Assembly: GCF_000236685.1 (NCBI RefSeq)
Contig: NC_016633.1
Coordinates: 930,001-994,000 of the forward strand
Direction of reading: 5' to 3'
Length of the DNA stretch: 64,000 nt
From: Sphaerochaeta pleomorpha str. Grapes
Lineage (GTDB): Bacteria > Spirochaetota > Spirochaetia > Sphaerochaetales > Sphaerochaetaceae
Each line of letters opens with the position of its first letter. The first letter of the stretch is position 1. The position numbers and the translations under genes were made by a program. Under the pieces are notes generated by a model. That model ran no database searches. It was not told the DNA's origin and saw only the letters and a program-made list of their open reading frames with translations. Shown one piece after another: positions 1 through 64,000 of this stretch.

Positions 1-1360
1 CGAGCAGCAAAATTGCGAGCGTTCTCTGACTTTCGCTGTCTTGTTGGATTGGACGAAGACAATGGGTATGCTGCTCGATGGAGAGCTGGCCCTTCTCGAT
101 GCAGTGCAGGCAGTTCTTTGCAAAGGTAATATCTTCGGCAGTATAGAACAGCTTACAGGGAAATATGGAACGACAAGCTTCCTTGGTTTCCTGGATGGTA
201 AGATAGGCCTGCCTCACCTCTGTGGTGGTAAGGGTATGTTGAATTGAAAATAGCTTGCATCGTAACACACCCAGTTCCTGGGCAATGGATTCTCTCTCCC
301 CCAGACATTTCCCATCAGTGAAGGCTACTGTGTGCTTTTCGTAGTTGTCACAGACACAGATTGCATAGTTTTCCTTCAGGATGCGGGAAAGTGAATCCTT
401 GTAGGTCGCATTGTTTTCTTCTTCTTTGTCCGGTATGAGTACCCACATCTCCTGCAAAGCGGCGACATCGATGTGGAACAGTTCGCCAAGACGACGCATC
501 TTGATAGGTTCGTCACGCAAGATAGTCCGTATCATTTCCTCTGATATGAACTGGTTATGCTGGGGATTCCAGATGTTGACGAACAACTGTACCACCTCGA
601 CAATCTGCCTGAGAATTTCCTCGGAGAGTACCTTCCCTTCGGTGTTGATGGTATGCAGATACATTGCAGGTCCTTTGCCTGCAGTAATCCGGCTTTGGTT
701 TTTCCACCAAAGCGATGGAAACCGATGGGCTTCCATCGCATGGGTAAGCGCAGATTCCGCGGCCAGCGGATAGGCAACGGCATTGAGCAACTTGTTGTTC
801 TGGTCAGTCAGGATGAAACTGGTATGCAATCGGTCGCGGAGCATCGAAAGCAGGGTATCCATGGTCCTCAGATGCTCGGGAAGGCGGGTCACCTGGTTCA
901 ACAAGTCGCCGGAGAACAGGGTCTGTTCGGTCCTGTCCTTGATAACTGCTTCCATGACGGAGGTAATCACTTCGCTGTAGCGGTAGTTGATACTGCCCTC
1001 GGGCATCACGATAAGGGCGATTCCGTACGCATTGGCGACATCGAGAACCCTTTGGTCGAGTTCCTTGACGATAATACCCAGGTAATACAGGATGACCCCC
1101 ACTTCCCCGTAGGAGGCAAGGTCCTTGAGAATATTACACTGGGCATCGACATCGTGGCGGATGTTATACCAGCAAGTCAGGGCAAGCTCGCTGCCGATGA
1201 ACCGGTTCTTCTCAAAGAACTCATCGAGCAAAGCCGTAGGCTGGGCATATTCCAAGACAGACACGGAAGTAACCGGACGGTCTAAGGCACTCTTTCCTGC
1301 AACTACCGTGGCATCCTTGAGGCAGGGCAATTCCAATAACTGGGATAGATTTACACTCAT
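1..1360 (-). CDS. PucR-family transcriptional regulator (C-terminus beyond window)
   Basis: The gene reads leftwards from ATG 1358-1360 and stays open to base 1, giving 453 visible residues. The first ~120 residues match the PucR N-terminal purine-catabolism regulatory domain (SVNLSQLLELPCL, then a DRPVTSVSVLE stretch), followed by a linker and a GGDEF-like middle region. The C-terminal PucR helix-turn-helix expected in this family would lie outside the window. PucR-type proteins control purine and other nitrogen-compound catabolism, which fits the adenine deaminase and xanthine dehydrogenase operons elsewhere in the window, though its targets cannot be read from here. No clear Shine-Dalgarno precedes the ATG. 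The plus-strand open frames over this interval are antisense shadows. Confidence 0.85.
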   Translation of the reverse strand, partial: MSVNLSQLLELPCLKDATVVAGKSALDRPVTSVSVLEYAQPTALLDEFFEKNRFIGSELALTCWYNIRHDVDAQCNILKDLASYGEVGVILYYLGIIVKELDQRVLDVANAYGIALIVMPEGSINYRYSEVITSVMEAVIKDRTEQTLFSGDLLNQVTRLPEHLRTMDTLLSMLRDRLHTSFILTDQNNKLLNAVAYPLAAESALTHAMEAHRFPSLWWKNQSRITAGKGPAMYLHTINTEGKVLSEEILRQIVEVVQLFVNIWNPQHNQFISEEMIRTILRDEPIKMRRLGELFHIDVAALQEMWVLIPDKEEENNATYKDSLSRILKENYAICVCDNYEKHTVAFTDGKCLGERESIAQELGVLRCKLFSIQHTLTTTEVRQAYLTIQETKEACRSIFPCKLFYTAEDITFAKNCLHCIEKGQLSIEQHTHCLRPIQQDSESQRTLAILLL

Positions 1361-1628
1361 GTTGCTACGCTAGTCAATGTTGTATTATTTGTAAAGAGTA
1401 AAGGAATCGGTTTACTAATAACAGGAACCAGATACAGGGCAAATCGTTAAAGAACGACCTTCTTCATCAAAGCGAACGCTGTCAGATAGCAGACCCCAAT
1501 AGCACGCGGGTTTCATTTCCCTTAAAAGAAAATGACCGGAATTCAAAACAATGATACGATGTAAACACTATTCTTCTTTGAAAAATTGAATAGGTACATC
1601 AAAACAAACGAAAGGGATTTTGCACGTT
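1361..1628. other. Divergent intergenic region, PucR gene / sirtuin-like gene
   Basis: This 268-bp AT-rich spacer separates two divergently transcribed genes and must hold both promoters. I see no strong -35/-10 pair. The only clear element is an AAAGGGA ribosome binding sequence at about 1610-1617 serving the plus-strand gene. Confidence 0.5.
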
Positions 1629-2405
1629 ATGGACTACAAGAACCAAGCTGAAGGTCTTGAAAAGCTGAAAGAACTGGTTGAAAACAGTAAAAACACATCG
1701 GTCTACACTGCTTTCGAAGTTTCCAGGCTCAGCGGGGTGCCTGACTATCGTCTTCCCCATGGGAATGAGACTTCCCCCTGGCAAGGGATACAGATGGACA
1801 GGTTATTGAGTTGGGATTATTTCATCTCGCGTCCGGAAGTCGTCTATGCATGGGCAAGGGACATGTGGTTCTCCATGGAGGACTATGAACCGAATAGAAT
1901 TCACACCCTTCTTTCTGAAGGCATGCAATCGGGACGAATCAAGAATGTCATTACGGAAAACATAGACATGCTCCTGCAGAGGGCAGGTATCGGAAATCCT
2001 TTAGAACTCAAGGGTAGTCCCTATCTTTCCTACTGTATGAAATGCGGAAAACCTTTCCTTTATACCAAGGTGGCCCCAGTGGTCAAAGAAGGTGAAATTC
2101 CCTACTGTGACCTTTGCGGAACCATCGTAAGACCCTCCATTCTCTTTATAGATGAGCCTATGAACAAACCTATAATGAAAAAAGCCATCCCAGCATTTTC
2201 ATTCTGCAACCTCTGCATTGTCATCGGTTCTCCCACTCCCCGAAAAGAAATTATAGACCTTTTCAAGACTGTTCGCAAAGACAAGCTTGTAGTCCTCAGT
2301 CCAAGGGAAACCTGTATCGATGATCTTGCTTTTATCAAACTCAACGATATTGAAGGGGTAATGCGGGAACTCGAGACTAGTTTTCGCAAACCCCAACCTG
2401 TATAA
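1629..2405 (+). CDS. Degenerate sirtuin (Sir2)-like protein
   Basis: The 258-residue protein has the Sir2 fold signature: SGVPDYR near residue 38, TENIDMLLQRAG near 112, and two CxxC pairs (CMKC, CDLC) that would form the structural zinc site. Key catalytic features are changed: the glycine-rich GAG loop before SGVPDYR is absent (TAFEVSRL instead), the usual NID-x-LH histidine is Leu, and the catalytic His of the LHG motif is Lys (LKGS, Lys128). NAD-dependent deacylation is therefore doubtful; it may bind a nucleotide or act as an ADP-ribosylating class M-like enzyme, in which the His is also replaced. I prefer ATG 1629, spaced about 11 nt from AAAGGGA, over an in-frame TTG at 1620 that sits too close. 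It appears monocistronic. Confidence 0.72.
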   Translation: MDYKNQAEGLEKLKELVENSKNTSVYTAFEVSRLSGVPDYRLPHGNETSPWQGIQMDRLLSWDYFISRPEVVYAWARDMWFSMEDYEPNRIHTLLSEGMQSGRIKNVITENIDMLLQRAGIGNPLELKGSPYLSYCMKCGKPFLYTKVAPVVKEGEIPYCDLCGTIVRPSILFIDEPMNKPIMKKAIPAFSFCNLCIVIGSPTPRKEIIDLFKTVRKDKLVVLSPRETCIDDLAFIKLNDIEGVMRELETSFRKPQPV

Positions 2406-2660
2406 CCAGGGGAATATCCCGTATAAATGGTAAAATCACAGAACAGGGCCTTGATTCCGAAAATAATGGTGATTATATAAAAGAGGTCTCCATACCTCTA
2501 CCAGCTCGAGACGCTTCCCGAACTTTACTCTGGTTTCGGTTTTGTGCTTCCAAAACAACTGGCAAACAACTTCTGTACAAGGCAACGAGAGAACTCTATC
2601 AGCATTTTCAACTGGTATAGTCGCCTCTTTTTTGTGTGTGAAGGAAAATTTTTTCAGTCC
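2406..2660. other. Convergent intergenic spacer
   Basis: This region lies between the 3' ends of the sirtuin-like gene and the ABC ATPase gene. It holds a short GAGGT/ACCTC inverted repeat near 2484-2500 and a T-rich run near 2630-2655, but I do not see a convincing intrinsic terminator. Confidence 0.35.
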
Positions 2661-3426
2661 TCAGATTCCTATCTCGCGCATAATTTCCATGATCTTATCA
2701 ACCCTGCTTTCTTCTTCTCTCCCGTAATACCCAAAGAGTTTCAATTCTTTTACGATCTTCCCATCTGACATAAACAGTATGCGTTCGGAGCGCGAAGCTA
2801 TCTTTGCATCGTGAGTTACCATCACGATGGCAGTCCCGACTTTGTTAATCTCACCAAATACATCCATGATTTCCCCTGCGGTCTTGGAATTGAGAGCCCC
2901 GGTCGGTTCATCACAAAACAGAATCTTGGGGTTGTTCATAAGGGAGCGGCAGATCCCCGCACGTTGCAATTGACCACCGGAGACCTGTGAGACTTCCCGC
3001 TGTCCAAGCGATGCTATGCCTGCCATCTCCATAAGATCGATAGCCTTCTTTGTAATGGCTTTTCTGTTCTTGGGGTCTGAACGTACCGCAATTAGGATGA
3101 TATTATCCAGAATATTCAGATTCCTGAGCAAACTCGGCTGTTGGAAGACAAACCCCATAGCATTTCTGCGGGTATCGGCAAGTTCCTTATCCTTCATCTT
3201 CGACAGGTCTTTGCCATCAAAGAGAATGGTTCCTCCATTTACCGTATCCATGCCGCTCAATGCATACATAAGGGTCGATTTTCCAGACCCTGAAGGTCCC
3301 ATGACCGAAACGAACTCGCCATTCTTTACTGACAGGGAAACTCTGTCAAGGACGTTGTGCTCTTCCTGTCCAAATGATTTTACAAGGTTTTCGCAGGTCA
3401 ATAGATTCTGTACGGTAGTAGCCATG
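2661..3426 (-). CDS. ABC transporter ATP-binding protein (MacB/LolD type)
   Basis: This 255-residue ATPase has Walker A GPSGSGKST, a Q-loop (FVFQQPSLL), signature VSGGQ, Walker B ILFCDEPTGAL and H-loop MVTHD. The spacing and sequence are those of the MacB/LolD/FtsE class that works with FtsX-type permeases rather than with classical importers. The start is ATG 3424-3426 with AAGGAG 7 nt upstream; that site overlaps the stop region of the preceding permease gene, so the two are translationally linked. It is last in the TetR-MFS-permease-ATPase operon. The likely role is energising the large permease for export or envelope extraction of an unknown substrate. Confidence 0.92.
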
Positions 3427-3429
3427 GCA

Positions 3430-5748
3430 TTACTCCTTAATAGTATCAGAAATAGACAGGTTCCCAGAACTGGAAGTAGTGAGAAACGTTGCAAGTATCA
3501 CACAAGAGAGCAGCAACAAAGGCGAGATTAGATAGGCAGACAAAGGTCGTACGACAAAGGAGAATACTGTCGCCCCAAGGGATGCAATGATGGAACCTGC
3601 CAAAAACTCCCCGAGGGTGTTGGCAAGGACAGTGCCCAGTACGATGGCAAAAAACAGGACGAAGACTGAGCGGGAAATATATTGGATGCTGATATCCTCA
3701 TTGGTAAACCCAAGGGCCTTCATCACGGCTATGGGATAGCGGTCCTTTGCAATGAGCATCTTGATGAACAAAGAGGCTATAAGCGCTGAAACGAGTAGGG
3801 AAACGATCATTGCCGCAACCGAAGCTTTTTTTATCGACCCCATGGTAGAACCGAAAGTCTGTTCTATGTATTGCCCAACTCCCGATACTTTGGCATACGT
3901 AAACCGATTGCTATAGGTTTTTGCTACCAATAGGACAATGCCAGGGTCTTGCAGTCTCGCTGCGATGACACCCCATAGCACAGAATCGAGACTACTGGAA
4001 AAAGTTGCCTTGGCTGTCTTCCCCCCATTGGTGATATCGGAATATATGCCACAGACTGTAAGGGACCGTTCTTTTCCGTCATCCTTTAAAACGAGGGTAT
4101 CGCCAATAGTCTTGTCCAGTTCGACAGCGTTGATCGAGGAGAGTGCAATTTCCCCTGGATTTGCCGGGGCGTTTCCCTTTGCATAGGTAACAGGAAATAC
4201 GCTATGGTCCCCGAGTTCCACGTTGAGGTTCTCAACCGTCCCGTCTGCCATCGGCACTTCAAAGCGTTTGGTAAACAGCACCACAAAGGAATCGATTGTT
4301 TCGTCCGTTTCCATTGCCTTTGCAATTTCCCCGGCTTTGCGAGGAATATCAGACACCTGCTGAAGATCGAGGCGCAAGTCACAGCTGCCCATCCCCATAT
4401 AGGTTATGAAACTCTTGGAGGAAATGGTTGTATAAAGGTTCTGGGGCACGAGCATGATGAACGTTGCCAGGACAAGAACTATGAACATGGTGGCATACAA
4501 ATGTTTTCTTGCAAGTACATCCTTGAGACCGAGAAATACGTTGGCACCAAGGATTCTTCCCTTGCCCAGCGTAAAGCCCCTTGCCCCAGTTTTACAGCTT
4601 GGCTCCCCGCGATACCGTAAGGCATCTGCTGCCGATAGGTGTTTGAACCGCCTGAGCACATGGTTTACATAGGTTGTAATGGCAGTAAATACCACTGCTA
4701 TGCCGAAAACCGATACCAAGGGGGCGATGGCTGCGTTCTGGCTTTCCCCCAAGAACAACCGTATGTTTCTCAACATGAAATCTTGCAATGGCAAGGAGAG
4801 GACATAGCCGAGGATACAGGACAATGCCGCAATCGCGGCATACTTTGCAAAGTACAGCCCCCTGATATCGGAAACCCGCAGACCGATTGCTTTCATGACC
4901 CCGATCTCACGGTAGTCGTCCTCGATCTTGGCCAGTAGGGTGAGTCGTATGCACAAAAAAGCTATGGCAAGGATGAGCACGCTTACCAGCAGGATGATCG
5001 CTACCATGAGTCCGTCTGATATCACATTTATCAATTTGAAAAGCGGATAGGTAATCGTCGGACCATTTGCCTCAAGCCCTGCAGCTGTATAGGTATTCTC
5101 AAAGGAACCAAGCTGGGAAAGGTCAAAAAGGCGAAACTCAATGAGGTATTCAACATTGCCGGAAGATGCCAATTGGGCATAATCGCTGCTGCTGACCAGA
5201 AATCTCTTGGACGAAGAAAGCAGGGAATTCATCTGTGAGTCACGCAAAAATCCTGCAACCACAAAGGGTTTACCCGCTACCGTTACCATATCACCAACTT
5301 GGGCAAGCTTATCTTTCATACAATAGATGGGCAGATAGATAAAACCATCTGTAACCTGTATGACGTTACCGTCAAAATCCATGAGGTAATCGAACTTGTC
5401 GTTCTGCATCGAGAACCCATTGTCCTGGACGCTGTCGACAAGCGATTTTCCGTTTATGACAATCTGTGAACCTTCGATGTTAAGAAATTTGGCTACCTGG
5501 TATTCCTCGACCAAGGTATTCTGTTTTGCAAAATCATCAAGGCGAAGCATATCAATAGGTCCGGAATGCATCTGCATGAAATGCGGGGTTTTCGCCTGTA
5601 CCATGAGTGCATCTACGGCCCCACTCAGGTTGACACTGAGCATCACGGTAAGGGATACAAGTACGGCAGCTGAGGTGATGATCAAAAAGATGGCGGCGGT
5701 CATGAGTTTGCTGCTTTTGATGTCGTTTCTGATGATTCTGCTAAACAT
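3430..5748 (-). CDS. FtsX-like ABC transporter permease
   Basis: The 772-residue membrane protein has an N-terminal membrane helix (about residues 15-40), a large extracytoplasmic domain, a first FtsX block of three helices (about 245-375), a second extracytoplasmic region (about 420-610) and a second FtsX block of helices near the C-terminus. This duplicated layout is typical of 8-10-helix MacB-like or lipoprotein-type permeases. The motif EIGVMKAIGL in the first block, with its echo PIAVMKALGF in the second, is the usual cytoplasmic coupling sequence. It starts inside the end of the MFS gene (8-nt overlap) and ends 3 nt before the ATPase start. The substrate is unknown. Confidence 0.9.
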   Translation of the reverse strand: MFSRIIRNDIKSSKLMTAAIFLIITSAAVLVSLTVMLSVNLSGAVDALMVQAKTPHFMQMHSGPIDMLRLDDFAKQNTLVEEYQVAKFLNIEGSQIVINGKSLVDSVQDNGFSMQNDKFDYLMDFDGNVIQVTDGFIYLPIYCMKDKLAQVGDMVTVAGKPFVVAGFLRDSQMNSLLSSSKRFLVSSSDYAQLASSGNVEYLIEFRLFDLSQLGSFENTYTAAGLEANGPTITYPLFKLINVISDGLMVAIILLVSVLILAIAFLCIRLTLLAKIEDDYREIGVMKAIGLRVSDIRGLYFAKYAAIAALSCILGYVLSLPLQDFMLRNIRLFLGESQNAAIAPLVSVFGIAVVFTAITTYVNHVLRRFKHLSAADALRYRGEPSCKTGARGFTLGKGRILGANVFLGLKDVLARKHLYATMFIVLVLATFIMLVPQNLYTTISSKSFITYMGMGSCDLRLDLQQVSDIPRKAGEIAKAMETDETIDSFVVLFTKRFEVPMADGTVENLNVELGDHSVFPVTYAKGNAPANPGEIALSSINAVELDKTIGDTLVLKDDGKERSLTVCGIYSDITNGGKTAKATFSSSLDSVLWGVIAARLQDPGIVLLVAKTYSNRFTYAKVSGVGQYIEQTFGSTMGSIKKASVAAMIVSLLVSALIASLFIKMLIAKDRYPIAVMKALGFTNEDISIQYISRSVFVLFFAIVLGTVLANTLGEFLAGSIIASLGATVFSFVVRPLSAYLISPLLLLSCVILATFLTTSSSGNLSISDTIKE

Positions 5749-7024
5749 TGGCGTTCTCCAGTCTTTTCACCGCTGGGCTCCTAGCTAAAAGAAGTGAAGT
5801 TAAAAGAACAAAGAATCCGGACACTAGGATGAGCAACCCTATTCCCCTGCCCTCGCCTGTTCCGGTGAGTTTTCCGATGCTTGAGGCAAGCAACCCGCCA
5901 GGCAGGAGCATGGGGGTAAAGAGGTAATCGGCAAGGATTCCGGCAAGGGCAAAGGCCACTACATAACCAAGCTGTGAAATTACTCCGATTAGGCCCCAGG
6001 CTCTTCCCTGCACACTGTTTTCCAGGTTTTTCCGGATGAGTACGTCGATGCTTGTATTTGCAAACGGAAGGGTTGCAAAGAACAGGAAACCTGCAGTGCA
6101 AATCAAGAAGACATTCTCCCGCAATCCAAAGAGAGCCATGAAAATACCGGTACAGAAAAGGGAGACCGAAAGTATGTTTACATACCCTCCCCGAATGGAG
6201 AAGACTCCGATTAGTATGCTGGAAACAAGCATTCCGCTGGCACAGATGGTTTCAATGGTTCCCAGCGTTGCAGTGTTGGAAAAAGCAAGGATCATGGGAG
6301 TGGAGAGAATTTGGATAAAGCCCAAAAAGAAAGTGATTACGGAAGTAAGGAGGACGAGGATGAAGATGCCCCGGTTTCCATGGATTACCTTCCAGCCTTC
6401 CTTGAATTCTCCGATGAAGGAATCTCGATTTTCAGATGCATTGGAAACCAATCCTTTTCGCACAATCGAAGTAACTGAGACGGTAAAAAAGAAGGTGCAG
6501 ATATCAATGATGAGCAATAGCTTGATGTCCCAAATGGAGAGCAAAAACCCTGCCAAAATCGGGGAAATGAGGAACTTCGAGGAACCTGCAATCTGCACAA
6601 GGCCACTTGCTTTGGAATATTGTTCTTTGGTCAACAAATCTGAAACCGTGGCCTTGTAGGCAGGTTCCAATAGTGACGAGAAAATTGAACTGATGGTTAC
6701 CCCAACGTAGATCTGCCAGAGCTGTACATTACCGAGAAGCATGCAGCCAAGGATGAATATGAGGCCGAGAGCTGATAAGCTGTCGCCCAGGATCATGAGA
6801 ATGCGTCTGTCATAGCGGTCTGCAAGCACCCCTGCTGCGGGGCTTAACAGCAGTGCAGGCACAAAGGCCAAGAGAGTTAGCATTGCCATCAAAGTGGCGC
6901 TACCTGTCAGCCGGAAAACATAGACAGCAAGCCCAAATGAGGTCAGGCCGCTTCCTATTGCAGAAACGAGTTCCCCAGACCAGAGAAAGAGAAATTTCCC
7001 AAACGATGTATTCGAGTTCCCCAT
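5741..7024 (-). CDS. MFS transporter (drug/siderophore exporter type)
   Basis: The protein has about 12 predicted membrane helices and the MFS loop 2-3 motif GVLADRYDRRI near residue 60. It resembles the MFS_3/EntS-type exporters that often sit beside TetR regulators. I chose ATG 7022-7024 because the AGGA ribosome site is about 10 nt upstream; an in-frame GTG at 7031-7033 directly abuts that site and is too close. It follows the TetR gene by 12 nt and overlaps the permease by 8 nt. Combining an MFS pump with a MacB-like ABC pair in one TetR operon suggests response to a toxic compound. Confidence 0.9.
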   Translation of the reverse strand: MGNSNTSFGKFLFLWSGELVSAIGSGLTSFGLAVYVFRLTGSATLMAMLTLLAFVPALLLSPAAGVLADRYDRRILMILGDSLSALGLIFILGCMLLGNVQLWQIYVGVTISSIFSSLLEPAYKATVSDLLTKEQYSKASGLVQIAGSSKFLISPILAGFLLSIWDIKLLLIIDICTFFFTVSVTSIVRKGLVSNASENRDSFIGEFKEGWKVIHGNRGIFILVLLTSVITFFLGFIQILSTPMILAFSNTATLGTIETICASGMLVSSILIGVFSIRGGYVNILSVSLFCTGIFMALFGLRENVFLICTAGFLFFATLPFANTSIDVLIRKNLENSVQGRAWGLIGVISQLGYVVAFALAGILADYLFTPMLLPGGLLASSIGKLTGTGEGRGIGLLILVSGFFVLLTSLLLARSPAVKRLENANV

Positions 7025-7036
7025 TCGTGTCACTTC

Positions 7037-7657
7037 CTAATTGAATAATTGGCGCATGTAGTCAAAGCTGCCTGTTTCGGCTCCAAGGATTCGCTCCATG
7101 TTACAGATAAAGGCCGATACCTTTCGGACTGCCTCTTCTTCAGAATTGAATGAGGGATGGTCAAAGGCAATCTGGGAATAGATGATGAGCATCTCTGCAC
7201 TCTCATAGGGAAATGGAGTAGTGAACAACCCTTGTAAAACACCTTCTTCCACGATGGTGGAGAGTATGGGGGTTACACCCTGGACCAAAGCTTCAAGTTG
7301 CTTTTGGTGCATGAGTGCATTCTGGGGATTATGGATGTGTTCCAGTATCTCCTTGCCTTGTGATTCATCAAGATGCAGGGAACTAATCACCTGCAACAAT
7401 TTATCGTGTACTGAAAGCGAGCTATCAATGGCAACAGCCCCTGCTTTTTCCATCATCCCAGCAAGTATTCGCACTATGACAGCATTCATAATGTCTTCTT
7501 TGCCCTTGAAATAGTAATAGAGTGTCCCTTTGGCTATCCCTGTTTTTTCAAGGATATCCAGCACACTGGTGCTGTCATACCCTTTCGAGGAAAAGAGCTC
7601 ATAGGCAACATCGAGTATTTCGTTTCTTCTTTCTTCTGGTTCTTTGAGCGTGCGCAT
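7037..7657 (-). CDS. TetR/AcrR-family transcriptional repressor
   Basis: The 206-residue protein has an N-terminal TetR helix-turn-helix: AYELFSSKGYDSTSV, then ILEKTGIAKGTLYYYFKGKED around residues 17-60. The C-terminal ligand domain is unassignable. The ATG is preceded by AAAGGA at 7 nt. It is first in the operon with the MFS, permease and ATPase genes. A perfect palindrome lies 19 nt upstream of its start, just downstream of a good promoter, so autoregulation of the whole operon is the simplest reading. The inducer is unknown. Confidence 0.93.
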   Translation of the reverse strand: MRTLKEPEERRNEILDVAYELFSSKGYDSTSVLDILEKTGIAKGTLYYYFKGKEDIMNAVIVRILAGMMEKAGAVAIDSSLSVHDKLLQVISSLHLDESQGKEILEHIHNPQNALMHQKQLEALVQGVTPILSTIVEEGVLQGLFTTPFPYESAEMLIIYSQIAFDHPSFNSEEEAVRKVSAFICNMERILGAETGSFDYMRQLFN

Positions 7658-7676
7658 TGGTCAGTCCTTTATAAAG

Positions 7677-7699
7677 TATAGACCGACCGTCGGTCTATA
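7677..7699. promoter_or_regulatory. TetR operator palindrome
   Basis: This is a perfect inverted repeat with 11-bp arms (TATAGACCGAC / GTCGGTCTATA) around one central base. It lies between the predicted transcription start and the TetR start codon. GACCGAC-type palindromes are typical TetR/AcrR operators, so it is almost certainly the autoregulatory site. Confidence 0.85.
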
Positions 7700-7708
7700 G
7701 ATAACAAG

Positions 7709-7737
7709 AAAATATCCCTTATATTAAAAACAGTCAA
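7709..7737 (-). promoter_or_regulatory. Promoter of the TetR-MFS-ABC operon
   Basis: On the minus strand TTGACT (7732-7737) and TATTTT (7709-7714) are separated by 17 bp. Initiation would fall near 7702, immediately upstream of the palindromic operator, so a bound repressor would block initiation or early elongation. Confidence 0.7.
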
Positions 7738-7972
7738 GAGAGAATCCACTCGTCAGCTTTTACTCCGCAAGGAAACTTAGGCTCGACAATGATATTATGT
7801 GGAAATGCTAAAAATAATGATGTAGATAAATGAAATCTTTCTTCCTGCCGAATATTTCGCTGTTATATTCATCATGTACATTCTAAAAATTGGGAATAAT
7901 CCTTCTAATTCTTTTTAATTCACTGATTGACAACCATTTTTTTAGTCACAACAACAAAACATGATTGTAGAT
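7738..7972. other. AT-rich spacer, no gene seen
   Basis: Together with the operator region this makes 315 bp without a gene. The part beyond the promoter is AT-rich with stop codons in all frames. I see no RNA gene or terminator. It marks the border between the efflux operon and the accessory region. Confidence 0.4.
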
Positions 7973-9151
7973 TTAAAGGTGCAATAAGTATTTTCCAAAT
8001 GAATAGTTCACTATATAAAAAATTGTTGAGTAAAGCTCTTCCCGATCTATGGATTCGTTGAGCTCAGGAATAAAGGATGCTGCTTTCACCTCTATCATAG
8101 AGGTCCATTTATTGGAATCTGGTTGAAATTTATAGGGTCTTTTTTGTACAATTCTTGCTTCTTCTCTTGCATACTCCAAAAGCCACTGCTTTAAGTCCTC
8201 CACTGAAGGCTTCTGATAACAAGGTTGTTTCTGACAAAGGATTCCTTTTTCTGGGACATCCCTAAGGTTATCGAAATCTGGAGACTCATAGTAGCCAATA
8301 TAAAATGGGCATTTTTTGCATTCTTCTTTTAATGCGAAGAAACTATTTTTAGAGTAATGAATTTTTCTTGGGCAATCAGCTATCTTGGTTACATTACCAT
8401 CAGTTGTAATATTTGGCTTGAATATGATGTTTCCATCAATTTCCTGTCCGTTTTTAAATACATTCTTGTAAGTGTAGATAACAAATTTGTCATTACCAGT
8501 ATTTCTGTTCCAAAGATCCATTTTGCTTGCAAGCAAATCCTTTTTTCGGTTATATAACCATATCTTATGCTCCGTTGAATCACATAGTAGTTTTTTCAAA
8601 TCATCTTCTGAGAGAATTTTTTGCTTGCTGAGATCAATCTCTATGATGGATATTTTCTGGCTTTGGTAGTTAGCAACTTTTTCTGCTGAAACCTTGTGTG
8701 TAACAAAAATCTCTACTATCAATCTTTGGCCCTTGTAGTCAATAACGATATCGGGAATCATGTCAAAAAGCTTACATTCCGTTACTACGGATGCATCAGA
8801 TAAATCTAAGGTTTTTGCTAAAGGTAGAGAAAGCAGTACTTTTCTATTTGAAACAAAAACCGTGAAGCAACCATCTACTGCATATTTTTCTGACAAATCA
8901 GGTAACCTAAATCTTTTCTCTCGTAAAATGAGTTCCTTCGCAAGCAGGTGCATAGCAGTCTGATACCCTGTAGTGCAAGTTACTCCTGCTTTGTGGGCAA
9001 AATGAGCTATTCTCTTTTCTCCCTTTTTCACAATAACTTCACTATAGCAACCTGGGCAAACATATCCTTTTTCATGTGGTTTTGCCCTTTCGATTGGAAT
9101 AACTATGCCGTTTTTAAGAGCACATGGGAGTTTGAGATTGTTTCTAGTCAT
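7973..9151 (-). CDS. CoiA-like protein with predicted PD-(D/E)xK nuclease core
   Basis: This 392-residue protein begins with a CoiA-type zinc motif: CPGC at residues 32-35 and HFAH at 49-52. A restriction-like nuclease core follows: IPDIVIDYKG, then LIVEIFVTHKV around residues 145-170, matching the D...ExT/K pattern. A further Cys cluster (about 270-310: CPRK, CKKC, CQKQPC) suggests a second metal site. CoiA proteins act in competence or DNA processing; many stand-alone homologues of unknown role occur in accessory regions. I chose ATG 9149-9151 with GGA about 7 nt upstream over an in-frame TTG at 9163. It is a single-gene unit beside an Mrr-type enzyme. The nuclease assignment is motif-based inference. 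Confidence 0.72.
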   Translation of the reverse strand: MTRNNLKLPCALKNGIVIPIERAKPHEKGYVCPGCYSEVIVKKGEKRIAHFAHKAGVTCTTGYQTAMHLLAKELILREKRFRLPDLSEKYAVDGCFTVFVSNRKVLLSLPLAKTLDLSDASVVTECKLFDMIPDIVIDYKGQRLIVEIFVTHKVSAEKVANYQSQKISIIEIDLSKQKILSEDDLKKLLCDSTEHKIWLYNRKKDLLASKMDLWNRNTGNDKFVIYTYKNVFKNGQEIDGNIIFKPNITTDGNVTKIADCPRKIHYSKNSFFALKEECKKCPFYIGYYESPDFDNLRDVPEKGILCQKQPCYQKPSVEDLKQWLLEYAREEARIVQKRPYKFQPDSNKWTSMIEVKAASFIPELNESIDREELYSTIFYIVNYSFGKYLLHL

Positions 9152-9339
9152 ACTAAAATCCAATAATAAACAATTTTCAGGTTCATTTCCATAAGATTTA
9201 CCAAAGGTAACGCTACCTCCAATCAGTTACGAGAAATGCTTCACTTCTACCAACTTCGGTAAAAACATCATACAGTGTACATATTCTAAGAAAAGGGATT
9301 CTAGTCAAGATTTTTTATAAGAGGAATACACTTCACCAT
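9152..9339. other. Spacer between two nuclease genes
   Basis: This 188-bp spacer should hold the promoter of the CoiA-like gene. A small TTACC-AAA-GGTAA hairpin sits near 9199-9211. No coding sequence was recognised. Confidence 0.35.
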
Positions 9340-10191
9340 TCAAATCTGTGAAAAAAATTGTTCATCAATTTCATATGACACTACTGGCTTCAACCCAATC
9401 TGAAATTTTGCCAACAACTCAACAAGTTCTTTTCCATCGACAAGATCAATCTGTGCAGCTCCAGGCTTTGAAGCTTCTTCCTTCGCTTCTCTCGTAAATG
9501 TGCTTGTTGTGTAAATAATACCTTTTTCATATTCAGAAGACAGGGATCCGCGAAAATCACGCACAACAGGAGACCCTACGGGAGATTTATATCGTTTGCA
9601 TTGAAAAGCTACGGAAAAACGTAGCATCCCTATCTGCATTTTGCCCTTGCCATCGATACCACCGTCTCCACTTTTCTTTGTTACCTGCACTTGGACAAAA
9701 CCACTTTCCCTCAGCAAACGCTGAATCAAATGCTCAAAGCCATAGGGATCCATTGCAAGGAGAATTTTGATAAGCTGGTCTTGCCAAGCATCAAAATGAT
9801 TGTCTTCATCAATCTGAGTTATCGAAATCGCATCATTGTCTTTTTGGTTTTGAATATAGGATAAAAGCTCGGAGGCATGCGCAAAAGAGTTACCTGAAAA
9901 TGTAGGACAAAAACTCCAGATTGAACGCTTTGAATTTGTAATGATACCAGCCTTTTTAAGTCTTGTTTTTGCCCATTCCATCCGGTATACGAGTTCTGTC
10001 TTAGTAATACTATTTAAATGGGGAAAGGTCCTGACCTCTTCGGGGACAGAAAGAAAAGCTGTAAAAGCATCGGCAATTTCTTCATTGTTGCCAGAACCAC
10101 CTAGGGCATCAAGCACTTTCAACAAAGGAAAAAGTAATTCACTAATTTTAGGCATATCCTTTGGAATTGAAACAATGCTTCTTCGTGCCAT
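9340..10191 (-). CDS. Mrr-family type IV restriction endonuclease
   Basis: The 283-residue protein has an N-terminal Mrr_N winged-helix region (about 10-100) and a C-terminal Mrr catalytic domain (about 145-265). Visible motifs are DPYGFEHLIQRLLRESGF, the SGDGGIDGKG loop carrying the metal-binding Asp, and FQCKRYK with the QxK catalytic pair. Mrr enzymes cut methylated foreign DNA and need no cognate methyltransferase, and none is seen nearby. The start ATG 10189-10191 has AGAGG about 7 nt upstream. It lies between the CoiA-like gene and the divergent XRE gene. Confidence 0.88.
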   Translation of the reverse strand: MARRSIVSIPKDMPKISELLFPLLKVLDALGGSGNNEEIADAFTAFLSVPEEVRTFPHLNSITKTELVYRMEWAKTRLKKAGIITNSKRSIWSFCPTFSGNSFAHASELLSYIQNQKDNDAISITQIDEDNHFDAWQDQLIKILLAMDPYGFEHLIQRLLRESGFVQVQVTKKSGDGGIDGKGKMQIGMLRFSVAFQCKRYKSPVGSPVVRDFRGSLSSEYEKGIIYTTSTFTREAKEEASKPGAAQIDLVDGKELVELLAKFQIGLKPVVSYEIDEQFFSQI

Positions 10192-10438
10192 GAGAGCCCT
10201 CTCTTGAAAAAACGTATATGCTACAGATTGTAGGCCTCAGATTTCCCAAGATCAAGATCAGAATGAATATTGGTTACTAAAATTCTCAAAGCTGAAAATT
10301 CCCCTATGAAAAGAAAATAAGAGTTTGTCAATCTCTGCCAAAGCAAAGTAAGTATTTTTCCTACATAGAAGCTTTTTTCAAATTATTTCCTTACCAAATC
10401 TATTTTTATGATACATTGAATGAACCAGGAGATTTGAA
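10192..10438. other. Divergent intergenic region, Mrr gene / XRE gene
   Basis: This 247-bp AT-rich region must contain promoters for both divergent genes. A 12-bp palindrome GAGAGCCCTCTC at 10194-10205 overlaps the Mrr ribosome site. No further structure is convincing. Confidence 0.35.
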
Positions 10439-10807
10439 ATGAATAAAGATATGCAGGATGCAATAGTGGATCATGTAAGGATGATCCTCCAGCAAAAAAA
10501 CATTTCCCAGAAAGATCTGGCTAGTGAAATCTCCATAACAGAAGCGACGTTAAGTAATATTTTACATAAACACAGGGCAATTACCACCGACGAAGTTGAT
10601 AAAATTGCCAAGGTTCTCGATGTCCCAGTCCCTATGCTCTACAACCCGATTCCTTTTGGCTGCAAAGAAGCCTTCCCTCTCTTGGCGCAAGCAAAGACAA
10701 AGGAAGTAGAAGAAACAATCCAGAAGCTTTCGATACTTGCCCAGAGAACATTGTTCTATAAGAACCTCCGGGAAACTGCCGAAAAACAAATGGAAATTAT
10801 CCGATAA
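10439..10807 (+). CDS. XRE-family helix-turn-helix regulator
   Basis: This 122-residue protein carries a Cro/C1-type HTH at about residues 15-65 (ISQKDLASEISITEATLSNIL). A C-terminal helical tail (about 80-122) could serve for dimerisation. AGGAG lies 7 nt before the ATG. Small XRE regulators beside restriction genes often act as controllers, and its position next to the divergent Mrr gene makes that plausible. No operator repeat could be assigned to it. Confidence 0.85.
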   Translation: MNKDMQDAIVDHVRMILQQKNISQKDLASEISITEATLSNILHKHRAITTDEVDKIAKVLDVPVPMLYNPIPFGCKEAFPLLAQAKTKEVEETIQKLSILAQRTLFYKNLRETAEKQMEIIR

Positions 10808-10828
10808 CTAAGGAATTGAAAACACCTT

Positions 10829-10876
10829 GCTGTCATGCTCTTTTTCACAGCCAGAAAAGCACTGTAGCATGACAGC
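10829..10876. repeat. Inverted repeat between convergent genes
   Basis: Perfect 11-bp arms GCTGTCATGCT (10829-10839) and AGCATGACAGC (10866-10876) enclose 26 bases that include CTTTT/AAAAG arms, so a long interrupted stem can form. It sits between the 3' ends of the convergent XRE and VWA genes. No strong T-run follows on either strand, so it may be a weak bidirectional terminator or an RNA-processing signal. Confidence 0.6.
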
Positions 10877-10896
10877 GACCTCCCCAAATGAGAGCA

Positions 10897-11559
10897 TTAC
10901 TCTTTGCTCTTCTTTGGTTTCCTGGTTTTATAATCACGGTCGATGCGATCTTTCCAATTGGCATTGAAAGGCTTGCATGCTCGAATGTCACAGATAACCT
11001 CGTTAAGCACCCTGTAATTCAACTGTGTCCCCTCGCTATCGGCACGATAGTTTGCAGCACGGTTGGCATCTATGCCAAAACGACCTGCAACCTCAACCGC
11101 ATCAATGTTTGCACCTAAGAAAACAAACTCCCAACCATAGGTTCCTTTCTGTCGCTCTATCATCATCTTTACCTGGTCAGTGCAATAGAAGTGACTTGCA
11201 TTTTCTTGGCCATCGGTGGTAATTATAAAAATTGTTTTTTCAGGTCGGTCTTCCTCACGGGCATATTTATGGATGTTCCCAATATGCTGGATAGCCCCGC
11301 CAACCGCGTCAAGAAGAGCGGTGCAACCACGGACAAAGTATTCCTTATCTGACATTGGCACTACTTTGGTAATGTCGAGACGGTCATGCAGAACTTCACA
11401 CCGGTCATCAAACAGGACCGTTGACACGAGTGCTTGCCCTGAAGCGGCTTTCTGCTTTTCAAGCATGCCATTGAAGCCTCCGATCGTATCGCTTTCCAGC
11501 CCACTCATCGACCCGCTTCTGTCTAGGATAAAGACAATTTCCGTTAGTTCTTTTTTCAT
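10897..11559 (-). CDS. VWA-domain protein
   Basis: The 220-residue protein is essentially one von Willebrand factor A domain. The MIDAS metal site appears as DRSGSM near residue 13, the later Thr/Asp as GCTALLDAVG and TTDGQENAS. A charged C-terminal tail ends KTRKPKKSKE. I chose ATG 11557-11559 because CAGGAG lies 8 nt upstream; longer in-frame extensions lack a site. There is no signal peptide, so it is cytoplasmic. It lies 81 nt downstream of the macro-domain gene on the same strand, so the two are probably co-transcribed. VWA proteins of this type are TerY-like and mediate metal-dependent protein contacts; a specific role is unknown. Confidence 0.85.
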   Translation of the reverse strand: MKKELTEIVFILDRSGSMSGLESDTIGGFNGMLEKQKAASGQALVSTVLFDDRCEVLHDRLDITKVVPMSDKEYFVRGCTALLDAVGGAIQHIGNIHKYAREEDRPEKTIFIITTDGQENASHFYCTDQVKMMIERQKGTYGWEFVFLGANIDAVEVAGRFGIDANRAANYRADSEGTQLNYRVLNEVICDIRACKPFNANWKDRIDRDYKTRKPKKSKE

Positions 11560-11640
11560 AGTGTTGACTCCTGTAATCAATATTCTGACTACAGCATAGC
11601 GAGCATGCTCACCGGTATGGTCGCATGGCAAGCGACATAA

Positions 11641-12651
11641 TCAAACACCTAAAAGAATTTGATCAAAAGCAAACAAGACCTCATTTATTTCAAACACATT
11701 GTAGTTTTTCTGTTCAATGAAATATTCAATGATAACATCGAACTTGTTGCTACGGGTGAGGGAAAACCCAGCCCGTCCTATCAGATCTTTCGTTTCATCG
11801 AGGTTGAGTTCCAAGGCAAGGGCAAACGCAATCGCGGTTACCTTGCTAGGCCGGTAATCCTTGTTGCTACGGATTTTAGAGAACAATTTACGATCAACGT
11901 TCGCTTTCTTGTACACCTCCACATCCGTTTTTCCTTTTTCATCAATGATACGGAGAAGCGATTGCGAGAAGCTTTCTTCCAATTCTGCCATAAGGGTATC
12001 CAGGCTTCTCTCTGACATACGAGAATATAATCTAAGTTCAAACCCTTCTACTGTCTCGATATCACGATGATGAACGTTTATATTTTCCTTAAAGAGACTG
12101 GGCTTATAGTTCTTTGAGCGCTCTTCAACGTAGTACTCATCGATGAACGCTACAACTTCTTTGAACAATTTCCCCGACAAGGAATAGGATTCCCTGTCAT
12201 ACACAACCAAGTACACCTCCATATCAGAAAGCAATAGGAATTCACTAATAACAGACAGGGCAATCTGCAAGGCTTCTGCCTTGGGAAAGCCATACGTACC
12301 GGTAGAAATCAAGGGAAAGGCAACGGATTTGCATTCCTTTGCAAGCGCCAATTGCAGGGCACTTCTATAGCAATCCAGCACACGCTCAATTTCATGCTCC
12401 GTCCCTCCTTTCCAAAGAGGCCCGACGGTGTGGATTACATACGTTGCATCCAAGTTAAAAGCAGGAGTAGCAACAGCAGAGCCAACGGGGATATCACCCA
12501 GTACCTTTCTTGCTTCAAAAAGCTCGGGACCTGCAGCTGCATGGATAGCACTGTCAACGCCTCTACCGATAGCTACGTGGGGATTGGCGGAATTCACGAT
12601 AGCGTCCACCTTCATCTTCGTTATATCATTCCGTACAATCATAAAAGGCAT
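11641..12651 (-). CDS. Macro-domain (ADP-ribose-binding) protein with C-terminal helical domain
   Basis: Residues 1-165 form a macro domain with VDAIVNSANPHVAIGRGVDSAI, TYVIHTVGP and PLISTGTYGFP, the usual ADP-ribose-binding loops. This is followed by a linker and a separate alpha-helical domain (about 215-336) containing an HTH-like stretch (KANVDRKLFSKIRSNKDYRPSK). Many stand-alone macro domains hydrolyse O-acetyl-ADP-ribose or ADP-ribosyl groups; the extra domain may bind nucleic acid or a partner. ATG 12649-12651 has GGAGG 7 nt upstream; the in-frame GTG at 12655 is too close to that site. The VWA gene follows. No ADP-ribosyltransferase was recognised next to it. Confidence 0.87.
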   Translation of the reverse strand: MPFMIVRNDITKMKVDAIVNSANPHVAIGRGVDSAIHAAAGPELFEARKVLGDIPVGSAVATPAFNLDATYVIHTVGPLWKGGTEHEIERVLDCYRSALQLALAKECKSVAFPLISTGTYGFPKAEALQIALSVISEFLLLSDMEVYLVVYDRESYSLSGKLFKEVVAFIDEYYVEERSKNYKPSLFKENINVHHRDIETVEGFELRLYSRMSERSLDTLMAELEESFSQSLLRIIDEKGKTDVEVYKKANVDRKLFSKIRSNKDYRPSKVTAIAFALALELNLDETKDLIGRAGFSLTRSNKFDVIIEYFIEQKNYNVFEINEVLFAFDQILLGV

Positions 12652-12904
12652 ATCCACACCTCCAATTTCAAACCTATCACCTGAAGAATAGTGTATGAAA
12701 CTTCAGAATTCAAAAGGCTGCGTTCTTTCTTTTTTGCATACCTAGTAAAGACATGGCACAAAAGGCTGGGGCAGCATTGCAAACAACGTTTACTGCCAAT
12801 TAAGTCACTATTTACTGGTCTAACCCCTAATACCTACAGCATACACTCCAAACAAGGGGGCCGAAGGTATTTTTTTGTTTGAAATCCTCAGATAGAGGGT
12901 TCGT

Positions 12905-12972
12905 GAATCATTTTTCTCAATTCAGATTCACTCAACCATTGGTTGGATGACTGTTTATTGGATGAACTTTGA
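12905..12972 (+). pseudogene. Possible C-terminal remnant of an AAA ATPase
   Basis: A short open stretch ending at TGA 12970-12972 encodes SDSLNHWLDDCLLDEL, resembling the last residues of ATPases that precede DUF4276 genes. No upstream ATPase motifs survive. The call rests on position and faint similarity. Confidence 0.3.
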
Positions 12973-13003
12973 CCAAAAAACCTTCTTTCCGATGGCCCAA
13001 TGC

Positions 13004-13249
13004 ATGAATAAAGTCAATATTATTGTAGAAGGGCCAAGCGAACGATGTTTCATCACCAATGTCCTGGCCCCTTACCTTGCTGAACAGGAATGTTATGCAA
13101 AGGCTTGAGTGATAGGCACTCCTGGGCACAAAGGGGGAACAGTAAAACCCGAGAGGTTATACAACGATATAGAGAAGGCTTTGTCCCAACGGACAGACAT
13201 CCGGATATTTTCTATGATCGATTACTTTTACCTTGCTTCAAAATGGTAA
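13004..13249 (+). pseudogene. DUF4276-family (TOPRIM-like) gene remnant
   Basis: From ATG 13004 the frame reads NKVNIIVEGPSERCFITNVL, the typical start of DUF4276 proteins with the early acidic VEG..E motif. It is interrupted by TGA at 13106-13108 and continues in the same frame as GTPGHKGGTVKPERLYNDI and then FSMIDYFYL, matching the conserved GG..Y..v..DI and MIDYY regions, until TAA at 13247-13249. After that the frame is lost. Intact members are about 200 residues and pair with an upstream ABC-type ATPase in predicted defence modules. The internal stop looks like a CGA-to-TGA change. Confidence 0.65.
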
Positions 13250-13323
13250 AGGCTATCTGTTCCCTAATAGGAAAGTCCCTTTGTCACCCTGCCAGCTTTC
13301 TCTAGGTAATCAAGAGCAGTCAT

Positions 13324-16300
13324 CTACTCTACCACTCCATCCAGATATCTCTCCACCACCATTCTATCTTCGCTGCCTATGGTAAAAGCAGGGTCTGAAG
13401 CATAGAGCTTACCCAGGATGTCTTGCTTGGAATAGGGAATCTCATTGGTGGCAAACTGATGTTCATACAGCCAGTCAGAGAGGATTTGCCTGCTTTCGTC
13501 ATTGAAACGTTTGATTCTCCCTTGCTCAATCTCTTTTAGCAAATCCTTTCCGTCCATTGCATGGTCTGTTACCACATCCACCAGCTGTTGCCAATACTGG
13601 GACTTCCGGTTCAAAGGAAGGTCTTCAGCATCTAGGTCGCTTTTGGTCAATTGGCGGCAACGACCTTCTGTTGCCAGAACCTGAGCCTTGGCCAATAGTT
13701 CATAACGGTGATTGAGCACAGGATCCTTACTTCCTAACGTGGCAATGACCTGGCCGATGTAATTCTGGCCACCTGCAAGATGGACTCTCAGTTTTTCGCT
13801 GTCTGTCTCAAGGTACCAACTGTGAAGCTTCTCTATCGGTTCCCAAAGACTGGGACCCGAAACCATACACCGTTCACCAAATAGGTTGTAGTCTGGGGAA
13901 AATTCAGGGATAGCGGGTTTGCTGAAGGTAAAAGCTGGCCTTGGATTCCTGTCTACAGCATACCCTCTCTGTAAGTCGAAGAGCGCGATTTCCTGGAAAT
14001 TGGCCACATTGAGGGAGCGGAGTTTCTCTACCTCATCGCGCTGGGCGGTGAAGTAGAACACCTGGCGGTCTTTTGCAATCTCTTCGATTGCCTGGGCAAT
14101 TGCCATTGCCCGATCATCGTCGCTGTTAGCCAATAGCTCATCGAGGAAAATAGGGAAATGGACTCCACTGGACAACTCCTGGGACTCAATGAAGGCCATA
14201 CGGACAGAGAATAAAAGCTGGACTCTCGTCCCGCTGGAAAGCTCGTCGAGTTTGAAATTGGCATTCTGCACGGTATCGTGGGCAAAGAACCCCTCGTCGT
14301 TTACCGACAGCATATAGCGCCCCTGGGTAATACGCTTCATCCATTCGCTCGCCTTGAGCAATACTTTGGGCTGGCAGTCCTGCTGGGCAAGGGCGGAGAG
14401 CTTGTCGGCAAGCAACCCGATTACATTGGAGAGCACCTCCTGCTGCCGTAGGGTTTCCAGAGCCTCCTCAGCCTGTTTTTTCCTAAGCATGGCAGTAGCA
14501 AGTGCAGAACCATTGATAAGATTCTTATACTCGTTTTCCAGGCCACCCAATTCCTTTTGCTTGTCTCCTAAATCACGCAACCTCTGCTCTAGGAATGCAA
14601 TTTGAGAATCGACCTCTTCCCTAGATTTTTCAGAGGCGCCCCTTTCCGATTCAGGATCCTTTGCCAATAAAGCAGCTTCCTGCTTTTTCTGCAATGCAAG
14701 CTCCATTTGCAATTCTTGCCAGTTGGAAACCAAGGAAGCAACCTCTTGCAGAGTCCTCTCATCCTCATAGTCAATTCCCAGTTTTTCCCAGAAAAGCTCA
14801 TACTCACGTCTCTTTTCCTGCAAATCTTGCTGCAAATTGGAAACTTTTGTTATTTGGCTATCGATCGAAATTTGCAATTCATGCGCCCTATTGATCCGCT
14901 TTTCCAGACTCTTTGCAGTACCTTCCAAGGTTGCACTATCGCACTCCTCAGTCGACAAGATTGACTGTAATTGCTTCAGTGCTTTTTGGTACAAATTGTT
15001 GGCTCGCTGAAGTGTTTCGCCACCAATGGCCTCGTTTTCCACCAAATCAACCCACCTTTTCAATTGCTCGGAGAAGTGGAAGAATTCGGCACCCTCCAGC
15101 GTAGGGTTGTCAATGGAAAATCCCAAATCATCACAGGCAGATTTCCACATCAGTTGCCAGGCACCCAACTTCTCTCTTGAGTCTTGCAACGTATCGGAGG
15201 CAACACGACGGCCTTTATTCCTTTCCCTGACATTTTGATTCTCCTGCAGTTTCGCTGCAAGCGTGCGCTGGAGCAAAAGACATGACTCAACGGACCAGTC
15301 GGCAAGCGAAATGCCAGGAACCTTTTTCATCTCCTGCTCGATTTGCTCCTGCAACTGGGCTAAAGCCTGAGTCTTTTGTTCCTTCTCCCCTGTACCCTCA
15401 GATTTCGGAATCATCCTCCAGAGAAGAAAAACCAAGGCCAACGATCCTGGGACTGTGGCAAGGGGATGCAAAAAAGACAGTAAGCCAACGACCAAAGCTC
15501 CCAAAAGAGCAACCAAGACAACCCTTCTTCTCAAGGTTTTTGGGATCAGCGTCCCTTCGGGGGTAGCCTGCAAAGCCGCAAAGGCTCGCATCCAATCCCC
15601 TAACCGTGTGGACAGAGAAGCCAAAGAAACATCGTTTTCACTCTCCTGTTCCCGGTTTCCGAGCGAGGAAAGATACTGTTGACCGCTAATTACCGTGCAC
15701 CGCAGAGGCTCGCATTGGTTAGCCAGCTTCTTCAAGACAGACACCTTGTTACCCAGATTTTGGTTCTCAGGTGCCTTGTCCATAATCCAGGCATGCTGCT
15801 CTTCCCATGTTTTCAAGGCAGCAGCCTGCTGGTCATACGTCTTTTGAGTCTCCTCAAGATCTTTTCTCGCCTCTTGAAAACGGGCAAGAGAGGCCTCAAT
15901 CTTCTCAGGCAAGGAACTATCATCGAATTGGCTCTTGGTTATCTCACACTGGCTAAACAACTCTTGCAGTCTCTGCAATTCACGCTTGGCTTCCTCAAAA
16001 TCCTGTTCTTTCTCGAGAAGGCCTTTCCTCAATTCCTTCAAACGTTCAGGTGATTTTTCGTTCACCAGCGAAATCTGGGGAGGGAAAGTATCACTCTTTG
16101 CCTCAAGGTCCCCGATGTTACTTCGGAACTGCAATAGCTGACGCTCTTGTTCGCAAAAAGCTTTCTGCTTTTGCAGGATGCTGGTGGAATCGACAGCATC
16201 CTGCAAAGCTGCAATCCGCTCGTGGATATCCTTCTGGCTTTCCTGTTGGGCTTTGATCCTTTTATAATTCGCCTCAGCTTCTTTGAGGTTTCTGACATCG

Positions 16301-16779
16301 TTGTTGTTGGAGGTAGTCCAGGTTCTCTTGCCTCCCACCTGAAGGCAAGCCCCTTTGAGGTCGACATCCCCCTGCATCTCTTTTTGCACACGATACAGGA
16401 AGGTCTTTCCCGTTTCCTCTGCCTGTAACAACACATGGAGAGGAAACCAGTAACTATCGCTAAGGTCGTCGACCCGTCCTGGAAGAGAAGTGTCCTGGTT
16501 GTCACGAAGGCGTGTCTGTTTCAAGGTACCCTGAAAAAGATTGAGATGCCACTGCCCGTCGGGAGTCTCCAACGTTCCCTCTGCCTCAACAGAAGAAGCG
16601 GCCTGTTTGTCCCAGAGAAGGGAGCAGAGCCCTCTGGAAAGACTCGATTTCCCTACCCCGTTCGGGCCCCATACTACATTCAACCCCTCAGAGAAATCCC
16701 GTATCGGGGGAAACGTACCTACACCGAAACCAGGGGTTCGATGCAAAACAGCTTCTTTGATCCACAACTTTTTGCTCAT
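13324..16779 (-). CDS. YhaN/SbcC-like SMC-type ATPase
   Basis: This 1151-residue protein has an N-terminal Walker A (GPNGVGKSS, about residue 38), long coiled coils (about 160-410 and 510-780), a signature-like LSSGTRVQLL near 846 and Walker B FPIFLDELLAN near 876, giving the split-ATPase plan of Rad50/SbcC. Two features separate it from Rad50: the middle has a hydrophobic segment (about 420-455) that could be a membrane hairpin as in YhaN proteins, and there is no CxxC zinc hook. A further ~200 residues follow the ATPase core. It starts inside the stop of the phosphoesterase gene (ATGA overlap), so the two form a complex like SbcDC or YhaO-YhaN. Expected role: processing of DNA ends. Confidence 0.82.
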   Translation of the reverse strand: MSKKLWIKEAVLHRTPGFGVGTFPPIRDFSEGLNVVWGPNGVGKSSLSRGLCSLLWDKQAASSVEAEGTLETPDGQWHLNLFQGTLKQTRLRDNQDTSLPGRVDDLSDSYWFPLHVLLQAEETGKTFLYRVQKEMQGDVDLKGACLQVGGKRTWTTSNNNDVRNLKEAEANYKRIKAQQESQKDIHERIAALQDAVDSTSILQKQKAFCEQERQLLQFRSNIGDLEAKSDTFPPQISLVNEKSPERLKELRKGLLEKEQDFEEAKRELQRLQELFSQCEITKSQFDDSSLPEKIEASLARFQEARKDLEETQKTYDQQAAALKTWEEQHAWIMDKAPENQNLGNKVSVLKKLANQCEPLRCTVISGQQYLSSLGNREQESENDVSLASLSTRLGDWMRAFAALQATPEGTLIPKTLRRRVVLVALLGALVVGLLSFLHPLATVPGSLALVFLLWRMIPKSEGTGEKEQKTQALAQLQEQIEQEMKKVPGISLADWSVESCLLLQRTLAAKLQENQNVRERNKGRRVASDTLQDSREKLGAWQLMWKSACDDLGFSIDNPTLEGAEFFHFSEQLKRWVDLVENEAIGGETLQRANNLYQKALKQLQSILSTEECDSATLEGTAKSLEKRINRAHELQISIDSQITKVSNLQQDLQEKRREYELFWEKLGIDYEDERTLQEVASLVSNWQELQMELALQKKQEAALLAKDPESERGASEKSREEVDSQIAFLEQRLRDLGDKQKELGGLENEYKNLINGSALATAMLRKKQAEEALETLRQQEVLSNVIGLLADKLSALAQQDCQPKVLLKASEWMKRITQGRYMLSVNDEGFFAHDTVQNANFKLDELSSGTRVQLLFSVRMAFIESQELSSGVHFPIFLDELLANSDDDRAMAIAQAIEEIAKDRQVFYFTAQRDEVEKLRSLNVANFQEIALFDLQRGYAVDRNPRPAFTFSKPAIPEFSPDYNLFGERCMVSGPSLWEPIEKLHSWYLETDSEKLRVHLAGGQNYIGQVIATLGSKDPVLNHRYELLAKAQVLATEGRCRQLTKSDLDAEDLPLNRKSQYWQQLVDVVTDHAMDGKDLLKEIEQGRIKRFNDESRQILSDWLYEHQFATNEIPYSKQDILGKLYASDPAFTIGSEDRMVVERYLDGVVE

Positions 16780-18020
16780 ACACTCCCCCTTTGGCTCAAC
16801 ATTGACCGAATCAAGGAAAAGCCAGATTTGCGTATCAACTCTTTCACCTGTGCCTCATCTTGGATATCCGCTGTACTCATCAAGGACTGGAAAGCAGGGA
16901 CATTATGACTTTTCTGGCTGATATCTTTAACTTCCTCCAGCAAGCCAGGCAATGTATCCATATCGAGAAGTTGCTTTGCCAACAGGGCAATCGGGCCAAC
17001 CCCTGCAGAAAGGCTTTCCAGATCGACGGCAAGCACCGTGTTGTCTACAAAAGAAGGCTGCACATGTACCGAGTAGCCCTGTTCAAGGGGAATCTCAAGA
17101 TTCTGCAAATCAGTCAGGGGCAAAGCCCTTGCAAGATCAAATGCCGTGGGGACAGTCCCGACAAAAACCAACCTGCAATAGAGGTCACCAAAAAATCCCG
17201 AGGTACTTGTTTTTGTAGCTGTAGTTCTAAGTGCCTTACCGATATAGTTCAGCAAGTCATCGGATGAAACGATTCCCTCAAGGTCTACCTCGCAGTCACA
17301 GAACAGCCAGGGTGACAAGGGGATGAACTCAGGGTCCTTCCACGATTGCTCTCCTACTGTCTCCAGCAACCAGATTCCATGTTCGCCTGTCTCTGAACTG
17401 TCGAGGGCGAACGGGGAACCACAATAAAAACCGGTATTGTCAGCTAATTGCCGTTTTGCATGGATATGGCCCAGAACCCACAGGGGAACGCCGGTAGCCG
17501 AAAACTGAGTTGAGGAAACAGGGGCATAGGTGCTTGTCATAAGCGAACCATCGACATCGCAATGCAAAAGACCAAGGATCGGCCCGTCAAAGTCGGCAAA
17601 GCCTCTCTCAAAGGAATCAAGGGGGTTGGCCGTACAGGCGCTGTCCTTAAAAGACCATCCGACAAACCGGACGCCTTTATATACAACCTGCTCCCATGTC
17701 CCATTAAGTCCCAACATATGGATATGCTCCCCTTCCTTCGCAAGCCGGGGAAACACCTTTGCATCATGGTTGCCAGCAACCGCAAACACCTCGATATCTG
17801 AGGTGTGAAGCGTTTCCAACCCTTTTGCCAGAGGTCCATAGGCTTCAAACCAAGCATTATCCTTCTCAACGACATCGCCGGCCAATACCACAGCATCGAC
17901 TTTCAAGGCCACAGCCTTTTCCACAATTGCGTCCCAGGCAGAATGACTGGTAAGCCCAGGATGGGCGTTGACTGAAGGTATCCGTCCCAGATGAATGTCT
18001 GAACATGCAATGATTCTCAT
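16776..18020 (-). CDS. YhaO/SbcD-like metallophosphoesterase (DNA exonuclease type)
   Basis: This 414-residue protein carries calcineurin-like phosphoesterase motifs in order: SDIHLG (7-12), GDVVEKDN (about 48), AGNHDAK (about 81), LLHCDVDG (about 155) and LGHIHAKR (about 185). These ligate two metal ions in Mre11/SbcD nucleases. The C-terminal ~200 residues would form the capping and ATPase-binding region. AAGGAG lies 8 nt before ATG 18018-18020. It is the first gene of a two-gene operon with the overlapping ATPase. Confidence 0.87.
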   Translation of the reverse strand: MRIIACSDIHLGRIPSVNAHPGLTSHSAWDAIVEKAVALKVDAVVLAGDVVEKDNAWFEAYGPLAKGLETLHTSDIEVFAVAGNHDAKVFPRLAKEGEHIHMLGLNGTWEQVVYKGVRFVGWSFKDSACTANPLDSFERGFADFDGPILGLLHCDVDGSLMTSTYAPVSSTQFSATGVPLWVLGHIHAKRQLADNTGFYCGSPFALDSSETGEHGIWLLETVGEQSWKDPEFIPLSPWLFCDCEVDLEGIVSSDDLLNYIGKALRTTATKTSTSGFFGDLYCRLVFVGTVPTAFDLARALPLTDLQNLEIPLEQGYSVHVQPSFVDNTVLAVDLESLSAGVGPIALLAKQLLDMDTLPGLLEEVKDISQKSHNVPAFQSLMSTADIQDEAQVKELIRKSGFSLIRSMLSQRGSV

Positions 18021-18480
18021 CTTACCTCTCCTTGCAGGGTGCCAATCTGGACCTGTTGTTTCTAAATATAGCTACCTGTACTAGCCTACCATACCATATT
18101 ACCCACATTTTTGTTATTTCTTCCTTGATTTGGAGAAAAAATAGTAAAATTTTCGAGATTTTGAAAAACCAGAATCTTTTCGGTGAAGCCCATTTAAAAA
18201 TAGTTCTATTAGGGAAAACCTCAAAATATTGATTGTTTTTACAGTATTAATACCAAAAAGCAAAATTGCACATAAAAACTTCAAAAAAATCATCAGATTT
18301 TCGTACGCATTAATCAATTGACAATTAGTACTGCCTATGTTACCGTTCAATTGCTTTAATTTTTTGAGTTGCAGCTAGTCCGTTACCCTATCTCATGAAT
18401 GATCGTATTCGTTACTGAATCCCTTTCGCAGACAGGTTAAAATGTTCAAGACTGCGCCAAATGAAGCAATAATTTTTTGT
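18021..18480. other. AT-rich divergent intergenic region
   Basis: About 460 bp of strongly AT-rich sequence separates the phosphoesterase gene from the RRM gene. It should carry promoters for both. No ORF, RNA gene or repeat was recognised. The likely 5' leader of the RRM gene starts after about 18440. Confidence 0.4.
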
Positions 18481-18498
18481 ACAGGCAATATAGCCTGT
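18481..18498 (+). promoter_or_regulatory. Hairpin just upstream of the RRM gene ribosome site
   Basis: ACAGGC (18481-18486) and GCCTGT (18493-18498) form a 6-bp stem around AATATA, ending one base before the GAAGGA Shine-Dalgarno sequence. Cold-inducible RRM genes often have structured leaders; a translational control role is inferred only from position. Confidence 0.55.
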
Positions 18499-18512
18499 GA
18501 AGGATGCTTTTA

Positions 18513-18791
18513 ATGGCAAAGAAAATCTATGTTCGTAACATGAGTTACAACACCTCCGAAGAAGAACTTCGGGACCTGTTCGCACAGTACGGCACCGTAC
18601 TCAGTGCAAATATCATCATTGACCGCGAGACCCGTCGCCCCAAGGGCTTTGGTTTCGTAGAGATGGAAGAGGATTCAGCTGCTGAAGCTGCTATCTCCCA
18701 GCTCGATGGCAAGGATTTGGATGGCCGTAACCTCAGCGTTAACGAAGCTATTGCAAAACCCCGTCCGTCATACAACAACAACCGTTACTAG
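18513..18791 (+). CDS. RRM-domain RNA-binding protein (cold-inducible type)
   Basis: The 92-residue protein is a single RNA recognition motif. RNP2 is KIYVRNM near the start, RNP1 is KGFGFVEM near residue 50, and a short Pro/Asn-rich tail follows. Small bacterial RRM proteins of this kind bind single-stranded RNA and are often induced by cold. I chose ATG 18513 (MAKKIYV, the usual start) with AAGGA 9 nt upstream; the in-frame ATG at 18504 directly abuts that site. It is a single gene closed by a clear terminator. Confidence 0.93.
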   Translation: MAKKIYVRNMSYNTSEEELRDLFAQYGTVLSANIIIDRETRRPKGFGFVEMEEDSAAEAAISQLDGKDLDGRNLSVNEAIAKPRPSYNNNRY

Positions 18792-18836
18792 TTCTCGGTT
18801 GGAGTACGTCCGGAATTTTATGATTCAGTAACGTAG

Positions 18837-18866
18837 CGGAGCCAGCAATGGCTCCGTTTATTTTTG
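18837..18866 (+). terminator. Intrinsic terminator of the RRM gene
   Basis: CGGAGCC (18837-18843) and GGCTCCG (18850-18856) form a perfect 7-bp stem with a 6-nt loop, followed by TTTATTTTTG. Confidence 0.9.
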
Positions 18867-18908
18867 TATCTGCATCTTGTCTGTGATTTTGCTCTTCGTT
18901 CTGTTTTG

Positions 18909-20234
18909 CTACAGGGAACGCTTTCCGGCTTCCTCAAAGAAAGGCTGGGCAGCAAGGAAAAACTCATCCCGTAGCTGAGAAAGAGAAACGCCAGTCAGTT
19001 TATGGTCACGGACAACCCATTTCCCATTTACAAATACATGCATGACATTCTGCACCCCACTGCTATAGACCACCACCGAATAGGGATCATGGCAGGGAAC
19101 CATATTGGGCTGGTCGAGACCAAGAACCAGAATATCAGCTTTCTTGCCTACTTCCAGGCTTCCTATCGTATGGTCCGCTTTCAACACCTTTGCAGCTTCA
19201 CTTGTGCAAAGCGGCACAACCGACTTTGCCGGTATTGCCGTCCGGTCGTGCAACCCATTCTTGTGCAGGATGGCATAGAGCTTCATCTGGGTAAACAAGT
19301 CCAACGTATTCCCGCTTGCAGGGCCATCGGTTCCCAATCCAACCAAGATGCCTTCTTCACGCATCTTTGGGCACCGGGCCAAACCCTTGGCACTCTTGAA
19401 ATTCGCCCCGGGACAATGGATTACCCTGGTGCCAGACTTTGCAAGAAGAGCAATATCCTCATCACTGGTATGGATGCAATGGGCAGCCAGCAGGGAAGAG
19501 TCGAGCAAGCCCTGCCGGGCAAGAAAGGCAATGGGAGATAAACCATACTCGTTTTGGTACTTCTCCATCTCAAAGTCCATCTCGCTGAGATGCATTGTCC
19601 ATAATAGGTCATGTTCCTTTGCCAAAGCCTGTGCCTTTTTCAAGACCTCAACGGTGTTGCTATAGGGCGCATGGGGGGCAATGATAGGGGTTACAAGGGA
19701 ATTGCCACGAGATTGTGCAATCAAAGCTTCTGTTTTTTCCAAACCCTGTTGCCCGTCTTGGGCATCGCAATGAGGATCTTCCATCAAGGTTTCGCCTGCA
19801 TAAAGCCTAAACCCCATCTCATTTGCCGCTGCGGCAACCACATCTTCGAAAAAATACATATCGACGGCACAGGAAGTTCCGCTGAGCAGCATTTCTGCCA
19901 TGGCAAGGCGCGAGGAAGCATAGGCAAGCTCTTGTGTCATGCAAACGTTTTCCAAGGGAATGAGAAACCGACGCAACCGGTCAGGACAATCGTCTCCCAG
20001 GCTTCTGAACGCTATCATCCCCATATGGGTATGACCGTTTATCAGAGCCGGCATGACAATTGTGTCACAAAGGTCCAGCTCTTGGTCACAGGTTGCAGGC
20101 AATGAAGGGGGAAGAGCGCTATCCTTCCCTACATAGATAATGGTATCACCCTCAATGACAAGGGACCCGTCAGAGAGAACCGTTTCCTCTGTATCCATAG
20201 TGAGGATAGTTGCATGACGCAGCACATATTTCAT
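18909..20234 (-). CDS. Amidohydrolase, methylthioadenosine/adenosyl-homocysteine or guanine deaminase type
   Basis: The 441-residue protein belongs to the TrzN/MtaD/SsnA branch of amidohydrolases. It has the metal-binding HTH motif (INGHTHMG, about residue 67), APHAPY, TMHLSEMD, AAHCIHT and GTDGPAS near 300, which contains the metal-ligand Asp. Reactions in this branch hydrolyse amino groups from purines or purine-containing nucleosides. Its start overlaps the end of the adenine deaminase gene by 4 nt and it is last in the transporter-deaminase operon, so a purine or nucleoside substrate is likely. The exact substrate (MTA/SAH, guanine, or other) cannot be fixed from sequence. Confidence 0.82.
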   Translation of the reverse strand: MKYVLRHATILTMDTEETVLSDGSLVIEGDTIIYVGKDSALPPSLPATCDQELDLCDTIVMPALINGHTHMGMIAFRSLGDDCPDRLRRFLIPLENVCMTQELAYASSRLAMAEMLLSGTSCAVDMYFFEDVVAAAANEMGFRLYAGETLMEDPHCDAQDGQQGLEKTEALIAQSRGNSLVTPIIAPHAPYSNTVEVLKKAQALAKEHDLLWTMHLSEMDFEMEKYQNEYGLSPIAFLARQGLLDSSLLAAHCIHTSDEDIALLAKSGTRVIHCPGANFKSAKGLARCPKMREEGILVGLGTDGPASGNTLDLFTQMKLYAILHKNGLHDRTAIPAKSVVPLCTSEAAKVLKADHTIGSLEVGKKADILVLGLDQPNMVPCHDPYSVVVYSSGVQNVMHVFVNGKWVVRDHKLTGVSLSQLRDEFFLAAQPFFEEAGKRSL

Positions 20235-21922
20235 TTGCTTTTATTCCCATCACTGTAATACGTCCGCCAGTCGAGAACACGCTTTTGCACTACATCGACC
20301 AAGCCTTTGTCGCTGATCTTCAACTCAGGGGAGACAGGAAGGGAAAGCACTGCAAAGTTCATGACCTCTTCTCTCGCCTCATACCCATGGTCTTTCAGCC
20401 ATTTGCGCACCCCTTTTATTTGCTTTGCCAGTTTTGGCATAGGCTCAAGGGACACAATACCGCCATAGGCAAGGGGAACAAACGACTCTTTCTGTTCATC
20501 GACTAAGGCGATACCGCCCTGGTTCTCTATAACAAGGTTCACTGCCCTGACTGCCAATTCCACGCTGGTTGCAAGCACCAGCAGGTTGTGGCTGTCATGC
20601 GCCCAGGAACTGCAGATGGCTCCACTCTTTTTCAAACCATTTTTCAAGAAGGCCGGTTTGATAGGTGACTCATGGCCATACCGCTCAACACTGGCAATGA
20701 CATTCAGGCCAGCAGCGAAATAGTCGAAGGTGTTGTCAACCACATCGACTGTCTGTCGTCCTTTTTTGGTGAAAGTCGTAGCAGTATCCTTCTCGATGAC
20801 CAGAATATCACGATTGCCATCGGGGCAGGAAAGATCGAAATCTTTTTCCGAAATCTTCTTTCTTTGTATTGAGTTGAGATATTTTTTATCGAGGTTTGGA
20901 AGTTTTGTCGGGGTAACCAGGCCGTTGGAGGAATCGTAAACCATGGCCCCGTTCTTGAAAATCGCCTTGATATGCAAGGTTTCCAAGTCATCGATAACCA
21001 ACAAGTCGGCTAGCTTGCCCGGGGCTATCTGTCCACGGTCGAAAAGACGCATGCGCATGGCAGGGGCATAGGTAGCAGCATAGATAGCCTCGGTTATGGG
21101 CATTCCATAAAATATTGCTTGTTTGACCACCGCATCAAGATGCCCTTTTTCCTGCAGGACATCGCTCATGACATCATCGGTGCAAAAACAAAACGTTCCG
21201 GCAAGGTATTCATCACAGAGGGCTTTTATAGTCTCTTTTTTGACACTTTTTTGCTGGATTTCCAAAAACATCCCTGCTGAAACCTTTTCCATGATTGATT
21301 GTGCAGTTTGTTCGGTGTGGTCGGAATCGACCCCGCTGGCAATGAATTTGCTTAACTGCTCGCCGCTGATTTTCGGGCAATGGCCTTCGATGGGAGAATC
21401 TGGCCTACAGGTTTTAAAAGCCTTGATGATACGCTTGGTCCTATTGTCCTCTTCACTGAACAGATCATTTGCGTTCATGATCTCCCCGAGGGCCAGGATG
21501 TCATCCCGCTTGCAAAGCTGCTCAACTTCACTTGCGTCTATTTGCCCACCGCTTGTTTCAAGCTCTTTTGAGGTTGAGGGCACACTGCTGGGTATTGCAT
21601 AGAACACATCAAGAAGCGAGGGAAGGTCCATATAGGCCTCGAGTCCCTCAACTCCAAAGACATTGGCCACCTCATGGCAATCGGCAACGACTGTTGTCGT
21701 GCCATGGGGCAAGACCGCATTCGAGAATTCCGACGGACTTGTCATGGAAGACTCGATGTGCATGTGAATATCGATGAATCCCGGGATTACAACCAACCCA
21801 CCATGCGATTCCTCATCAAAGTTGCGTTCGACATGCCTGATGGTTTTATCGAAGGCAATAGATCCGAAATCGAAGGAACGGTAAGCAGAGTTGTAAATCC
21901 AGACATTCTTAAGGTAGGTCAC
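20231..21922 (-). CDS. ade: Adenine deaminase
   Basis: The 563-residue protein has full family length. Motifs include PGFIDIHMHIESSM with metal-binding histidines (about 46-58), HGTTTVVADCHEVANV, EGHCP, FCTDDV, and the late GAICSSWAHDSHN block typical of Ade. It converts adenine to hypoxanthine and ammonia. It follows the solute-binding-protein gene by 2 nt and overlaps the next amidohydrolase gene. No strong ribosome site precedes ATG 21920-21922, suggesting translational coupling. Hypoxanthine made here could feed the xanthine dehydrogenase-type enzymes encoded at 43.8-50.4 kb. Confidence 0.93.
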   Translation of the reverse strand: MTYLKNVWIYNSAYRSFDFGSIAFDKTIRHVERNFDEESHGGLVVIPGFIDIHMHIESSMTSPSEFSNAVLPHGTTTVVADCHEVANVFGVEGLEAYMDLPSLLDVFYAIPSSVPSTSKELETSGGQIDASEVEQLCKRDDILALGEIMNANDLFSEEDNRTKRIIKAFKTCRPDSPIEGHCPKISGEQLSKFIASGVDSDHTEQTAQSIMEKVSAGMFLEIQQKSVKKETIKALCDEYLAGTFCFCTDDVMSDVLQEKGHLDAVVKQAIFYGMPITEAIYAATYAPAMRMRLFDRGQIAPGKLADLLVIDDLETLHIKAIFKNGAMVYDSSNGLVTPTKLPNLDKKYLNSIQRKKISEKDFDLSCPDGNRDILVIEKDTATTFTKKGRQTVDVVDNTFDYFAAGLNVIASVERYGHESPIKPAFLKNGLKKSGAICSSWAHDSHNLLVLATSVELAVRAVNLVIENQGGIALVDEQKESFVPLAYGGIVSLEPMPKLAKQIKGVRKWLKDHGYEAREEVMNFAVLSLPVSPELKISDKGLVDVVQKRVLDWRTYYSDGNKSK

Positions 21923-21924
21923 GA

Positions 21925-22989
21925 CTAGTTATTCATCAGGCGGTTGAAAAGGTCTACCCATTCAGCCATCAAAGGATTGACGAAGGAGAAGTCTACCATC
22001 TTGGCCTTGGCTGCCACTTCACCTACTGTCTTGTTCTCGGCAAGGGCGGGAGTAAGGACAACCTTTTTGTTGACAGGAGCCTCGTTGAGGGCCTTTGCAG
22101 TCCTCAGTTCGGTCTCTGCATTGAGCCTGTAGTTGATATAGGCAAGGGCGAGGTCCTTGTTCTTGGAATTCTTGCTGATGTTGATAACATTGAAGTTTGC
22201 ATAGGTACCCGAAGAAGGAACCATATACACGGCCTCAGGATCAGCTTTGGCAATTACCGGCACACCATAGTCACCGACGATAGCAACTGCAATCTCACCA
22301 TTCTTGAAGAGACTTGCGACATCTGAAGTCTTGGCATACGTGCGCAGTACGTTGGGTTTGAGTTCCTCCAGAGCCTTGAATGCAGTAGCTCCCTTATCGG
22401 TTGTAAAATCAACACCCTTGACATCACTGGCCATGGCAAGCAGGGCAGGTCCGAACGTCGTTGTAATGGCAGGAATGGAAATCTTTCCCTTCAAGGCAGG
22501 ATTCCACAAATCGTCCCAGGAATCGATTACGATGCCGGCGGCTTTCGGATTATATATGATCCCGATACTGTTGATGGTATAGGGAGCTCCCGAACCTGAC
22601 TTGATCATAGCCTGGGCTCCACCGATCAAATCATTGAAAGAGGTGATATCACTGACTGCAATCGGGGCAAACAACCCAGCGGTTACGCCATCTGCTGTAT
22701 TCTTCTGGGCCAATTCGATTACATCGACCTTGGAATTGGGATCGCTTGCAAGTTTGGTATAGCGTTCCTGGGCATTACCCGTGTCGAGGATGACCTTGAC
22801 ATTGTACTGCTTTTCAAAGGGTTCATAGACTTCTGCCCATAGGGAATCTTCTGAAAGCCCCCAGGTGGAAATAATGAGCTCGCGCGGTGCGCTTGTGCTT
22901 TCCTTTGTACCCTGTGCCCCGATCTGGGCTACAGGAAACAACAAGACCAAAAGTGCGGCCATCATAGTTGCTGCATGTAATTTTCTCAT
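21925..22989 (-). CDS. ABC transporter solute-binding protein (PotD/spermidine-putrescine type)
   Basis: The protein has a signal peptide (about residues 1-26: MRKLHAATMMAALLVLLF, then AQIGAQG) and a mature periplasmic-binding fold with LIISTWG, SIGIIYNPKAAG and DSWDDLWNPALKGKI, typical of the PotD/AfuA-like class. I chose ATG 22987-22989, with GGAG 6 nt upstream, over an in-frame ATG at 23001. The 78-bp gap to the ATPase gene contains small inverted repeats (GTGAG/CTCAC at 23039-23051, TGCC/GGCA at 23009-23020). These could insulate or stabilise the message. Polyamines are the family default, but the neighbours point to a purine-related substrate. Confidence 0.85.
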   Translation of the reverse strand: MRKLHAATMMAALLVLLFPVAQIGAQGTKESTSAPRELIISTWGLSEDSLWAEVYEPFEKQYNVKVILDTGNAQERYTKLASDPNSKVDVIELAQKNTADGVTAGLFAPIAVSDITSFNDLIGGAQAMIKSGSGAPYTINSIGIIYNPKAAGIVIDSWDDLWNPALKGKISIPAITTTFGPALLAMASDVKGVDFTTDKGATAFKALEELKPNVLRTYAKTSDVASLFKNGEIAVAIVGDYGVPVIAKADPEAVYMVPSSGTYANFNVINISKNSKNKDLALAYINYRLNAETELRTAKALNEAPVNKKVVLTPALAENKTVGEVAAKAKMVDFSFVNPLMAEWVDLFNRLMNN

Positions 22990-23067
22990 AGTCCTCTCCA
23001 TTTTTCTCTGCCGTCCGGCAGGAATACCATCTTTTATTGTGAGTCTCTCACCTAGACTCCCAAACGA

Positions 23068-24078
23068 TTACCGGTGCAAAAATACCAATTTCTCCTGGGG
23101 GAATTTGACTGAAACAGCAGATCCCACAGGAAAGGCAGGTTCTTGGCTGCTTGCTATCGTAACTAGCCCAAGATCTGTCTTCACCTCATACTGATAGCCT
23201 TTGCCAAGATACGTCCGTACTTCAATCGAACCTGACAGAAAGGATTCGTCCTTTGCAAGGCTAAGCTGAACATCCTCCGGCCTGATACAGAAGAGCGTGG
23301 CTTTATCCTTATCGGCGGGAATGGAAACCTGAGCCACTTTTGCTTTGTCTATCGCAAACAGGTTCTTGAAACCGACAAAACGGGCGATCATCTCGGTTGC
23401 AGGATTGGAATAGATTTTCTCCGGGCTGTCGCACTGCTCAATCTTCCCCTTCTGCATGATCGCTACCCTATCAGAAATAGAGAAACACTCTTCCTGGTCA
23501 TGGGTGACGAATACTGTCGTAATCCCCAGTTCTTGCTGGATTCTCTTGATAGAAGAGCGCATCTGCAGCCTAAGCTGGGCATCGAGGTTGGAAAGCGGTT
23601 CATCAAGCAGCAACAGCTTCGGTTCGATTACCAAAGCCCTGGCCAAGGCTACCCTCTGGCGCTGACCTCCCGAAAGTTGCTTGGGAAACCGCTGCTCAAG
23701 GCCGGTAATACCACAGATATCAACCATTTTGGCAACTTGCGTTGCAATAGTGGCAGAGTCAATCTTGCGTAGCTTCAAACCAAAGGCGATATTCTCGAAA
23801 ACAGTCAGGTGGGGAAAGAGCGCATAGCTCTGGAATACAATGCCAAAATCACGCTTATGCACAGGGACATGGGTCATGTCCTTGCCCTCAAGCAGGAACG
23901 TACCGCCAGTAGCTTCTATCAACCCGGCAATCACACGCAATGTTGTGGTTTTTCCGCACCCTGAAGGCCCGAGCAGGGAAAGCAATTCCCCCTGGTGGAT
24001 ATCAAGGTTGAGATCCTCGAGAATCAGGTTCTTTTTATCGTAGGAGACATCGATATGCCGCAATTCACCGAAACTCAT
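23068..24078 (-). CDS. ABC transporter ATPase (PotA type)
   Basis: This 336-residue importer ATPase has Walker A GPSGCGKTT, signature LSGGQRQRVALARAL, Walker B LLLLDEPLSNLDA and H-loop FVTHDQEE. A C-terminal TOBE-like domain (about 240-336) is typical of PotA/MalK-type subunits. It lies 29 nt after the second permease gene in the operon. It powers the PotBC-like permeases. Confidence 0.92.
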   Translation of the reverse strand: MSFGELRHIDVSYDKKNLILEDLNLDIHQGELLSLLGPSGCGKTTTLRVIAGLIEATGGTFLLEGKDMTHVPVHKRDFGIVFQSYALFPHLTVFENIAFGLKLRKIDSATIATQVAKMVDICGITGLEQRFPKQLSGGQRQRVALARALVIEPKLLLLDEPLSNLDAQLRLQMRSSIKRIQQELGITTVFVTHDQEECFSISDRVAIMQKGKIEQCDSPEKIYSNPATEMIARFVGFKNLFAIDKAKVAQVSIPADKDKATLFCIRPEDVQLSLAKDESFLSGSIEVRTYLGKGYQYEVKTDLGLVTIASSQEPAFPVGSAVSVKFPQEKLVFLHR

Positions 24079-24107
24079 AAAATCCTCCCAGGATGCAGGC
24101 TATCTGC

Positions 24108-24908
24108 CTATTCTCCGCTCGCTAGTTTGGTTTTCATCCGTTGGGCACTCATCGTCCTATCCATGATATACATGAACAGAAGGGTCATTGCCATAAGCAT
24201 TACCGACAAAGCGCTTACCGTTGGGTCGTAGTTGTATTCGATATAATTCATCATCGAGTAAGGCAACGTATTCATACCCGGTCCCTTCAGATACATGGAC
24301 ACCGGGATGTTATTGAACGAATTGATAAAGGAAAGCATGAAAGCCGAAAGGATAGCGGGCTTCAGATTGGGCAGTACGACTTTCAAAAAAGCCTTCACCG
24401 GTGTACAGCCAAGTGACCTCGCAGCCTCTTCCATGCTCTCGTCCACATCCTTGAGGCTGGCGCTGATAATCCTCACACAATAAGGCATGACTACCAATAG
24501 GTGTCCAAGTATCAAGGCGAGATTCAAAGGCATTGCCAAAATCACGACCAAAAACCTGAACAGGACATAGCCGATGACAATACCCGGTATCAAGGAAGGG
24601 GAAAGAAAAATGGAAAGCAACAGGTTGCTTAGTTTCCCCGGTCTCTTAACCAGGGCCACCGAGCTGGCCAACCCGAAAGCTATACCGATAATAGAGGCTA
24701 AAAGGGCCAGGATAAGGCTGTTTTTGAAACTGCTAACCAAAGATCTCGACTGGAATACCTTGCCAAACCACTGTAGGCTGAACCCTTCCAAGGGAATGGT
24801 TATGGAATCGGCACTGTTAAACGAGGTAATGACAATCAGCAGCAGTGGCAAAAAGATGAAGGCAAAGACTATCCAGGCAACAATAGCAACAAACCGGTGT
24901 TTATACAT
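24108..24908 (-). CDS. ABC transporter permease (PotC type)
   Basis: The 266-residue membrane protein has six predicted helices. The EAA-type coupling loop reads EEAARSLGCTPVKAFLKVVLP around residue 165. I chose ATG 24906-24908 with AGGGGG 7 nt upstream; a longer in-frame start at 24944 would lie inside the upstream gene. It overlaps the end of the PotB-like gene by 8 nt. Confidence 0.9.
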   Translation of the reverse strand: MYKHRFVAIVAWIVFAFIFLPLLLIVITSFNSADSITIPLEGFSLQWFGKVFQSRSLVSSFKNSLILALLASIIGIAFGLASSVALVKRPGKLSNLLLSIFLSPSLIPGIVIGYVLFRFLVVILAMPLNLALILGHLLVVMPYCVRIISASLKDVDESMEEAARSLGCTPVKAFLKVVLPNLKPAILSAFMLSFINSFNNIPVSMYLKGPGMNTLPYSMMNYIEYNYDPTVSALSVMLMAMTLLFMYIMDRTMSAQRMKTKLASGE

Positions 24909-25734
24909 TGCTTGACCCCCTCTTGTCGAGCTTGGAGGCGACAATATTGAAAATCTTCATCACCCCAAGGCTTACCAGGATCATGATAAAGGCTATTACT
25001 GCGGAATTCGTCCAGTTCGAGAGTGTGTTCGACTGCTGGTAGAGCAACGTTGCAAGCATCATATTCTGGTTACCACCGAGCAAAGTGGGGGTTGTATAGG
25101 CACTGATAGTCCCTGCAAACACCATAACCCCGGCGACCAGGACTCCCGAGAAGGAAAGCGGGACAATTATCTTAAAGAAAGTTTTCATCGGGGGGGCCCC
25201 GAGGCTGTAGGCAGCCTCGATTACATCATCGCCGATATTCTCCATTACCGAGGCCAAAGTTGAAATCATCACAGGCAGGAAGAGGTACACCGAACCGACC
25301 ACGATGGCAAAGTCGGTATAGAGCATTTTCAAGGGTTCCTGGATGATGCCCACAGACATAAGCAACTGGTTTATCATCCCGTTCTTTCCCAAAATACTGA
25401 TCCAGGCGAATCCCCTTACCACTGCATTGGTAAGCAAGGGGAACAGGATCAAAGAAAGGATAATCCTCCGGCGGTTTTCTTTCAAAAGGCTGATATAGTA
25501 GGAGGTAGGTAACCCGACTGCCACGCAGATAAGCGTGGTAATGACCGAGAGCCGCAATGAACGGAAGAAAATGCCCCTGGAAAAAGAATCGGCAAAGAAG
25601 CCTGTGTAATAGGAAACGCTGAAACCTGGGGTAAAGAAACTGGGCAGAATCGTAAAGAGAAGCGGAACCAGCAGGCAGACAACTGCCAGCAGGATAAACG
25701 GCAGGATTGATATCAGGAAACTGCTTTTCTTCAT
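24901..25734 (-). CDS. ABC transporter permease (PotB type)
   Basis: The protein has six predicted helices. The EAA loop reads EAAYSLGAPPMKTFFKIIVP near residue 180. I chose ATG 25732-25734 with GGAG 9 nt upstream, giving 277 residues; an in-frame ATG at 25827 would add 31 residues unlike the family. It is the first gene of the transporter-deaminase operon, behind a good promoter. Confidence 0.9.
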   Translation of the reverse strand: MKKSSFLISILPFILLAVVCLLVPLLFTILPSFFTPGFSVSYYTGFFADSFSRGIFFRSLRLSVITTLICVAVGLPTSYYISLLKENRRRIILSLILFPLLTNAVVRGFAWISILGKNGMINQLLMSVGIIQEPLKMLYTDFAIVVGSVYLFLPVMISTLASVMENIGDDVIEAAYSLGAPPMKTFFKIIVPLSFSGVLVAGVMVFAGTISAYTTPTLLGGNQNMMLATLLYQQSNTLSNWTNSAVIAFIMILVSLGVMKIFNIVASKLDKRGSSNV

Positions 25735-25849
25735 GAAGTTTTTCTCCAAGCAGATACTACTGCGTTGTAAGATGCTCAAGCCGGAAACAGTCAAAACCGA
25801 TGCTATTGTAAAAAACGGTTTGCCCATTCTTTATACTATTTATCCAGTA

Positions 25850-25879
25850 TGTATAGCGAAAAGAAACTGGCCCTGTCAA
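25850..25879 (-). promoter_or_regulatory. Promoter of the purine transporter/deaminase operon
   Basis: On the minus strand TTGACA (25874-25879) and TATACA (25850-25855) are separated by 18 bp, the best consensus match in this region. The predicted start is near 25843, giving a leader of about 110 nt. Confidence 0.75.
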
Positions 25880-25892
25880 CTGTTTTTGACAG
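25873..25892. promoter_or_regulatory. Inverted repeat overlapping the -35 box
   Basis: CTGTCAA (25873-25879) and TTGACAG (25886-25892) form a perfect 7-bp inverted repeat with a 6-bp spacer. The left arm contains the minus-strand -35 box. The right arm offers a TTGACA on the plus strand, facing the trp operon, though no good plus-strand -10 is spaced from it. It is a candidate operator. Confidence 0.5.
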
Positions 25893-26213
25893 ATTATGAA
25901 TTAAAGTAATGCATAAACAGAGCCAACCTGAAAATTCATAACCCAAAGTAATACTTCAAGAAAAATACAGGACATACTGGTAAAAACTCTTTACCCAACA
26001 GATATATCTTTTTCCATAAAGGTAAATTATGCAAGGCCAGGAGATTGTTTCCTTGTATTTTTGCAGTACAACTCCAGGGCCTTGCAAGCAAACTGACATC
26101 TCGATCAAAGGTGCTCCAATGAGGGGAAAACTACAGATAAAAGGAAAAAGTTGTGTTGTCCTCTTGATTCTATTTATAGAAACATGTACCCTCTTTACCA
26201 ACCGGAGGCAAGG
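25893..26213. other. Leader/promoter region upstream of trpB
   Basis: Apart from the inverted repeat and the long stem-loop, this stretch holds no gene. The trp promoter must be here, but I cannot name one good -35/-10 pair. The short open frame ending at 26217 lacks Trp codons and is not an obvious leader peptide. Confidence 0.4.
26030..26086 (+). promoter_or_regulatory. Long stem-loop in the trp operon leader region
   Basis: TGCAAGGCC (26030-26038) pairs perfectly with GGCCTTGCA (26078-26086). The stem continues through GGAG/CTCC and TTGT/ACAA with small bulges, leaving a loop of about 19 nt. No T-run follows, so it is not itself a terminator. It lies about 130 nt before trpB. Open frames across it contain no run of Trp codons. 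Its role is unknown: attenuation partner, protein-binding site or mRNA stabiliser. Confidence 0.5.
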
Positions 26214-27398
26214 ATGAAAAACGGACGATTCGGCCAGTTCGGTGGCCAATACATACCTGAAACCTTGATGCATGCAGTCATCGAACTAGACACTGCCTAT
26301 AACCATTTCAAGGATGACCCAGAATTCCAGGCGGAACTGTCTCTCCTCTACAGCGAATATGCAGGAAGACCTTCCTTGCTTACCTATGCCGAGCATATGA
26401 CCAAAGATTTGGGCGGAGCCAAGATCTACTTGAAACGGGAAGACCTCAACCACACCGGCTCCCATAAGATCAACAACGTATTGGGCCAGTGCCTGCTGGC
26501 CAAGAAAATGGGCAAGCGGAGGGTAATCGCCGAGACTGGGGCCGGGCAACATGGCGTGGCAACCGCTACCGTGGCAGCGCTCATGGGCCTTGCGTGTGAA
26601 GTCTTCATGGGCAAGGTTGATTGTGACCGTCAGGCTTTGAACGTATACCGCATGGAATTGCTTGGAGCTACTGTCCATCCGGTAACCAGCGGAACGATGA
26701 CGCTCAAAGACGCTGTAAATGAAACCATGAAAGAATGGACACGGCGCATCGAGGACACCCACTATGTGTTAGGCTCGGTAATGGGACCCCATCCCTTCCC
26801 CACCATGGTTCGCGACTTCCAGAAAATCATCGGAAAGGAAGTTCGCTCCCAATTGCTTAAAAAGGAAGGAAAACTCCCCGACTATCTGCTCGCCTGCGTG
26901 GGTGGCGGATCGAACGCCATGGGATTGTTCTATGATTTCATCGAGGAACCGACGGTACAACTCATCGGATGCGAGGCAGCGGGAAAAGGTATCGATACGA
27001 GGCTGCATGCAGCAACGATAGCAAAGGGTACACTGGGAATCTTCCATGGAATGAAAAGCTATTTCTGCCAGGATTCCTACGGCCAGATAGATGAGGTGTA
27101 TTCGATCAGCGCAGGGCTCGACTACCCGGGTATCGGACCGGAACATGCAGATCTGTATGAGAAGGGAAGAGCCAGTTATGTACCGGTAACCGATGACCAA
27201 GCGGTCGAAGCCTTCGAGTACCTTTCGCGGATGGAAGGAATAATCCCTGCAATCGAAAGTGCCCATGCCGTTGCCTATGCAAAGATACTTGCCCCCACCT
27301 TGGGAAAAGACAAGGTACTGGTCATCAATCTCAGCGGTCGCGGAGACAAAGATGTGGCTGCGATTGCCCGTTACAAAGGAGAAGCGCTGTATGAGTAG
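26214..27398 (+). CDS. trpB: Tryptophan synthase beta subunit
   Basis: The 394-residue protein is a TrpB1-type beta chain. It has [13 protein letters not shown] at the start, the PLP lysine in [22 protein letters not shown] and the phosphate-binding GGGSNA. It condenses indole with serine, using PLP. ATG 26214 follows CGGAGG at 5 nt; longer frames upstream lack a site. It is first in the operon, unusual because trpBA normally ends trp operons. Its stop overlaps the trpA start. Confidence 0.97.
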
Positions 27399-28170
27399 GA
27401 TAGCAAACGCCTTTCTCAAGGGGAAAGCCTTCATCCCCTTCATTACCTGTGGAGACCCCGACCTGGAGACGACAAAAGCCTTGGTCCTTGCCATGGAGAA
27501 AAGTGGTGCCGACCTCATAGAACTGGGCATTCCCTTCTCAGACCCCATTGCAGAGGGTCCTGTTATCCAAAAAGCGGATAAACGAGCTTTGCAATCGGGG
27601 ACAACTGCTGACAGGATTTTCTCCCTGGTTGCAGAGATTCGCCTCGAAACTGACATTCCCTTGGTGTTCATGACCTATATAAACCCAATATTCACCTACG
27701 GTAAAGCCCGCTTTTTAACGCGTTGCAAAGAAGTGGGAATCGACGGGATCATAGTGCCAGACCTACCCTATGAGGAACAGGATGAACTCAAAGGTTTCTG
27801 CTCTGAGTCTGGCGTCACCCTCATCAGTATGATCGCCCCTACCAGCAGAGAGCGGATACAGATGGTAGCCAAAGAAGCTGAGGGTTTTCTCTACTGCGTA
27901 TCGTCTCTAGGGGTTACCGGAGAGCGTTCAGCCATAGGTGATGCTGCAATGATGATGGTAGAAGAGGCAAAGAAGGCTACTACGATCCCCTGTTGTATCG
28001 GCTTTGGTATTTCCAATGCAGAGCAAGCCAAGGCCATGGCTTCCTTTGCCGATGGGGTAATCGTCGGTTCAGCTATCGTACGGCTGATAGCAGAGAACGG
28101 AAAAGACAGCATCCAACCGGTTTCCAAATTTGTCAGTGCAATGAAGACGGCAATAGCAACGACTGCATAG
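27391..28170 (+). CDS. trpA: Tryptophan synthase alpha subunit
   Basis: The 259-residue TIM-barrel protein carries [11 protein letters not shown], the [14 protein letters not shown] motif with the catalytic Glu and Asp, and [10 protein letters not shown]. It cleaves indole-3-glycerol phosphate to indole for TrpB. ATG 27391 lies inside the end of trpB (8-nt overlap) with AAAGGAG 9 nt upstream. Confidence 0.97.
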
Positions 28171-28256
28171 AGATGACACACGCTTGATTTCTTCCTTGAA
28201 GCAAGGGAGAACTCGAACGCAGATGTTTCTATGTATAGTATTTAACAGGAGAAGCC

Positions 28257-29729
28257 ATGTATAGCCTTACTTTGAAACAAGCCCGTGCCTTGGCTGCAGA
28301 GAACGAGGGAGACCTTATCCCTATTTCCACTGAACTGTTCAGCGACCGATACACTCCCATCACAGTGCTTGAGACGCTCAAGGAAACAAGCAGCCATTGC
28401 TATCTCCTTGAAAGCGTGGATGACCGGCAAAAATGGGGACGGTATTCCTTTCTTGGATTGAACCCCAGCATGGAAATCACGTGTAGTGACCATTGCCTCA
28501 CCATAACCGATGAAAACGGGATTACGAATCTCAAGGACAACCCAAGCAAGGTCATCCGATCCATTCTCGCAACACATAAAAGCATAGCCGTCCCTTCCCT
28601 TCCCCCGTTCACCGGCGGACTGGTAGGATACTTTTCCTATGACTACTTCAAATATGCGGAACCGAGTTTGCAACTCGATGCAGAGGACAACGAACAATTC
28701 AAGGATGTCGATTTGATGCTATTTGACAAGGTAATCTGCTTCGACAATTACCGTCAGAAACTCATCCTGATCGCAAATATTGCAACCAAGAATCTCGAGA
28801 CCAGTTACCAGAAAGCCATTTTGCAACTGGAGTCCTTGAAAAACCTTATTGTAAACAAACCGGCACTCACCCATCAGAGCGGGAAACTGCTAGGACCCAT
28901 GGAAAGCCTGTTCAGCGAAGACCAATTCTGTTCTATGGTCGAACAGGCAAAGCGCCATATTTTTGAAGGCGATATCTTTCAGGTAGTGCTCTCAAACCGC
29001 CTGAGCGCACTCTTTGAGGGAAGCCTGCTCGATACCTACCGATACCTGCGCACCTCAAATCCTTCGCCCTACATGTTCTACTTCAGCGGTTGCGACGTGG
29101 AAATCGCCGGGGCTTCCCCCGAAACCCTGGTCAATTTACAGGAAGGAAATCTCCATACTTTCCCCCTGGCAGGGACAAGGAAGCGGGGAAAGAATGAGGA
29201 GGAAGACCGACAGAACGAGAGGGAACTGCTCTCTGATGAAAAGGAGCTTGCAGAACATAACATGCTCGTCGACCTTGGGCGGAACGACCTGGGCAAAATC
29301 AGCGAGTTTGGTTCGGTTGTTGTCGAGAAATATCTTTCGGTAGAGCATTTCAGCCATGTGATGCATATAGGATCAACAGTCAAAGGTACGTTGAAAAACG
29401 GATACGATGCGCTTGATGCAATCGAGGCGGTGCTTCCAGCGGGAACGCTCAGCGGGGCACCCAAACTGAGAGCCTGTGAGATTATCAACAAGCTGGAAAA
29501 CAACAAGCGGGGTATCTACGGGGGAGCCATCGGTTATATTGCCTTCAGTGGCAATATGGATACCTGCATTGCCATACGCATAGCCTACAAGAAAAACGGC
29601 AAGGTCTTTGTACGGAGCGGGGCGGGAATCGTGGCAGACAGCAACCCCTACAACGAATATCAGGAATGTATCAACAAGGCCAAGGCGGTCACTGAGGCCA
29701 TCGAGTCAGTCTCGGGAGGTTTACTATGA
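28257..29729 (+). CDS. trpE: Anthranilate synthase component I
   Basis: This 490-residue chorismate-utilising enzyme has the N-terminal Trp-binding region (LLES near 50), and the catalytic C-terminal block with FQVVLSNRL, ASPETLV, AGTRKRG, ERELLSDEKELAEH and the late GAIGYI and IRSGAG-like motifs. It makes anthranilate from chorismate with TrpG. AGGAG lies 5 nt before ATG 28257. The 86-nt gap after trpA is the only real spacer in the operon. It overlaps trpG by 4 nt. Confidence 0.96.
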   Translation: MYSLTLKQARALAAENEGDLIPISTELFSDRYTPITVLETLKETSSHCYLLESVDDRQKWGRYSFLGLNPSMEITCSDHCLTITDENGITNLKDNPSKVIRSILATHKSIAVPSLPPFTGGLVGYFSYDYFKYAEPSLQLDAEDNEQFKDVDLMLFDKVICFDNYRQKLILIANIATKNLETSYQKAILQLESLKNLIVNKPALTHQSGKLLGPMESLFSEDQFCSMVEQAKRHIFEGDIFQVVLSNRLSALFEGSLLDTYRYLRTSNPSPYMFYFSGCDVEIAGASPETLVNLQEGNLHTFPLAGTRKRGKNEEEDRQNERELLSDEKELAEHNMLVDLGRNDLGKISEFGSVVVEKYLSVEHFSHVMHIGSTVKGTLKNGYDALDAIEAVLPAGTLSGAPKLRACEIINKLENNKRGIYGGAIGYIAFSGNMDTCIAIRIAYKKNGKVFVRSGAGIVADSNPYNEYQECINKAKAVTEAIESVSGGLL

Positions 29730-30304
29730 TCTTATTGATAGACAATTACGATAGTTTTTCCTACAACCTCTATCAGCTGATAGGGTCCATGCATCCCGAT
29801 ATCATGGTGATACGCAACGATGTTTTATCAGTGTCTGAGATAGCAGCCCTGCAAATCGAACGCATCATCCTCTCCCCGGGACCAGGCATTTGCCAAGATG
29901 CAGGGGTCTGCATCGAAGTAATCCAAAAACTTGGCCCAGATATCCCGATTTTGGGAGTCTGTCTCGGCCATCAGGCTATCTGTGTTGCCTTTGGCGCCAC
30001 CGTCAGCCATGCAAAACAGTTGATGCACGGCAAACAGTCAAACGTGACCATAGACAAAAAAAGTGCAATGTTCAAGGAATTAGGACCAACAATGCTGGTA
30101 GGTCGATATCATTCACTCAGCGCAGTAGCTGAAACCATGCCGTCCTGCCTGAAGGTTACCGCTACCAGTGATGATGGCCAGATTATGGCAGTCGAACATC
30201 GAGATTATCCTATCTACGGTCTGCAATTTCACCCTGAATCGATTTTGACTCCCCGGGGAAACACCCTACTGGAGAATTTTTTGCGAATCGGAGTAACACT
30301 ATGA
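29726..30304 (+). CDS. trpG: Anthranilate synthase component II (glutamine amidotransferase)
   Basis: The 192-residue class I glutamine amidotransferase has LIDNYDSFSYNL, LSPGPG, the nucleophile Cys in GVCLGHQAI and the His/Glu pair in LQFHPESILT. It supplies ammonia to TrpE. It overlaps trpE and trpD by 4 nt each, so the three are translationally coupled. No fusion to TrpD or TrpE is present. Confidence 0.96.
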   Translation: MILLIDNYDSFSYNLYQLIGSMHPDIMVIRNDVLSVSEIAALQIERIILSPGPGICQDAGVCIEVIQKLGPDIPILGVCLGHQAICVAFGATVSHAKQLMHGKQSNVTIDKKSAMFKELGPTMLVGRYHSLSAVAETMPSCLKVTATSDDGQIMAVEHRDYPIYGLQFHPESILTPRGNTLLENFLRIGVTL

Positions 30305-31314
30305 TTAAAGAAGCAATCAAGGAATTGAGTTTGAAACATGATCTGAGCTACGCAGAGGCAAGGCAGGTCATGGATGAAATCATGGACGGAAAGGCAAGCC
30401 CGGTTCAGATGAGCAGTTTTCTTACTGCTCTCTCGCTCAAAGGTGAGACAATCGAGGAAATAACAGGAAGTGCAGAGGCAATGCGACAGCATTGCATCCG
30501 GCTGCTCCATAACCTTTCTGTGCTGGAAATCGTAGGTACAGGGGGAGACAAATCGAATTCCTTTAACATATCCACTACGAGCAGTATCGTTATCAGTGCC
30601 TGCGGAGTCCCGGTTGCAAAACATGGAAACCGTGCCGCCTCTTCAAAATGCGGGTCAGCCGACGTACTGGAGGCCTTGGGAGTCAATATAGCCGTCAGTC
30701 CTGCAAAAAGCAAAGAGTTGCTTGACACAATCGGCATCTGCTTCCTGTTTGCCCAAAACTACCATATTGCCATGAAATATGTTGCCCCGGTTCGCAAAGA
30801 ACTGGGCATCAGGACAGTATTCAATATCCTAGGCCCGCTGGCAAACCCAGCAGGGGCTTCGATGCAACTAATGGGCGTCTTCGATGAAAATCTGGTAAAA
30901 CCCCTTGCCCAGGTCATGGCTAACCTTGGGGTGACTGACGGCATGGTGGTATATGGACAGGATGGGTTGGATGAAATCAGTATATCCGGTCCCACTACAG
31001 TCTGTGAGGTGCGAAACCATACGTTTACCCAGTACGAGATAACACCCGAGCAGTTTGGCATGAAGCGCTGCTGTAAGGAAGATCTTCTCGGAGGGGATGC
31101 AAGCGAAAATGCAATTATTTCCCAGAAAATACTCAGCGGAGAGCAGAAAGGGCCCAAACGGGATGTGGTAGTACTCAATACTGCCTGTGCCCTCTACATT
31201 GCAAAGAAGGTTCCCAGCATCGAGGCTGGAATTGCCTTGGCAAGCGAAGCCATTGACAGCGGTAAGGCCAAAGAGAAACTCGAGGCATTCATTTGCCTAT
31301 CTAACGAGGTATAG
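30301..31314 (+). CDS. trpD: Anthranilate phosphoribosyltransferase
   Basis: The 337-residue protein has VGTGGDKSNSFNIST, KHGNRAASSKCGSADVLEALG and the NILGPLANPA motif of the TrpD family. It transfers phosphoribose from PRPP to anthranilate. It overlaps trpG by 4 nt and ends one base before the trpC start. Confidence 0.96.
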   Translation: MIKEAIKELSLKHDLSYAEARQVMDEIMDGKASPVQMSSFLTALSLKGETIEEITGSAEAMRQHCIRLLHNLSVLEIVGTGGDKSNSFNISTTSSIVISACGVPVAKHGNRAASSKCGSADVLEALGVNIAVSPAKSKELLDTIGICFLFAQNYHIAMKYVAPVRKELGIRTVFNILGPLANPAGASMQLMGVFDENLVKPLAQVMANLGVTDGMVVYGQDGLDEISISGPTTVCEVRNHTFTQYEITPEQFGMKRCCKEDLLGGDASENAIISQKILSGEQKGPKRDVVVLNTACALYIAKKVPSIEAGIALASEAIDSGKAKEKLEAFICLSNEV

Positions 31315-31315
31315 G

Positions 31316-32098
31316 ATGAATATTCTCCAGCAATTGGCTCAATCGACCAAAAACAGATACAAGGGAAAAGAGGTCAACAGGCCCCTTGCCCTACTCAAAG
31401 AACAAGCAGAGCTCTGTACTCCCCTTTCCCCTGCGTTCCCATTTGCAAGGGCGTTACGTAAGGAAGGTCTCTCGGTTATCTGCGAGATAAAAAAAGCTTC
31501 TCCTTCCAAGGGGATTATCAGCTCCGACTTCCCGTATCTGGAGATTGCCAAAGAGTATGCAATAGGGGGAGGTGACGCTATCAGCGTATTGACAGAACCT
31601 TCCTTGTTTCTTGGAAAAGACCGGTATCTTTCAGAAATTGCCCCTCTTGTTTCCCTTCCGCTTCTCAGGAAGGACTTTACGGTTTGCCCGTATCAGATAT
31701 ATGAGGCAAAACTACTGGGTGCCTCATCAGTTTTGCTTATTTGCGCCCTGCTCAGTGACGCGGATATTGAAAGCTACCTGCAGCTTTGCGAGGATCTTGG
31801 ACTTGACGCCCTGGTGGAAGCACACGACAAGCAAGAAACAGAACGGGCCATTGCGCTGGGTGCAAAGATTATCGGGGTGAACAACCGTGATTTAAAAACT
31901 TTTAAGGTCGATCTAGAAACCAGTATCAGGCTCAGGAACCTCGTGCCGCCTTCTATCATTTTTGTGAGCGAGAGCGGGATTGAGACAAAGCAAGACACAA
32001 GGATTTTGAGATCCCATGGAATCGATGCCGTACTGGTAGGGGAATGCCTTATGCGTTCTTTTGATAAAGCGGGCATGATCAAAGGATTCAAGGGATGA
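31316..32098 (+). CDS. trpC: Indole-3-glycerol phosphate synthase
   Basis: The 260-residue barrel has VICEIKKASPSKG, LLRKDFTV, LVEAHD, IGVNNRDLKTFKVDLE and SESGI, the normal active-site motifs. ATG 31316 is chosen from the ACGAGG site upstream and the conserved N-terminus; a longer frame would run inside trpD. It is a separate protein, not fused to TrpF. It overlaps trpF by 4 nt. Confidence 0.96.
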   Translation: MNILQQLAQSTKNRYKGKEVNRPLALLKEQAELCTPLSPAFPFARALRKEGLSVICEIKKASPSKGIISSDFPYLEIAKEYAIGGGDAISVLTEPSLFLGKDRYLSEIAPLVSLPLLRKDFTVCPYQIYEAKLLGASSVLLICALLSDADIESYLQLCEDLGLDALVEAHDKQETERAIALGAKIIGVNNRDLKTFKVDLETSIRLRNLVPPSIIFVSESGIETKQDTRILRSHGIDAVLVGECLMRSFDKAGMIKGFKG

Positions 32099-32712
32099 CC
32101 AAAATCAAACTCTGTGGCTTGAGGGGATTACAAGACATTGCCTATGCTAACAAGGTAAACCCCGACTTTGTGGGCTTTGTGTTTGCAAAAAGCAAGCGAC
32201 AGATATCGCCACAACTAGCAATGGGCATGCGACTTGCTTTGCATAAAGAGATTGTTTCGGTAGGGGTGTTCGTCAACGAGCAAATAGCGACCATCTGTGC
32301 ATTGGTCGAAAGCGGAACCATTGCTATGGTGCAACTCCACGGAGATGAAAACGAACAGTATATCCATGCCTTGAAACGAGAACTTTCGGTCCCGGTTATC
32401 AAGGTAGTGAGCATTACTTGCAAGGAATCCCTTCTCCCCTACCTATCCTCTCCTGCCGATTACCTTCTCCTTGATGCAGGGAAAGGTGGTACAGGAATGA
32501 GCTTTGACTGGAGCCTTGCACAGATTTGTACCCGCCCATTTTTCTTGGCTGGGGGCTTGAACAGTGAGAATCTGCAAAAAGCAATTGCTACAACCCACCC
32601 CTTCGCCGTCGATTTAAGCAGTGGCCTGGAAAAAGGCGGGAGAAAAGATTTTTCCCTGATGCAACAAGCTGTCAGCATAGCCCACCGGTGCAATTACCTA
32701 TCACCTAGCTAA
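32095..32712 (+). CDS. trpF: Phosphoribosylanthranilate isomerase
   Basis: The 205-residue protein has KLCGLRGLQD with the catalytic Cys, VGFVFAKSKRQI, VQLHGDEN, LLLDAGKGGTG and the DLSSGLEKGGRKD end motif. It completes the pathway set trpBAEGDCF in a single operon. Its stop overlaps the convergent EAL gene by 8 bp and no terminator is visible between them. Confidence 0.95.
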   Translation: MTKIKLCGLRGLQDIAYANKVNPDFVGFVFAKSKRQISPQLAMGMRLALHKEIVSVGVFVNEQIATICALVESGTIAMVQLHGDENEQYIHALKRELSVPVIKVVSITCKESLLPYLSSPADYLLLDAGKGGTGMSFDWSLAQICTRPFFLAGGLNSENLQKAIATTHPFAVDLSSGLEKGGRKDFSLMQQAVSIAHRCNYLSPS

Positions 32713-35392
32713 CAGTATGGCTACTTGCTTCGCTGTCTAGATATAACGCAATGAATGCAGATTCCTCAACTGCCTTGGAGAAAAGAAACCCTTGGTACTG
32801 GCAACAATTGATCGATTTGAGGAATTGTAATTGTTCTTCTGTCTCAACACCCTCGCTCAGAACCGTAATGCCTATTTCCTTTGCCAGGAGTACGATTGCC
32901 TTAATAATGGTAATAGTATCGGGATCGGGATAATTATTGATAAAAGACCTATCAATCTTAAGTGTATCAACCGAAAGATCAAGCAGATAGGAGAGAGAAG
33001 AAAATCCAGTACCAAAGTCGTCGATTGCGATAGAAACACCCATTTTTTGCAACTTCTGCAGGTTGCTGTCTACATTCAAGAAATTCTTTACGGCAATTTG
33101 CTCTGTCAGTTCAATTGAAAGCCTTGAAGGGGCAATAGTATATTGCCTTAGACTAGCTCTTATTGTTTCAATCGTAGAATTTCTGGAAATATCCTCTGCT
33201 GTCAGGTTAATGGAAATGGTAAAGGAATCCTGCAAAGAGGGAACAGTAGTCTCAAGTCTCACCAAGAAATTGATTGCATCGTGAATTACCAGTTGGGAGA
33301 GTTTTTCCATTAGCTTACTTTGTTCCATCAGGGGAATGAATTCTTCGGGGCTGACAGATCCAAGTTCCGGACTATTCCATCTGATGAGAGCTTCAGCCCC
33401 AACAATCCTATTTGTCGCTATGGCAAGCTGGGGTTGGTAATATAATTCCAATTCACCTTGTTCAAAAGCCTTTGGGAGGGATTCAAGAATCATCTTTGCC
33501 CGCAGAAACCGTGCATGGATGGCTTGGTTATAGAGTAAAAACCCCTTTCCTTTTTGATCATTAAGGACACTTCTGGCAATACAGGTTTTCCTCACCAACG
33601 CATCCTCAGTAGTGTTTGTATCGTCGCACAGGGCAACACCACAATGAAAAACAGGGGTAAAGGTCTTATCCAAGACAGTGATTGGTTTCGATACGTCAGA
33701 AAGCAGCTTGGTTACAATCTCTGCTACCTTGGCATCCTCGGTACAATCGGGAACCAGAAAGAAATAGCTTTTTGCAGAGAAAATCGCAATAGGGTCCGTA
33801 TTCCTTACCGAATTATGAATTCTGGAGGGAAGCAATGCCGCAAATACATGCGCTTCCTTGTTATTGAAAACGGAATTGAATTCTGCTTCATTGGAAAGTT
33901 GCAACATGATGCAATAAAAAGGAATACCAAGTTGAATTCTAGCAGAAATATAAGGAAAATCACATGCTCTGGATTCACTGCCCAAATGATCACACATTGA
34001 CCAGTTCGATAGCATAAAGAGATCGACAAAATATTCCTTTTTTCCTTTGTGATCCAAAATTACCGTTTTTAGCTTTTTGCTTTGGAAATAATTCCCCTCT
34101 TTGTTTTTTGTCCAGACCAACCGACTGGCAGTGTCACTAGCCTCTTGCCTGAGATTTTCACACTCAGTTTGAAAAAGTGAAGTCTTTTTGCCCATGAGGT
34201 CACTTTGACTAAATCCTGTCATATTCTCAAAGACTGTATTACAGAAGGTAATATGATGATCCTTATCAGATACCAGAATCCCATCATTTACATAGCTTGA
34301 AATAAGAGAGCTTACCTTCATCCTCTGTAAATCTGAATGCCTTTGAAAATAGATAATCACTGCTGTAGACCCCAAAAGCAACAGGGCCATAGCTATGATC
34401 CATTCTATCTGGGGATGGCTTAACAAAAAATTTCTGTCAAGCGTGGGCAATTGCCCGGTATCGAAATAACTTACCACAGTCCAGAGTCTGTCCCCGCCGG
34501 GATACCATTGGACTCCTTTCTGGGTAATTGGCTTGATTACACGGAAAGAATATATATGGTTACCGATTTCTTTCGATAATGCCTGTTCAGAATCAGCAAG
34601 GATTTTCAAGAGGTCAGGCTCTTGGATATACAGGTTATTGGCTTCTGTAGTATCAAACTTGAAGCCAAATACATACTCATTGTTTTTTACTATCCAGGAC
34701 CCGTTCCTGTCGATAAGGCCAAAAGAAATATTCTTCAGCAAGGATGACTGATACGCTGTAAAAAAGGAGAGTATATGATAGGCATCAAAGTTGATTACCA
34801 GCATCCCAATCCGCTCTGCATCCTTGAATACTGGTAAACCCATCCGTAAAACAGGTTCAACGGGAACTACTATTTCACCATTTTCAATGTTCAAATCCAT
34901 ATCTGAGATATATACAAATTCAGGGGGAGCAGAACTGAGAATCGAAACATAATCACGACTGCTTTTATCTTGGAGATTTTCCGCCCTTACGGCAACAGGC
35001 ACCCCATGGTAATTGTTTACACGGACGGTTTCCTTTCCCAAAGAATCGATAAACCGAATTTGCAGAATATATTCCTTTCTGCTTGCGATACGGGAAAAGA
35101 GCTGTTCCAGTTCGATACGGTTGGCCTCATCCTGATGTTGGCGGAATCTGGTACATTCATCGGAATTGTAAACGACTTGCAGGTCGGACAGATATTGGGA
35201 AAAAGTACTTTCCAGCAGGTTGGAAATAATGATGGTACCTTTTTCTTGCTCTGAGACAAGTCGGATAACAGACTGTTGACGCGTACTGTCTACGAAAAAC
35301 GAATAGACCCACAGGAAAATGCATACGAAAGGAAGCACAAAAAGGCAGATGCGTGAGATAATCCAACGAACATCCCTGCTCTTGAGTGTCAT
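32705..35392 (-). CDS. Membrane-bound sensor protein with PAS, degenerate GGDEF and EAL domains
   Basis: This 895-residue protein has a membrane helix at about 12-33, a large periplasmic sensor region (about 34-345), a second helix (about 350-370), a PAS domain (about 385-500), a GGDEF-like domain with no GGDEF motif (about 500-650) and an EAL domain (about 655-885). EAL catalytic motifs are intact: EALIRW, SINLT, ELTEQ, IDDFGTGFSSL, LKIDRSF and EGVETEEQ, so c-di-GMP phosphodiesterase activity is expected. ATG 35390-35392 has GGGAG 8 nt upstream; 35 further in-frame codons lack support. It stands alone, convergent with trpF. Confidence 0.88.
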   Translation of the reverse strand: MTLKSRDVRWIISRICLFVLPFVCIFLWVYSFFVDSTRQQSVIRLVSEQEKGTIIISNLLESTFSQYLSDLQVVYNSDECTRFRQHQDEANRIELEQLFSRIASRKEYILQIRFIDSLGKETVRVNNYHGVPVAVRAENLQDKSSRDYVSILSSAPPEFVYISDMDLNIENGEIVVPVEPVLRMGLPVFKDAERIGMLVINFDAYHILSFFTAYQSSLLKNISFGLIDRNGSWIVKNNEYVFGFKFDTTEANNLYIQEPDLLKILADSEQALSKEIGNHIYSFRVIKPITQKGVQWYPGGDRLWTVVSYFDTGQLPTLDRNFLLSHPQIEWIIAMALLLLGSTAVIIYFQRHSDLQRMKVSSLISSYVNDGILVSDKDHHITFCNTVFENMTGFSQSDLMGKKTSLFQTECENLRQEASDTASRLVWTKNKEGNYFQSKKLKTVILDHKGKKEYFVDLFMLSNWSMCDHLGSESRACDFPYISARIQLGIPFYCIMLQLSNEAEFNSVFNNKEAHVFAALLPSRIHNSVRNTDPIAIFSAKSYFFLVPDCTEDAKVAEIVTKLLSDVSKPITVLDKTFTPVFHCGVALCDDTNTTEDALVRKTCIARSVLNDQKGKGFLLYNQAIHARFLRAKMILESLPKAFEQGELELYYQPQLAIATNRIVGAEALIRWNSPELGSVSPEEFIPLMEQSKLMEKLSQLVIHDAINFLVRLETTVPSLQDSFTISINLTAEDISRNSTIETIRASLRQYTIAPSRLSIELTEQIAVKNFLNVDSNLQKLQKMGVSIAIDDFGTGFSSLSYLLDLSVDTLKIDRSFINNYPDPDTITIIKAIVLLAKEIGITVLSEGVETEEQLQFLKSINCCQYQGFLFSKAVEESAFIALYLDSEASSHTVS

Positions 35393-35671
35393 CCTGTTTT
35401 CTCCCTTTGGGTCCAGATAGAAAGATACCCGCCTACCTACAACAAGTATATGTGTAACCTTAGTATAATTGTCCTTGCTGAGGGAATAGGATGTCAAGGG
35501 AAAAACGATGGCCAGGTCTGATCAAGCCACGATTTTCATTGAACTTGACTAAACCCAGCAACAAAATCACATAACAATCTCCATCTCAATTTTCTCCAGT
35601 CCCGATAGGCTTATAGGCCCTAGGTGAAAACAGAACCCAATCACCAAGAGGGAGAATCGAAGCAGGGGTTT

Positions 35672-37021
35672 TCAGGCTTTTTGTTTTGTAGTCAAAGCAA
35701 GAACCCAGCCAATTGCCAGTCCCGTTGCCATAGGGACCACCCAACCCATTCCCAGGTTGAAAAAAGGTACATAGCGCTGGTACCCAGAGAGAATGACTGC
35801 AATGATTCCATTGCCCTTGAATGCGGCCGGCAGTGCATTGAATAAGTCGCCAAAACTCTCCAGGAAGGTAAAAGCGGTGGTCAAGGCAAATACAATCTGG
35901 CGGTTATGGAACAAAGGCGAAAGCAGGCCAAGGATTATCAAGGAAATAGCCAGTGGATAGAGGAACATCAAAACAGGTATGGAAAGGGAGATGATCTTTG
36001 TCAGGCCAACGTTTGCAATGAGTGCAGAAACCAAGGTAAAAAGGATAACGAAAGCCTTATAACTCAGTCTTTTGGGAAACAAGCCACGAAAGGTTTCACT
36101 GCAAGCAGTGATAAGGCCGATGGCCGTCTTCAGGCAGGCGAAGGTTACGATCAAGGCAAGCAGTACGCTTCCCCAGGAACCGAAGAAATACCGGGCCACT
36201 TGGGCCAAGGCTATGCCCCCGTTCGCAGACAGGGGAAATTGGCTGAGACTTGTCGCACCGAGGTAGGCCAGACAGGCATAGATAAGACCCATGAGAAGAA
36301 CACTTACAGCTCCCGACTTGATTGTCCCGAGAGCAATGCCTTTCGGGCTTTTCACCCCTAAATCCTTCAAAGCCTGGACAATGATAATGCCAAAAGCCAG
36401 GGAAGCTAGTGCATCCATGGTGTTATACCCTTCCAAAAAACCTTTGAAAAACGGTGAAGTTGCATAGGAAGCCTGCACTGCCGCAGCAGAGACAGAACCC
36501 ATGGGTCTGATAAAACTGGCTACGACTAGAAATGAGAGAAAGAGCAAGAACAAGGGGTTCAGGATTTTGCCTACCCAATTCAGGATCTGGCTTGGCCGCA
36601 AGGCAAAGAACAGGGCTGAGAGGAAAAACAACAGTGTAAAAACCAATAACCCTATGCCTTGATACCCTTCAGGAATAAACGGGGCAAATCCGATTTCATA
36701 GGAAACCGTACAGGTCCTGGGAATGGCAAAGAAGGGCCCGATAGTCAAATAGAGAAGGATTGTCAGCAGGTAGCCATATCCTGTATGTACCCGGCTTGCC
36801 AGATCAAAGAGCCCCGTGCTACGGGAAAGCCCAATGGCTACAACCCCCAGAAAAGGAAGTCCTATGGCGGTTATCAAAAACCCCAGGGTTGCGATTCCTA
36901 CCGACGATCCAGCCTCCTGGCCCATATGAACGGGGAAAATCAAATTCCCGGCACCAAAGAAAAGGCCGAAAAGCAAGGAACCAACCAACGCATATGATGA
37001 CCAAGAAAGACGTTTTTCCAT
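35672..37021 (-). CDS. brnQ: Branched-chain amino acid carrier BrnQ
   Basis: This 449-residue membrane protein has about 12 helices and the LIVCS family signatures LLFGLFFGAGNLIFPV near residue 15 and AIPRTCTVSYEIG near 100. It is a cation-coupled importer of leucine, isoleucine and valine. ATG 37019-37021 has AGGGG 8 nt upstream; the in-frame GTG at 37030 abuts the site. It lies 85 nt after the NYN-domain gene, so it may be co-transcribed or have its own promoter. Confidence 0.93.
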   Translation of the reverse strand: MEKRLSWSSYALVGSLLFGLFFGAGNLIFPVHMGQEAGSSVGIATLGFLITAIGLPFLGVVAIGLSRSTGLFDLASRVHTGYGYLLTILLYLTIGPFFAIPRTCTVSYEIGFAPFIPEGYQGIGLLVFTLLFFLSALFFALRPSQILNWVGKILNPLFLLFLSFLVVASFIRPMGSVSAAAVQASYATSPFFKGFLEGYNTMDALASLAFGIIIVQALKDLGVKSPKGIALGTIKSGAVSVLLMGLIYACLAYLGATSLSQFPLSANGGIALAQVARYFFGSWGSVLLALIVTFACLKTAIGLITACSETFRGLFPKRLSYKAFVILFTLVSALIANVGLTKIISLSIPVLMFLYPLAISLIILGLLSPLFHNRQIVFALTTAFTFLESFGDLFNALPAAFKGNGIIAVILSGYQRYVPFFNLGMGWVVPMATGLAIGWVLALTTKQKA

Positions 37022-37106
37022 ATAAACCACCCCTATTGTTGAAAAGCAACCAGTCTTTCGTACAACTTAGGGAACCAAAAATCAAGGGGATAAAAACCTA
37101 AAACTG

Positions 37107-37886
37107 TTATATTGATAACATTTTTATCTGAGGATGCCCCTTATCATTCAATTTTCGCTCAATTACCTTATCTTTTTCCAGTTTTGTCAGCAGGGTGCTC
37201 AAAGTCTTATACTTACTTCGCTCGATGATACGGCTTTTATCCATCTGGTGGAATTTAATTCCGACATAACTGACCAAGTGCCAGCTATCAGGATCCATAG
37301 CCTCAAGGACTTTGAGGATAAGCTCTTCAACAAATTTATCGTTTTTCTCAGGAGAAGTAGTGTTCGGGCTTTCAGCTGATTTCGATACAGTGGCTTTTGT
37401 TTCCTCTACCTTACTTTTAGGCAGATATTCTTCGATAATGAGTATTTCATCACAGCAGTTGTTGAATATCGGTTTATTGCTCACTGATTCTTTGGTTACC
37501 AGATACACTTCCTTTCCATACTTGCGAAGGGTTTCCATGATGACCGAAAAATCAGAATCGGAAGTGATGAAGATATACCGTTCTATAGCGGGATTATTTA
37601 TGATTATGGTCTCAAGGGCATCGAGGGAGATAATAAGGTCGGCCCTGTTCTTGTAGGTAGTGGTAATAGCTGGGGTATCGCGGATGGAAAAATTGTACTC
37701 TGCAAGTTTGCTCTCGATTTTCTTGATAGAGGCAGCGTTTCCGCAGGCCATCTTGATTACAAAGATATTCTCTTCGTTCTCATCAGCATTGTGTTTCAAA
37801 GTCAATTCATCGAATAAGCTTTTCAAATCAAGATTTCCCGGGATATTCTCCAAATCAATATAGATTGCATTGTTTTTCCGCTTCAT
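37107..37886 (-). CDS. NYN-domain (PIN-like RNase) protein
   Basis: The 259-residue protein starts with an NYN/DUF88 domain (AIYIDLENIPG with the first Asp, RADLIISLDAL, FITSDSDFSVIMETLRKYGKEV), the acidic set expected of PIN-like metal-dependent ribonucleases. After a Ser/Thr/Lys-rich linker (about 158-182), a C-terminal domain (about 183-259) resembles the LOTUS/OST-HTH or winged-helix modules that follow NYN domains. TAGGAGG lies 7 nt before the ATG. Similar proteins are often of unknown role, some acting in RNA decay. Confidence 0.83.
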   Translation of the reverse strand: MKRKNNAIYIDLENIPGNLDLKSLFDELTLKHNADENEENIFVIKMACGNAASIKKIESKLAEYNFSIRDTPAITTTYKNRADLIISLDALETIIINNPAIERYIFITSDSDFSVIMETLRKYGKEVYLVTKESVSNKPIFNNCCDEILIIEEYLPKSKVEETKATVSKSAESPNTTSPEKNDKFVEELILKVLEAMDPDSWHLVSYVGIKFHQMDKSRIIERSKYKTLSTLLTKLEKDKVIERKLNDKGHPQIKMLSI

Positions 37887-37956
37887 GGAAGCCTCCTATG
37901 GTCTTCTTCCGACTCTATCATACCTACTGCCTAAACGATACAGACAGGAGCCCCTA

Positions 37957-38634
37957 CTAATGGAACAATAATCCATACAGGGCGACAACACTCAAAAGGC
38001 TAAACAAAGTCCCTACCAAAAAATATTCGCAAAACTCTGGTGATTCGGAAATCTGCCTGCTCCTGGCAAACGCCTTGGCTGCAATAACCCAACCTATCGC
38101 CCCTAATTGCCCCATGAGAAATAAGGAGGCAAGGAGCAGTCGTTCCAAATACCCAATGATCTTCCCTGCACCACTTTTACCCGAAGGCAGGTTTCCAGGT
38201 TTCAGATATCCTAATACCTGCAGAAACAAAACCGAGACTGGCTTGACGGCCGCAAGCAACAGGACAAACGCACGCACCTGCATTGCATAGGTATCAACAA
38301 AAGCGATGGAAGCAGGAAAAACGGCCACGACAAAAAGCAAACAAAGCAGATGCAACAACTGGTCAAAGACAAAAGCAACTCCATTGCTCCCTAAGGTCCT
38401 CTCAACCACAAACTTCAGGGCATCTAGCAAAACATGGGAAACAACCAAGACAAAAAAGGCGACGATATTACCGAAAGCAAACACCAACAAAAAGGGCAAA
38501 GCATAGATCAGGCCGTGTACTATGACCATCGAAAAGGCTGTGCGCTTTTTCTCTGCCATTGTATCGGACTGGAAATAGAAATCCCCGAGCAGATGAAGGC
38601 CTAGGTAGAAAACCAGGGTTGTGTTCATAATCAT
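37957..38634 (-). CDS. DUF3307 membrane protein
   Basis: This 225-residue protein with about 6-7 predicted helices opens with HLLGDFYFQSDTMAEKK, the DUF3307 signature, with a second conserved SHVLLDALK. ATG 38632-38634 overlaps the SatD gene stop by 4 nt with GAGG 8 nt upstream. DUF3307 genes are regularly paired with SatD genes; no biochemical role is established that I can name. Confidence 0.85.
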   Translation of the reverse strand: MIMNTTLVFYLGLHLLGDFYFQSDTMAEKKRTAFSMVIVHGLIYALPFLLVFAFGNIVAFFVLVVSHVLLDALKFVVERTLGSNGVAFVFDQLLHLLCLLFVVAVFPASIAFVDTYAMQVRAFVLLLAAVKPVSVLFLQVLGYLKPGNLPSGKSGAGKIIGYLERLLLASLFLMGQLGAIGWVIAAKAFARSRQISESPEFCEYFLVGTLFSLLSVVALYGLLFH

Positions 38635-39305
38635 TGGCTTGCCTCAATTTCCCGCAACAAAAGGGTTTGCGTCCGGCTTTTGGCATCAAGATAAGCAATG
38701 AGTCCCATTGCCTTGATCATAGTGAACATTTGTTGCGGGGAGATTTTCATTTCACTGGCAAGTTGCACCTGCGGTACTTTTTCAAACCCATGCTGCAGAA
38801 TCTGGAAAGTTGCAAGTTCCAACTGCCTTTTTTTCCATCCGTGTACAAGCTGGTCGCCAAGTAAAAAGGATTGGTTTACCAACTCTTGGGTAAGGTCCCC
38901 CCGCTTTGCAGGAAAAATAATTTTAGCAGTCAGTGTCTGGTAGTAGTTTTCATCATACAGGGAATCCAAGGCTTCCCGTGCATTCCAGAAGGCAGGGCCA
39001 TCGCAAAGGATGCTCGACTTAGGATCGATTGCGGTTGTGATCTCGCCCAATCCCAGACCAAGACGGACGGTACAATAGGCAGAGAGCGAAAACCGTAAGA
39101 CATCGCATATCTGAAGAAGCGGGGCGTGTGAACCGAAAATTCCCTGGAAGGAATCTCCTGAATTTACCATGAGGGAGGAAACAAGAGAATCCTTGAAACG
39201 CTTGTTGACAAAATCCATCGTCTCAATGAAATGTGTCTGGAATTTTGCCCTGTCTGGAATGTCTCTCGATTTGACGACATCACCAAGTATTACAAAGTAC
39301 TGCAT
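38631..39305 (-). CDS. SatD-family protein with C-terminal winged-helix-like region
   Basis: The 224-residue protein matches the SatD family: YFVILGDVVKSRDIPDR at the N-terminus, NSGDSFQGIF near 48, and GPAFWNAREALD near 102. The last 55 residues (VPQVQLASEMKISPQQMF) read like a MarR or winged-helix DNA-binding module, so autoregulation is possible. There is no Shine-Dalgarno before ATG 39303-39305; instead a good promoter places transcription start at the A of the ATG, predicting a leaderless message. It forms a two-gene unit with the DUF3307 gene. Confidence 0.83.
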   Translation of the reverse strand: MQYFVILGDVVKSRDIPDRAKFQTHFIETMDFVNKRFKDSLVSSLMVNSGDSFQGIFGSHAPLLQICDVLRFSLSAYCTVRLGLGLGEITTAIDPKSSILCDGPAFWNAREALDSLYDENYYQTLTAKIIFPAKRGDLTQELVNQSFLLGDQLVHGWKKRQLELATFQILQHGFEKVPQVQLASEMKISPQQMFTMIKAMGLIAYLDAKSRTQTLLLREIEASQ

Positions 39306-39311
39306 GCAATA

Positions 39312-39340
39312 AAGATACCACAGGTATTTGGTTTTATCAA
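39312..39340 (-). promoter_or_regulatory. Promoter of satD-DUF3307, predicted leaderless
   Basis: TTGATA (39335-39340) and TATCTT (39312-39317) on the minus strand are 17 bp apart. The ATG begins 7 nt after the -10 box, so transcription would start at or next to the first codon. Confidence 0.65.
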
Positions 39341-39410
39341 TTATTTAGCATTGATTTTTCTTTAATAAACTATTTTTAGTTTATTTTTCAATTATCAATA
39401 GAGTATTGAT
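39336..39410. promoter_or_regulatory. Three inverted repeats in the satD/tetR intergenic region
   Basis: ATCAAT...ATTGAT (39336-39355, 8-bp spacer) overlaps the satD -35 box. AATAAACTA/TAGTTTATT (39364-39385, 9-bp arms, 4-bp spacer) is perfect. ATCAATA/TATTGAT (39394-39410, 3-bp spacer) is perfect and shares its half-site with the first. They look like operators for one or two regulators; the satD product or the neighbouring TetR are candidates. Confidence 0.5.
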
Positions 39411-39442
39411 GATATACTTATTCCATTTTTTTTACCGATTTC

Positions 39443-39472
39443 TTGACAAAGCGTACCACCTACATCTATATT
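39443..39472 (+). promoter_or_regulatory. Promoter of the tetR-P-type ATPase operon
   Basis: TTGACA (39443-39448) and TATATT (39467-39472) are separated by 18 bp. The predicted start lies inside the following operator. Confidence 0.75.
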
Positions 39473-39485
39473 AACCGAACGGTTA
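39472..39485. promoter_or_regulatory. TetR operator
   Basis: TAACCG-AA-CGGTTA is an inverted repeat placed directly at the predicted transcription start. AACCGAACGGTTAG-type sequences are common TetR-family operators, so autoregulation is likely. Confidence 0.75.
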
Positions 39486-39503
39486 GTTAATAAAGGATTA
39501 CGT

Positions 39504-40223
39504 ATGCAAAACAAACCAGAAACAGAGGCAAAGGACCGGATTCTTGCAACCTCCATCAAACTTTTCTCCCAGAAAGGCTTTGATGGCACCAGTGTGAATC
39601 TGATAGCCCAGGAGGCTAAGGTCAATAAGGCCCTCATTTACTACTATTTCAAAAGCAAGGAAGAAATCCTCGACAGGATGATACAGTCGCTCTTTGATGG
39701 TATGACCGAGCTTACGCTCTCTTTCGTCCATGAGACCATGGTTGAAATGATCAGTTTAAAACAGCTGGACATCCTGTCTGACCGACTTCGCTTTGCAGAC
39801 AAAAAAAGTCTTGATACCTTCATCGCAAAGCTGGATGCCTACTACCATTCATTGCTGGACTATGCCATAGACAACAAGGCTGTTTTGCGCATCTTGATGC
39901 TGGAATCTTTAAAAAATGACAGTAAATATAGCAACGGTCTCTTTAGGTTTCTTGAAATGACTAAAGCAGATGAGAGCAACCCTGTCTATAAGACAATCTG
40001 GGAAGCTGACCAGGATTTTACCTACACCAGTGAGATGACTTTGTACCGCTTCTTTTTCAACATCATCCCTATCGTAAACTTTGCTGCTTACTTCGACGAC
40101 TATAAAACAATAAGTAAGATAGAGGGGACACTCCTCATCGACAGTTTCATGCGCTCATGCCACACTACCACTATGGCATTTGTATCAGGAACCGACTTGC
40201 ATTTACATACCATAGACAACTAA
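39504..40223 (+). CDS. TetR-family transcriptional regulator
   Basis: The 239-residue protein has a TetR HTH (SIKLFSQKGFDGTSVNLIAQEAKVNKALIYYYF in two parts, about residues 17-50) and a large C-terminal ligand domain. AAAGGA lies 6 nt before the ATG. It is 19 nt upstream of the P-type ATPase gene on the same strand. Its operator overlaps the operon promoter, so it likely represses itself and the pump. The ligand could be a metal or stress signal, but this is not shown. Confidence 0.92.
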   Translation: MQNKPETEAKDRILATSIKLFSQKGFDGTSVNLIAQEAKVNKALIYYYFKSKEEILDRMIQSLFDGMTELTLSFVHETMVEMISLKQLDILSDRLRFADKKSLDTFIAKLDAYYHSLLDYAIDNKAVLRILMLESLKNDSKYSNGLFRFLEMTKADESNPVYKTIWEADQDFTYTSEMTLYRFFFNIIPIVNFAAYFDDYKTISKIEGTLLIDSFMRSCHTTTMAFVSGTDLHLHTIDN

Positions 40224-40242
40224 ACCTTCTGGAGGTACTTTT

Positions 40243-42858
40243 GTGCTAGCACATTTCGAAACACTTTCCGATGTAATCAAGACATTGGGTACAAATGCCA
40301 AGTCAGGGCTATCTGAATCCGAGGCAAAAGCACGCCTTGCCCAATATGGGCAAAACAAGCTCAAAGAAAAGAAACGAAAATCGAATCTGCAACGGTTTTT
40401 GATCCAGTTCAAGGACGTCATGATCATTATCCTCATCATTGCAGCAATCATATCCTTTGGAATTGCTTTCTATGAGGGAGAGGGATTCTTTGAACCGCTT
40501 TTGATCATGCTCATTGTCATTTTGAATGCAGTAATGGGTGTCATGCAGGAAAACAAGGCTGAGAAGGCCCTCGACGCCTTGAAAAAGCTTTCATCGCCCC
40601 ACTCCAGGGTCCTTCGCGACGGCAAGGAAAGCATTGTCGAGGCAGCATATCTGGTTCCTGGTGATATAGTCATCCTGGAAGCCGGGGATATAACCCCTGC
40701 AGATGTACGGCTTATTGCTTCCTCGAACCTAAAGTCCGATGAATCAGCGCTTACCGGGGAATCGGTAGCAGCCGAAAAAGACAGCGATGCCATAGTCGCT
40801 TCCGATGCTCCTTTGGGCGACCGCTTCAACATGCTTTTTTCAGGTTGCAGCATTACCTATGGTTCTGCAAAAGCTGTGGTAACAGGCACCGGCATGCAAA
40901 CAGAAATGGGCAAAATTGCCGATTTGCTGCAAAGTGCCGAGGACAACCAGACTACTCCTTTGCAAGTCAAGCTTGCAGAACTCGGCAAGTACCTGGGAAT
41001 AGCGGCACTGGTTGCCTGTGGGGTAATATTCGGTATCGGGATACTGGACAAGATGGATATCCTGGACATGTTCATGATCTCAGTCTCCCTTGCAGTTTCG
41101 GCAATTCCCGAAGGCTTGCCGGCAATCGTAACGGTTGTTCTGGCTATTGGGGTGCAGCGTATGGCCAAGCGCAATGCCATTGTCCGAAGGCTCCCTGCAG
41201 TAGAGACCTTGGGAAGCGCTTCGGTTATCTGCTCTGACAAGACCGGTACCTTAACCCAGAACAAAATGACCCTTACCAAAGCCTATGCTAGTGAAAGCGA
41301 TACCCTTGAAGATATTTCATCAAGCAACTCAGAGGCGATCAGGACCTTGCTTTCCTATGCTACGCTTTGCTGCGACGGAAAGGTAGAGTTTGTCGAGGGA
41401 AAAGAAAAACATATGGGCGATCCGACAGAGACTTCAATCATCGTCGGAGCCTTTAAAAACGGCATAGACCAGGCAGAACTTACTGCGCGATGCCCCCGTC
41501 TTGCATCCCTACCTTTCGATTCGGAAAGAAAGCTTATGACTACGGTCAACGTCATCGACGGAAAGAATATCGTCATTGTAAAAGGTGCTTTTGACATGCT
41601 TGAGAAGCGATGCAGTTCAGGCGATACAGAAACCGCCCGCTCGTTGGTTGAAAAGCTCAGTGCAGATGCCCTGCGTCTCCTTGCTGTCGCATACAAGGAA
41701 ATTGGGACTGTACCAGAGAAACCCACAAGCGAAGAACTGGAGTCTAACCTGACCTTTATGGGCCTGGTCGGTATGATCGACCCCCCACGCAAAGAAGCAG
41801 GCGAAGCGGTCGCACTTTGCAAGAAAGCAGGTATCAAGGTTGTCATGATAACCGGAGACCATGTCATTACAGCGGGTGCCATTGCCAAGGAGTTGGGAAT
41901 CCTCAATCCTGGGGAGATGTCAATTACCGGCAAAGAACTTGAACAGATGAGCGATGAGGAACTCAAGGCCAAGGTCCGTTCCATCAGCGTATATGCCCGG
42001 GTCACGCCGTCAGATAAAATCAAGATTGTCCGTGCCTGGCAAGACAGCGGCGAGGTTGTGGCCATGACCGGGGATGGCGTCAATGATGCCCCTGCCCTCA
42101 AGGCTGCAGATATTGGGTGTGCCATGGGCATCACGGGAACAGAAGTTGCCAAAGGGGCTGCGGCAATGACACTCTCTGATGACAATTTTGCCACTATCGT
42201 AGAGGCAGTAAGGGAAGGTCGTGGAATCTATGACAACATCAAAAAAGTGGTCAGCTACCTGCTCTCCACCAATATCGGGGAAGTACTGACTGTCTTCTTT
42301 GCGATGCTATTCTGGAGACAGACCCCGTTACTCTCCATGCAGTTGCTTTGGATCAACCTTATTACCGACAGCCTTCCGGCTATTGCACTGGGGATGGAAC
42401 CTATCGGAAGCAAGGTAATGGAGCGAAAACCGAAAAGCAAGGACGAAGGACTGTTTGCCGGCGGATTGACCCTCCAGGTAATTTTGCAGGGAACTATGTT
42501 TGCCGTGTTGACGCTGCTTGCCTTCTCCATCGGCTGGAAGGAAAATGGAAACCTAAGCGAAGGCAGAACCATGGCTTTCATGGTCCTTTCCTCCATGCAG
42601 TTGTTTCATTCCTTCAACATGCGATCGGCTTTCTCCTTGTTCAAGATCGGGATCTTCACAAACAAGAGTTTGAACAAAGCAGTACTCACCTCAGCTTTGA
42701 TGCTCCTTTTGGTGTTGTTCATTCCCCCGATTACTTCAATCTTCGCCCTTACGATGCTGAGCGGCAAACTCTATGCCATTGCAATCCTCTTTGCTTTGCT
42801 ACCTATCCCAATCCTTGAACTGGCAAAGAAAGCAGGGATCATCAGATATATGGATTAG
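40243..42858 (+). CDS. Calcium-type P-type ATPase (P2A, SERCA-like)
   Basis: The 871-residue protein has the N-terminal cation ATPase domain, TGES actuator motif, phosphorylation site DKTGTLT (Asp332), the KGAFD nucleotide-binding motif and GDGVNDAPALKAADIG. Transmembrane ion residues match the Ca2+ class: PEGLP in M4, NIGE in M5 and NLITD in M6. Transport of Ca2+ (or Mn2+) out of the cytoplasm is expected. The start is GTG 40243 with GGAGG 8 nt upstream. It is the second gene of a TetR-controlled operon and is closed by a terminator at 42921-42955. Confidence 0.92.
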   Translation: MLAHFETLSDVIKTLGTNAKSGLSESEAKARLAQYGQNKLKEKKRKSNLQRFLIQFKDVMIIILIIAAIISFGIAFYEGEGFFEPLLIMLIVILNAVMGVMQENKAEKALDALKKLSSPHSRVLRDGKESIVEAAYLVPGDIVILEAGDITPADVRLIASSNLKSDESALTGESVAAEKDSDAIVASDAPLGDRFNMLFSGCSITYGSAKAVVTGTGMQTEMGKIADLLQSAEDNQTTPLQVKLAELGKYLGIAALVACGVIFGIGILDKMDILDMFMISVSLAVSAIPEGLPAIVTVVLAIGVQRMAKRNAIVRRLPAVETLGSASVICSDKTGTLTQNKMTLTKAYASESDTLEDISSSNSEAIRTLLSYATLCCDGKVEFVEGKEKHMGDPTETSIIVGAFKNGIDQAELTARCPRLASLPFDSERKLMTTVNVIDGKNIVIVKGAFDMLEKRCSSGDTETARSLVEKLSADALRLLAVAYKEIGTVPEKPTSEELESNLTFMGLVGMIDPPRKEAGEAVALCKKAGIKVVMITGDHVITAGAIAKELGILNPGEMSITGKELEQMSDEELKAKVRSISVYARVTPSDKIKIVRAWQDSGEVVAMTGDGVNDAPALKAADIGCAMGITGTEVAKGAAAMTLSDDNFATIVEAVREGRGIYDNIKKVVSYLLSTNIGEVLTVFFAMLFWRQTPLLSMQLLWINLITDSLPAIALGMEPIGSKVMERKPKSKDEGLFAGGLTLQVILQGTMFAVLTLLAFSIGWKENGNLSEGRTMAFMVLSSMQLFHSFNMRSAFSLFKIGIFTNKSLNKAVLTSALMLLLVLFIPPITSIFALTMLSGKLYAIAILFALLPIPILELAKKAGIIRYMD

Positions 42859-42920
42859 AAAAACCTGCTCAGATGCATACGATCCAAAACAAAAGTAACA
42901 CATAAAGAAAGAAAAACAGA

Positions 42921-42955
42921 GACAGAGGCTGGGACATTTCCAGCCTCTTGTCTTT
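42921..42955 (+). terminator. Intrinsic terminator of the tetR-P-type ATPase operon
   Basis: AGAGGCTGG (42924-42932) and CCAGCCTCT (42940-42948) form a 9-bp stem with a 7-nt loop, extended by GAC/GTC across a bulge, followed by TTGTCTTTG. Confidence 0.8.
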
Positions 42956-43066
42956 GCCCTGTGATAACGAGAATGGTTGTTTGCTTCGAGCAAGGTTATA
43001 CGTTACAAGACCTTTAGCCTGGAAGTTACACTCCTGCCTCAATGCAAAAAATGATTGCAGAATATG

Positions 43067-43434
43067 TTAATAACGTTGGAATTCCAACAAATGCCTAACC
43101 AATACATATACGGTTGTAGACGATTCTTCTGTAGCCGGGGAGCAATGATCTAGTCTGTTATATATTTTCTCAGCCCTCTCGATTGCAAGCTGGACACGGT
43201 CTTTGTTGGTTATCGGATTTTTGCCTAAACTACAATCAAAGAAAGGGTGTTACACCCTTCTCCTACAGCTTCAACAGTAGCTGATTTGAATTTAAAGGCA
43301 TTGAAGTATGAAGGTTCGGTATTCTTTCCTTCACACACAATCAATAGTGTTGGATTAACAGTAAGGTGGGGTACTCTTCTTGATAATTTGTGCTTTTCCT
43401 GCCTTCGTTTTCGTTCTATCTCTCTGGAGGCCAT
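43067..43434 (-). pseudogene. Internally deleted rloB-like gene
   Basis: The N-terminal part (ATG 43432-43434, AGAGG 7 nt upstream) encodes ASREIERKRRQ, then LLIVCEGKNTEPSYFNAFK, the hallmark of RloB proteins. It stops at TAG after about 70 codons. In the next frame and just downstream, the sequence encodes KNPITNKDRVQLAIERAEKIY and then STTVYVLVRHLLEF, ending at 43067, which matches RloB C-termini. The middle of the protein, with the expected acidic and FExW-type residues, is missing. So one internal deletion has joined both ends out of frame. RloB normally works with an RloA-type ATPase in anti-phage or restriction-linked loci. Confidence 0.72.
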
Positions 43435-43560
43435 GGTTTTTCCTCTTCGCATGCTTCATCATTGAAATGATTGAGCGTATTCAAATAGGGAATTGCACCA
43501 TATTTTGCCTTTAGTTTGAAAGAAATCTTTGACCGACTCTTGCACCTTGGATATCTACTT
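43416..43560 (-). pseudogene. C-terminal remnant of an RloA-like ATPase
   Basis: Immediately upstream of the rloB remnant and overlapping its start by 19 bp, the minus strand encodes AKYGAIPYLNTLNHFNDE and ends at TAG 43416-43418. YGAIP near the end is typical of RloA-like ATPase C-termini. A frameshift before it links to QESVKDFFQTKG. Nothing of the ATPase core remains. Confidence 0.5.
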
Positions 43561-43808
43561 GGTTTCTCGTTCGAAGAACCTTTTACTACCTAAGATTTCA
43601 AAGAGGAACCCTTATCTCTACTTGAAGCAAGACAACCTGGCAATGTTCGTATCATTGTATCTTACAAACCTGAAAACCCACTACAGGTGAAAGCCAAAGA
43701 AAATTCCCTACTCCATTGCATGGAATCTGATACGTTCCTAAGCTAAAAGGTTTGCGTTGGGGCTTGTCCTCCTATATCATTATATTGAATGGAAAAGGAG
43801 GACTCCTC

Positions 43809-46379
43809 ATGATTTCATTGACAGTCAACGGTACGGTTGTTTCGTGTAGGCAGGATAAGAATATGATCCTGTTTCTCCGTGACGACCTGCGCATAACCTC
43901 CGTAAAAAATGGCTGTGGCGAAGGTGTATGTGGTTCCTGTACCATTCTTGCCGATGGCAGGAAAGTAAAATGTTGCACGCAGAAAGTGTCAGCCTTTGTT
44001 GGGAAAACGATTGTTACCGTAGAGGGCCTGTCCCAGCGAGAAAAGGATGTCTATACCCACTGTTTTTCTGAAGCTGGGGCGGTACAATGTGGTTTCTGTA
44101 TCCCTGGCATGGTGCTTTCGGCGAAAAGCCTATTGGACAATAACCTTGAGCCTACACTTTCTGACGTACAACAGGCTATCAAGGGCAACATATGCCGTTG
44201 TACCGGCTATAAAAAAATTGAAGAAGCCATTCTCCTTTCTGCCCGCTTCTTCAAGGAAAATCTGGAAATTCCCCTACCAGAGACAGATGGCTCTCTGAAC
44301 CAACGGTTCAAACGAGTCGATGCAAAGGAGAAAATTCTCGGCACCGGGCTATTCAGTGATGATATCGTGGTTCCCGATATGGTCTACGCAAAGGCACTGA
44401 GAAGCAAATATCCTAGGGCTATCGTAAACAAGATCGATATCTCAAAGGCTTTGCAGCACAGTGACTGTGTCAAAATCCTGTTGGCCAAGGATGTTCCCAA
44501 TAATAAGACAGGGCATATCATCCAGGACTGGGATGTCCTTCTTGCCCAAGGAGAGACCACCCGCTATATCGGCGATGCCCTCGCCTTGGTAGCCACCAAC
44601 CACAAAGAAACCCTCGATGAGGTCATCTCGCTCATCGAAGTCGATTATACAGTTCTCGATCCGATAACCTCCCCTTCCCAGGCTTTGAAAAGCGATGCCC
44701 CCTCTATCCATCCAGGTGGCAACATCCTTAGCAAGGAGGTCTTGAAACGCGGGGACAGCGAAACAGCCATCAAGAATTCCAAATATGTGGTGACCCGCCA
44801 TTATTCTACACCTTTCAATGACCATGCCTTCATGGAAAGTGAGTGTGCCATAGCTCAGATGGAAGGCGAAGACGGATTGTTACTCTACACCGGGGGCCAA
44901 TCGGTATACGACGAGCAACGCGAGATTTCCCACATGCTAGGCATTGCCAAGGAAAAAGTCCATTGCCATTCCATGCTGGTAGGTGGAGGCTTTGGCGGGA
45001 AAGAGGACATGAGCGTACAACACCATGCAGCATTGATGGCCTGGGTGTTGAAACGAGCAGTGAAAGTGCAGTTTTCCCGTCAGGAAAGTTTGCTCTACCA
45101 CACCAAACGACATGCGATGGAGATGGATTTCACCACTGCCTGTGACGAAAACGGTCATCTTACTGGCATGAAAGCAACCATTATCGCAGACACCGGGGCC
45201 TATGCTTCATTAGGAGGTCCTGTTTTACAGCGGGCCTGCACCCATGCCGCCGGTCCCTACAACTACCAGAATGTCGATATTCTGGGAATGTCAGTCTATA
45301 CCAATAACGTTGTAGGCGGTGCCTACAGGGGGTTCGGGGTTACCCAAAGTTGTTTTGCCACCGAGGGAAACATCAATCTCCTTGCAGAAATGGTTGGCAT
45401 CTCCCCATGGGAATTCAGATTCCGCAACGCAATAGAACCTGGACAAGTGCTCCCGAACGGACAGATTGCTGACCAGAACTGTGCAATGAAGGAATGTCTG
45501 CTCGCTGTCAAGAAGTCATATGAGTCAAGTCCGTATGCAGGACTTGCCTGTGCATTCAAAAACAGCGGGACCGGTGTCGGGCTCAAAGATATTGGCAGGT
45601 GCATCCTATCCATAGAGAAAGGAATCGTCCATATCAGGACTTCTGCCGCCTGTATGGGACAAGGCATTGCCACCATGGCCACCCAGATGTTTTGCCAGCA
45701 GACTGGGTTGTCACCGACTGTAATCATCCATGAACGGGCAGACACCGTACGCACCCCAAACAGCGGTACCAGCACTGCAAGCCGGCAGACCGTGGTGACT
45801 GGGGAAGCGGTCAGAAGAGCGGCCGAGAAACTGTTTATAGAGCTGCAACAAGGAAAAACCCTTGCAGAGCTTGAAGGAAGGGAATTCTATGGGGAATTCT
45901 CGGCAAAAACCGACCCCATGGGCTCGACAAAGGAAAACCCGGTCAGCCATGTAAGCTATAGCTATGCTGCCCAGGTTGTCATCTTGGACAAGGAAGGAAA
46001 ACTCCAGGGCATCGTTGCAGCCTATGACGTTGGGACACCGGTCAATATCCAAAGCGTTGAGGGTCAGATCGAAGGGGGTATCGTGATGGGTCTCGGCTTT
46101 GCCCTGACTGAAGAGTACCCCATAGAAGGGGGGTATCCGAATATACGGTATGGAAGGCTTGGATTGTTGCATGCCCCGCAGGTTCCCCCAATAGAAGTCA
46201 AGCTCATACAGCCAGAACGGGAGAAACTCCCCTATGCCTTCGGCGCAAAAGGAGTCGGGGAACTTTGCCTCATTCCCACATCCCCGGCATGCAGCCATGC
46301 CTATTACCGCCTTGATGGCAAAGAAAGAAACACGCTCCCTTTGCAGAATACCTACTACAAGAAGGCAAAAAATGCATAA
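43809..46379 (+). CDS. Xanthine dehydrogenase-type molybdenum hydroxylase, fused Fe-S and Mo domains
   Basis: The 856-residue protein joins an N-terminal two-cluster [2Fe-2S] domain (GCGEGVCGSCTI, then CGFCIPGM and ICRCTGY, residues 1-150) to a molybdopterin-binding domain (about 170-850) with GGGFGGKED, AYRGFGVTQ and AKGVGEL containing the catalytic Glu. This fusion without an FAD part matches the selenium-dependent xanthine dehydrogenase / XdhD branch. AAGGAGG lies 8 nt before ATG 43809; an upstream in-frame ATG at 43752 lacks a site. It overlaps the MocA-like gene by 8 nt. Selenium is used as a labile cofactor in that branch, not as selenocysteine, so none is expected in sequence. Confidence 0.87.
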   Translation: MISLTVNGTVVSCRQDKNMILFLRDDLRITSVKNGCGEGVCGSCTILADGRKVKCCTQKVSAFVGKTIVTVEGLSQREKDVYTHCFSEAGAVQCGFCIPGMVLSAKSLLDNNLEPTLSDVQQAIKGNICRCTGYKKIEEAILLSARFFKENLEIPLPETDGSLNQRFKRVDAKEKILGTGLFSDDIVVPDMVYAKALRSKYPRAIVNKIDISKALQHSDCVKILLAKDVPNNKTGHIIQDWDVLLAQGETTRYIGDALALVATNHKETLDEVISLIEVDYTVLDPITSPSQALKSDAPSIHPGGNILSKEVLKRGDSETAIKNSKYVVTRHYSTPFNDHAFMESECAIAQMEGEDGLLLYTGGQSVYDEQREISHMLGIAKEKVHCHSMLVGGGFGGKEDMSVQHHAALMAWVLKRAVKVQFSRQESLLYHTKRHAMEMDFTTACDENGHLTGMKATIIADTGAYASLGGPVLQRACTHAAGPYNYQNVDILGMSVYTNNVVGGAYRGFGVTQSCFATEGNINLLAEMVGISPWEFRFRNAIEPGQVLPNGQIADQNCAMKECLLAVKKSYESSPYAGLACAFKNSGTGVGLKDIGRCILSIEKGIVHIRTSAACMGQGIATMATQMFCQQTGLSPTVIIHERADTVRTPNSGTSTASRQTVVTGEAVRRAAEKLFIELQQGKTLAELEGREFYGEFSAKTDPMGSTKENPVSHVSYSYAAQVVILDKEGKLQGIVAAYDVGTPVNIQSVEGQIEGGIVMGLGFALTEEYPIEGGYPNIRYGRLGLLHAPQVPPIEVKLIQPEREKLPYAFGAKGVGELCLIPTSPACSHAYYRLDGKERNTLPLQNTYYKKAKNA

Positions 46380-47028
46380 ACCACCGCTCATCAAGGGAAT
46401 CATTCTGGCTGCAGGGCTCTCCTCGCGAATGGGTGAATGCAAACCTTTGATGCCGGTGCGTGGAAAAACGATGATCGAGAACAGTATAGACTCGATGCTC
46501 GAAAGCGGGGTTGATTCCGTAATTGTGGTTCTGGGGTATCAAGGAAAAAAAATCGAAAGAATGTTGGAAAAGCGGTATCAATCATCGGTTGCCATTGTCT
46601 ATAACAACGATTTCAAAACAACCGATATGCTGCATTCCATTCAGATCGGAGTACAATCGCTCGGCGACTGCGACGCCTTCTTCGTACTCCCTGCGGACAT
46701 GCCCGATATACACAGCAGCACGTTTCAATCGCTCATGGAATGTTGGGTTGCAACAAGCTGCCTTGTCGCCTTTCCCTGTCTGGACAAGAAAAGAAAGCAT
46801 CCTCCGCTCATCGATATACGATGCAGGGACACTATTCTCTTTTTCAAAGGGCAGGGAGGTCTGCGTTCCGTTTGGCACTATTTTGAAGATAACATTGCAA
46901 CAGTTTCGGTTGAAGACATGGGTTGTGACACCGATTTGGATACCAGAAAGGATTATTGCTCATATATTGAGAAATACACCCCTGGCAAACCGGCAAAACA
47001 GGAGGTAGGTACATATGGATATCAGTAA
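46372..47028 (+). CDS. mocA: Molybdenum cofactor cytidylyltransferase (MocA/YgfJ-like)
   Basis: The 218-residue nucleotidyltransferase has the N-terminal LAAGLSSRMGECKPLM motif, VLPADMPDI for the metal-binding Asp and a late DMGCDTDLDT. MocA-type enzymes convert Mo-molybdopterin to the cytosine dinucleotide used by xanthine dehydrogenase-family enzymes. Its location between two such enzymes supports this. ATG 46372 overlaps the upstream stop; its own stop overlaps the next gene by 14 nt. Confidence 0.88.
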   Translation: MHKPPLIKGIILAAGLSSRMGECKPLMPVRGKTMIENSIDSMLESGVDSVIVVLGYQGKKIERMLEKRYQSSVAIVYNNDFKTTDMLHSIQIGVQSLGDCDAFFVLPADMPDIHSSTFQSLMECWVATSCLVAFPCLDKKRKHPPLIDIRCRDTILFFKGQGGLRSVWHYFEDNIATVSVEDMGCDTDLDTRKDYCSYIEKYTPGKPAKQEVGTYGYQ

Positions 47029-49126
47029 TTCGGTCAGGAAAAAAGATCACGGGCCCAAGATGGACGGTTCGGCCCTATATGTAGCCGATTACCCCACCGA
47101 GGGAATGGTATTCGGGAAGCTGGTCCGATCGTCGAAAGCAAAAGCCAAGATTTTGGATATCAAAATCCCTCCCCTTGAGAAGGGGTACCTCATTGTCGAC
47201 TACAAGGATGTACCAGGAGTTAACAGGGTACACATCGTCAAGGACGACACCCCTGTTTTCAGCGAGGGAAATGTCGAGTATATCGGCGACCCGATCCTTA
47301 TGGTGGTAGGTCCCGATGAGCAGAAAGTTGCCCAACTGGCAAATGAGATTACCATTACGTACCAGGAACTCACCCCTATTATCAAACTGGAAGATTCTGA
47401 CACGGTTTTCTTTGACTATACCATTGAGAAAGGCAACGTAAAAAAAGCATTTGAGGAGGCTGACAAGGTATACATAGAAACCTTCAGGACAGGGATCCAG
47501 GAACAGGCATACATGGAAGGCCAAGGGATGATCGGCATTGCTCATGAAAACCGCATAACCATCCATGGGTCCATGCAATGTCCCTATTACATCCATGGAG
47601 CGGTTGCCAAGGCGATGGGCTATGAAGCAAGCCAAGTCCAGATCAAGGCCGATGTCACCGGAGGAGGCTTCGGGGGAAAAGAAGACTACCCTTCCATCCT
47701 AGCCTGTGAGATAGCAGTAGCCGCTTACAAGGCAAAGAAACCGGTAAGGGTCATCTTCGACAGAAGGGAAGACATGGAATTCACTCCAAAGCGACACCCC
47801 TCCATTTCCAAATACAAAGTTGCCGTGAAAGACGGCAAAGTCACGGCAATGGATATAGATGTCAAGATTAACGGAGGGGCCTATACAACCCTTTCGGCCG
47901 TTGTCCTGCAAAGGGCTGTTATCTCAGCTTTGGGGGTATATAAAGTCGACAACCTCCATATCAAAGGCTGGGCGATGAAAACAAATATAGTACCATCCGG
48001 GGCTTTCCGTGGCTTCGGAGCCCCCCAGACTTTCTTTGCTGTCGAGTTGATCATGGACCATATCGGCAGGGATCTGGGTATGGACCCCTTAGCGTTCAAA
48101 CTTGCAAACCTGGCAGCACAAGGTGATGAAACCTCGACAAGCGGCAAATATCATTTCCCTGTCCCCTTGAAAGAAATGGTAGAGGAAATCGAAACCTATT
48201 CCTTCTACTCGGAAAAACAGGCGCTCTACAAGAACCAGAAAGGAAGGTATCGCAGGGGCATGGGACTATCCCTTATCTTCCATGGGGCCGGCTTCACAGG
48301 GTCAGGGGAACGGGACCATATCAAGGCAGTGGCAAAACTCCGTAAATATGCCGACGGAAAGGTTGAAATCCTTGCCTCCAATACCGAGATAGGCCAAGGG
48401 ATCAAGACCACTTTTTCCAAGATTGTAGCCAATGAGCTGAATGTTCCTTTGGACAGAATCATTGCAGCTGACCCCGATACTGACAGGGTTCCCGATTCAG
48501 GTCCTACAGTTGCCTCCAGGTCCCTGATGATCGTAGGGGAATTACTGCGCAGGGCCTCCATCAAATTGCTGGGCATCTGGAAAGACGGGGAAGAGCAAGA
48601 AGTTGAGGAACACTTCAAAGAACCCGATTTTGTAATTCCTTTCGACCTGGAAACCTTCAAGGGAGACGCCTACCCCACCTATGCCTGGGCAGTTACGGTA
48701 TTGGAGATTGAAGTAGACACGCTCACCGGAGAGTCCAAGATTATCGGTGTGTACGGAAACTATGATGTAGGGACCCCAATCGATACGAATGTTGTCATTG
48801 GCCAAATGGAAGGGGGTTTGATGCAGGGACTTGGCTATGCCTTCATGGAACATATGGATACTGACAAGACAGGGAGAATAAGAAACAACAGTTTCACTGA
48901 CTATATCATCCCCACATCTGTCGATGTACCCCTCATGGTGGCAAAACTGCACATAGAGAAATATCCACTGGGCCCCTACGGCGCAAAGGGTGCCGGGGAA
49001 TTACCGCTCATTGGGGCAGCCCCGGCCTATGTGGGAGCGCTTGAACAAGCCTTGGGCTGTTCACTCTTCCATATTCCATATACCACAGAGGACACCATGA
49101 CTGTGCTGGCAAAGGAGAACGCATGA
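47015..49126 (+). CDS. Xanthine dehydrogenase-type molybdenum-binding subunit
   Basis: The 703-residue protein is a separate Mo subunit. Motifs: GPKMDGSALYVADYP at the N-terminus, QEQAYMEGQG, GGGFGGKEDYPS, FRGFGAPQ and GAKGAGELP with the catalytic Glu. AGGAGG lies 9 nt before the ATG. With the following Fe-S and FAD genes it would make a classical three-subunit enzyme like XdhABC, but related hydroxylases for nicotinate or other N-heterocycles share these motifs, so the substrate is inferred. Confidence 0.88.
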   Translation: MDISNSVRKKDHGPKMDGSALYVADYPTEGMVFGKLVRSSKAKAKILDIKIPPLEKGYLIVDYKDVPGVNRVHIVKDDTPVFSEGNVEYIGDPILMVVGPDEQKVAQLANEITITYQELTPIIKLEDSDTVFFDYTIEKGNVKKAFEEADKVYIETFRTGIQEQAYMEGQGMIGIAHENRITIHGSMQCPYYIHGAVAKAMGYEASQVQIKADVTGGGFGGKEDYPSILACEIAVAAYKAKKPVRVIFDRREDMEFTPKRHPSISKYKVAVKDGKVTAMDIDVKINGGAYTTLSAVVLQRAVISALGVYKVDNLHIKGWAMKTNIVPSGAFRGFGAPQTFFAVELIMDHIGRDLGMDPLAFKLANLAAQGDETSTSGKYHFPVPLKEMVEEIETYSFYSEKQALYKNQKGRYRRGMGLSLIFHGAGFTGSGERDHIKAVAKLRKYADGKVEILASNTEIGQGIKTTFSKIVANELNVPLDRIIAADPDTDRVPDSGPTVASRSLMIVGELLRRASIKLLGIWKDGEEQEVEEHFKEPDFVIPFDLETFKGDAYPTYAWAVTVLEIEVDTLTGESKIIGVYGNYDVGTPIDTNVVIGQMEGGLMQGLGYAFMEHMDTDKTGRIRNNSFTDYIIPTSVDVPLMVAKLHIEKYPLGPYGAKGAGELPLIGAAPAYVGALEQALGCSLFHIPYTTEDTMTVLAKENA

Positions 49127-49602
49127 TGGAAAAAGCCATTACATTCATCTTGAACGGGAAAAAGGTCACCTATGCAGGGAGTGCAACCGACCGCCTGCTC
49201 GATGTATTGAGAGACCATTTTCACCTTACCGGTGTAAAATGCGGATGCAAGGAAGGAGAGTGCGGATCCTGTTCTATCATAATGGATTCGCTTCTGGTCA
49301 ATTCCTGCATGGTTGCCATGGGCAGGGTTGATGGTTGTAACGTCGTGACCATAGAGGGTTACAGCAAAACAGAACGATTCAAGGTCATCGACAAGGCCTA
49401 TGCATCAGTGGGCGCCGCCCAATGCGGGTTCTGCATTCCCGGCATGGTATTGGCAAGCGAATGCCTTTTAGATACAAACCCCAATCCCACAGAGGAAGAA
49501 ATCCGCGATGGTATTTCAGGGAACCTGTGCAGGTGCACCGGATATAACGCCATTGTCAAAGCAATCGCGATTGCAGCAGAGGAGGGCAAAGGATTATGGT
49601 AA
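49123..49602 (+). CDS. Xanthine dehydrogenase-type [2Fe-2S] subunit
   Basis: The 159-residue protein has the plant-type cluster motif CGCKEGECGSCS with a further Cys (about residues 42-65), and the second cluster motif CGFCIPGM with CRCTGYN. It relays electrons from the Mo site to FAD. ATG 49123 overlaps the stop of the Mo subunit gene, with AAAGGAG 5 nt upstream. It overlaps the FAD gene by 7 nt. Confidence 0.92.
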   Translation: MMEKAITFILNGKKVTYAGSATDRLLDVLRDHFHLTGVKCGCKEGECGSCSIIMDSLLVNSCMVAMGRVDGCNVVTIEGYSKTERFKVIDKAYASVGAAQCGFCIPGMVLASECLLDTNPNPTEEEIRDGISGNLCRCTGYNAIVKAIAIAAEEGKGLW

Positions 49603-50414
49603 ACGGATTTGTCGCAACTTCGCTCACAGAAGCCTTGACTGCCATGGCAACAGGCTCTTTTACCCCCTATATCGGGGGCACCGATCTCATGGTAGAGCAA
49701 AAACAAGGTGCGAACTATCTCTTTTTGCACCGGGTACCTCAAATGAAGCAGATCATCGAGGACGAACAATACTTACGCTTGGGTGCCTCCTGCACTTTTA
49801 CCGAGGTCCTGCAGAATACAAAGACGCATCCCTTGCTCAAACAATCGATACGGGAACTCGCAGCCCCTGCGATCAGGAATCTGGGAACGCTCGGGGGCAA
49901 TATCGGAAATGGGTCGGCCAAAGCCGATACAGTACTCATCTTCTTTGTGACTGACTCGCATCTGCGCATAGCCAGTGTCAGGGGAGAAAGAATTGTTCCT
50001 ATCAAAAAATTCTACAAAGGCAGGAAGATGCTGGATCTGGCACCCGATGAATTAATCGTCGAAGTCCTCATGCCAAAGGACCTTCCTTCTTCGTGGTATT
50101 ACAAAAAGATCGGGGCCCGTAAAGCCCTGGCCATCTCAAGGATAGCCTTTGCTGCCATGATGGATATCGAAGGAGGCATTATCAAATCCTGTGCAACGGG
50201 ATTCGGTGCTGTCAGTGCTATGGTTATCCGCCGTCCCGATTTCGATGCCATGCTCGAGGGAAAAACCATTGAGGAGGCAAAGGAAGCAAAGAATGCCTAC
50301 CTTGATGCCTACAGGTCTATCCTGAATCCCATCGAGGGAAGGGTCTCTGCAGAATACCGCAAAACAGTATGTATGAACCTGTTATCCGACTTTTTGGATC
50401 AGAACGGGATTTGA
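49596..50414 (+). CDS. Xanthine dehydrogenase-type FAD-binding subunit
   Basis: The 272-residue protein has the FAD-binding PYIGGTDLMVE (about 27-37) and TLGGNIGNGSAKAD (about 98-111) motifs, followed by a CO-dehydrogenase flavoprotein C-terminal domain. It is the last gene of the operon. Subunit order Mo, Fe-S, FAD differs from the Mo, FAD, Fe-S order of E. coli xdhABC. Confidence 0.9.
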   Translation: MVNGFVATSLTEALTAMATGSFTPYIGGTDLMVEQKQGANYLFLHRVPQMKQIIEDEQYLRLGASCTFTEVLQNTKTHPLLKQSIRELAAPAIRNLGTLGGNIGNGSAKADTVLIFFVTDSHLRIASVRGERIVPIKKFYKGRKMLDLAPDELIVEVLMPKDLPSSWYYKKIGARKALAISRIAFAAMMDIEGGIIKSCATGFGAVSAMVIRRPDFDAMLEGKTIEEAKEAKNAYLDAYRSILNPIEGRVSAEYRKTVCMNLLSDFLDQNGI

Positions 50415-50423
50415 ATTGAACAG

Positions 50424-50471
50424 TAAAAACTCTCTCCTCCAAAGGCTCTGAAGCCTTTGGAAAAGAGAGAG
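50424..50471 (-). terminator. Terminator of the DUF3494 gene (bidirectional hairpin)
   Basis: CCAAAGGCT (50439-50447) and AGCCTTTGG (50452-50460) form a perfect 9-bp stem, extended by CTCTCTC/GAGAGAG arms. On the minus strand it is followed by TTTTTACTG, a good intrinsic terminator. On the plus strand no T-run follows, but the hairpin may still serve the xanthine-dehydrogenase-type operon ending at 50414. Confidence 0.8.
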
Positions 50472-50487
50472 ATATTGGGGAAAAATG

Positions 50488-51270
50488 TTATAAGGCTGGT
50501 TGCACAACTGTATTGCCATCCAGGGCAATTAATGTCTGGGCCAACAACCTTCCGTTGATAGACGCTCCCGTATCCATGGTGATGCCGGATTGTGAAAGAA
50601 TGATTCCCTCGAAGTGAGAGGTGGTCCCAAGAGAGACTGCTCCGGCCGTTTGCCAGAAAATATTCTTTGCCAGAGCTCCTCCTTCCAAGATTACATTTGT
50701 GGCACTGGCAACGGTAATGCCTCCCCCGATCTGAAAGATCCAGACATCATTAGGTCCTCCGCTTAGGGTAACATCAGTAGAGATGGAAACACCGGTTCCC
50801 CATTTATAGAGGCCAGGAGCAAGAGTCCTTCCCCCGATTTCCCCTGATCCCAATTCCGTGTAGTCAGGGACAAGCCTTCCTGCCGCATCAGAATAGGCAA
50901 GCTGCATATCACTGATTGCTGAAGTGAGGTTGGAAGGTGTGGGAACTGCATAATCAGAAGCATACAGTTTTCCTGTAACCTGCGTGGAAGTGGAGAATAC
51001 ATTGGTGCCATCCGCAATGAGGTCGAAGCCTGTAAGCCCTGTTGCACTCATTGGACTGGTTCCAATATCACCGGTTATTGCTGAAGCTGGTACATTACTG
51101 ACGCCTGTTTTGCTCAAGATTACAAAATCTGCTGAAGTCCCCAACACAACAGCCTTGGGACCTTCACCAGAAGGATTCGTTATCTGTACATTCGGGGTAT
51201 CCGAACATCCAAGCAGGGTCACTGCAAAAATAAGGGAAAGCAAAGATAAGAGAAAAGTGATTTTTTTCAT
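50488..51270 (-). CDS. DUF3494 ice-binding-like lipoprotein
   Basis: This 260-residue protein has a lipoprotein signal (hydrophobic stretch, lipobox LLGC at about residues 19-22). It is followed by a DUF3494 beta-solenoid domain (about 40-258): FVILSKTGVSNVPASAITGDIGTS in two parts, APGLYKWGTGV, DVWIFQIGG, NIFWQTAGAVSLGTTSHFEG and GRLLAQTLIAL. DUF3494 is the common microbial ice-binding fold but most members outside cold habitats have unknown, possibly adhesive, roles. AGGAG is 10 nt before the ATG. A stem-loop lies in its leader and a strong terminator follows. Confidence 0.88.
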   Translation of the reverse strand: MKKITFLLSLLSLIFAVTLLGCSDTPNVQITNPSGEGPKAVVLGTSADFVILSKTGVSNVPASAITGDIGTSPMSATGLTGFDLIADGTNVFSTSTQVTGKLYASDYAVPTPSNLTSAISDMQLAYSDAAGRLVPDYTELGSGEIGGRTLAPGLYKWGTGVSISTDVTLSGGPNDVWIFQIGGGITVASATNVILEGGALAKNIFWQTAGAVSLGTTSHFEGIILSQSGITMDTGASINGRLLAQTLIALDGNTVVQPAL

Positions 51271-51290
51271 GGATTACTACTCCTGTAGTG

Positions 51291-51333
51291 GCAACCTGAC
51301 ATCCCGGGTCTACGCCTTCGTGTCATGTGTTGC
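51291..51333 (-). promoter_or_regulatory. Stem-loop in the 5' leader of the DUF3494 gene
   Basis: GCAAC/GTTGC and TGACA/TGTCA arms (51291-51301 and 51321-51333) pair around a 19-nt loop containing CCCGGG, with small internal mismatches. It ends about 20 nt before the start codon, next to the ribosome site. The 3' part looks vaguely like the end of a GEMM-I (c-di-GMP) riboswitch, but the conserved core is not there, so no class is assigned. Confidence 0.45.
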
Positions 51334-52008
51334 ATAGAAAGAAAGGAATTGCACGTGCGTATGGATCCTTACAATCCGGCAAGCTAGCTACATATACTAT
51401 TTTTATCCTGGCAAAAAAGTTGCCATAGAACTGGTTAGGAGACCGTGCTGCCATCAAATGTCACTTCTGTTTGAGCAAACAATCGGTATTTTAGAGAGTG
51501 AAAGGTCACCTAGGGCAGGTATCTAACCTTCGAATTGCATAGTCAATTCATGGTTAATCCCCAATTGTGAGAACCTAAAAGCATACAGACACCAAATTTG
51601 ATTTCTTGTAAGGAAGCTGTATCATTGTCGAGGTAAGGATGTCAGAACAACGCTTGAGAAAGCCCTGTTTCGGAAAGAAGATTCATCAGCTAGACGATTA
51701 GGAGAATCTATTACTATCCCAGTATACAGCATTTTCAATGCAATGTATAGCATATATATAAAAATATATACTATATATTGATTATTTACAAAATTTTTAA
51801 CTATTTTTTTGAGGAATCCATAAATAAATTCCCATCAATTTGAATATATCCCACCACTGCCATTACGGCATTTGCAATTGATCTTTATCCTGAAAGGCAT
51901 CTTCTTTCCTGCCTTGTTTTTTTCACCAAAAAAGCCCCTGTCCAGTCAGTCCAAGTTCTTTGTCCCTGCTCGTTCACGCATTCCAGGCAAGCAGGGCCTG
52001 ACCACCAA
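51334..52008. other. Long AT-rich intergenic stretch
   Basis: About 675 bp with no recognisable gene. The section 51730-51830 is extremely AT-rich with TATATA runs. Open frames such as 51872-52150 on the plus strand show no family resemblance. Together with flanking hairpins this is the longest gene-free stretch apart from the rlo debris. Confidence 0.4.
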
Positions 52009-52069
52009 AGAGAAAACAAACCCCCTGCAATGTTCTGGTCTCCTAGGAAACAGAAGAATTACAGGGGGT
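52009..52069 (-). terminator. Intrinsic terminator downstream of nagB
   Basis: ACCCCCTG and CAGGGGGT arms (52020-52027 and 52062-52069) form an 8-bp GC-rich stem, extended inward by AAT/ATT and TTCTG/CAGAA pairs. On the minus strand it is followed by TTGTTTTCTCTTT. It sits 94 nt past the nagB stop. Confidence 0.8.
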
Positions 52070-52162
52070 CGAAATAGAGATCATGATACTATCGCACTTC
52101 ATTCATCCGGATGGAAAAAACCAAATACCTATGCTATATGCGGATTTTGAAAAAGGCTCTCA

Positions 52163-52906
52163 CTAGTATAGTTTGAAAAGCATTCCTGCCGAGGCATCAT
52201 CGATGAACAGTTGCCAACAAGGATGTCCCTTCATGATAGTAGCCGGCACATTCGGATTCACACTCTGTGTCAACGTGTCAAAGATGGCCTTGGCCTTAAC
52301 CTGGTGGGGAACTGCTGTCACAATGTGCCTGCATGCCATAATCTGTTTTACACACATGGTAATTGCCTGGGAAGGGACATCGGACAGAGTAGGAAACCAC
52401 CCTTCCCCAACTTGCTGCAACTTACATCTCTCGTCCAAATTGACAACCTTATAGGCTTGTTCTGTGTCAAAATCTGCAGGAGGATCATTGAAGGCAATAT
52501 GTCCGTTTTCCCCAATTCCTATAACCCCGACATCAATGGGAGATTTCCTGAGTTCTTTGGTCAACGCTTCAATGTTTTTCGAAACATCTCCCTCACCGTT
52601 TACAAAATGGGCAGCTTTGAGGGAAATCTTGCTGACAAAACGTTCCTTGAGATATTTTCGGAAACTTGCCTTATGAGACTCGCTCAGACCGACATATTCA
52701 TCAAGATGGAACATCTCTACCTTGTCCCAGGGAATATCCATTTCCACGAGCGCCGAAATGGTCTCAAACTGGGAAGCCCCTGTCGAAAGGATTATCCTTG
52801 CAGTCCCATGATCCTTGATAGCCTCACGTAACAGAATTGCAATCGCTTCTGCCGCGTTGTGCCCCAAGGTCTTTGGATCCGGGGCAATGTTAATATTCAC
52901 GTTCAT
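52163..52906 (-). CDS. nagB: Glucosamine-6-phosphate deaminase
   Basis: The 247-residue protein has the NagB/6-phosphogluconolactonase fold with LSTGASQFET, FHLDEYVGL, GVIGIGENGHIAFNDPP and the active-site region up to KGHPCWQLFIDD. It converts glucosamine-6-phosphate to fructose-6-phosphate and ammonia. ATG 52904-52906 has AGGAGG 7 nt upstream. It lies 46 nt after nagA in a two-gene operon. Confidence 0.95.
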   Translation of the reverse strand: MNVNINIAPDPKTLGHNAAEAIAILLREAIKDHGTARIILSTGASQFETISALVEMDIPWDKVEMFHLDEYVGLSESHKASFRKYLKERFVSKISLKAAHFVNGEGDVSKNIEALTKELRKSPIDVGVIGIGENGHIAFNDPPADFDTEQAYKVVNLDERCKLQQVGEGWFPTLSDVPSQAITMCVKQIMACRHIVTAVPHQVKAKAIFDTLTQSVNPNVPATIMKGHPCWQLFIDDASAGMLFKLY

Positions 52907-52952
52907 CGTATTTCCTCCTGAAAGAAATAACACATAGATTAAAGGGTCAAAG

Positions 52953-54131
52953 TCAGAATGACTGGCACTTCCCGCCTACGAAAACAGCTGACACCTGTAT
53001 ATTCTCATCAAATACGACCAAGTCGGCATCCTTTCCTATTTCCAGCGAACCTTTAACAGAATCATAATGTAGGAACCGTGCCGGGTTGAGACTCATCATA
53101 CTCACCGCTTCGCAGATATCGAGCCCGACATCCTTGACCATCACGCGCACCAGACGGTCGGCTGTGGCAACACTACCTGCAAAACTTTGCCTATCTGGCA
53201 TTATGGCAATCCCATCCTCGATAAATACTTCCTGCCCATTTTTAAGGGACCCCAGAATTGACGGGCCATCTTTCATTCCTGCACCGCGCATACTGTCAGT
53301 GCAAAGGCAAATTTCAGTATGATTTTTACATTTGAGTACCAAGCGTAACAATTCAGGCGGTAGATGCATCCCATCTGCGATAAGCTCGACAGTCATGCCA
53401 TCAATGAGAAAGGCACTCTCAACAGCCCCCAGAACCCTGAACCCATCCTTTCTGGTTATGGTCGACATCCCCGAATATAAATGGGTAACATGGGTGATCC
53501 CATGGTCAAAGCCCTTTTGCATCTCCTCATAGGTTGCATTGGTATGGCCTGCGGCAAGAAGGATCCCCATGCCTGAAAGTCTATCTGCCATTTCAAGGGC
53601 ACCAGGCAATTCGGGAGCCAAAGACCACCGCTTGATAGTCCCCTCTGCATATTCGATTATGTTCATGTAGTGCTCTACCGAAGGGTTTCTGAGAAACTTC
53701 CCGTCTTGGGCCCCTTTCTGGGCAATATTGAAATAGGGGCCTTCCAAATGCAAGCCAAGTAAATTTGGCATGGAATCAGACACCTTCTGGGCTGCCTTGA
53801 AATTATCTATGGTCTGGTACAAATCATGGTCATTGCTGGACAGCGTGGTGGGAAAAAGCGAAGTTGTCCCATGGGCAAGGTGTACACGGGCAGGACAGAG
53901 GATATCATTGACATTACCGTCCATATAATCACATCCGCCACCGCCGTGATTATGTATATCGATGAACCCGGGAGAAAGATAGGAACCGGCACAGTCAACT
54001 ACTTCGCCAATGACCTGGTCAAGTTCTTCCATTCTACCGACATCAACTATGATTCCCTTGTCCTCTTTCAGAAAACCTGGGCTGATAATACCACTAGGGC
54101 TAATCAGCTTGGCATGGATAAACGTTTTCAT
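52953..54131 (-). CDS. nagA: N-acetylglucosamine-6-phosphate deacetylase
   Basis: The 392-residue amidohydrolase has PGFIDIHNHGGGGCDYMDG, LGLHLEGPYFN, AAGHTNATYEEM, HVTHLYSGM and LCTDSMRGAGM with metal and substrate ligands. It removes acetate from GlcNAc-6-phosphate, the substrate of the NagB step. GGGGAG lies 9 nt upstream of the ATG. It is divergent from the LacI-type regulator across a region with two ATCGAT-centred repeats. Confidence 0.95.
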   Translation of the reverse strand: MKTFIHAKLISPSGIISPGFLKEDKGIIVDVGRMEELDQVIGEVVDCAGSYLSPGFIDIHNHGGGGCDYMDGNVNDILCPARVHLAHGTTSLFPTTLSSNDHDLYQTIDNFKAAQKVSDSMPNLLGLHLEGPYFNIAQKGAQDGKFLRNPSVEHYMNIIEYAEGTIKRWSLAPELPGALEMADRLSGMGILLAAGHTNATYEEMQKGFDHGITHVTHLYSGMSTITRKDGFRVLGAVESAFLIDGMTVELIADGMHLPPELLRLVLKCKNHTEICLCTDSMRGAGMKDGPSILGSLKNGQEVFIEDGIAIMPDRQSFAGSVATADRLVRVMVKDVGLDICEAVSMMSLNPARFLHYDSVKGSLEIGKDADLVVFDENIQVSAVFVGGKCQSF

Positions 54132-54296
54132 AAAAAATTGCTCCCCTCTCTCCCTACCTTTCAGTCAACAGAATCAAACCCCATGATAAATCAATTTCCT
54201 CACCAAGGGGTGAAAACTACGATATCACAGGTACAGGCAAAGGTGTCGCTACAACTTTAATTTTTATGTCTTGATTTTGCATTCAAAAGGTGATAA

Positions 54297-54338
54297 TGTC
54301 AAGTAATCGATTCCGTTATCAGTTACGTAATCGATAAT
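54297..54338. promoter_or_regulatory. nagA promoter and twin ATCGAT operator candidates
   Basis: On the minus strand TTGACA (54297-54302) lies 17 bp from a CAAAAT -10 box, giving a nagA promoter. TAATCGATT (54304-54312) and TAATCGATA (54328-54336) are near-identical ATCGAT-centred repeats with centres 24 bp apart. The second overlaps a possible plus-strand GATAAT -10 for the lacI-type gene. They are likely sites for that regulator. Confidence 0.6.
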
Positions 54339-54363
54339 CTAACAAATTTAAGGTTAAAAGCAT

Positions 54364-55428
54364 ATGAGTAGCGAAACCACTTTACAAGATATTGCACTTG
54401 CACTAGGAGTCTCAAGGACAACGGTACACAGGGCGATACATAACAAAGAAGGAATCAGCAACGAAGTTAGGCAGACAATCCTTGCAAAGGCCGAAGAACT
54501 TGGTTACACAATGAATTATGTAGCCTCGTCTCTCAAACGCCGGACCATGAACCTAGCAGTAGTACTTCCCTCTGAGTTCGGAAGCGGTCAATACTACTAC
54601 CGCTATTTCTGGGATGCCATTCGTTCCTGCAAAGCGGAAGCCAATGATCTTAATGTACACCTGATCTTTGACACCTTTGAAGAAACATCGGATAGCCAAT
54701 ACAGTGTCCTTGCCCGAATTTTCAACGAAAACAATGGCAACCTTGATGGATTGCTGACTATTCCGGTCAAGCAGGATGAACAGACGAGAAGGATTATCGA
54801 ACGCTATACCTATAACAACATCCCTGTAGTCCTTATGGACAACGATATTCCTGATTCAGGGAGACTATGTTGCGTTGCACCACACAACACACTCACAGGG
54901 CGCCTTGGGGCAGAGGTAATCTCGTATATGGCACCAATGCGTGGAAAAGTATTGATAGCGGGAGGAGCTGAGCTCAACCCATCGCACAGCCACAACTTGA
55001 CCGGATTCAAGTCCTATCTTGAGGAAAACAAATTGCCTCTTGAATGTCTGGTTATCCACAGTTATGCAGACTATGAGAAAACCTATTCGGAAGCAGTGAA
55101 ACTTCTCAGGGAACATGATGACATCGTGGCTTTCTATTCTGTAACGGCACGAGAAACCCTCCCCCTGTCACAGGCAGTTATCGACTGTGGTCTGGCAGGA
55201 AAAATTCGAGGGGTTGGAAGCGACCTGTATCCGGAAACCGCTCAATTATTAACCGACAATGTACTGCAGGCTCTTATCTATAAAAATGGATATGACAAGG
55301 GAATCAGGGGATTCCATCTATTGTTTTCTTATATTATCCAGAAAAGCACACCTGCCTCTGATGCAGTAACGGTACCAATAAGTATCATCATGAAAAACAA
55401 TCTCCATTTCTTCAAAGACCGTATCTGA
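54364..55428 (+). CDS. LacI-family transcriptional regulator
   Basis: The 354-residue protein has a LacI HTH at residues 6-27 (LQDIALALGVSRTTVHRAI), the hinge region up to about 60, and a periplasmic-binding-like effector domain. It lies between divergent nagAB and the downstream TRAP transporter genes and probably controls one or both. The effector could be an amino-sugar derivative. AAGG lies about 9 nt before the ATG. Confidence 0.92.
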   Translation: MSSETTLQDIALALGVSRTTVHRAIHNKEGISNEVRQTILAKAEELGYTMNYVASSLKRRTMNLAVVLPSEFGSGQYYYRYFWDAIRSCKAEANDLNVHLIFDTFEETSDSQYSVLARIFNENNGNLDGLLTIPVKQDEQTRRIIERYTYNNIPVVLMDNDIPDSGRLCCVAPHNTLTGRLGAEVISYMAPMRGKVLIAGGAELNPSHSHNLTGFKSYLEENKLPLECLVIHSYADYEKTYSEAVKLLREHDDIVAFYSVTARETLPLSQAVIDCGLAGKIRGVGSDLYPETAQLLTDNVLQALIYKNGYDKGIRGFHLLFSYIIQKSTPASDAVTVPISIIMKNNLHFFKDRI

Positions 55429-55505
55429 AATTACTATCCCAACAGCATGTTTGGCTGATAGGGAGAGAAATTGCCATAGGTTTCATTTTTGGGAGGAAAG
55501 AAAAA

Positions 55506-56528
55506 ATGAAAAAGCTTGTATCTTCTCTGCTCGTTCTGTCGTTACTTATCAGTGTGCTTATCGGTTGCAACGCAAAAACAAAAACAGAAACTACCACAAA
55601 GGCTGCTGAGCCAACCGTAAAAGCTGAACCTGTTTTAAATTTCAAACTGGCGGAAAATCAATCTGCTGAAAACCCCGTTTCGAAGGGAATGCTGAAATTT
55701 GCGGACTTGGTCAAAGAAAAGACTAATGGAACTGTCTCCATTGAAGTGTATCTGGATGCCCAATTAGGCACAGAAAACGAAACCATTGACCAAATCCAAG
55801 CCGGAACATTGGATTTTGCCAGAGTCAACAGTTCTGCAATGGTCTCGACTGCCGATGCAGTCGGCGTATTTACACTCCCCTATATCTTCACCAGCATTGA
55901 CCAGAAGTATAAGGTCCTTGATGGCTCAATCGGAAAATCGGTGAGTGACGGGCTTACAAAATACAACATGATCGGTCTTGAATACTGGGAAGCTGGTTCA
56001 CGCTGTTTCTATACTACCAAAAAACCAGTAACCAAGGTAGCTGACCTAAAAGGAATGAAAATCCGTGTCCAGCAGTCAGATGTTGCCATCAAAATGGTGG
56101 AGCTCCTGGGTGCAGCTGCAACCCCGATGTCCTATGGTGAAGTATATCAAGGCCTCCAAACCGGAGTTATCGACGGTGCAGAAAATGACTTTGTTTCCTA
56201 TTACACCAGTGGTCACTATGAAGTATCGAAATACTATGCCCTTGACGGACATATGGCTCCTCCCGCAATGTTGCTCATGAGCAAAACTGCTTGGGACAAG
56301 ATGAGTGCAAGCCAGCAGGTTGCAGTACGTGAAGCAGCAAAGGAAGCAGCAGTCTGGCAAAGACAGGCAATGCAGGACTATCAGGGTGAGGCTCGTGCAA
56401 AGGTCGAAGCAGCCGGAAGCAAAATAACCGAAGTCGATACGAAAGAATTCCAGGATGCCGTCTCTGGCATCTATGACAAATATCCCCAATATACAGAAAC
56501 TATCGCTGCTATCAAAGCTATCAAATAA
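55506..56528 (+). CDS. dctP: TRAP transporter solute-binding lipoprotein (DctP)
   Basis: The 340-residue protein has a lipoprotein signal with lipobox VLIGC (Cys21) and the DctP fold. Visible motifs are LGTENETIDQIQAGTLDFA, MKIRVQQSDVAIKMVELLGA with the substrate-carboxylate Arg, and GVIDGAENDF. It delivers organic acids to DctQM. GGGAGG is 9 nt before the ATG. Its place behind a LacI regulator and opposite nagAB suggests an amino-sugar acid or sugar acid, but this is inference. Confidence 0.92.
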   Translation: MKKLVSSLLVLSLLISVLIGCNAKTKTETTTKAAEPTVKAEPVLNFKLAENQSAENPVSKGMLKFADLVKEKTNGTVSIEVYLDAQLGTENETIDQIQAGTLDFARVNSSAMVSTADAVGVFTLPYIFTSIDQKYKVLDGSIGKSVSDGLTKYNMIGLEYWEAGSRCFYTTKKPVTKVADLKGMKIRVQQSDVAIKMVELLGAAATPMSYGEVYQGLQTGVIDGAENDFVSYYTSGHYEVSKYYALDGHMAPPAMLLMSKTAWDKMSASQQVAVREAAKEAAVWQRQAMQDYQGEARAKVEAAGSKITEVDTKEFQDAVSGIYDKYPQYTETIAAIKAIK

Positions 56529-56549
56529 GAAATCTTACCAGCGTGTGGT

Positions 56550-56585
56550 GATTCATCATGCAATCTATTGGTTGCATGATGAATC
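56550..56585 (+). repeat. Perfect intercistronic hairpin between dctP and dctQ
   Basis: GATTCATCATGCAA (56550-56563) and TTGCATGATGAATC (56572-56585) form a 14-bp perfect stem with an 8-nt loop. No T-run follows, so it should not stop transcription efficiently. Such hairpins after binding-protein genes often protect the upstream mRNA from 3' decay. Confidence 0.8.
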
Positions 56586-56627
56586 CTGTCCTATCCAATT
56601 CACTCAACACTTCCAAAGGATCAGTTT

Positions 56628-57194
56628 ATGCTGAAAATTCGAACCTATCTTACATTGATGAAAAGAGCCATAGATATTCTGATACAAGGGATGCGTTACG
56701 TTTGTGCCTTCCTTCTTGTCATCATGATTGCTATCACGTTTGTCCAGGTAGTAATGCGTTTCTGCTTTAACGCCCCCTTTAGTTGGGCAGAAGAAGTAAC
56801 CCTGATGGTCCTTGTCTGGTTCGGGTATATCTGCATGTCAGTAGATATTTTTACCGACACCCATGCCGCGCTTTATTTTCTGTATAACAAACTTCCTGCT
56901 CCATTACGCAAAGGTGCCGATTTGTTCCGTCACGGGATATTAGCTTGGCTTTTCGTCGAGATGGTCCAATATGGATTGGTAATCACCAAGATAAATGCAC
57001 CAAAACCACAACCGGCAACGCATTTTTCACAAGGTCTGCTTTTCGCCCCTTTGGTTGTATGCGGCACGCTTATGGTGCTGTTTGCCGGCCTGAATTTCCT
57101 CCTTGCTTTGGCAACACCTCTCAGTGAATACCGAACAAATCTGGAAAAAACAAAGACTATTGAAGAAATTAACATTGAAAGGGGTGGTGTATGA
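56628..57194 (+). CDS. dctQ: TRAP transporter small membrane subunit (DctQ)
   Basis: The 188-residue protein has four predicted helices and the DctQ signature: VVMRFCFNAPFSWAEEV, then VWFGYICMSVDIFTDTHAAL around 40-85. AAAGGA lies 7 nt before the ATG. It overlaps dctM by 4 nt and forms the membrane complex with it. Confidence 0.92.
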   Translation: MLKIRTYLTLMKRAIDILIQGMRYVCAFLLVIMIAITFVQVVMRFCFNAPFSWAEEVTLMVLVWFGYICMSVDIFTDTHAALYFLYNKLPAPLRKGADLFRHGILAWLFVEMVQYGLVITKINAPKPQPATHFSQGLLFAPLVVCGTLMVLFAGLNFLLALATPLSEYRTNLEKTKTIEEINIERGGV

Positions 57195-58495
57195 GCCCAA
57201 TTGTCTCAGGAACGGCCATTTTATTCGGTACTCTCGTTTTTTTGATGCTTGTAAGGGTTCCTATTTCTTTCAGTTTGGGCATCTCTGCCTTGATAACTGC
57301 GATTTATATTGACATACCTTTCATGAATCTATTCCAAAAAATGTCTACAGGCATAACCAGTTTTACCTTTATGTGTGTACCGTTTTTTATAGTTATGGCC
57401 CAGATTATGACTGACGGGGGAATTTCCGACCGTTTGACTAAATTCTGCAATGTCTTGGTCGGCAGGATGAAAGGCGGTACAGCGATCGTAAACTGTATTG
57501 TATCTATGTTTTTCGGAGGAATCTCCGGTTCCTCAGTTGCCGATGTTTCTTCCATTGGAGCCTTTCTCATCCCCTCGATGATCAAAGAAGGATATGATGC
57601 AGATTATAGCATTGCGGTTACCTGCACCAGTTCTGTCGAAGGAGTCATCATTCCCCCCAGCCAGAATATGATTTTCTTCATAGTTGCGGCAGGAAGCGGG
57701 CTTTCCATCAGTACTATGTTTATGGCTGGATATATCCCGGGATTGCTACTCACGCTCGCTTTATGCATCTGTTCATATATCATAGCTGTCAAAAAAGGCT
57801 ATCCGGTTTCTGAAGCAAAATCCTGGAGAGAAAACATCAGGATTGTCAGGGAAGCAATGTTAGGTTTGGTTACCATCCTCATTGTAGCGGTAGGGATTAC
57901 CTCAGGAGTATTTACAGCAACCGAGGCAGGGGCAATCGCTGCAGTCTATGCTTTGATTATTACTACTTTTGTCTACAGGACAATGACTCTCAGAAAATTT
58001 GCCGATTGTCTTTTGAAATCTTTGAGAACCCTCAGTACGATAATGGCAATCATTGCAACGTCCAGTGCATTTAGTTATGTCCTTTCCTACCTGAAAGTAC
58101 CTGCACGTGTTGCAACTGCGTTCCTGACTGTCTCGGATAATCCTTCTGTCATTATGTTCTTGATGGTCCTAATGATGATTGCCTTGGGTTGTTTCATGGA
58201 TATGGGAATCCTGATAATCTTGCTTACCCCTATTTTGTACCCAGTTGCCATGTCCTTTGGTTTCAATCCCTACCATTTTGGCTTGATCATGGTCCTTTCC
58301 CTCGGTCTTGGGCTTTTGACGCCCCCGGTAGGAACTACCTTATGGGCAGGGTGTGCTATTGCAGGGGTGCCGATAGAAAAAACCATCAAGGGTTTTCTTC
58401 CTTTCTATTTCACCTATCTTATTGTCCTGATTCTTATCATTGCACTTCCAAACATTTCTCTCATTCTTCCGAGAGTACTTGGCTATGTAGCCTAG
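57191..58495 (+). CDS. dctM: TRAP transporter large permease (DctM)
   Basis: The 434-residue protein has about 12 helices and DctM motifs including VPFFIVMAQIMTDGGI, FGGISGSSVADVSSIG, IPPSQNMIFF and TPPVGTTLW. It forms the ion-coupled channel of the TRAP system. It ends the operon 98 nt before a strong terminator. Confidence 0.94.
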   Translation: MSPIVSGTAILFGTLVFLMLVRVPISFSLGISALITAIYIDIPFMNLFQKMSTGITSFTFMCVPFFIVMAQIMTDGGISDRLTKFCNVLVGRMKGGTAIVNCIVSMFFGGISGSSVADVSSIGAFLIPSMIKEGYDADYSIAVTCTSSVEGVIIPPSQNMIFFIVAAGSGLSISTMFMAGYIPGLLLTLALCICSYIIAVKKGYPVSEAKSWRENIRIVREAMLGLVTILIVAVGITSGVFTATEAGAIAAVYALIITTFVYRTMTLRKFADCLLKSLRTLSTIMAIIATSSAFSYVLSYLKVPARVATAFLTVSDNPSVIMFLMVLMMIALGCFMDMGILIILLTPILYPVAMSFGFNPYHFGLIMVLSLGLGLLTPPVGTTLWAGCAIAGVPIEKTIKGFLPFYFTYLIVLILIIALPNISLILPRVLGYVA

Positions 58496-58593
58496 CCAAA
58501 GTTTTTGAGCATACTACCCTTCTTTTCGATTTACAAGTTTCTACTTCATAGATTTTTACCGGCAAATCGAAAACCTGGGTTTATATAGTATAC

Positions 58594-58629
58594 AAGGCAA
58601 GCAACCGATTGGGACTGCTTGCCTTTTTT
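58594..58629 (+). terminator. Intrinsic terminator of the TRAP operon
   Basis: AAGGCAAGCA (58594-58603) and TGCTTGCCTT (58616-58625) form a perfect 10-bp stem with a 12-nt loop, followed by a T-run. Confidence 0.9.
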
Positions 58630-58663
58630 CACTGGTACACATACCTGTTTCTTTTCTCAAATC

Positions 58664-59146
58664 CTAGGGTCTTCCCTCTAGAGCCTCACCCCAGATTCTC
58701 GCCTTTTCTTCAAATGCGAGGGTGTAGGCCGGGCTTGTCGAAGGGAGTGCCTTGAACGTGATCCCTTGCGGATAGAAAGCAACATATTTCTTGTAGAAGG
58801 CTTCAGCCTGCTTCCCGTTGAACAATATCCGCTCGATCTTTCCATGTTCCTGGATAAAAGTCTTCAGGTCATTGGGTTCTACGATCGAATAGGCACTGTC
58901 AAGGGAACCTTTCCTGTCAAACGAAGAGAGGACATCCCATAAAGCAATACCATGGCCTTGCAACAAATACCATTTCTGTTCGTACGTCTCCGATTTGGTT
59001 TTAAAAAACCGGTCCATAATCGCCCAGAAGGCATTTCGTTCATGACCATAGTATTGCTGTTTTTGCAAAGAACGGACGCTCGGACCGGTACCGAGAATCA
59101 AGATGGTTGCATCTTGACTCTCGATCGGCGGAAAACCGTTTAACAT
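58664..59146 (-). CDS. DNA-deoxyinosine glycosylase (UDG family 6-like)
   Basis: The 160-residue protein has ILGTGPSVRSLQKQQYYGHERNAFWAI (quoted in two conserved parts: LGTGPSVRS and YYGHERNAFW), GHGIALWDVL and the C-terminal LPSTSPA. These are the active-site motifs of the hypoxanthine-DNA glycosylase branch of the uracil-DNA glycosylase superfamily. It removes deaminated adenine (hypoxanthine) from DNA. It overlaps the upstream oxidoreductase gene by 7 nt and is probably translated from the same message. Confidence 0.85.
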   Translation of the reverse strand: MLNGFPPIESQDATILILGTGPSVRSLQKQQYYGHERNAFWAIMDRFFKTKSETYEQKWYLLQGHGIALWDVLSSFDRKGSLDSAYSIVEPNDLKTFIQEHGKIERILFNGKQAEAFYKKYVAFYPQGITFKALPSTSPAYTLAFEEKARIWGEALEGRP

Positions 59147-60696
59147 CCAAGATACCTGGCAACGCTCTCGGCACAGTTGATTCCATCAAGGGCAGCACTG
59201 ACAATTCCGCCTGCATACCCAGCACCTTCACCACAGGGGAACAAGCCCTGCATCTGCACATGCATATTGGTCTCTTTGTCCCGCAAGATTCGTACAGGAC
59301 TGCTTGTCCTGGTCTCTGCGGCTATGAGCACAGCGTCGTTGGTGAGGAATTTATGCGCTTGTCTGCCAAACACGGAGAAAGCCGTAGCAAGACGTTCGGA
59401 AATAAATGAAGGCAATACATGGTGAAGGTCTGCGTTGGCAAGCCCAGGGATATAGGAACTTGCGGGGACATCCTTGGAAACCCGATGGTTTACAAAGTCT
59501 ACCATGCGCTGGCTTGGGGCGCAGAGGTTGCTGCCACCGGCCTTGAAACACCTTCTCTCCAAAGCTTCCTGGAATTTCATCATCCCCAGTTTCCCACCGA
59601 ACTGGTCCTGAGGCAAATCCTCTGGATGCAATTCGACAACCATACCACTGTTGGCATATTCACCATGGCGGGAGGACGTACTCATACCGTTTACGACCAA
59701 CTGGCCTTCTGCAGTAGAAGCGGGGATTACGAACCCACCAGGGCACATACAGAACGAATAGACTCCCCTGTCCTTAACCTGGGTAACAAAAGAATACTCT
59801 GCAGGAGGAAGATATTTTCCCCTGCCCTCGGTATTCTTGTACTGGATCCTGTCTATCAGACCCTGGGGATGCTCGAGCCTGACACCGATTGCCAAAGCCT
59901 TTGCCTCAATGGCTATGTTGCTCTTGTCCAGGTATTCATACATATCACGGGCGCTGTGCCCGGTGGCAAGGATTACCGGACCCCTGAATTCCATTCCTAC
60001 ATCGGTGACAATCCCGACAAGCTGGTCGCCTTCGGTCAAAAAGCTGACAACCTTGCTGGAAAAGTGCACGACTCCGCCACTGGCGATAATAGTCTTGCGG
60101 ATCTGTTCAACCACTGAAGGAAGTTTATCCGTACCGATATGGGGATGGGCATCAAAAAGGATATCGGTTGAAGCGCCATGCTGGCAAAACTGGGAAAGTA
60201 CTTTGTTGACATTCCCTCGTTTTGTCGCCCGGGTATAGAGCTTGCCGTCACTGAAAGCACCGGCTCCACCTTCCCCGAAACTATAGTTGCTCTCTTCGTT
60301 GACAACTTTTTCAAGATTAAGCAGCGCAATGTCTTTCTTGCGCTGGTGAACATCCTTGCCGCGTTCTAGGATAATGGGTTTCAAACCCATCTCGATAAGG
60401 CGTAACGCGGCAAAGAGGCCGGCAGGGCCTGCTCCTACCACAATTACACTTTTACCGTTCTGTACCTGGGGATATGTGGTCTTTTCAAAGGCACTGTCTT
60501 CTTCTTCGTTGCAAAAGAGACGCACCTGCATATCGATGACAGGGGGGTTACGCCGGGCGTCGACACTGCGACGAATGGCTCGCATGGCAGTAATATCTGC
60601 TACGCTTACGTTTGCTTGTTTGGAGGCCATTTTTAAAACGGCATCATTATCCATGGCTGTCTCGGGTGACAACCTTAGTGAAACATCTTTTATCAT
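59140..60696 (-). CDS. FAD-dependent oxidoreductase (COG2509-like flavoprotein)
   Basis: This 518-residue protein has a ~90-residue N-terminal domain, then the FAD-binding VIVVGAGPAGLFAAL (about 87-101), the ERGKDV loop, and conserved NYSFGEGGAGAFSDGKL and GEGAGYAGGI stretches. It belongs to the uncharacterised FAD-dependent dehydrogenase family; the reaction is unknown. I chose ATG 60694-60696 (MIKDVS) because the in-frame ATG at 60703-60705 lies inside the -10 box of a good promoter. The message would then be leaderless. The downstream glycosylase gene overlaps its end. Confidence 0.87.
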   Translation of the reverse strand: MIKDVSLRLSPETAMDNDAVLKMASKQANVSVADITAMRAIRRSVDARRNPPVIDMQVRLFCNEEEDSAFEKTTYPQVQNGKSVIVVGAGPAGLFAALRLIEMGLKPIILERGKDVHQRKKDIALLNLEKVVNEESNYSFGEGGAGAFSDGKLYTRATKRGNVNKVLSQFCQHGASTDILFDAHPHIGTDKLPSVVEQIRKTIIASGGVVHFSSKVVSFLTEGDQLVGIVTDVGMEFRGPVILATGHSARDMYEYLDKSNIAIEAKALAIGVRLEHPQGLIDRIQYKNTEGRGKYLPPAEYSFVTQVKDRGVYSFCMCPGGFVIPASTAEGQLVVNGMSTSSRHGEYANSGMVVELHPEDLPQDQFGGKLGMMKFQEALERRCFKAGGSNLCAPSQRMVDFVNHRVSKDVPASSYIPGLANADLHHVLPSFISERLATAFSVFGRQAHKFLTNDAVLIAAETRTSSPVRILRDKETNMHVQMQGLFPCGEGAGYAGGIVSAALDGINCAESVARYLGC

Positions 60697-60703
60697 AAAA
60701 AAC

Positions 60704-60733
60704 ATTGTACATAGGGAGGACCTCTCTGGTCAA
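60704..60733 (-). promoter_or_regulatory. Promoter of the flavoprotein/glycosylase unit, predicted leaderless
   Basis: TTGACC (60728-60733) and TACAAT (60704-60709) on the minus strand are 18 bp apart. The -10 box ends 7 nt before ATG 60694-60696. Confidence 0.65.
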
Positions 60734-60880
60734 CGTAAGTGCCGGGCCATTATGCATACTCCGTACCATCGACTCCATATTTACTACATATTCCTTCATA
60801 TTTCTATTTCTGATTCCTAGGGATAAACACACGGTTAAAATGCTATTTTTGGGTATCAAAACTATTTGGGAGCATTACGC

Positions 60881-62146
60881 ATGCATACACGCAAACCCCT
60901 TGTTACCGGCCTTCTTTTGATTGTAACGGCCAGTTTATTTGCATCAAACCTTTCTTTGGAACAAGCATTGAGTACCTCAAGGGCAAACAATGGAGACCTC
61001 AAAGTAGCGAACCTTACCTTGAAAAAAACCCTTAGGGAAGGAGAAGAAAACATTTTCCTCCCCTCGATCTCTCTCAATGGGGGACTGACAACCACAGCGA
61101 GCATTGCCGACTCTTCCATTTCCACCTCATATTCGGTAGGAAGTGTCAGCTTCACCCTCAGCAGTACCGACAAATATGCCAAAGAACAAATGACTCTTGC
61201 CTCTACAATAGGCCAGAACACCTACCAAAGCACCCTCAATACTGTCGAAAGTCTGGTAACAACCGCGTATTGGAACCTTGCCTCACAGCAACTCGTTGTC
61301 CAGAACAGCCAGATACAGGTAGAGAAACAGCAGCGCTACCTCCAAGAGGTAGAAAACCAATACGAAAACGGTTTGGCCACTACCATGCAGGTGAACCAGG
61401 CAAAACTTGCCCTATACGATTCCCAGCTTGCCCTGCAGACAGCACAACAGGACGTAAAGACGGCAACAGACAGCCTCAACCTACTCATGGGAACCGAGGG
61501 CGAATGGGTTCTGGATGCCCTCCCCATAGTCAAAGAGGTCCTACCGCTTGACTCCATGCTTGCGTTATTGGCAAACACTACAGCGGCAAAAAGCCTTGCA
61601 TTTGCAATAGACGAGGCAGAGCTTATGCTGAAAAACGAGAAAAACACTGCACTCAGTCCAACCGTCAGCTTCCAGGCTTCTACCTCATTGTCAGGTTCCA
61701 TTTCCTCTTCAGACATCAGTTTGAAAGATTCTACCAAGCTAGCGGTATCGGTATCGGTCCCCCTCGATTCCTATCTCAAGAACTCCGCAGCCCAGATTGA
61801 CCTAGACAGCAAAGAATATGCTGTTTTGATCGCACAGGCCAAGTATAACACAGGAATCAGCACACTGAATGCCCAGGTAAAAGCCTCCTATGCGGCATTA
61901 CAGCAAGCCAAAGCGAACCTGGAAAAACTCAACCAACACCAGCAATTGGCAGAAGACCAACTTCAGCTTGTCCAAGCGTCATATGAAGGAGGCCAATCAA
62001 CATTCAATGAACTGCAGGATAGCATCGCAGAGGTGCAGAGTGCCAACCTTTCCGTCCTTGCCCAGAATTTGGCCTACACCCTGTCCTTGTACAATCTAGC
62101 TGCACTACTTGAAGTCGAACCCTCATCACTGATTATCACCAAATAG
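60881..62146 (+). CDS. TolC-like outer membrane efflux protein
   Basis: The 421-residue protein has a signal peptide (about 1-20) and the two repeated TolC/OEP halves: LSLEQALSTSRANN, long helical AYWNLASQQLVVQ, LYDSQLALQTAQQDV, and again ASYAALQQAKANLEKL and VQASYEGGQSTFNELQ. It forms the outer membrane exit duct. GGGAG lies 8 nt before ATG 60881; the TTG at 60866 overlaps this site. It is the first gene of the RND efflux operon. Its presence supports a diderm envelope. Confidence 0.92.
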   Translation: MHTRKPLVTGLLLIVTASLFASNLSLEQALSTSRANNGDLKVANLTLKKTLREGEENIFLPSISLNGGLTTTASIADSSISTSYSVGSVSFTLSSTDKYAKEQMTLASTIGQNTYQSTLNTVESLVTTAYWNLASQQLVVQNSQIQVEKQQRYLQEVENQYENGLATTMQVNQAKLALYDSQLALQTAQQDVKTATDSLNLLMGTEGEWVLDALPIVKEVLPLDSMLALLANTTAAKSLAFAIDEAELMLKNEKNTALSPTVSFQASTSLSGSISSSDISLKDSTKLAVSVSVPLDSYLKNSAAQIDLDSKEYAVLIAQAKYNTGISTLNAQVKASYAALQQAKANLEKLNQHQQLAEDQLQLVQASYEGGQSTFNELQDSIAEVQSANLSVLAQNLAYTLSLYNLAALLEVEPSSLIITK

Positions 62147-62155
62147 GAGCCTATC

Positions 62156-63094
62156 ATGGAAAAAAAACCTCTGTTCGATACAATCGTAACACTCATACTG
62201 GTTGCCATCTGCATCATCCTGGCAGCAATCATTGCCAATAACCTGCTTGGAAATGGCACTGAATCAAAGCAAATGCCAATGCAACGTACAGAACAACAGC
62301 AAAGTTCGGTGAATGTATCAGTGGAACCGGTTAAAACCGGTATGTTTACGAAAACCACCACAATTGGGGCAGAACTGCAAAACAGCAGGGAAACCGTATC
62401 GCTCACCAGCTCCCTGGTAGGCGGGAAACTAACCTCCCTCACCATTAAGGAGGGCGATAGCGTACAAGCCGGGGATAGCATAGGGACCGTCGATCCCTCC
62501 ACCCCTGGAAACCAATACAAGGAAACGTCCATTACCGCACCTGTGGGGGGAATTGTATATTCTGTAGATTCCTATGTAGGGGAACAGATTACCACCAATA
62601 CAGTGCTTGCAACCCTTGGACAGGGAGGAGACCTCGAAATAATTGCCTACCTGCCCGAACGGTTCCTTTCCACTGTCGAAATAGGAAGCAAGGCAACCTT
62701 TACCACGGCGGCCTGGCCTGAAGAATCGGCAGAGGCAACGGTAAAAATGATAAGCCCCAGTATCAATACAAGCAACAGGACCTTCACCGTCACCCTTTCT
62801 GTTGACAAGAGCGACCCCCGGTTCAAAGAAGGTATGTATGTCAAGCTGAATCTCATAACCGAGGAAATCGATAATTGCCTTACCATACCTACCGATGCAA
62901 TCACTACCTACCTTGGCAATCCTGTGGTTTTCATTGCCCAGGACGGGAAGGCGAAACGTATCGATGTAACAACCTCAAGTTCCGATGGCAACAGGAGTGT
63001 CGTAACCTCTGGCTTGAACGGGGATGAACAAGTAATTGTTGCAGGGTCTGTCGTTGACGGTTCTTCAATCAAGATTATCGAGGAGCAAGTATGA
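62156..63094 (+). CDS. RND efflux periplasmic adaptor (membrane fusion protein)
   Basis: The 312-residue protein has an N-terminal membrane anchor (about 8-31), a lipoyl-like domain (VGGKLTSLTIKEGDSVQAGDSIGTVD in two parts near 85-110 and ITAPVGGIVYSVDSYVGEQI), and beta-barrel and membrane-proximal domains. The usual long alpha-hairpin is almost absent, which is a short variant. AGGAG lies 6 nt upstream. It overlaps the RND gene by 4 nt. Confidence 0.91.
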   Translation: MEKKPLFDTIVTLILVAICIILAAIIANNLLGNGTESKQMPMQRTEQQQSSVNVSVEPVKTGMFTKTTTIGAELQNSRETVSLTSSLVGGKLTSLTIKEGDSVQAGDSIGTVDPSTPGNQYKETSITAPVGGIVYSVDSYVGEQITTNTVLATLGQGGDLEIIAYLPERFLSTVEIGSKATFTTAAWPEESAEATVKMISPSINTSNRTFTVTLSVDKSDPRFKEGMYVKLNLITEEIDNCLTIPTDAITTYLGNPVVFIAQDGKAKRIDVTTSSSDGNRSVVTSGLNGDEQVIVAGSVVDGSSIKIIEEQV

Positions 63095-64000
63095 AACTGA
63101 GCGAATTGTCCGTAAGGCGCCCTGTACTCATCACTATGGTATATGTCCTGCTTCTGGTAATTGCTGCGTTATTTGTGACAAACCTGGACATTGCCCTCTA
63201 CCCAACCGTAGAGAGGCCGGTTCTCTCGGTCATGGTCGATTGCAATGACGCAGGGCCCGAAGAAGTAGAGCTACAAGTTTCCAAAGTATTGGAAAATTCC
63301 CTGGGTTCGTTGGAAAACCTCAACACAATCTCCTCGAAGTCTTCTTCTGGAAGGTCACAGATTACGTTGGAGTTCAACTATGGCACTGATCTCGACGAGG
63401 CATCTGATTCTATTACTTCCCTGCTGAGTAGAGTTTCCGGAAAACTCCCCGACTGGGCCGACACCCCTGAGATTATGCGTTTCAATTTGTCCTCCTCGTC
63501 TTTCATGAAACTGGTTATCAGTGGATCACCAGATGAGGATGCCTTGAAGTCAATTGCTGAAGACACCGTCACCCCATTGCTTTTGCGCGTAAATGGAGTT
63601 GCCTCGGTTGATGTTGCCGGTACGGGCACAAAGCAATATACAGTCAAAGTCGACCCTATCAGGCTCGCGTCCTATGACCTTACCCTCAACCAGGTCAAGG
63701 CTGCCCTCGCTTCTCGCAACAGCCAGGGGACAGACGGAACCATCACCCAAAACAATATCGACTATTCTGTTTCATTTGATGAACGCTTCCTCTCTGTTTC
63801 AGATATCGAGGATACGGTAGTAGCGACCATCGACAATGTTCCCATACAGGTCAAAGACATCGGAAAGCTCCAGATTGACACCTCCACCACGTTCGAGGAA
63901 CGATACCTTGACGGGTCTTCAGTCGTCACCCTCTCATTAACCGGGGAGAGCGACAGTAATGAGGCTACCGTAGGCAAAGCCGTACGAGCCCAGCTTTCTT
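63091..64000 (+). CDS. RND-family efflux permease (3' end beyond window)
   Basis: The 303 visible residues match the N-terminal third of AcrB/HAE-type RND pumps. They show MKLSELSVRRPVLITMVY, the first membrane helix, LYPTVERPVLSVMVDC with the conserved porter-loop entry, and the porter PN1/PN2 region with VDVAGTGTKQYTVKVDPIRLASYDL. ATG 63091 has GAGGAG 5 nt upstream and overlaps the adaptor stop. With TolC and the adaptor it forms a tripartite pump; the substrate is unknown. Confidence 0.93.
   Translation, partial: MKLSELSVRRPVLITMVYVLLLVIAALFVTNLDIALYPTVERPVLSVMVDCNDAGPEEVELQVSKVLENSLGSLENLNTISSKSSSGRSQITLEFNYGTDLDEASDSITSLLSRVSGKLPDWADTPEIMRFNLSSSSFMKLVISGSPDEDALKSIAEDTVTPLLLRVNGVASVDVAGTGTKQYTVKVDPIRLASYDLTLNQVKAALASRNSQGTDGTITQNNIDYSVSFDERFLSVSDIEDTVVATIDNVPIQVKDIGKLQIDTSTTFEERYLDGSSVVTLSLTGESDSNEATVGKAVRAQLS

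Follow-up and report, generated by a model that had tools for sequence, protein, structure and literature searches.

Repeated palindromes 28 or 29 bp apart suggest that SatD switches off its own satD-DUF3307 unit

Results

Evenly spaced palindromes precede satD across the family

We report that satD genes from several phyla are preceded by palindromes repeated every 28 or 29 bp, an arrangement which suggests that SatD switches its own unit off, this unit consisting of satD and the DUF3307 gene that follows it. In the reading that we favour, and hold with considerable though not full confidence, SatD is a one-component autorepressor that carries a nucleotide-type sensor domain and controls DUF3307, a probable membrane protein, through the array. 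The array, its spacing, the link of spacing to SatD subtype, the fold, the gene linkage and the leaderless signature of the spirochaete genes are the computed parts of this explanation; what we infer is that the array is bound by SatD and that SatD acts as a repressor, forms dimers and answers to a nucleotide.

The locus analysed lies in a stretch of 64,000 nucleotides of the Sphaerochaeta pleomorpha genome (hereafter the window), and its features are collected in Table 1. A 4-nt ATGA overlap joins the end of satD to the start of the DUF3307 gene, and no NCBIfam model was found for either protein. Downstream by ~70 nt, on the same strand, lies a NYN-domain gene (PF01936, 37107-37886) with a weak C-terminal winged-helix match; it is no part of the satD-DUF3307 unit at the other loci, where no conserved third gene was found. 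On the other side satD shares its intergenic region with a divergent tetR gene, after which comes a gene for a P-type cation ATPase. The tetR promoter (39443-39503) is a strong TTGACA-18-TATATT; at the predicted start lies a palindrome, TTAACCGAACGGTTAGTTAA, probably tetR's own autoregulatory operator.

Table 1. Features of the satD-DUF3307 locus in the window
Feature	Position	Strand	Details and basis
satD (PF16264)	38631..39305	-	224 aa; Pfam 131.6 bits vs cut-off 29, residues 3-216
SatD domains	residues ~1-130 (N) and ~137-223 (C)		predicted: N cyclase/GGDEF-like, C helical HTH; AlphaFold2, Foldseek, VIA-align, HTH-family matches among relatives
DUF3307 gene (PF11750)	37957..38634	-	225 aa; 68.7 bits vs cut-off 23, residues 8-110
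-10 hexamer TATCTT	39312..39317	-	TG before (extended -10); 6 nt to ATG
-35 hexamer TTGATA	39335..39340	-	promoter scan; overlaps right half of proximal palindrome
ATG start codon, predicted transcription start	39303..39305	-	promoter geometry and conservation in relatives
Operator-like palindrome 1 (proximal), ATCAATGCTAAATAATTGAT	39336..39355	-	overlaps -35 box
Operator-like palindrome 2, ATAAACTAAAAATAGTTTAT	39365..39384	-	29 bp from site 1
Operator-like palindrome 3, ATCATCAATACTCTATTGAT	39394..39413	-	29 bp from site 2; weaker left half

The initial annotation had described two ATCAAT-type inverted repeats and a third, of AATAAACTA type, at the satD promoter. All three repeats are real, but the AATAAACTA type is not a type of its own: they belong to one class of 20-bp palindrome (7-6-7, the arms being 7 bp long and the centre 6 bp) and follow one another at exactly 29 bp. 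At 39394-39410, palindrome 3 can also be read in another frame, as the perfect palindrome ATCAATA-GAG-TATTGAT (7-3-7). When the window region alone was compared with its own shuffles, the palindrome pairs were not significant (p 0.08) because of its AT-richness, and the significance of the array comes instead from its spacing across relatives.

For the family as a whole the test assumed no sequence and took, from each satD upstream region, the distance that separates two similar palindromes. The best spacing was 28 bp (31 regions) or 29 bp (20) in 51 of the 74 dereplicated regions, drawn from several phyla, and one of these two spacings was found in 49/65 under stricter dereplication. Scores of at least 22 at 28/29 bp were reached by 46%/34% of the satD regions, against 0.4%/0.1% of dinucleotide-shuffled sequences and 0%/1.4% of the regions in front of other ORFs at the same loci (366 regions). 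About one quarter of the satD loci have no clear array at the sensitivity used, perhaps in part through wrong starts or very AT-rich DNA. Elsewhere the repeat occurs in four copies (L085, GCATCAA...ATGATGC) or in three (L091, L041 and L093). The palindromes overlap -35 or -10 elements, the streptococcal repeats being of TGTCYGTTATAATRGACA type with the -10 inside. Two congeneric genomes (L016, L017) encode longer SatDs of 292 aa with an insert in the C-domain, and their repeats stand ~30 bp apart. In a haloarchaeal plasmid, GTTCGCCATTACCGGCGAAC and GTTCGCCCCTACAGCCGAAC lie 29 bp apart upstream of satD, and inspection by eye adds a similar pair closer to the gene; no clear array was found at the plasmid copy from Arthrobacter.

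A check proposed in the initial annotation was to compare the ATCAATA/TATTGAT half-site among relatives. The paired 29-bp pattern recurs within the genus, in the genomes that carry this type of satD; between clades the half-sites differ. Among 26 congeneric genomes scanned for paired 29-bp sites, these were found at satD in six; in a seventh, G024, whose assembly is fragmented and yielded no satD, they stand in the same promoter sequence. Three other one-mismatch hits in the genus look like chance, and a reversed control pattern matched once.

SatD is the likely binder of the array

Not only do the operator half-sites vary from clade to clade, but their spacing follows the subtype of the SatD C-domain. 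Where W157 and A183 are separated by a short stretch, the spacing is 29 bp in 13/15 cases, and where by a long one, 28 bp in 29/34, the exceptions including the window clade (Fisher p 2.6e-6, a figure uncorrected for ancestry). In addition, operator similarity tracks the similarity of the helix-turn-helix (HTH) with N-domain similarity held constant, the effect being small (partial Mantel 0.14, p 0.001). Since operator sequence follows phylogeny, as does spacing subtype, these correlations with SatD are non-independent; they are what would be expected if SatD itself occupied the array with adjacent dimers in contact. The genes upstream of satD differ (ffh in S. agalactiae, topA in S. halichoeri, Sir2 in S. 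anginosus, tetR in the window and, judged from sequence, superoxide dismutase in Anaerolineaceae) and only DUF3307 is conserved as a neighbour, which leaves the arrays with no other regulator in common. Taken together, the clade-specific half-sites and the spacing tied to the C-domain make SatD itself the likely binder. That a host regulator such as the divergent TetR binds the array instead, SatD being only an enzyme, is suggested by the intergenic region which the two genes share in the window, but we consider it very improbable: TetR is not conserved beside satD and has a palindrome of its own near its own promoter, while the array persists across phyla as the neighbours change and its spacing follows SatD subtype.

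SatD models as a cyclase-like domain fused to a helix-turn-helix

The AlphaFold2 model of SatD (pLDDT 95.8) places a class III cyclase/GGDEF-like fold in the N-domain and an HTH in the C-domain, in agreement with the initial annotation, which had seen an enzymatic or nucleotide-binding look in the former and a winged-helix-like module in the latter. Foldseek ranks class III cyclases first for the N-domain (best E 5.5e-4, top matches ~1e-3; 1ybt at rmsd 3.2), and VIA-align gives Z scores of 10-11 for GTP cyclohydrolase III, adenylyl and guanylyl cyclases, GGDEF domains and Cas10 palms; as GGDEF and Cas10 score like the cyclases, the assignment holds at superfamily level only. By sequence, a profile search put the Rv1900c cyclase first, weakly (E 0.065), with GD51 aligned to the GD of Rv1900c. 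D9, G50-D51 and D102-G103 are invariant in 57 SatD sequences and R110 is nearly so; D9 and D51 occupy the two metal-binding Asp positions of class III nucleotidyl cyclases. No clear counterparts of the base-specifying Lys/Asp, the adenylyl-cyclase Lys included, or of the Asn in the transition-state Asn-Arg pair were found by sequence. SatD thus shares with class III cyclases, GGDEF domains and Cas10 palms the fold and the two metal-Asp positions, and differs from them in that identity is 9-20%, the N-domain is fused directly to an HTH and cyclase activity is putative. Because it keeps the two metal-binding Asp and the Arg of nucleotide cyclases, the N-domain is probably a nucleotide sensor or a former maker of nucleotides; nucleotide sensing by SatD rests on the fold and these few residues.

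The same features could be read to mean that SatD is an active nucleotidyl cyclase making a second messenger for DUF3307, whose membrane-type character would suit such a partnership, with DNA binding secondary. We find this unlikely, given that the base-specifying residues of known cyclases are unrecognisable in the SatD sequence and that, of the extra features at satD loci, none is as conserved as the operator array.

As for the C-domain, the predicted helices 179-185 and 190-200 agree with weak but repeated matches to Cro, Fis, sigma-region-4 and other HTH families in many relatives; in the window SatD itself, no HTH-family match above threshold was found by profile. A parallel in plan is offered by the PucR/CdaR-type regulators, among them MabR (Rv2242), which has a GGDEF domain and an all-alpha effector domain (PMC11617747): both have a GGDEF/cyclase-like domain followed by a C-terminal HTH. 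Foldseek matched the C-terminal structure of MabR (9f80) to SatD over 238 columns, with poor superposition (rmsd 14.7), and GGDEF_2 is weak in 3/57 SatD relatives (0.0098). Neither PF17853 nor the PucR HTH was found by profile in the window SatD, which therefore falls outside the profile definition of PucR/CdaR and, unlike those regulators, has no extra N-terminal domain and does have a 28/29-bp operator array.

DUF3307 is the usual partner of a patchily distributed gene

The DUF3307 protein is probably a multi-helix membrane protein, judging from its all-helical model (pLDDT 95.2), and has conserved charged residues; among solved PDB structures no fold match to the model was found. Its gene lies downstream of satD and adjacent to it in 87/94 loci. 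Two loci (L050, L086) carry satD with no neighbouring DUF3307, and in G016 the two genes are ~2.2 kb apart. SatD relatives occur in 17/60 related genomes, and the spread is patchy, with satD in 2/296 spirochaete genomes. Among 26 congeneric genomes SatD and DUF3307 co-occur in exactly the same 14, and DUF3307 proteins that stand alone within the phylum are short (103 and 142 aa) or weak/broken. Short DUF3307 proteins unaccompanied by SatD are also found outside the phylum (controls Synechococcus and Bacteroides), and the phage relatives in PHROGs are short and listed as membrane protein; SatD was not found in phage records with a streptococcal query.

Streptococcal satD units sit at different insertion sites, the order in S. 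agalactiae being ylxM-ffh-satD-DUF3307, and plasmid copies of the unit were found in one archaeon and one actinobacterium. The haloarchaeal plasmid copy (L105, NZ_CP019068.1 138819-140236) shares the 4-nt gene overlap as well as the 29-bp palindromes, which points to transfer from one domain of life to another.

The spirochaete satD message appears to be leaderless

The initial annotation had placed +1 at the satD ATG and noted that there is no ribosome site, in a segment where most genes have strong ones. The latter statement holds approximately (of 49 genes called crudely in the window, 41 have at least 4 Shine-Dalgarno (SD) matches, their starts having been chosen with a bias towards SD), and the former gains weight from relatives. 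Upstream of satD, TTGATA and TATCTT are separated by a 17-nt spacer, and exactly 6 nt lie between TATCTT and the A of the ATG (39305), so that +1 is predicted at or next to that A. No SD is present in the 18 nt before the ATG. The start codon itself is fixed, because satD's upstream open frame has no other in-frame ATG, GTG or TTG and because the first conserved strand of the model starts at residue 2. Taken alone, however, a simple promoter scan does no better than chance (3 matches against 5.2 expected in shuffles), and we therefore turned to relatives, where conservation makes the leaderless case.

All 12 distinct spirochaete satDs of the 210-250 aa types have TANNNT exactly 6 nt before the start and no SD; these genes share ancestry, which makes any binomial figure for them nominal, three come from other families of the class, one starts with GTG, and one (L009) needs the second of two nearby ATGs to be counted. 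The same signature was found in 0/77 satDs of other phyla, 58 of which have an SD match of at least 4, and TANNNT stands 6 nt before 2/112 control ATGs from the same loci and occurs at 3.9% at other offsets. The longer spirochaete SatDs (292 aa; L016, L017) have a start that is SD-led instead. A contig titled Clostridia bacterium (L025, SAAM01000249.1) encodes a SatD ~45% identical to that of the window behind the same leaderless promoter and groups with the spirochaete clade; it is probably a misbinned spirochaete contig.

The spirochaete satD message thus appears to start directly at its start codon. The rival possibility, that satD is transcribed from further upstream and translated by way of no recognisable SD, draws on the many promoter-like matches that AT-rich DNA yields; we rate it as quite improbable, since the position of TANNNT stays fixed in all these spirochaete genes even as operators and spacers diverge. 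TANNNT ~12 bp upstream of the start is known to mark bacterial leaderless genes, and in Spirochaetes 3.9% of genes are leaderless, with the signal in 6/18 genomes (PMC3160421). satD shares this TA-like signal at ~12 bp and the missing SD with those genes, and differs from them in that its predicted leaderless state is conserved for one gene through several families of one class.

Discussion

Autoregulation by SatD is our best inference from the arrays, and the pieces could fit together as follows: (i) a SatD dimer would form through the cyclase/GGDEF-like N-domain and offer its two C-terminal helix-turn-helices to one palindrome; (ii) two to four such dimers would sit side by side, with palindrome centres 28 or 29 bp apart, the exact spacing being set by SatD subtype; (iii) the bound row would block the satD-DUF3307 promoter, from which, in spirochaetes, a leaderless satD message would be made; (iv) the N-domain, which probably senses, or once made, a nucleotide, would release repression according to its ligand state; and (v) the output would be the DUF3307 membrane protein, translated by coupling to satD. 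On the array, SatD may also activate rather than repress.

An extension of this autorepressor explanation, rather than an exclusion of it, is that satD-DUF3307 forms an addiction-like (toxin-antitoxin-like) unit, in which DUF3307 would be harmful if unchecked and SatD would protect by repression, perhaps also by direct neutralisation. We regard this as a tentative possibility, somewhat less probable than its negation. To be absent from some strains yet impossible to lose from the others is a typical trait of antitoxins and of genes that repress a harmful neighbour. A Tn-seq meta-analysis of S. pyogenes found satD, present in 178/249 genomes and so missing from ~29% of strains, to be the one accessory gene whose essentiality ranks in the top quarter (PMC11323703). 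Being the sole accessory gene in that class, it leaves the S. pyogenes DUF3307 outside the class, if the latter is adjacent and accessory; by analogy with the other streptococci analysed, the essentiality of satD may be linked to an adjacent DUF3307. The order of regulator first and effector second in overlapping genes, the autoregulation-like array, the patchy distribution, the different streptococcal insertion sites, the plasmid copies and the strict co-occurrence within the genus all suit an addiction-like unit. Against it, satD essentiality in S. pyogenes could have another cause; L050 and L086 lack a neighbouring DUF3307; PADLOC returned one chance-level match only (E 0.18), the unit corresponding to none of the known defence models; and the occurrence of short DUF3307 proteins with no SatD, including in phages, means that DUF3307 is not toxic in general. 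With type II toxin-antitoxin operons the pair shares small overlapping regulator and effector genes, autoregulation-like operators, patchy spread and, in the case of S. pyogenes satD, a first gene that is essential though accessory; it differs in that the effector is of multi-helix membrane type, with putative toxicity, and the regulator has a cyclase-like sensor domain. A fuller version, in which rows of cyclase-fold sensor dimers on 28/29-bp arrays hold down a harmful membrane protein in bacteria and archaea until a nucleotide signal (of infection or stress, for example) releases it, is more doubtful still.

satD owes its name to the sat (acid tolerance) operon of Streptococcus mutans, where the gene order is ylxM, ffh, satC, D, E, and which the S. 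agalactiae locus resembles. By profile the window gene belongs to this same family (PF16264), which is known only as linked to acid tolerance. The S. mutans sat cluster is also named in PMC12077213. The initial annotation knew of no assigned function for the SatD/DUF3307 pair, and this holds insofar as the pair is little studied; given the S. mutans naming and the S. pyogenes essentiality (PMC11323703), it is not wholly unstudied. In the open-access literature we found nothing that describes SatD as binding DNA or mentions a satD operator array, and no paper that names both SatD and DUF3307; DUF3307 alone is named in one.

Under the autorepressor explanation, a widespread family that had no known function would gain a concrete and cheaply testable role, that of a transcription factor with a nucleotide-cyclase-like sensor, acting through an unusually regular operator array whose conservation takes in streptococci, spirochaetes and a haloarchaeon. 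In spirochaetes, satD represents a conserved natural gene predicted to be leaderless. In S. pyogenes, repression of this kind may explain why satD is essential even though a sizeable part of the strains do without it, and this essentiality makes an antitoxin-like role worth testing.
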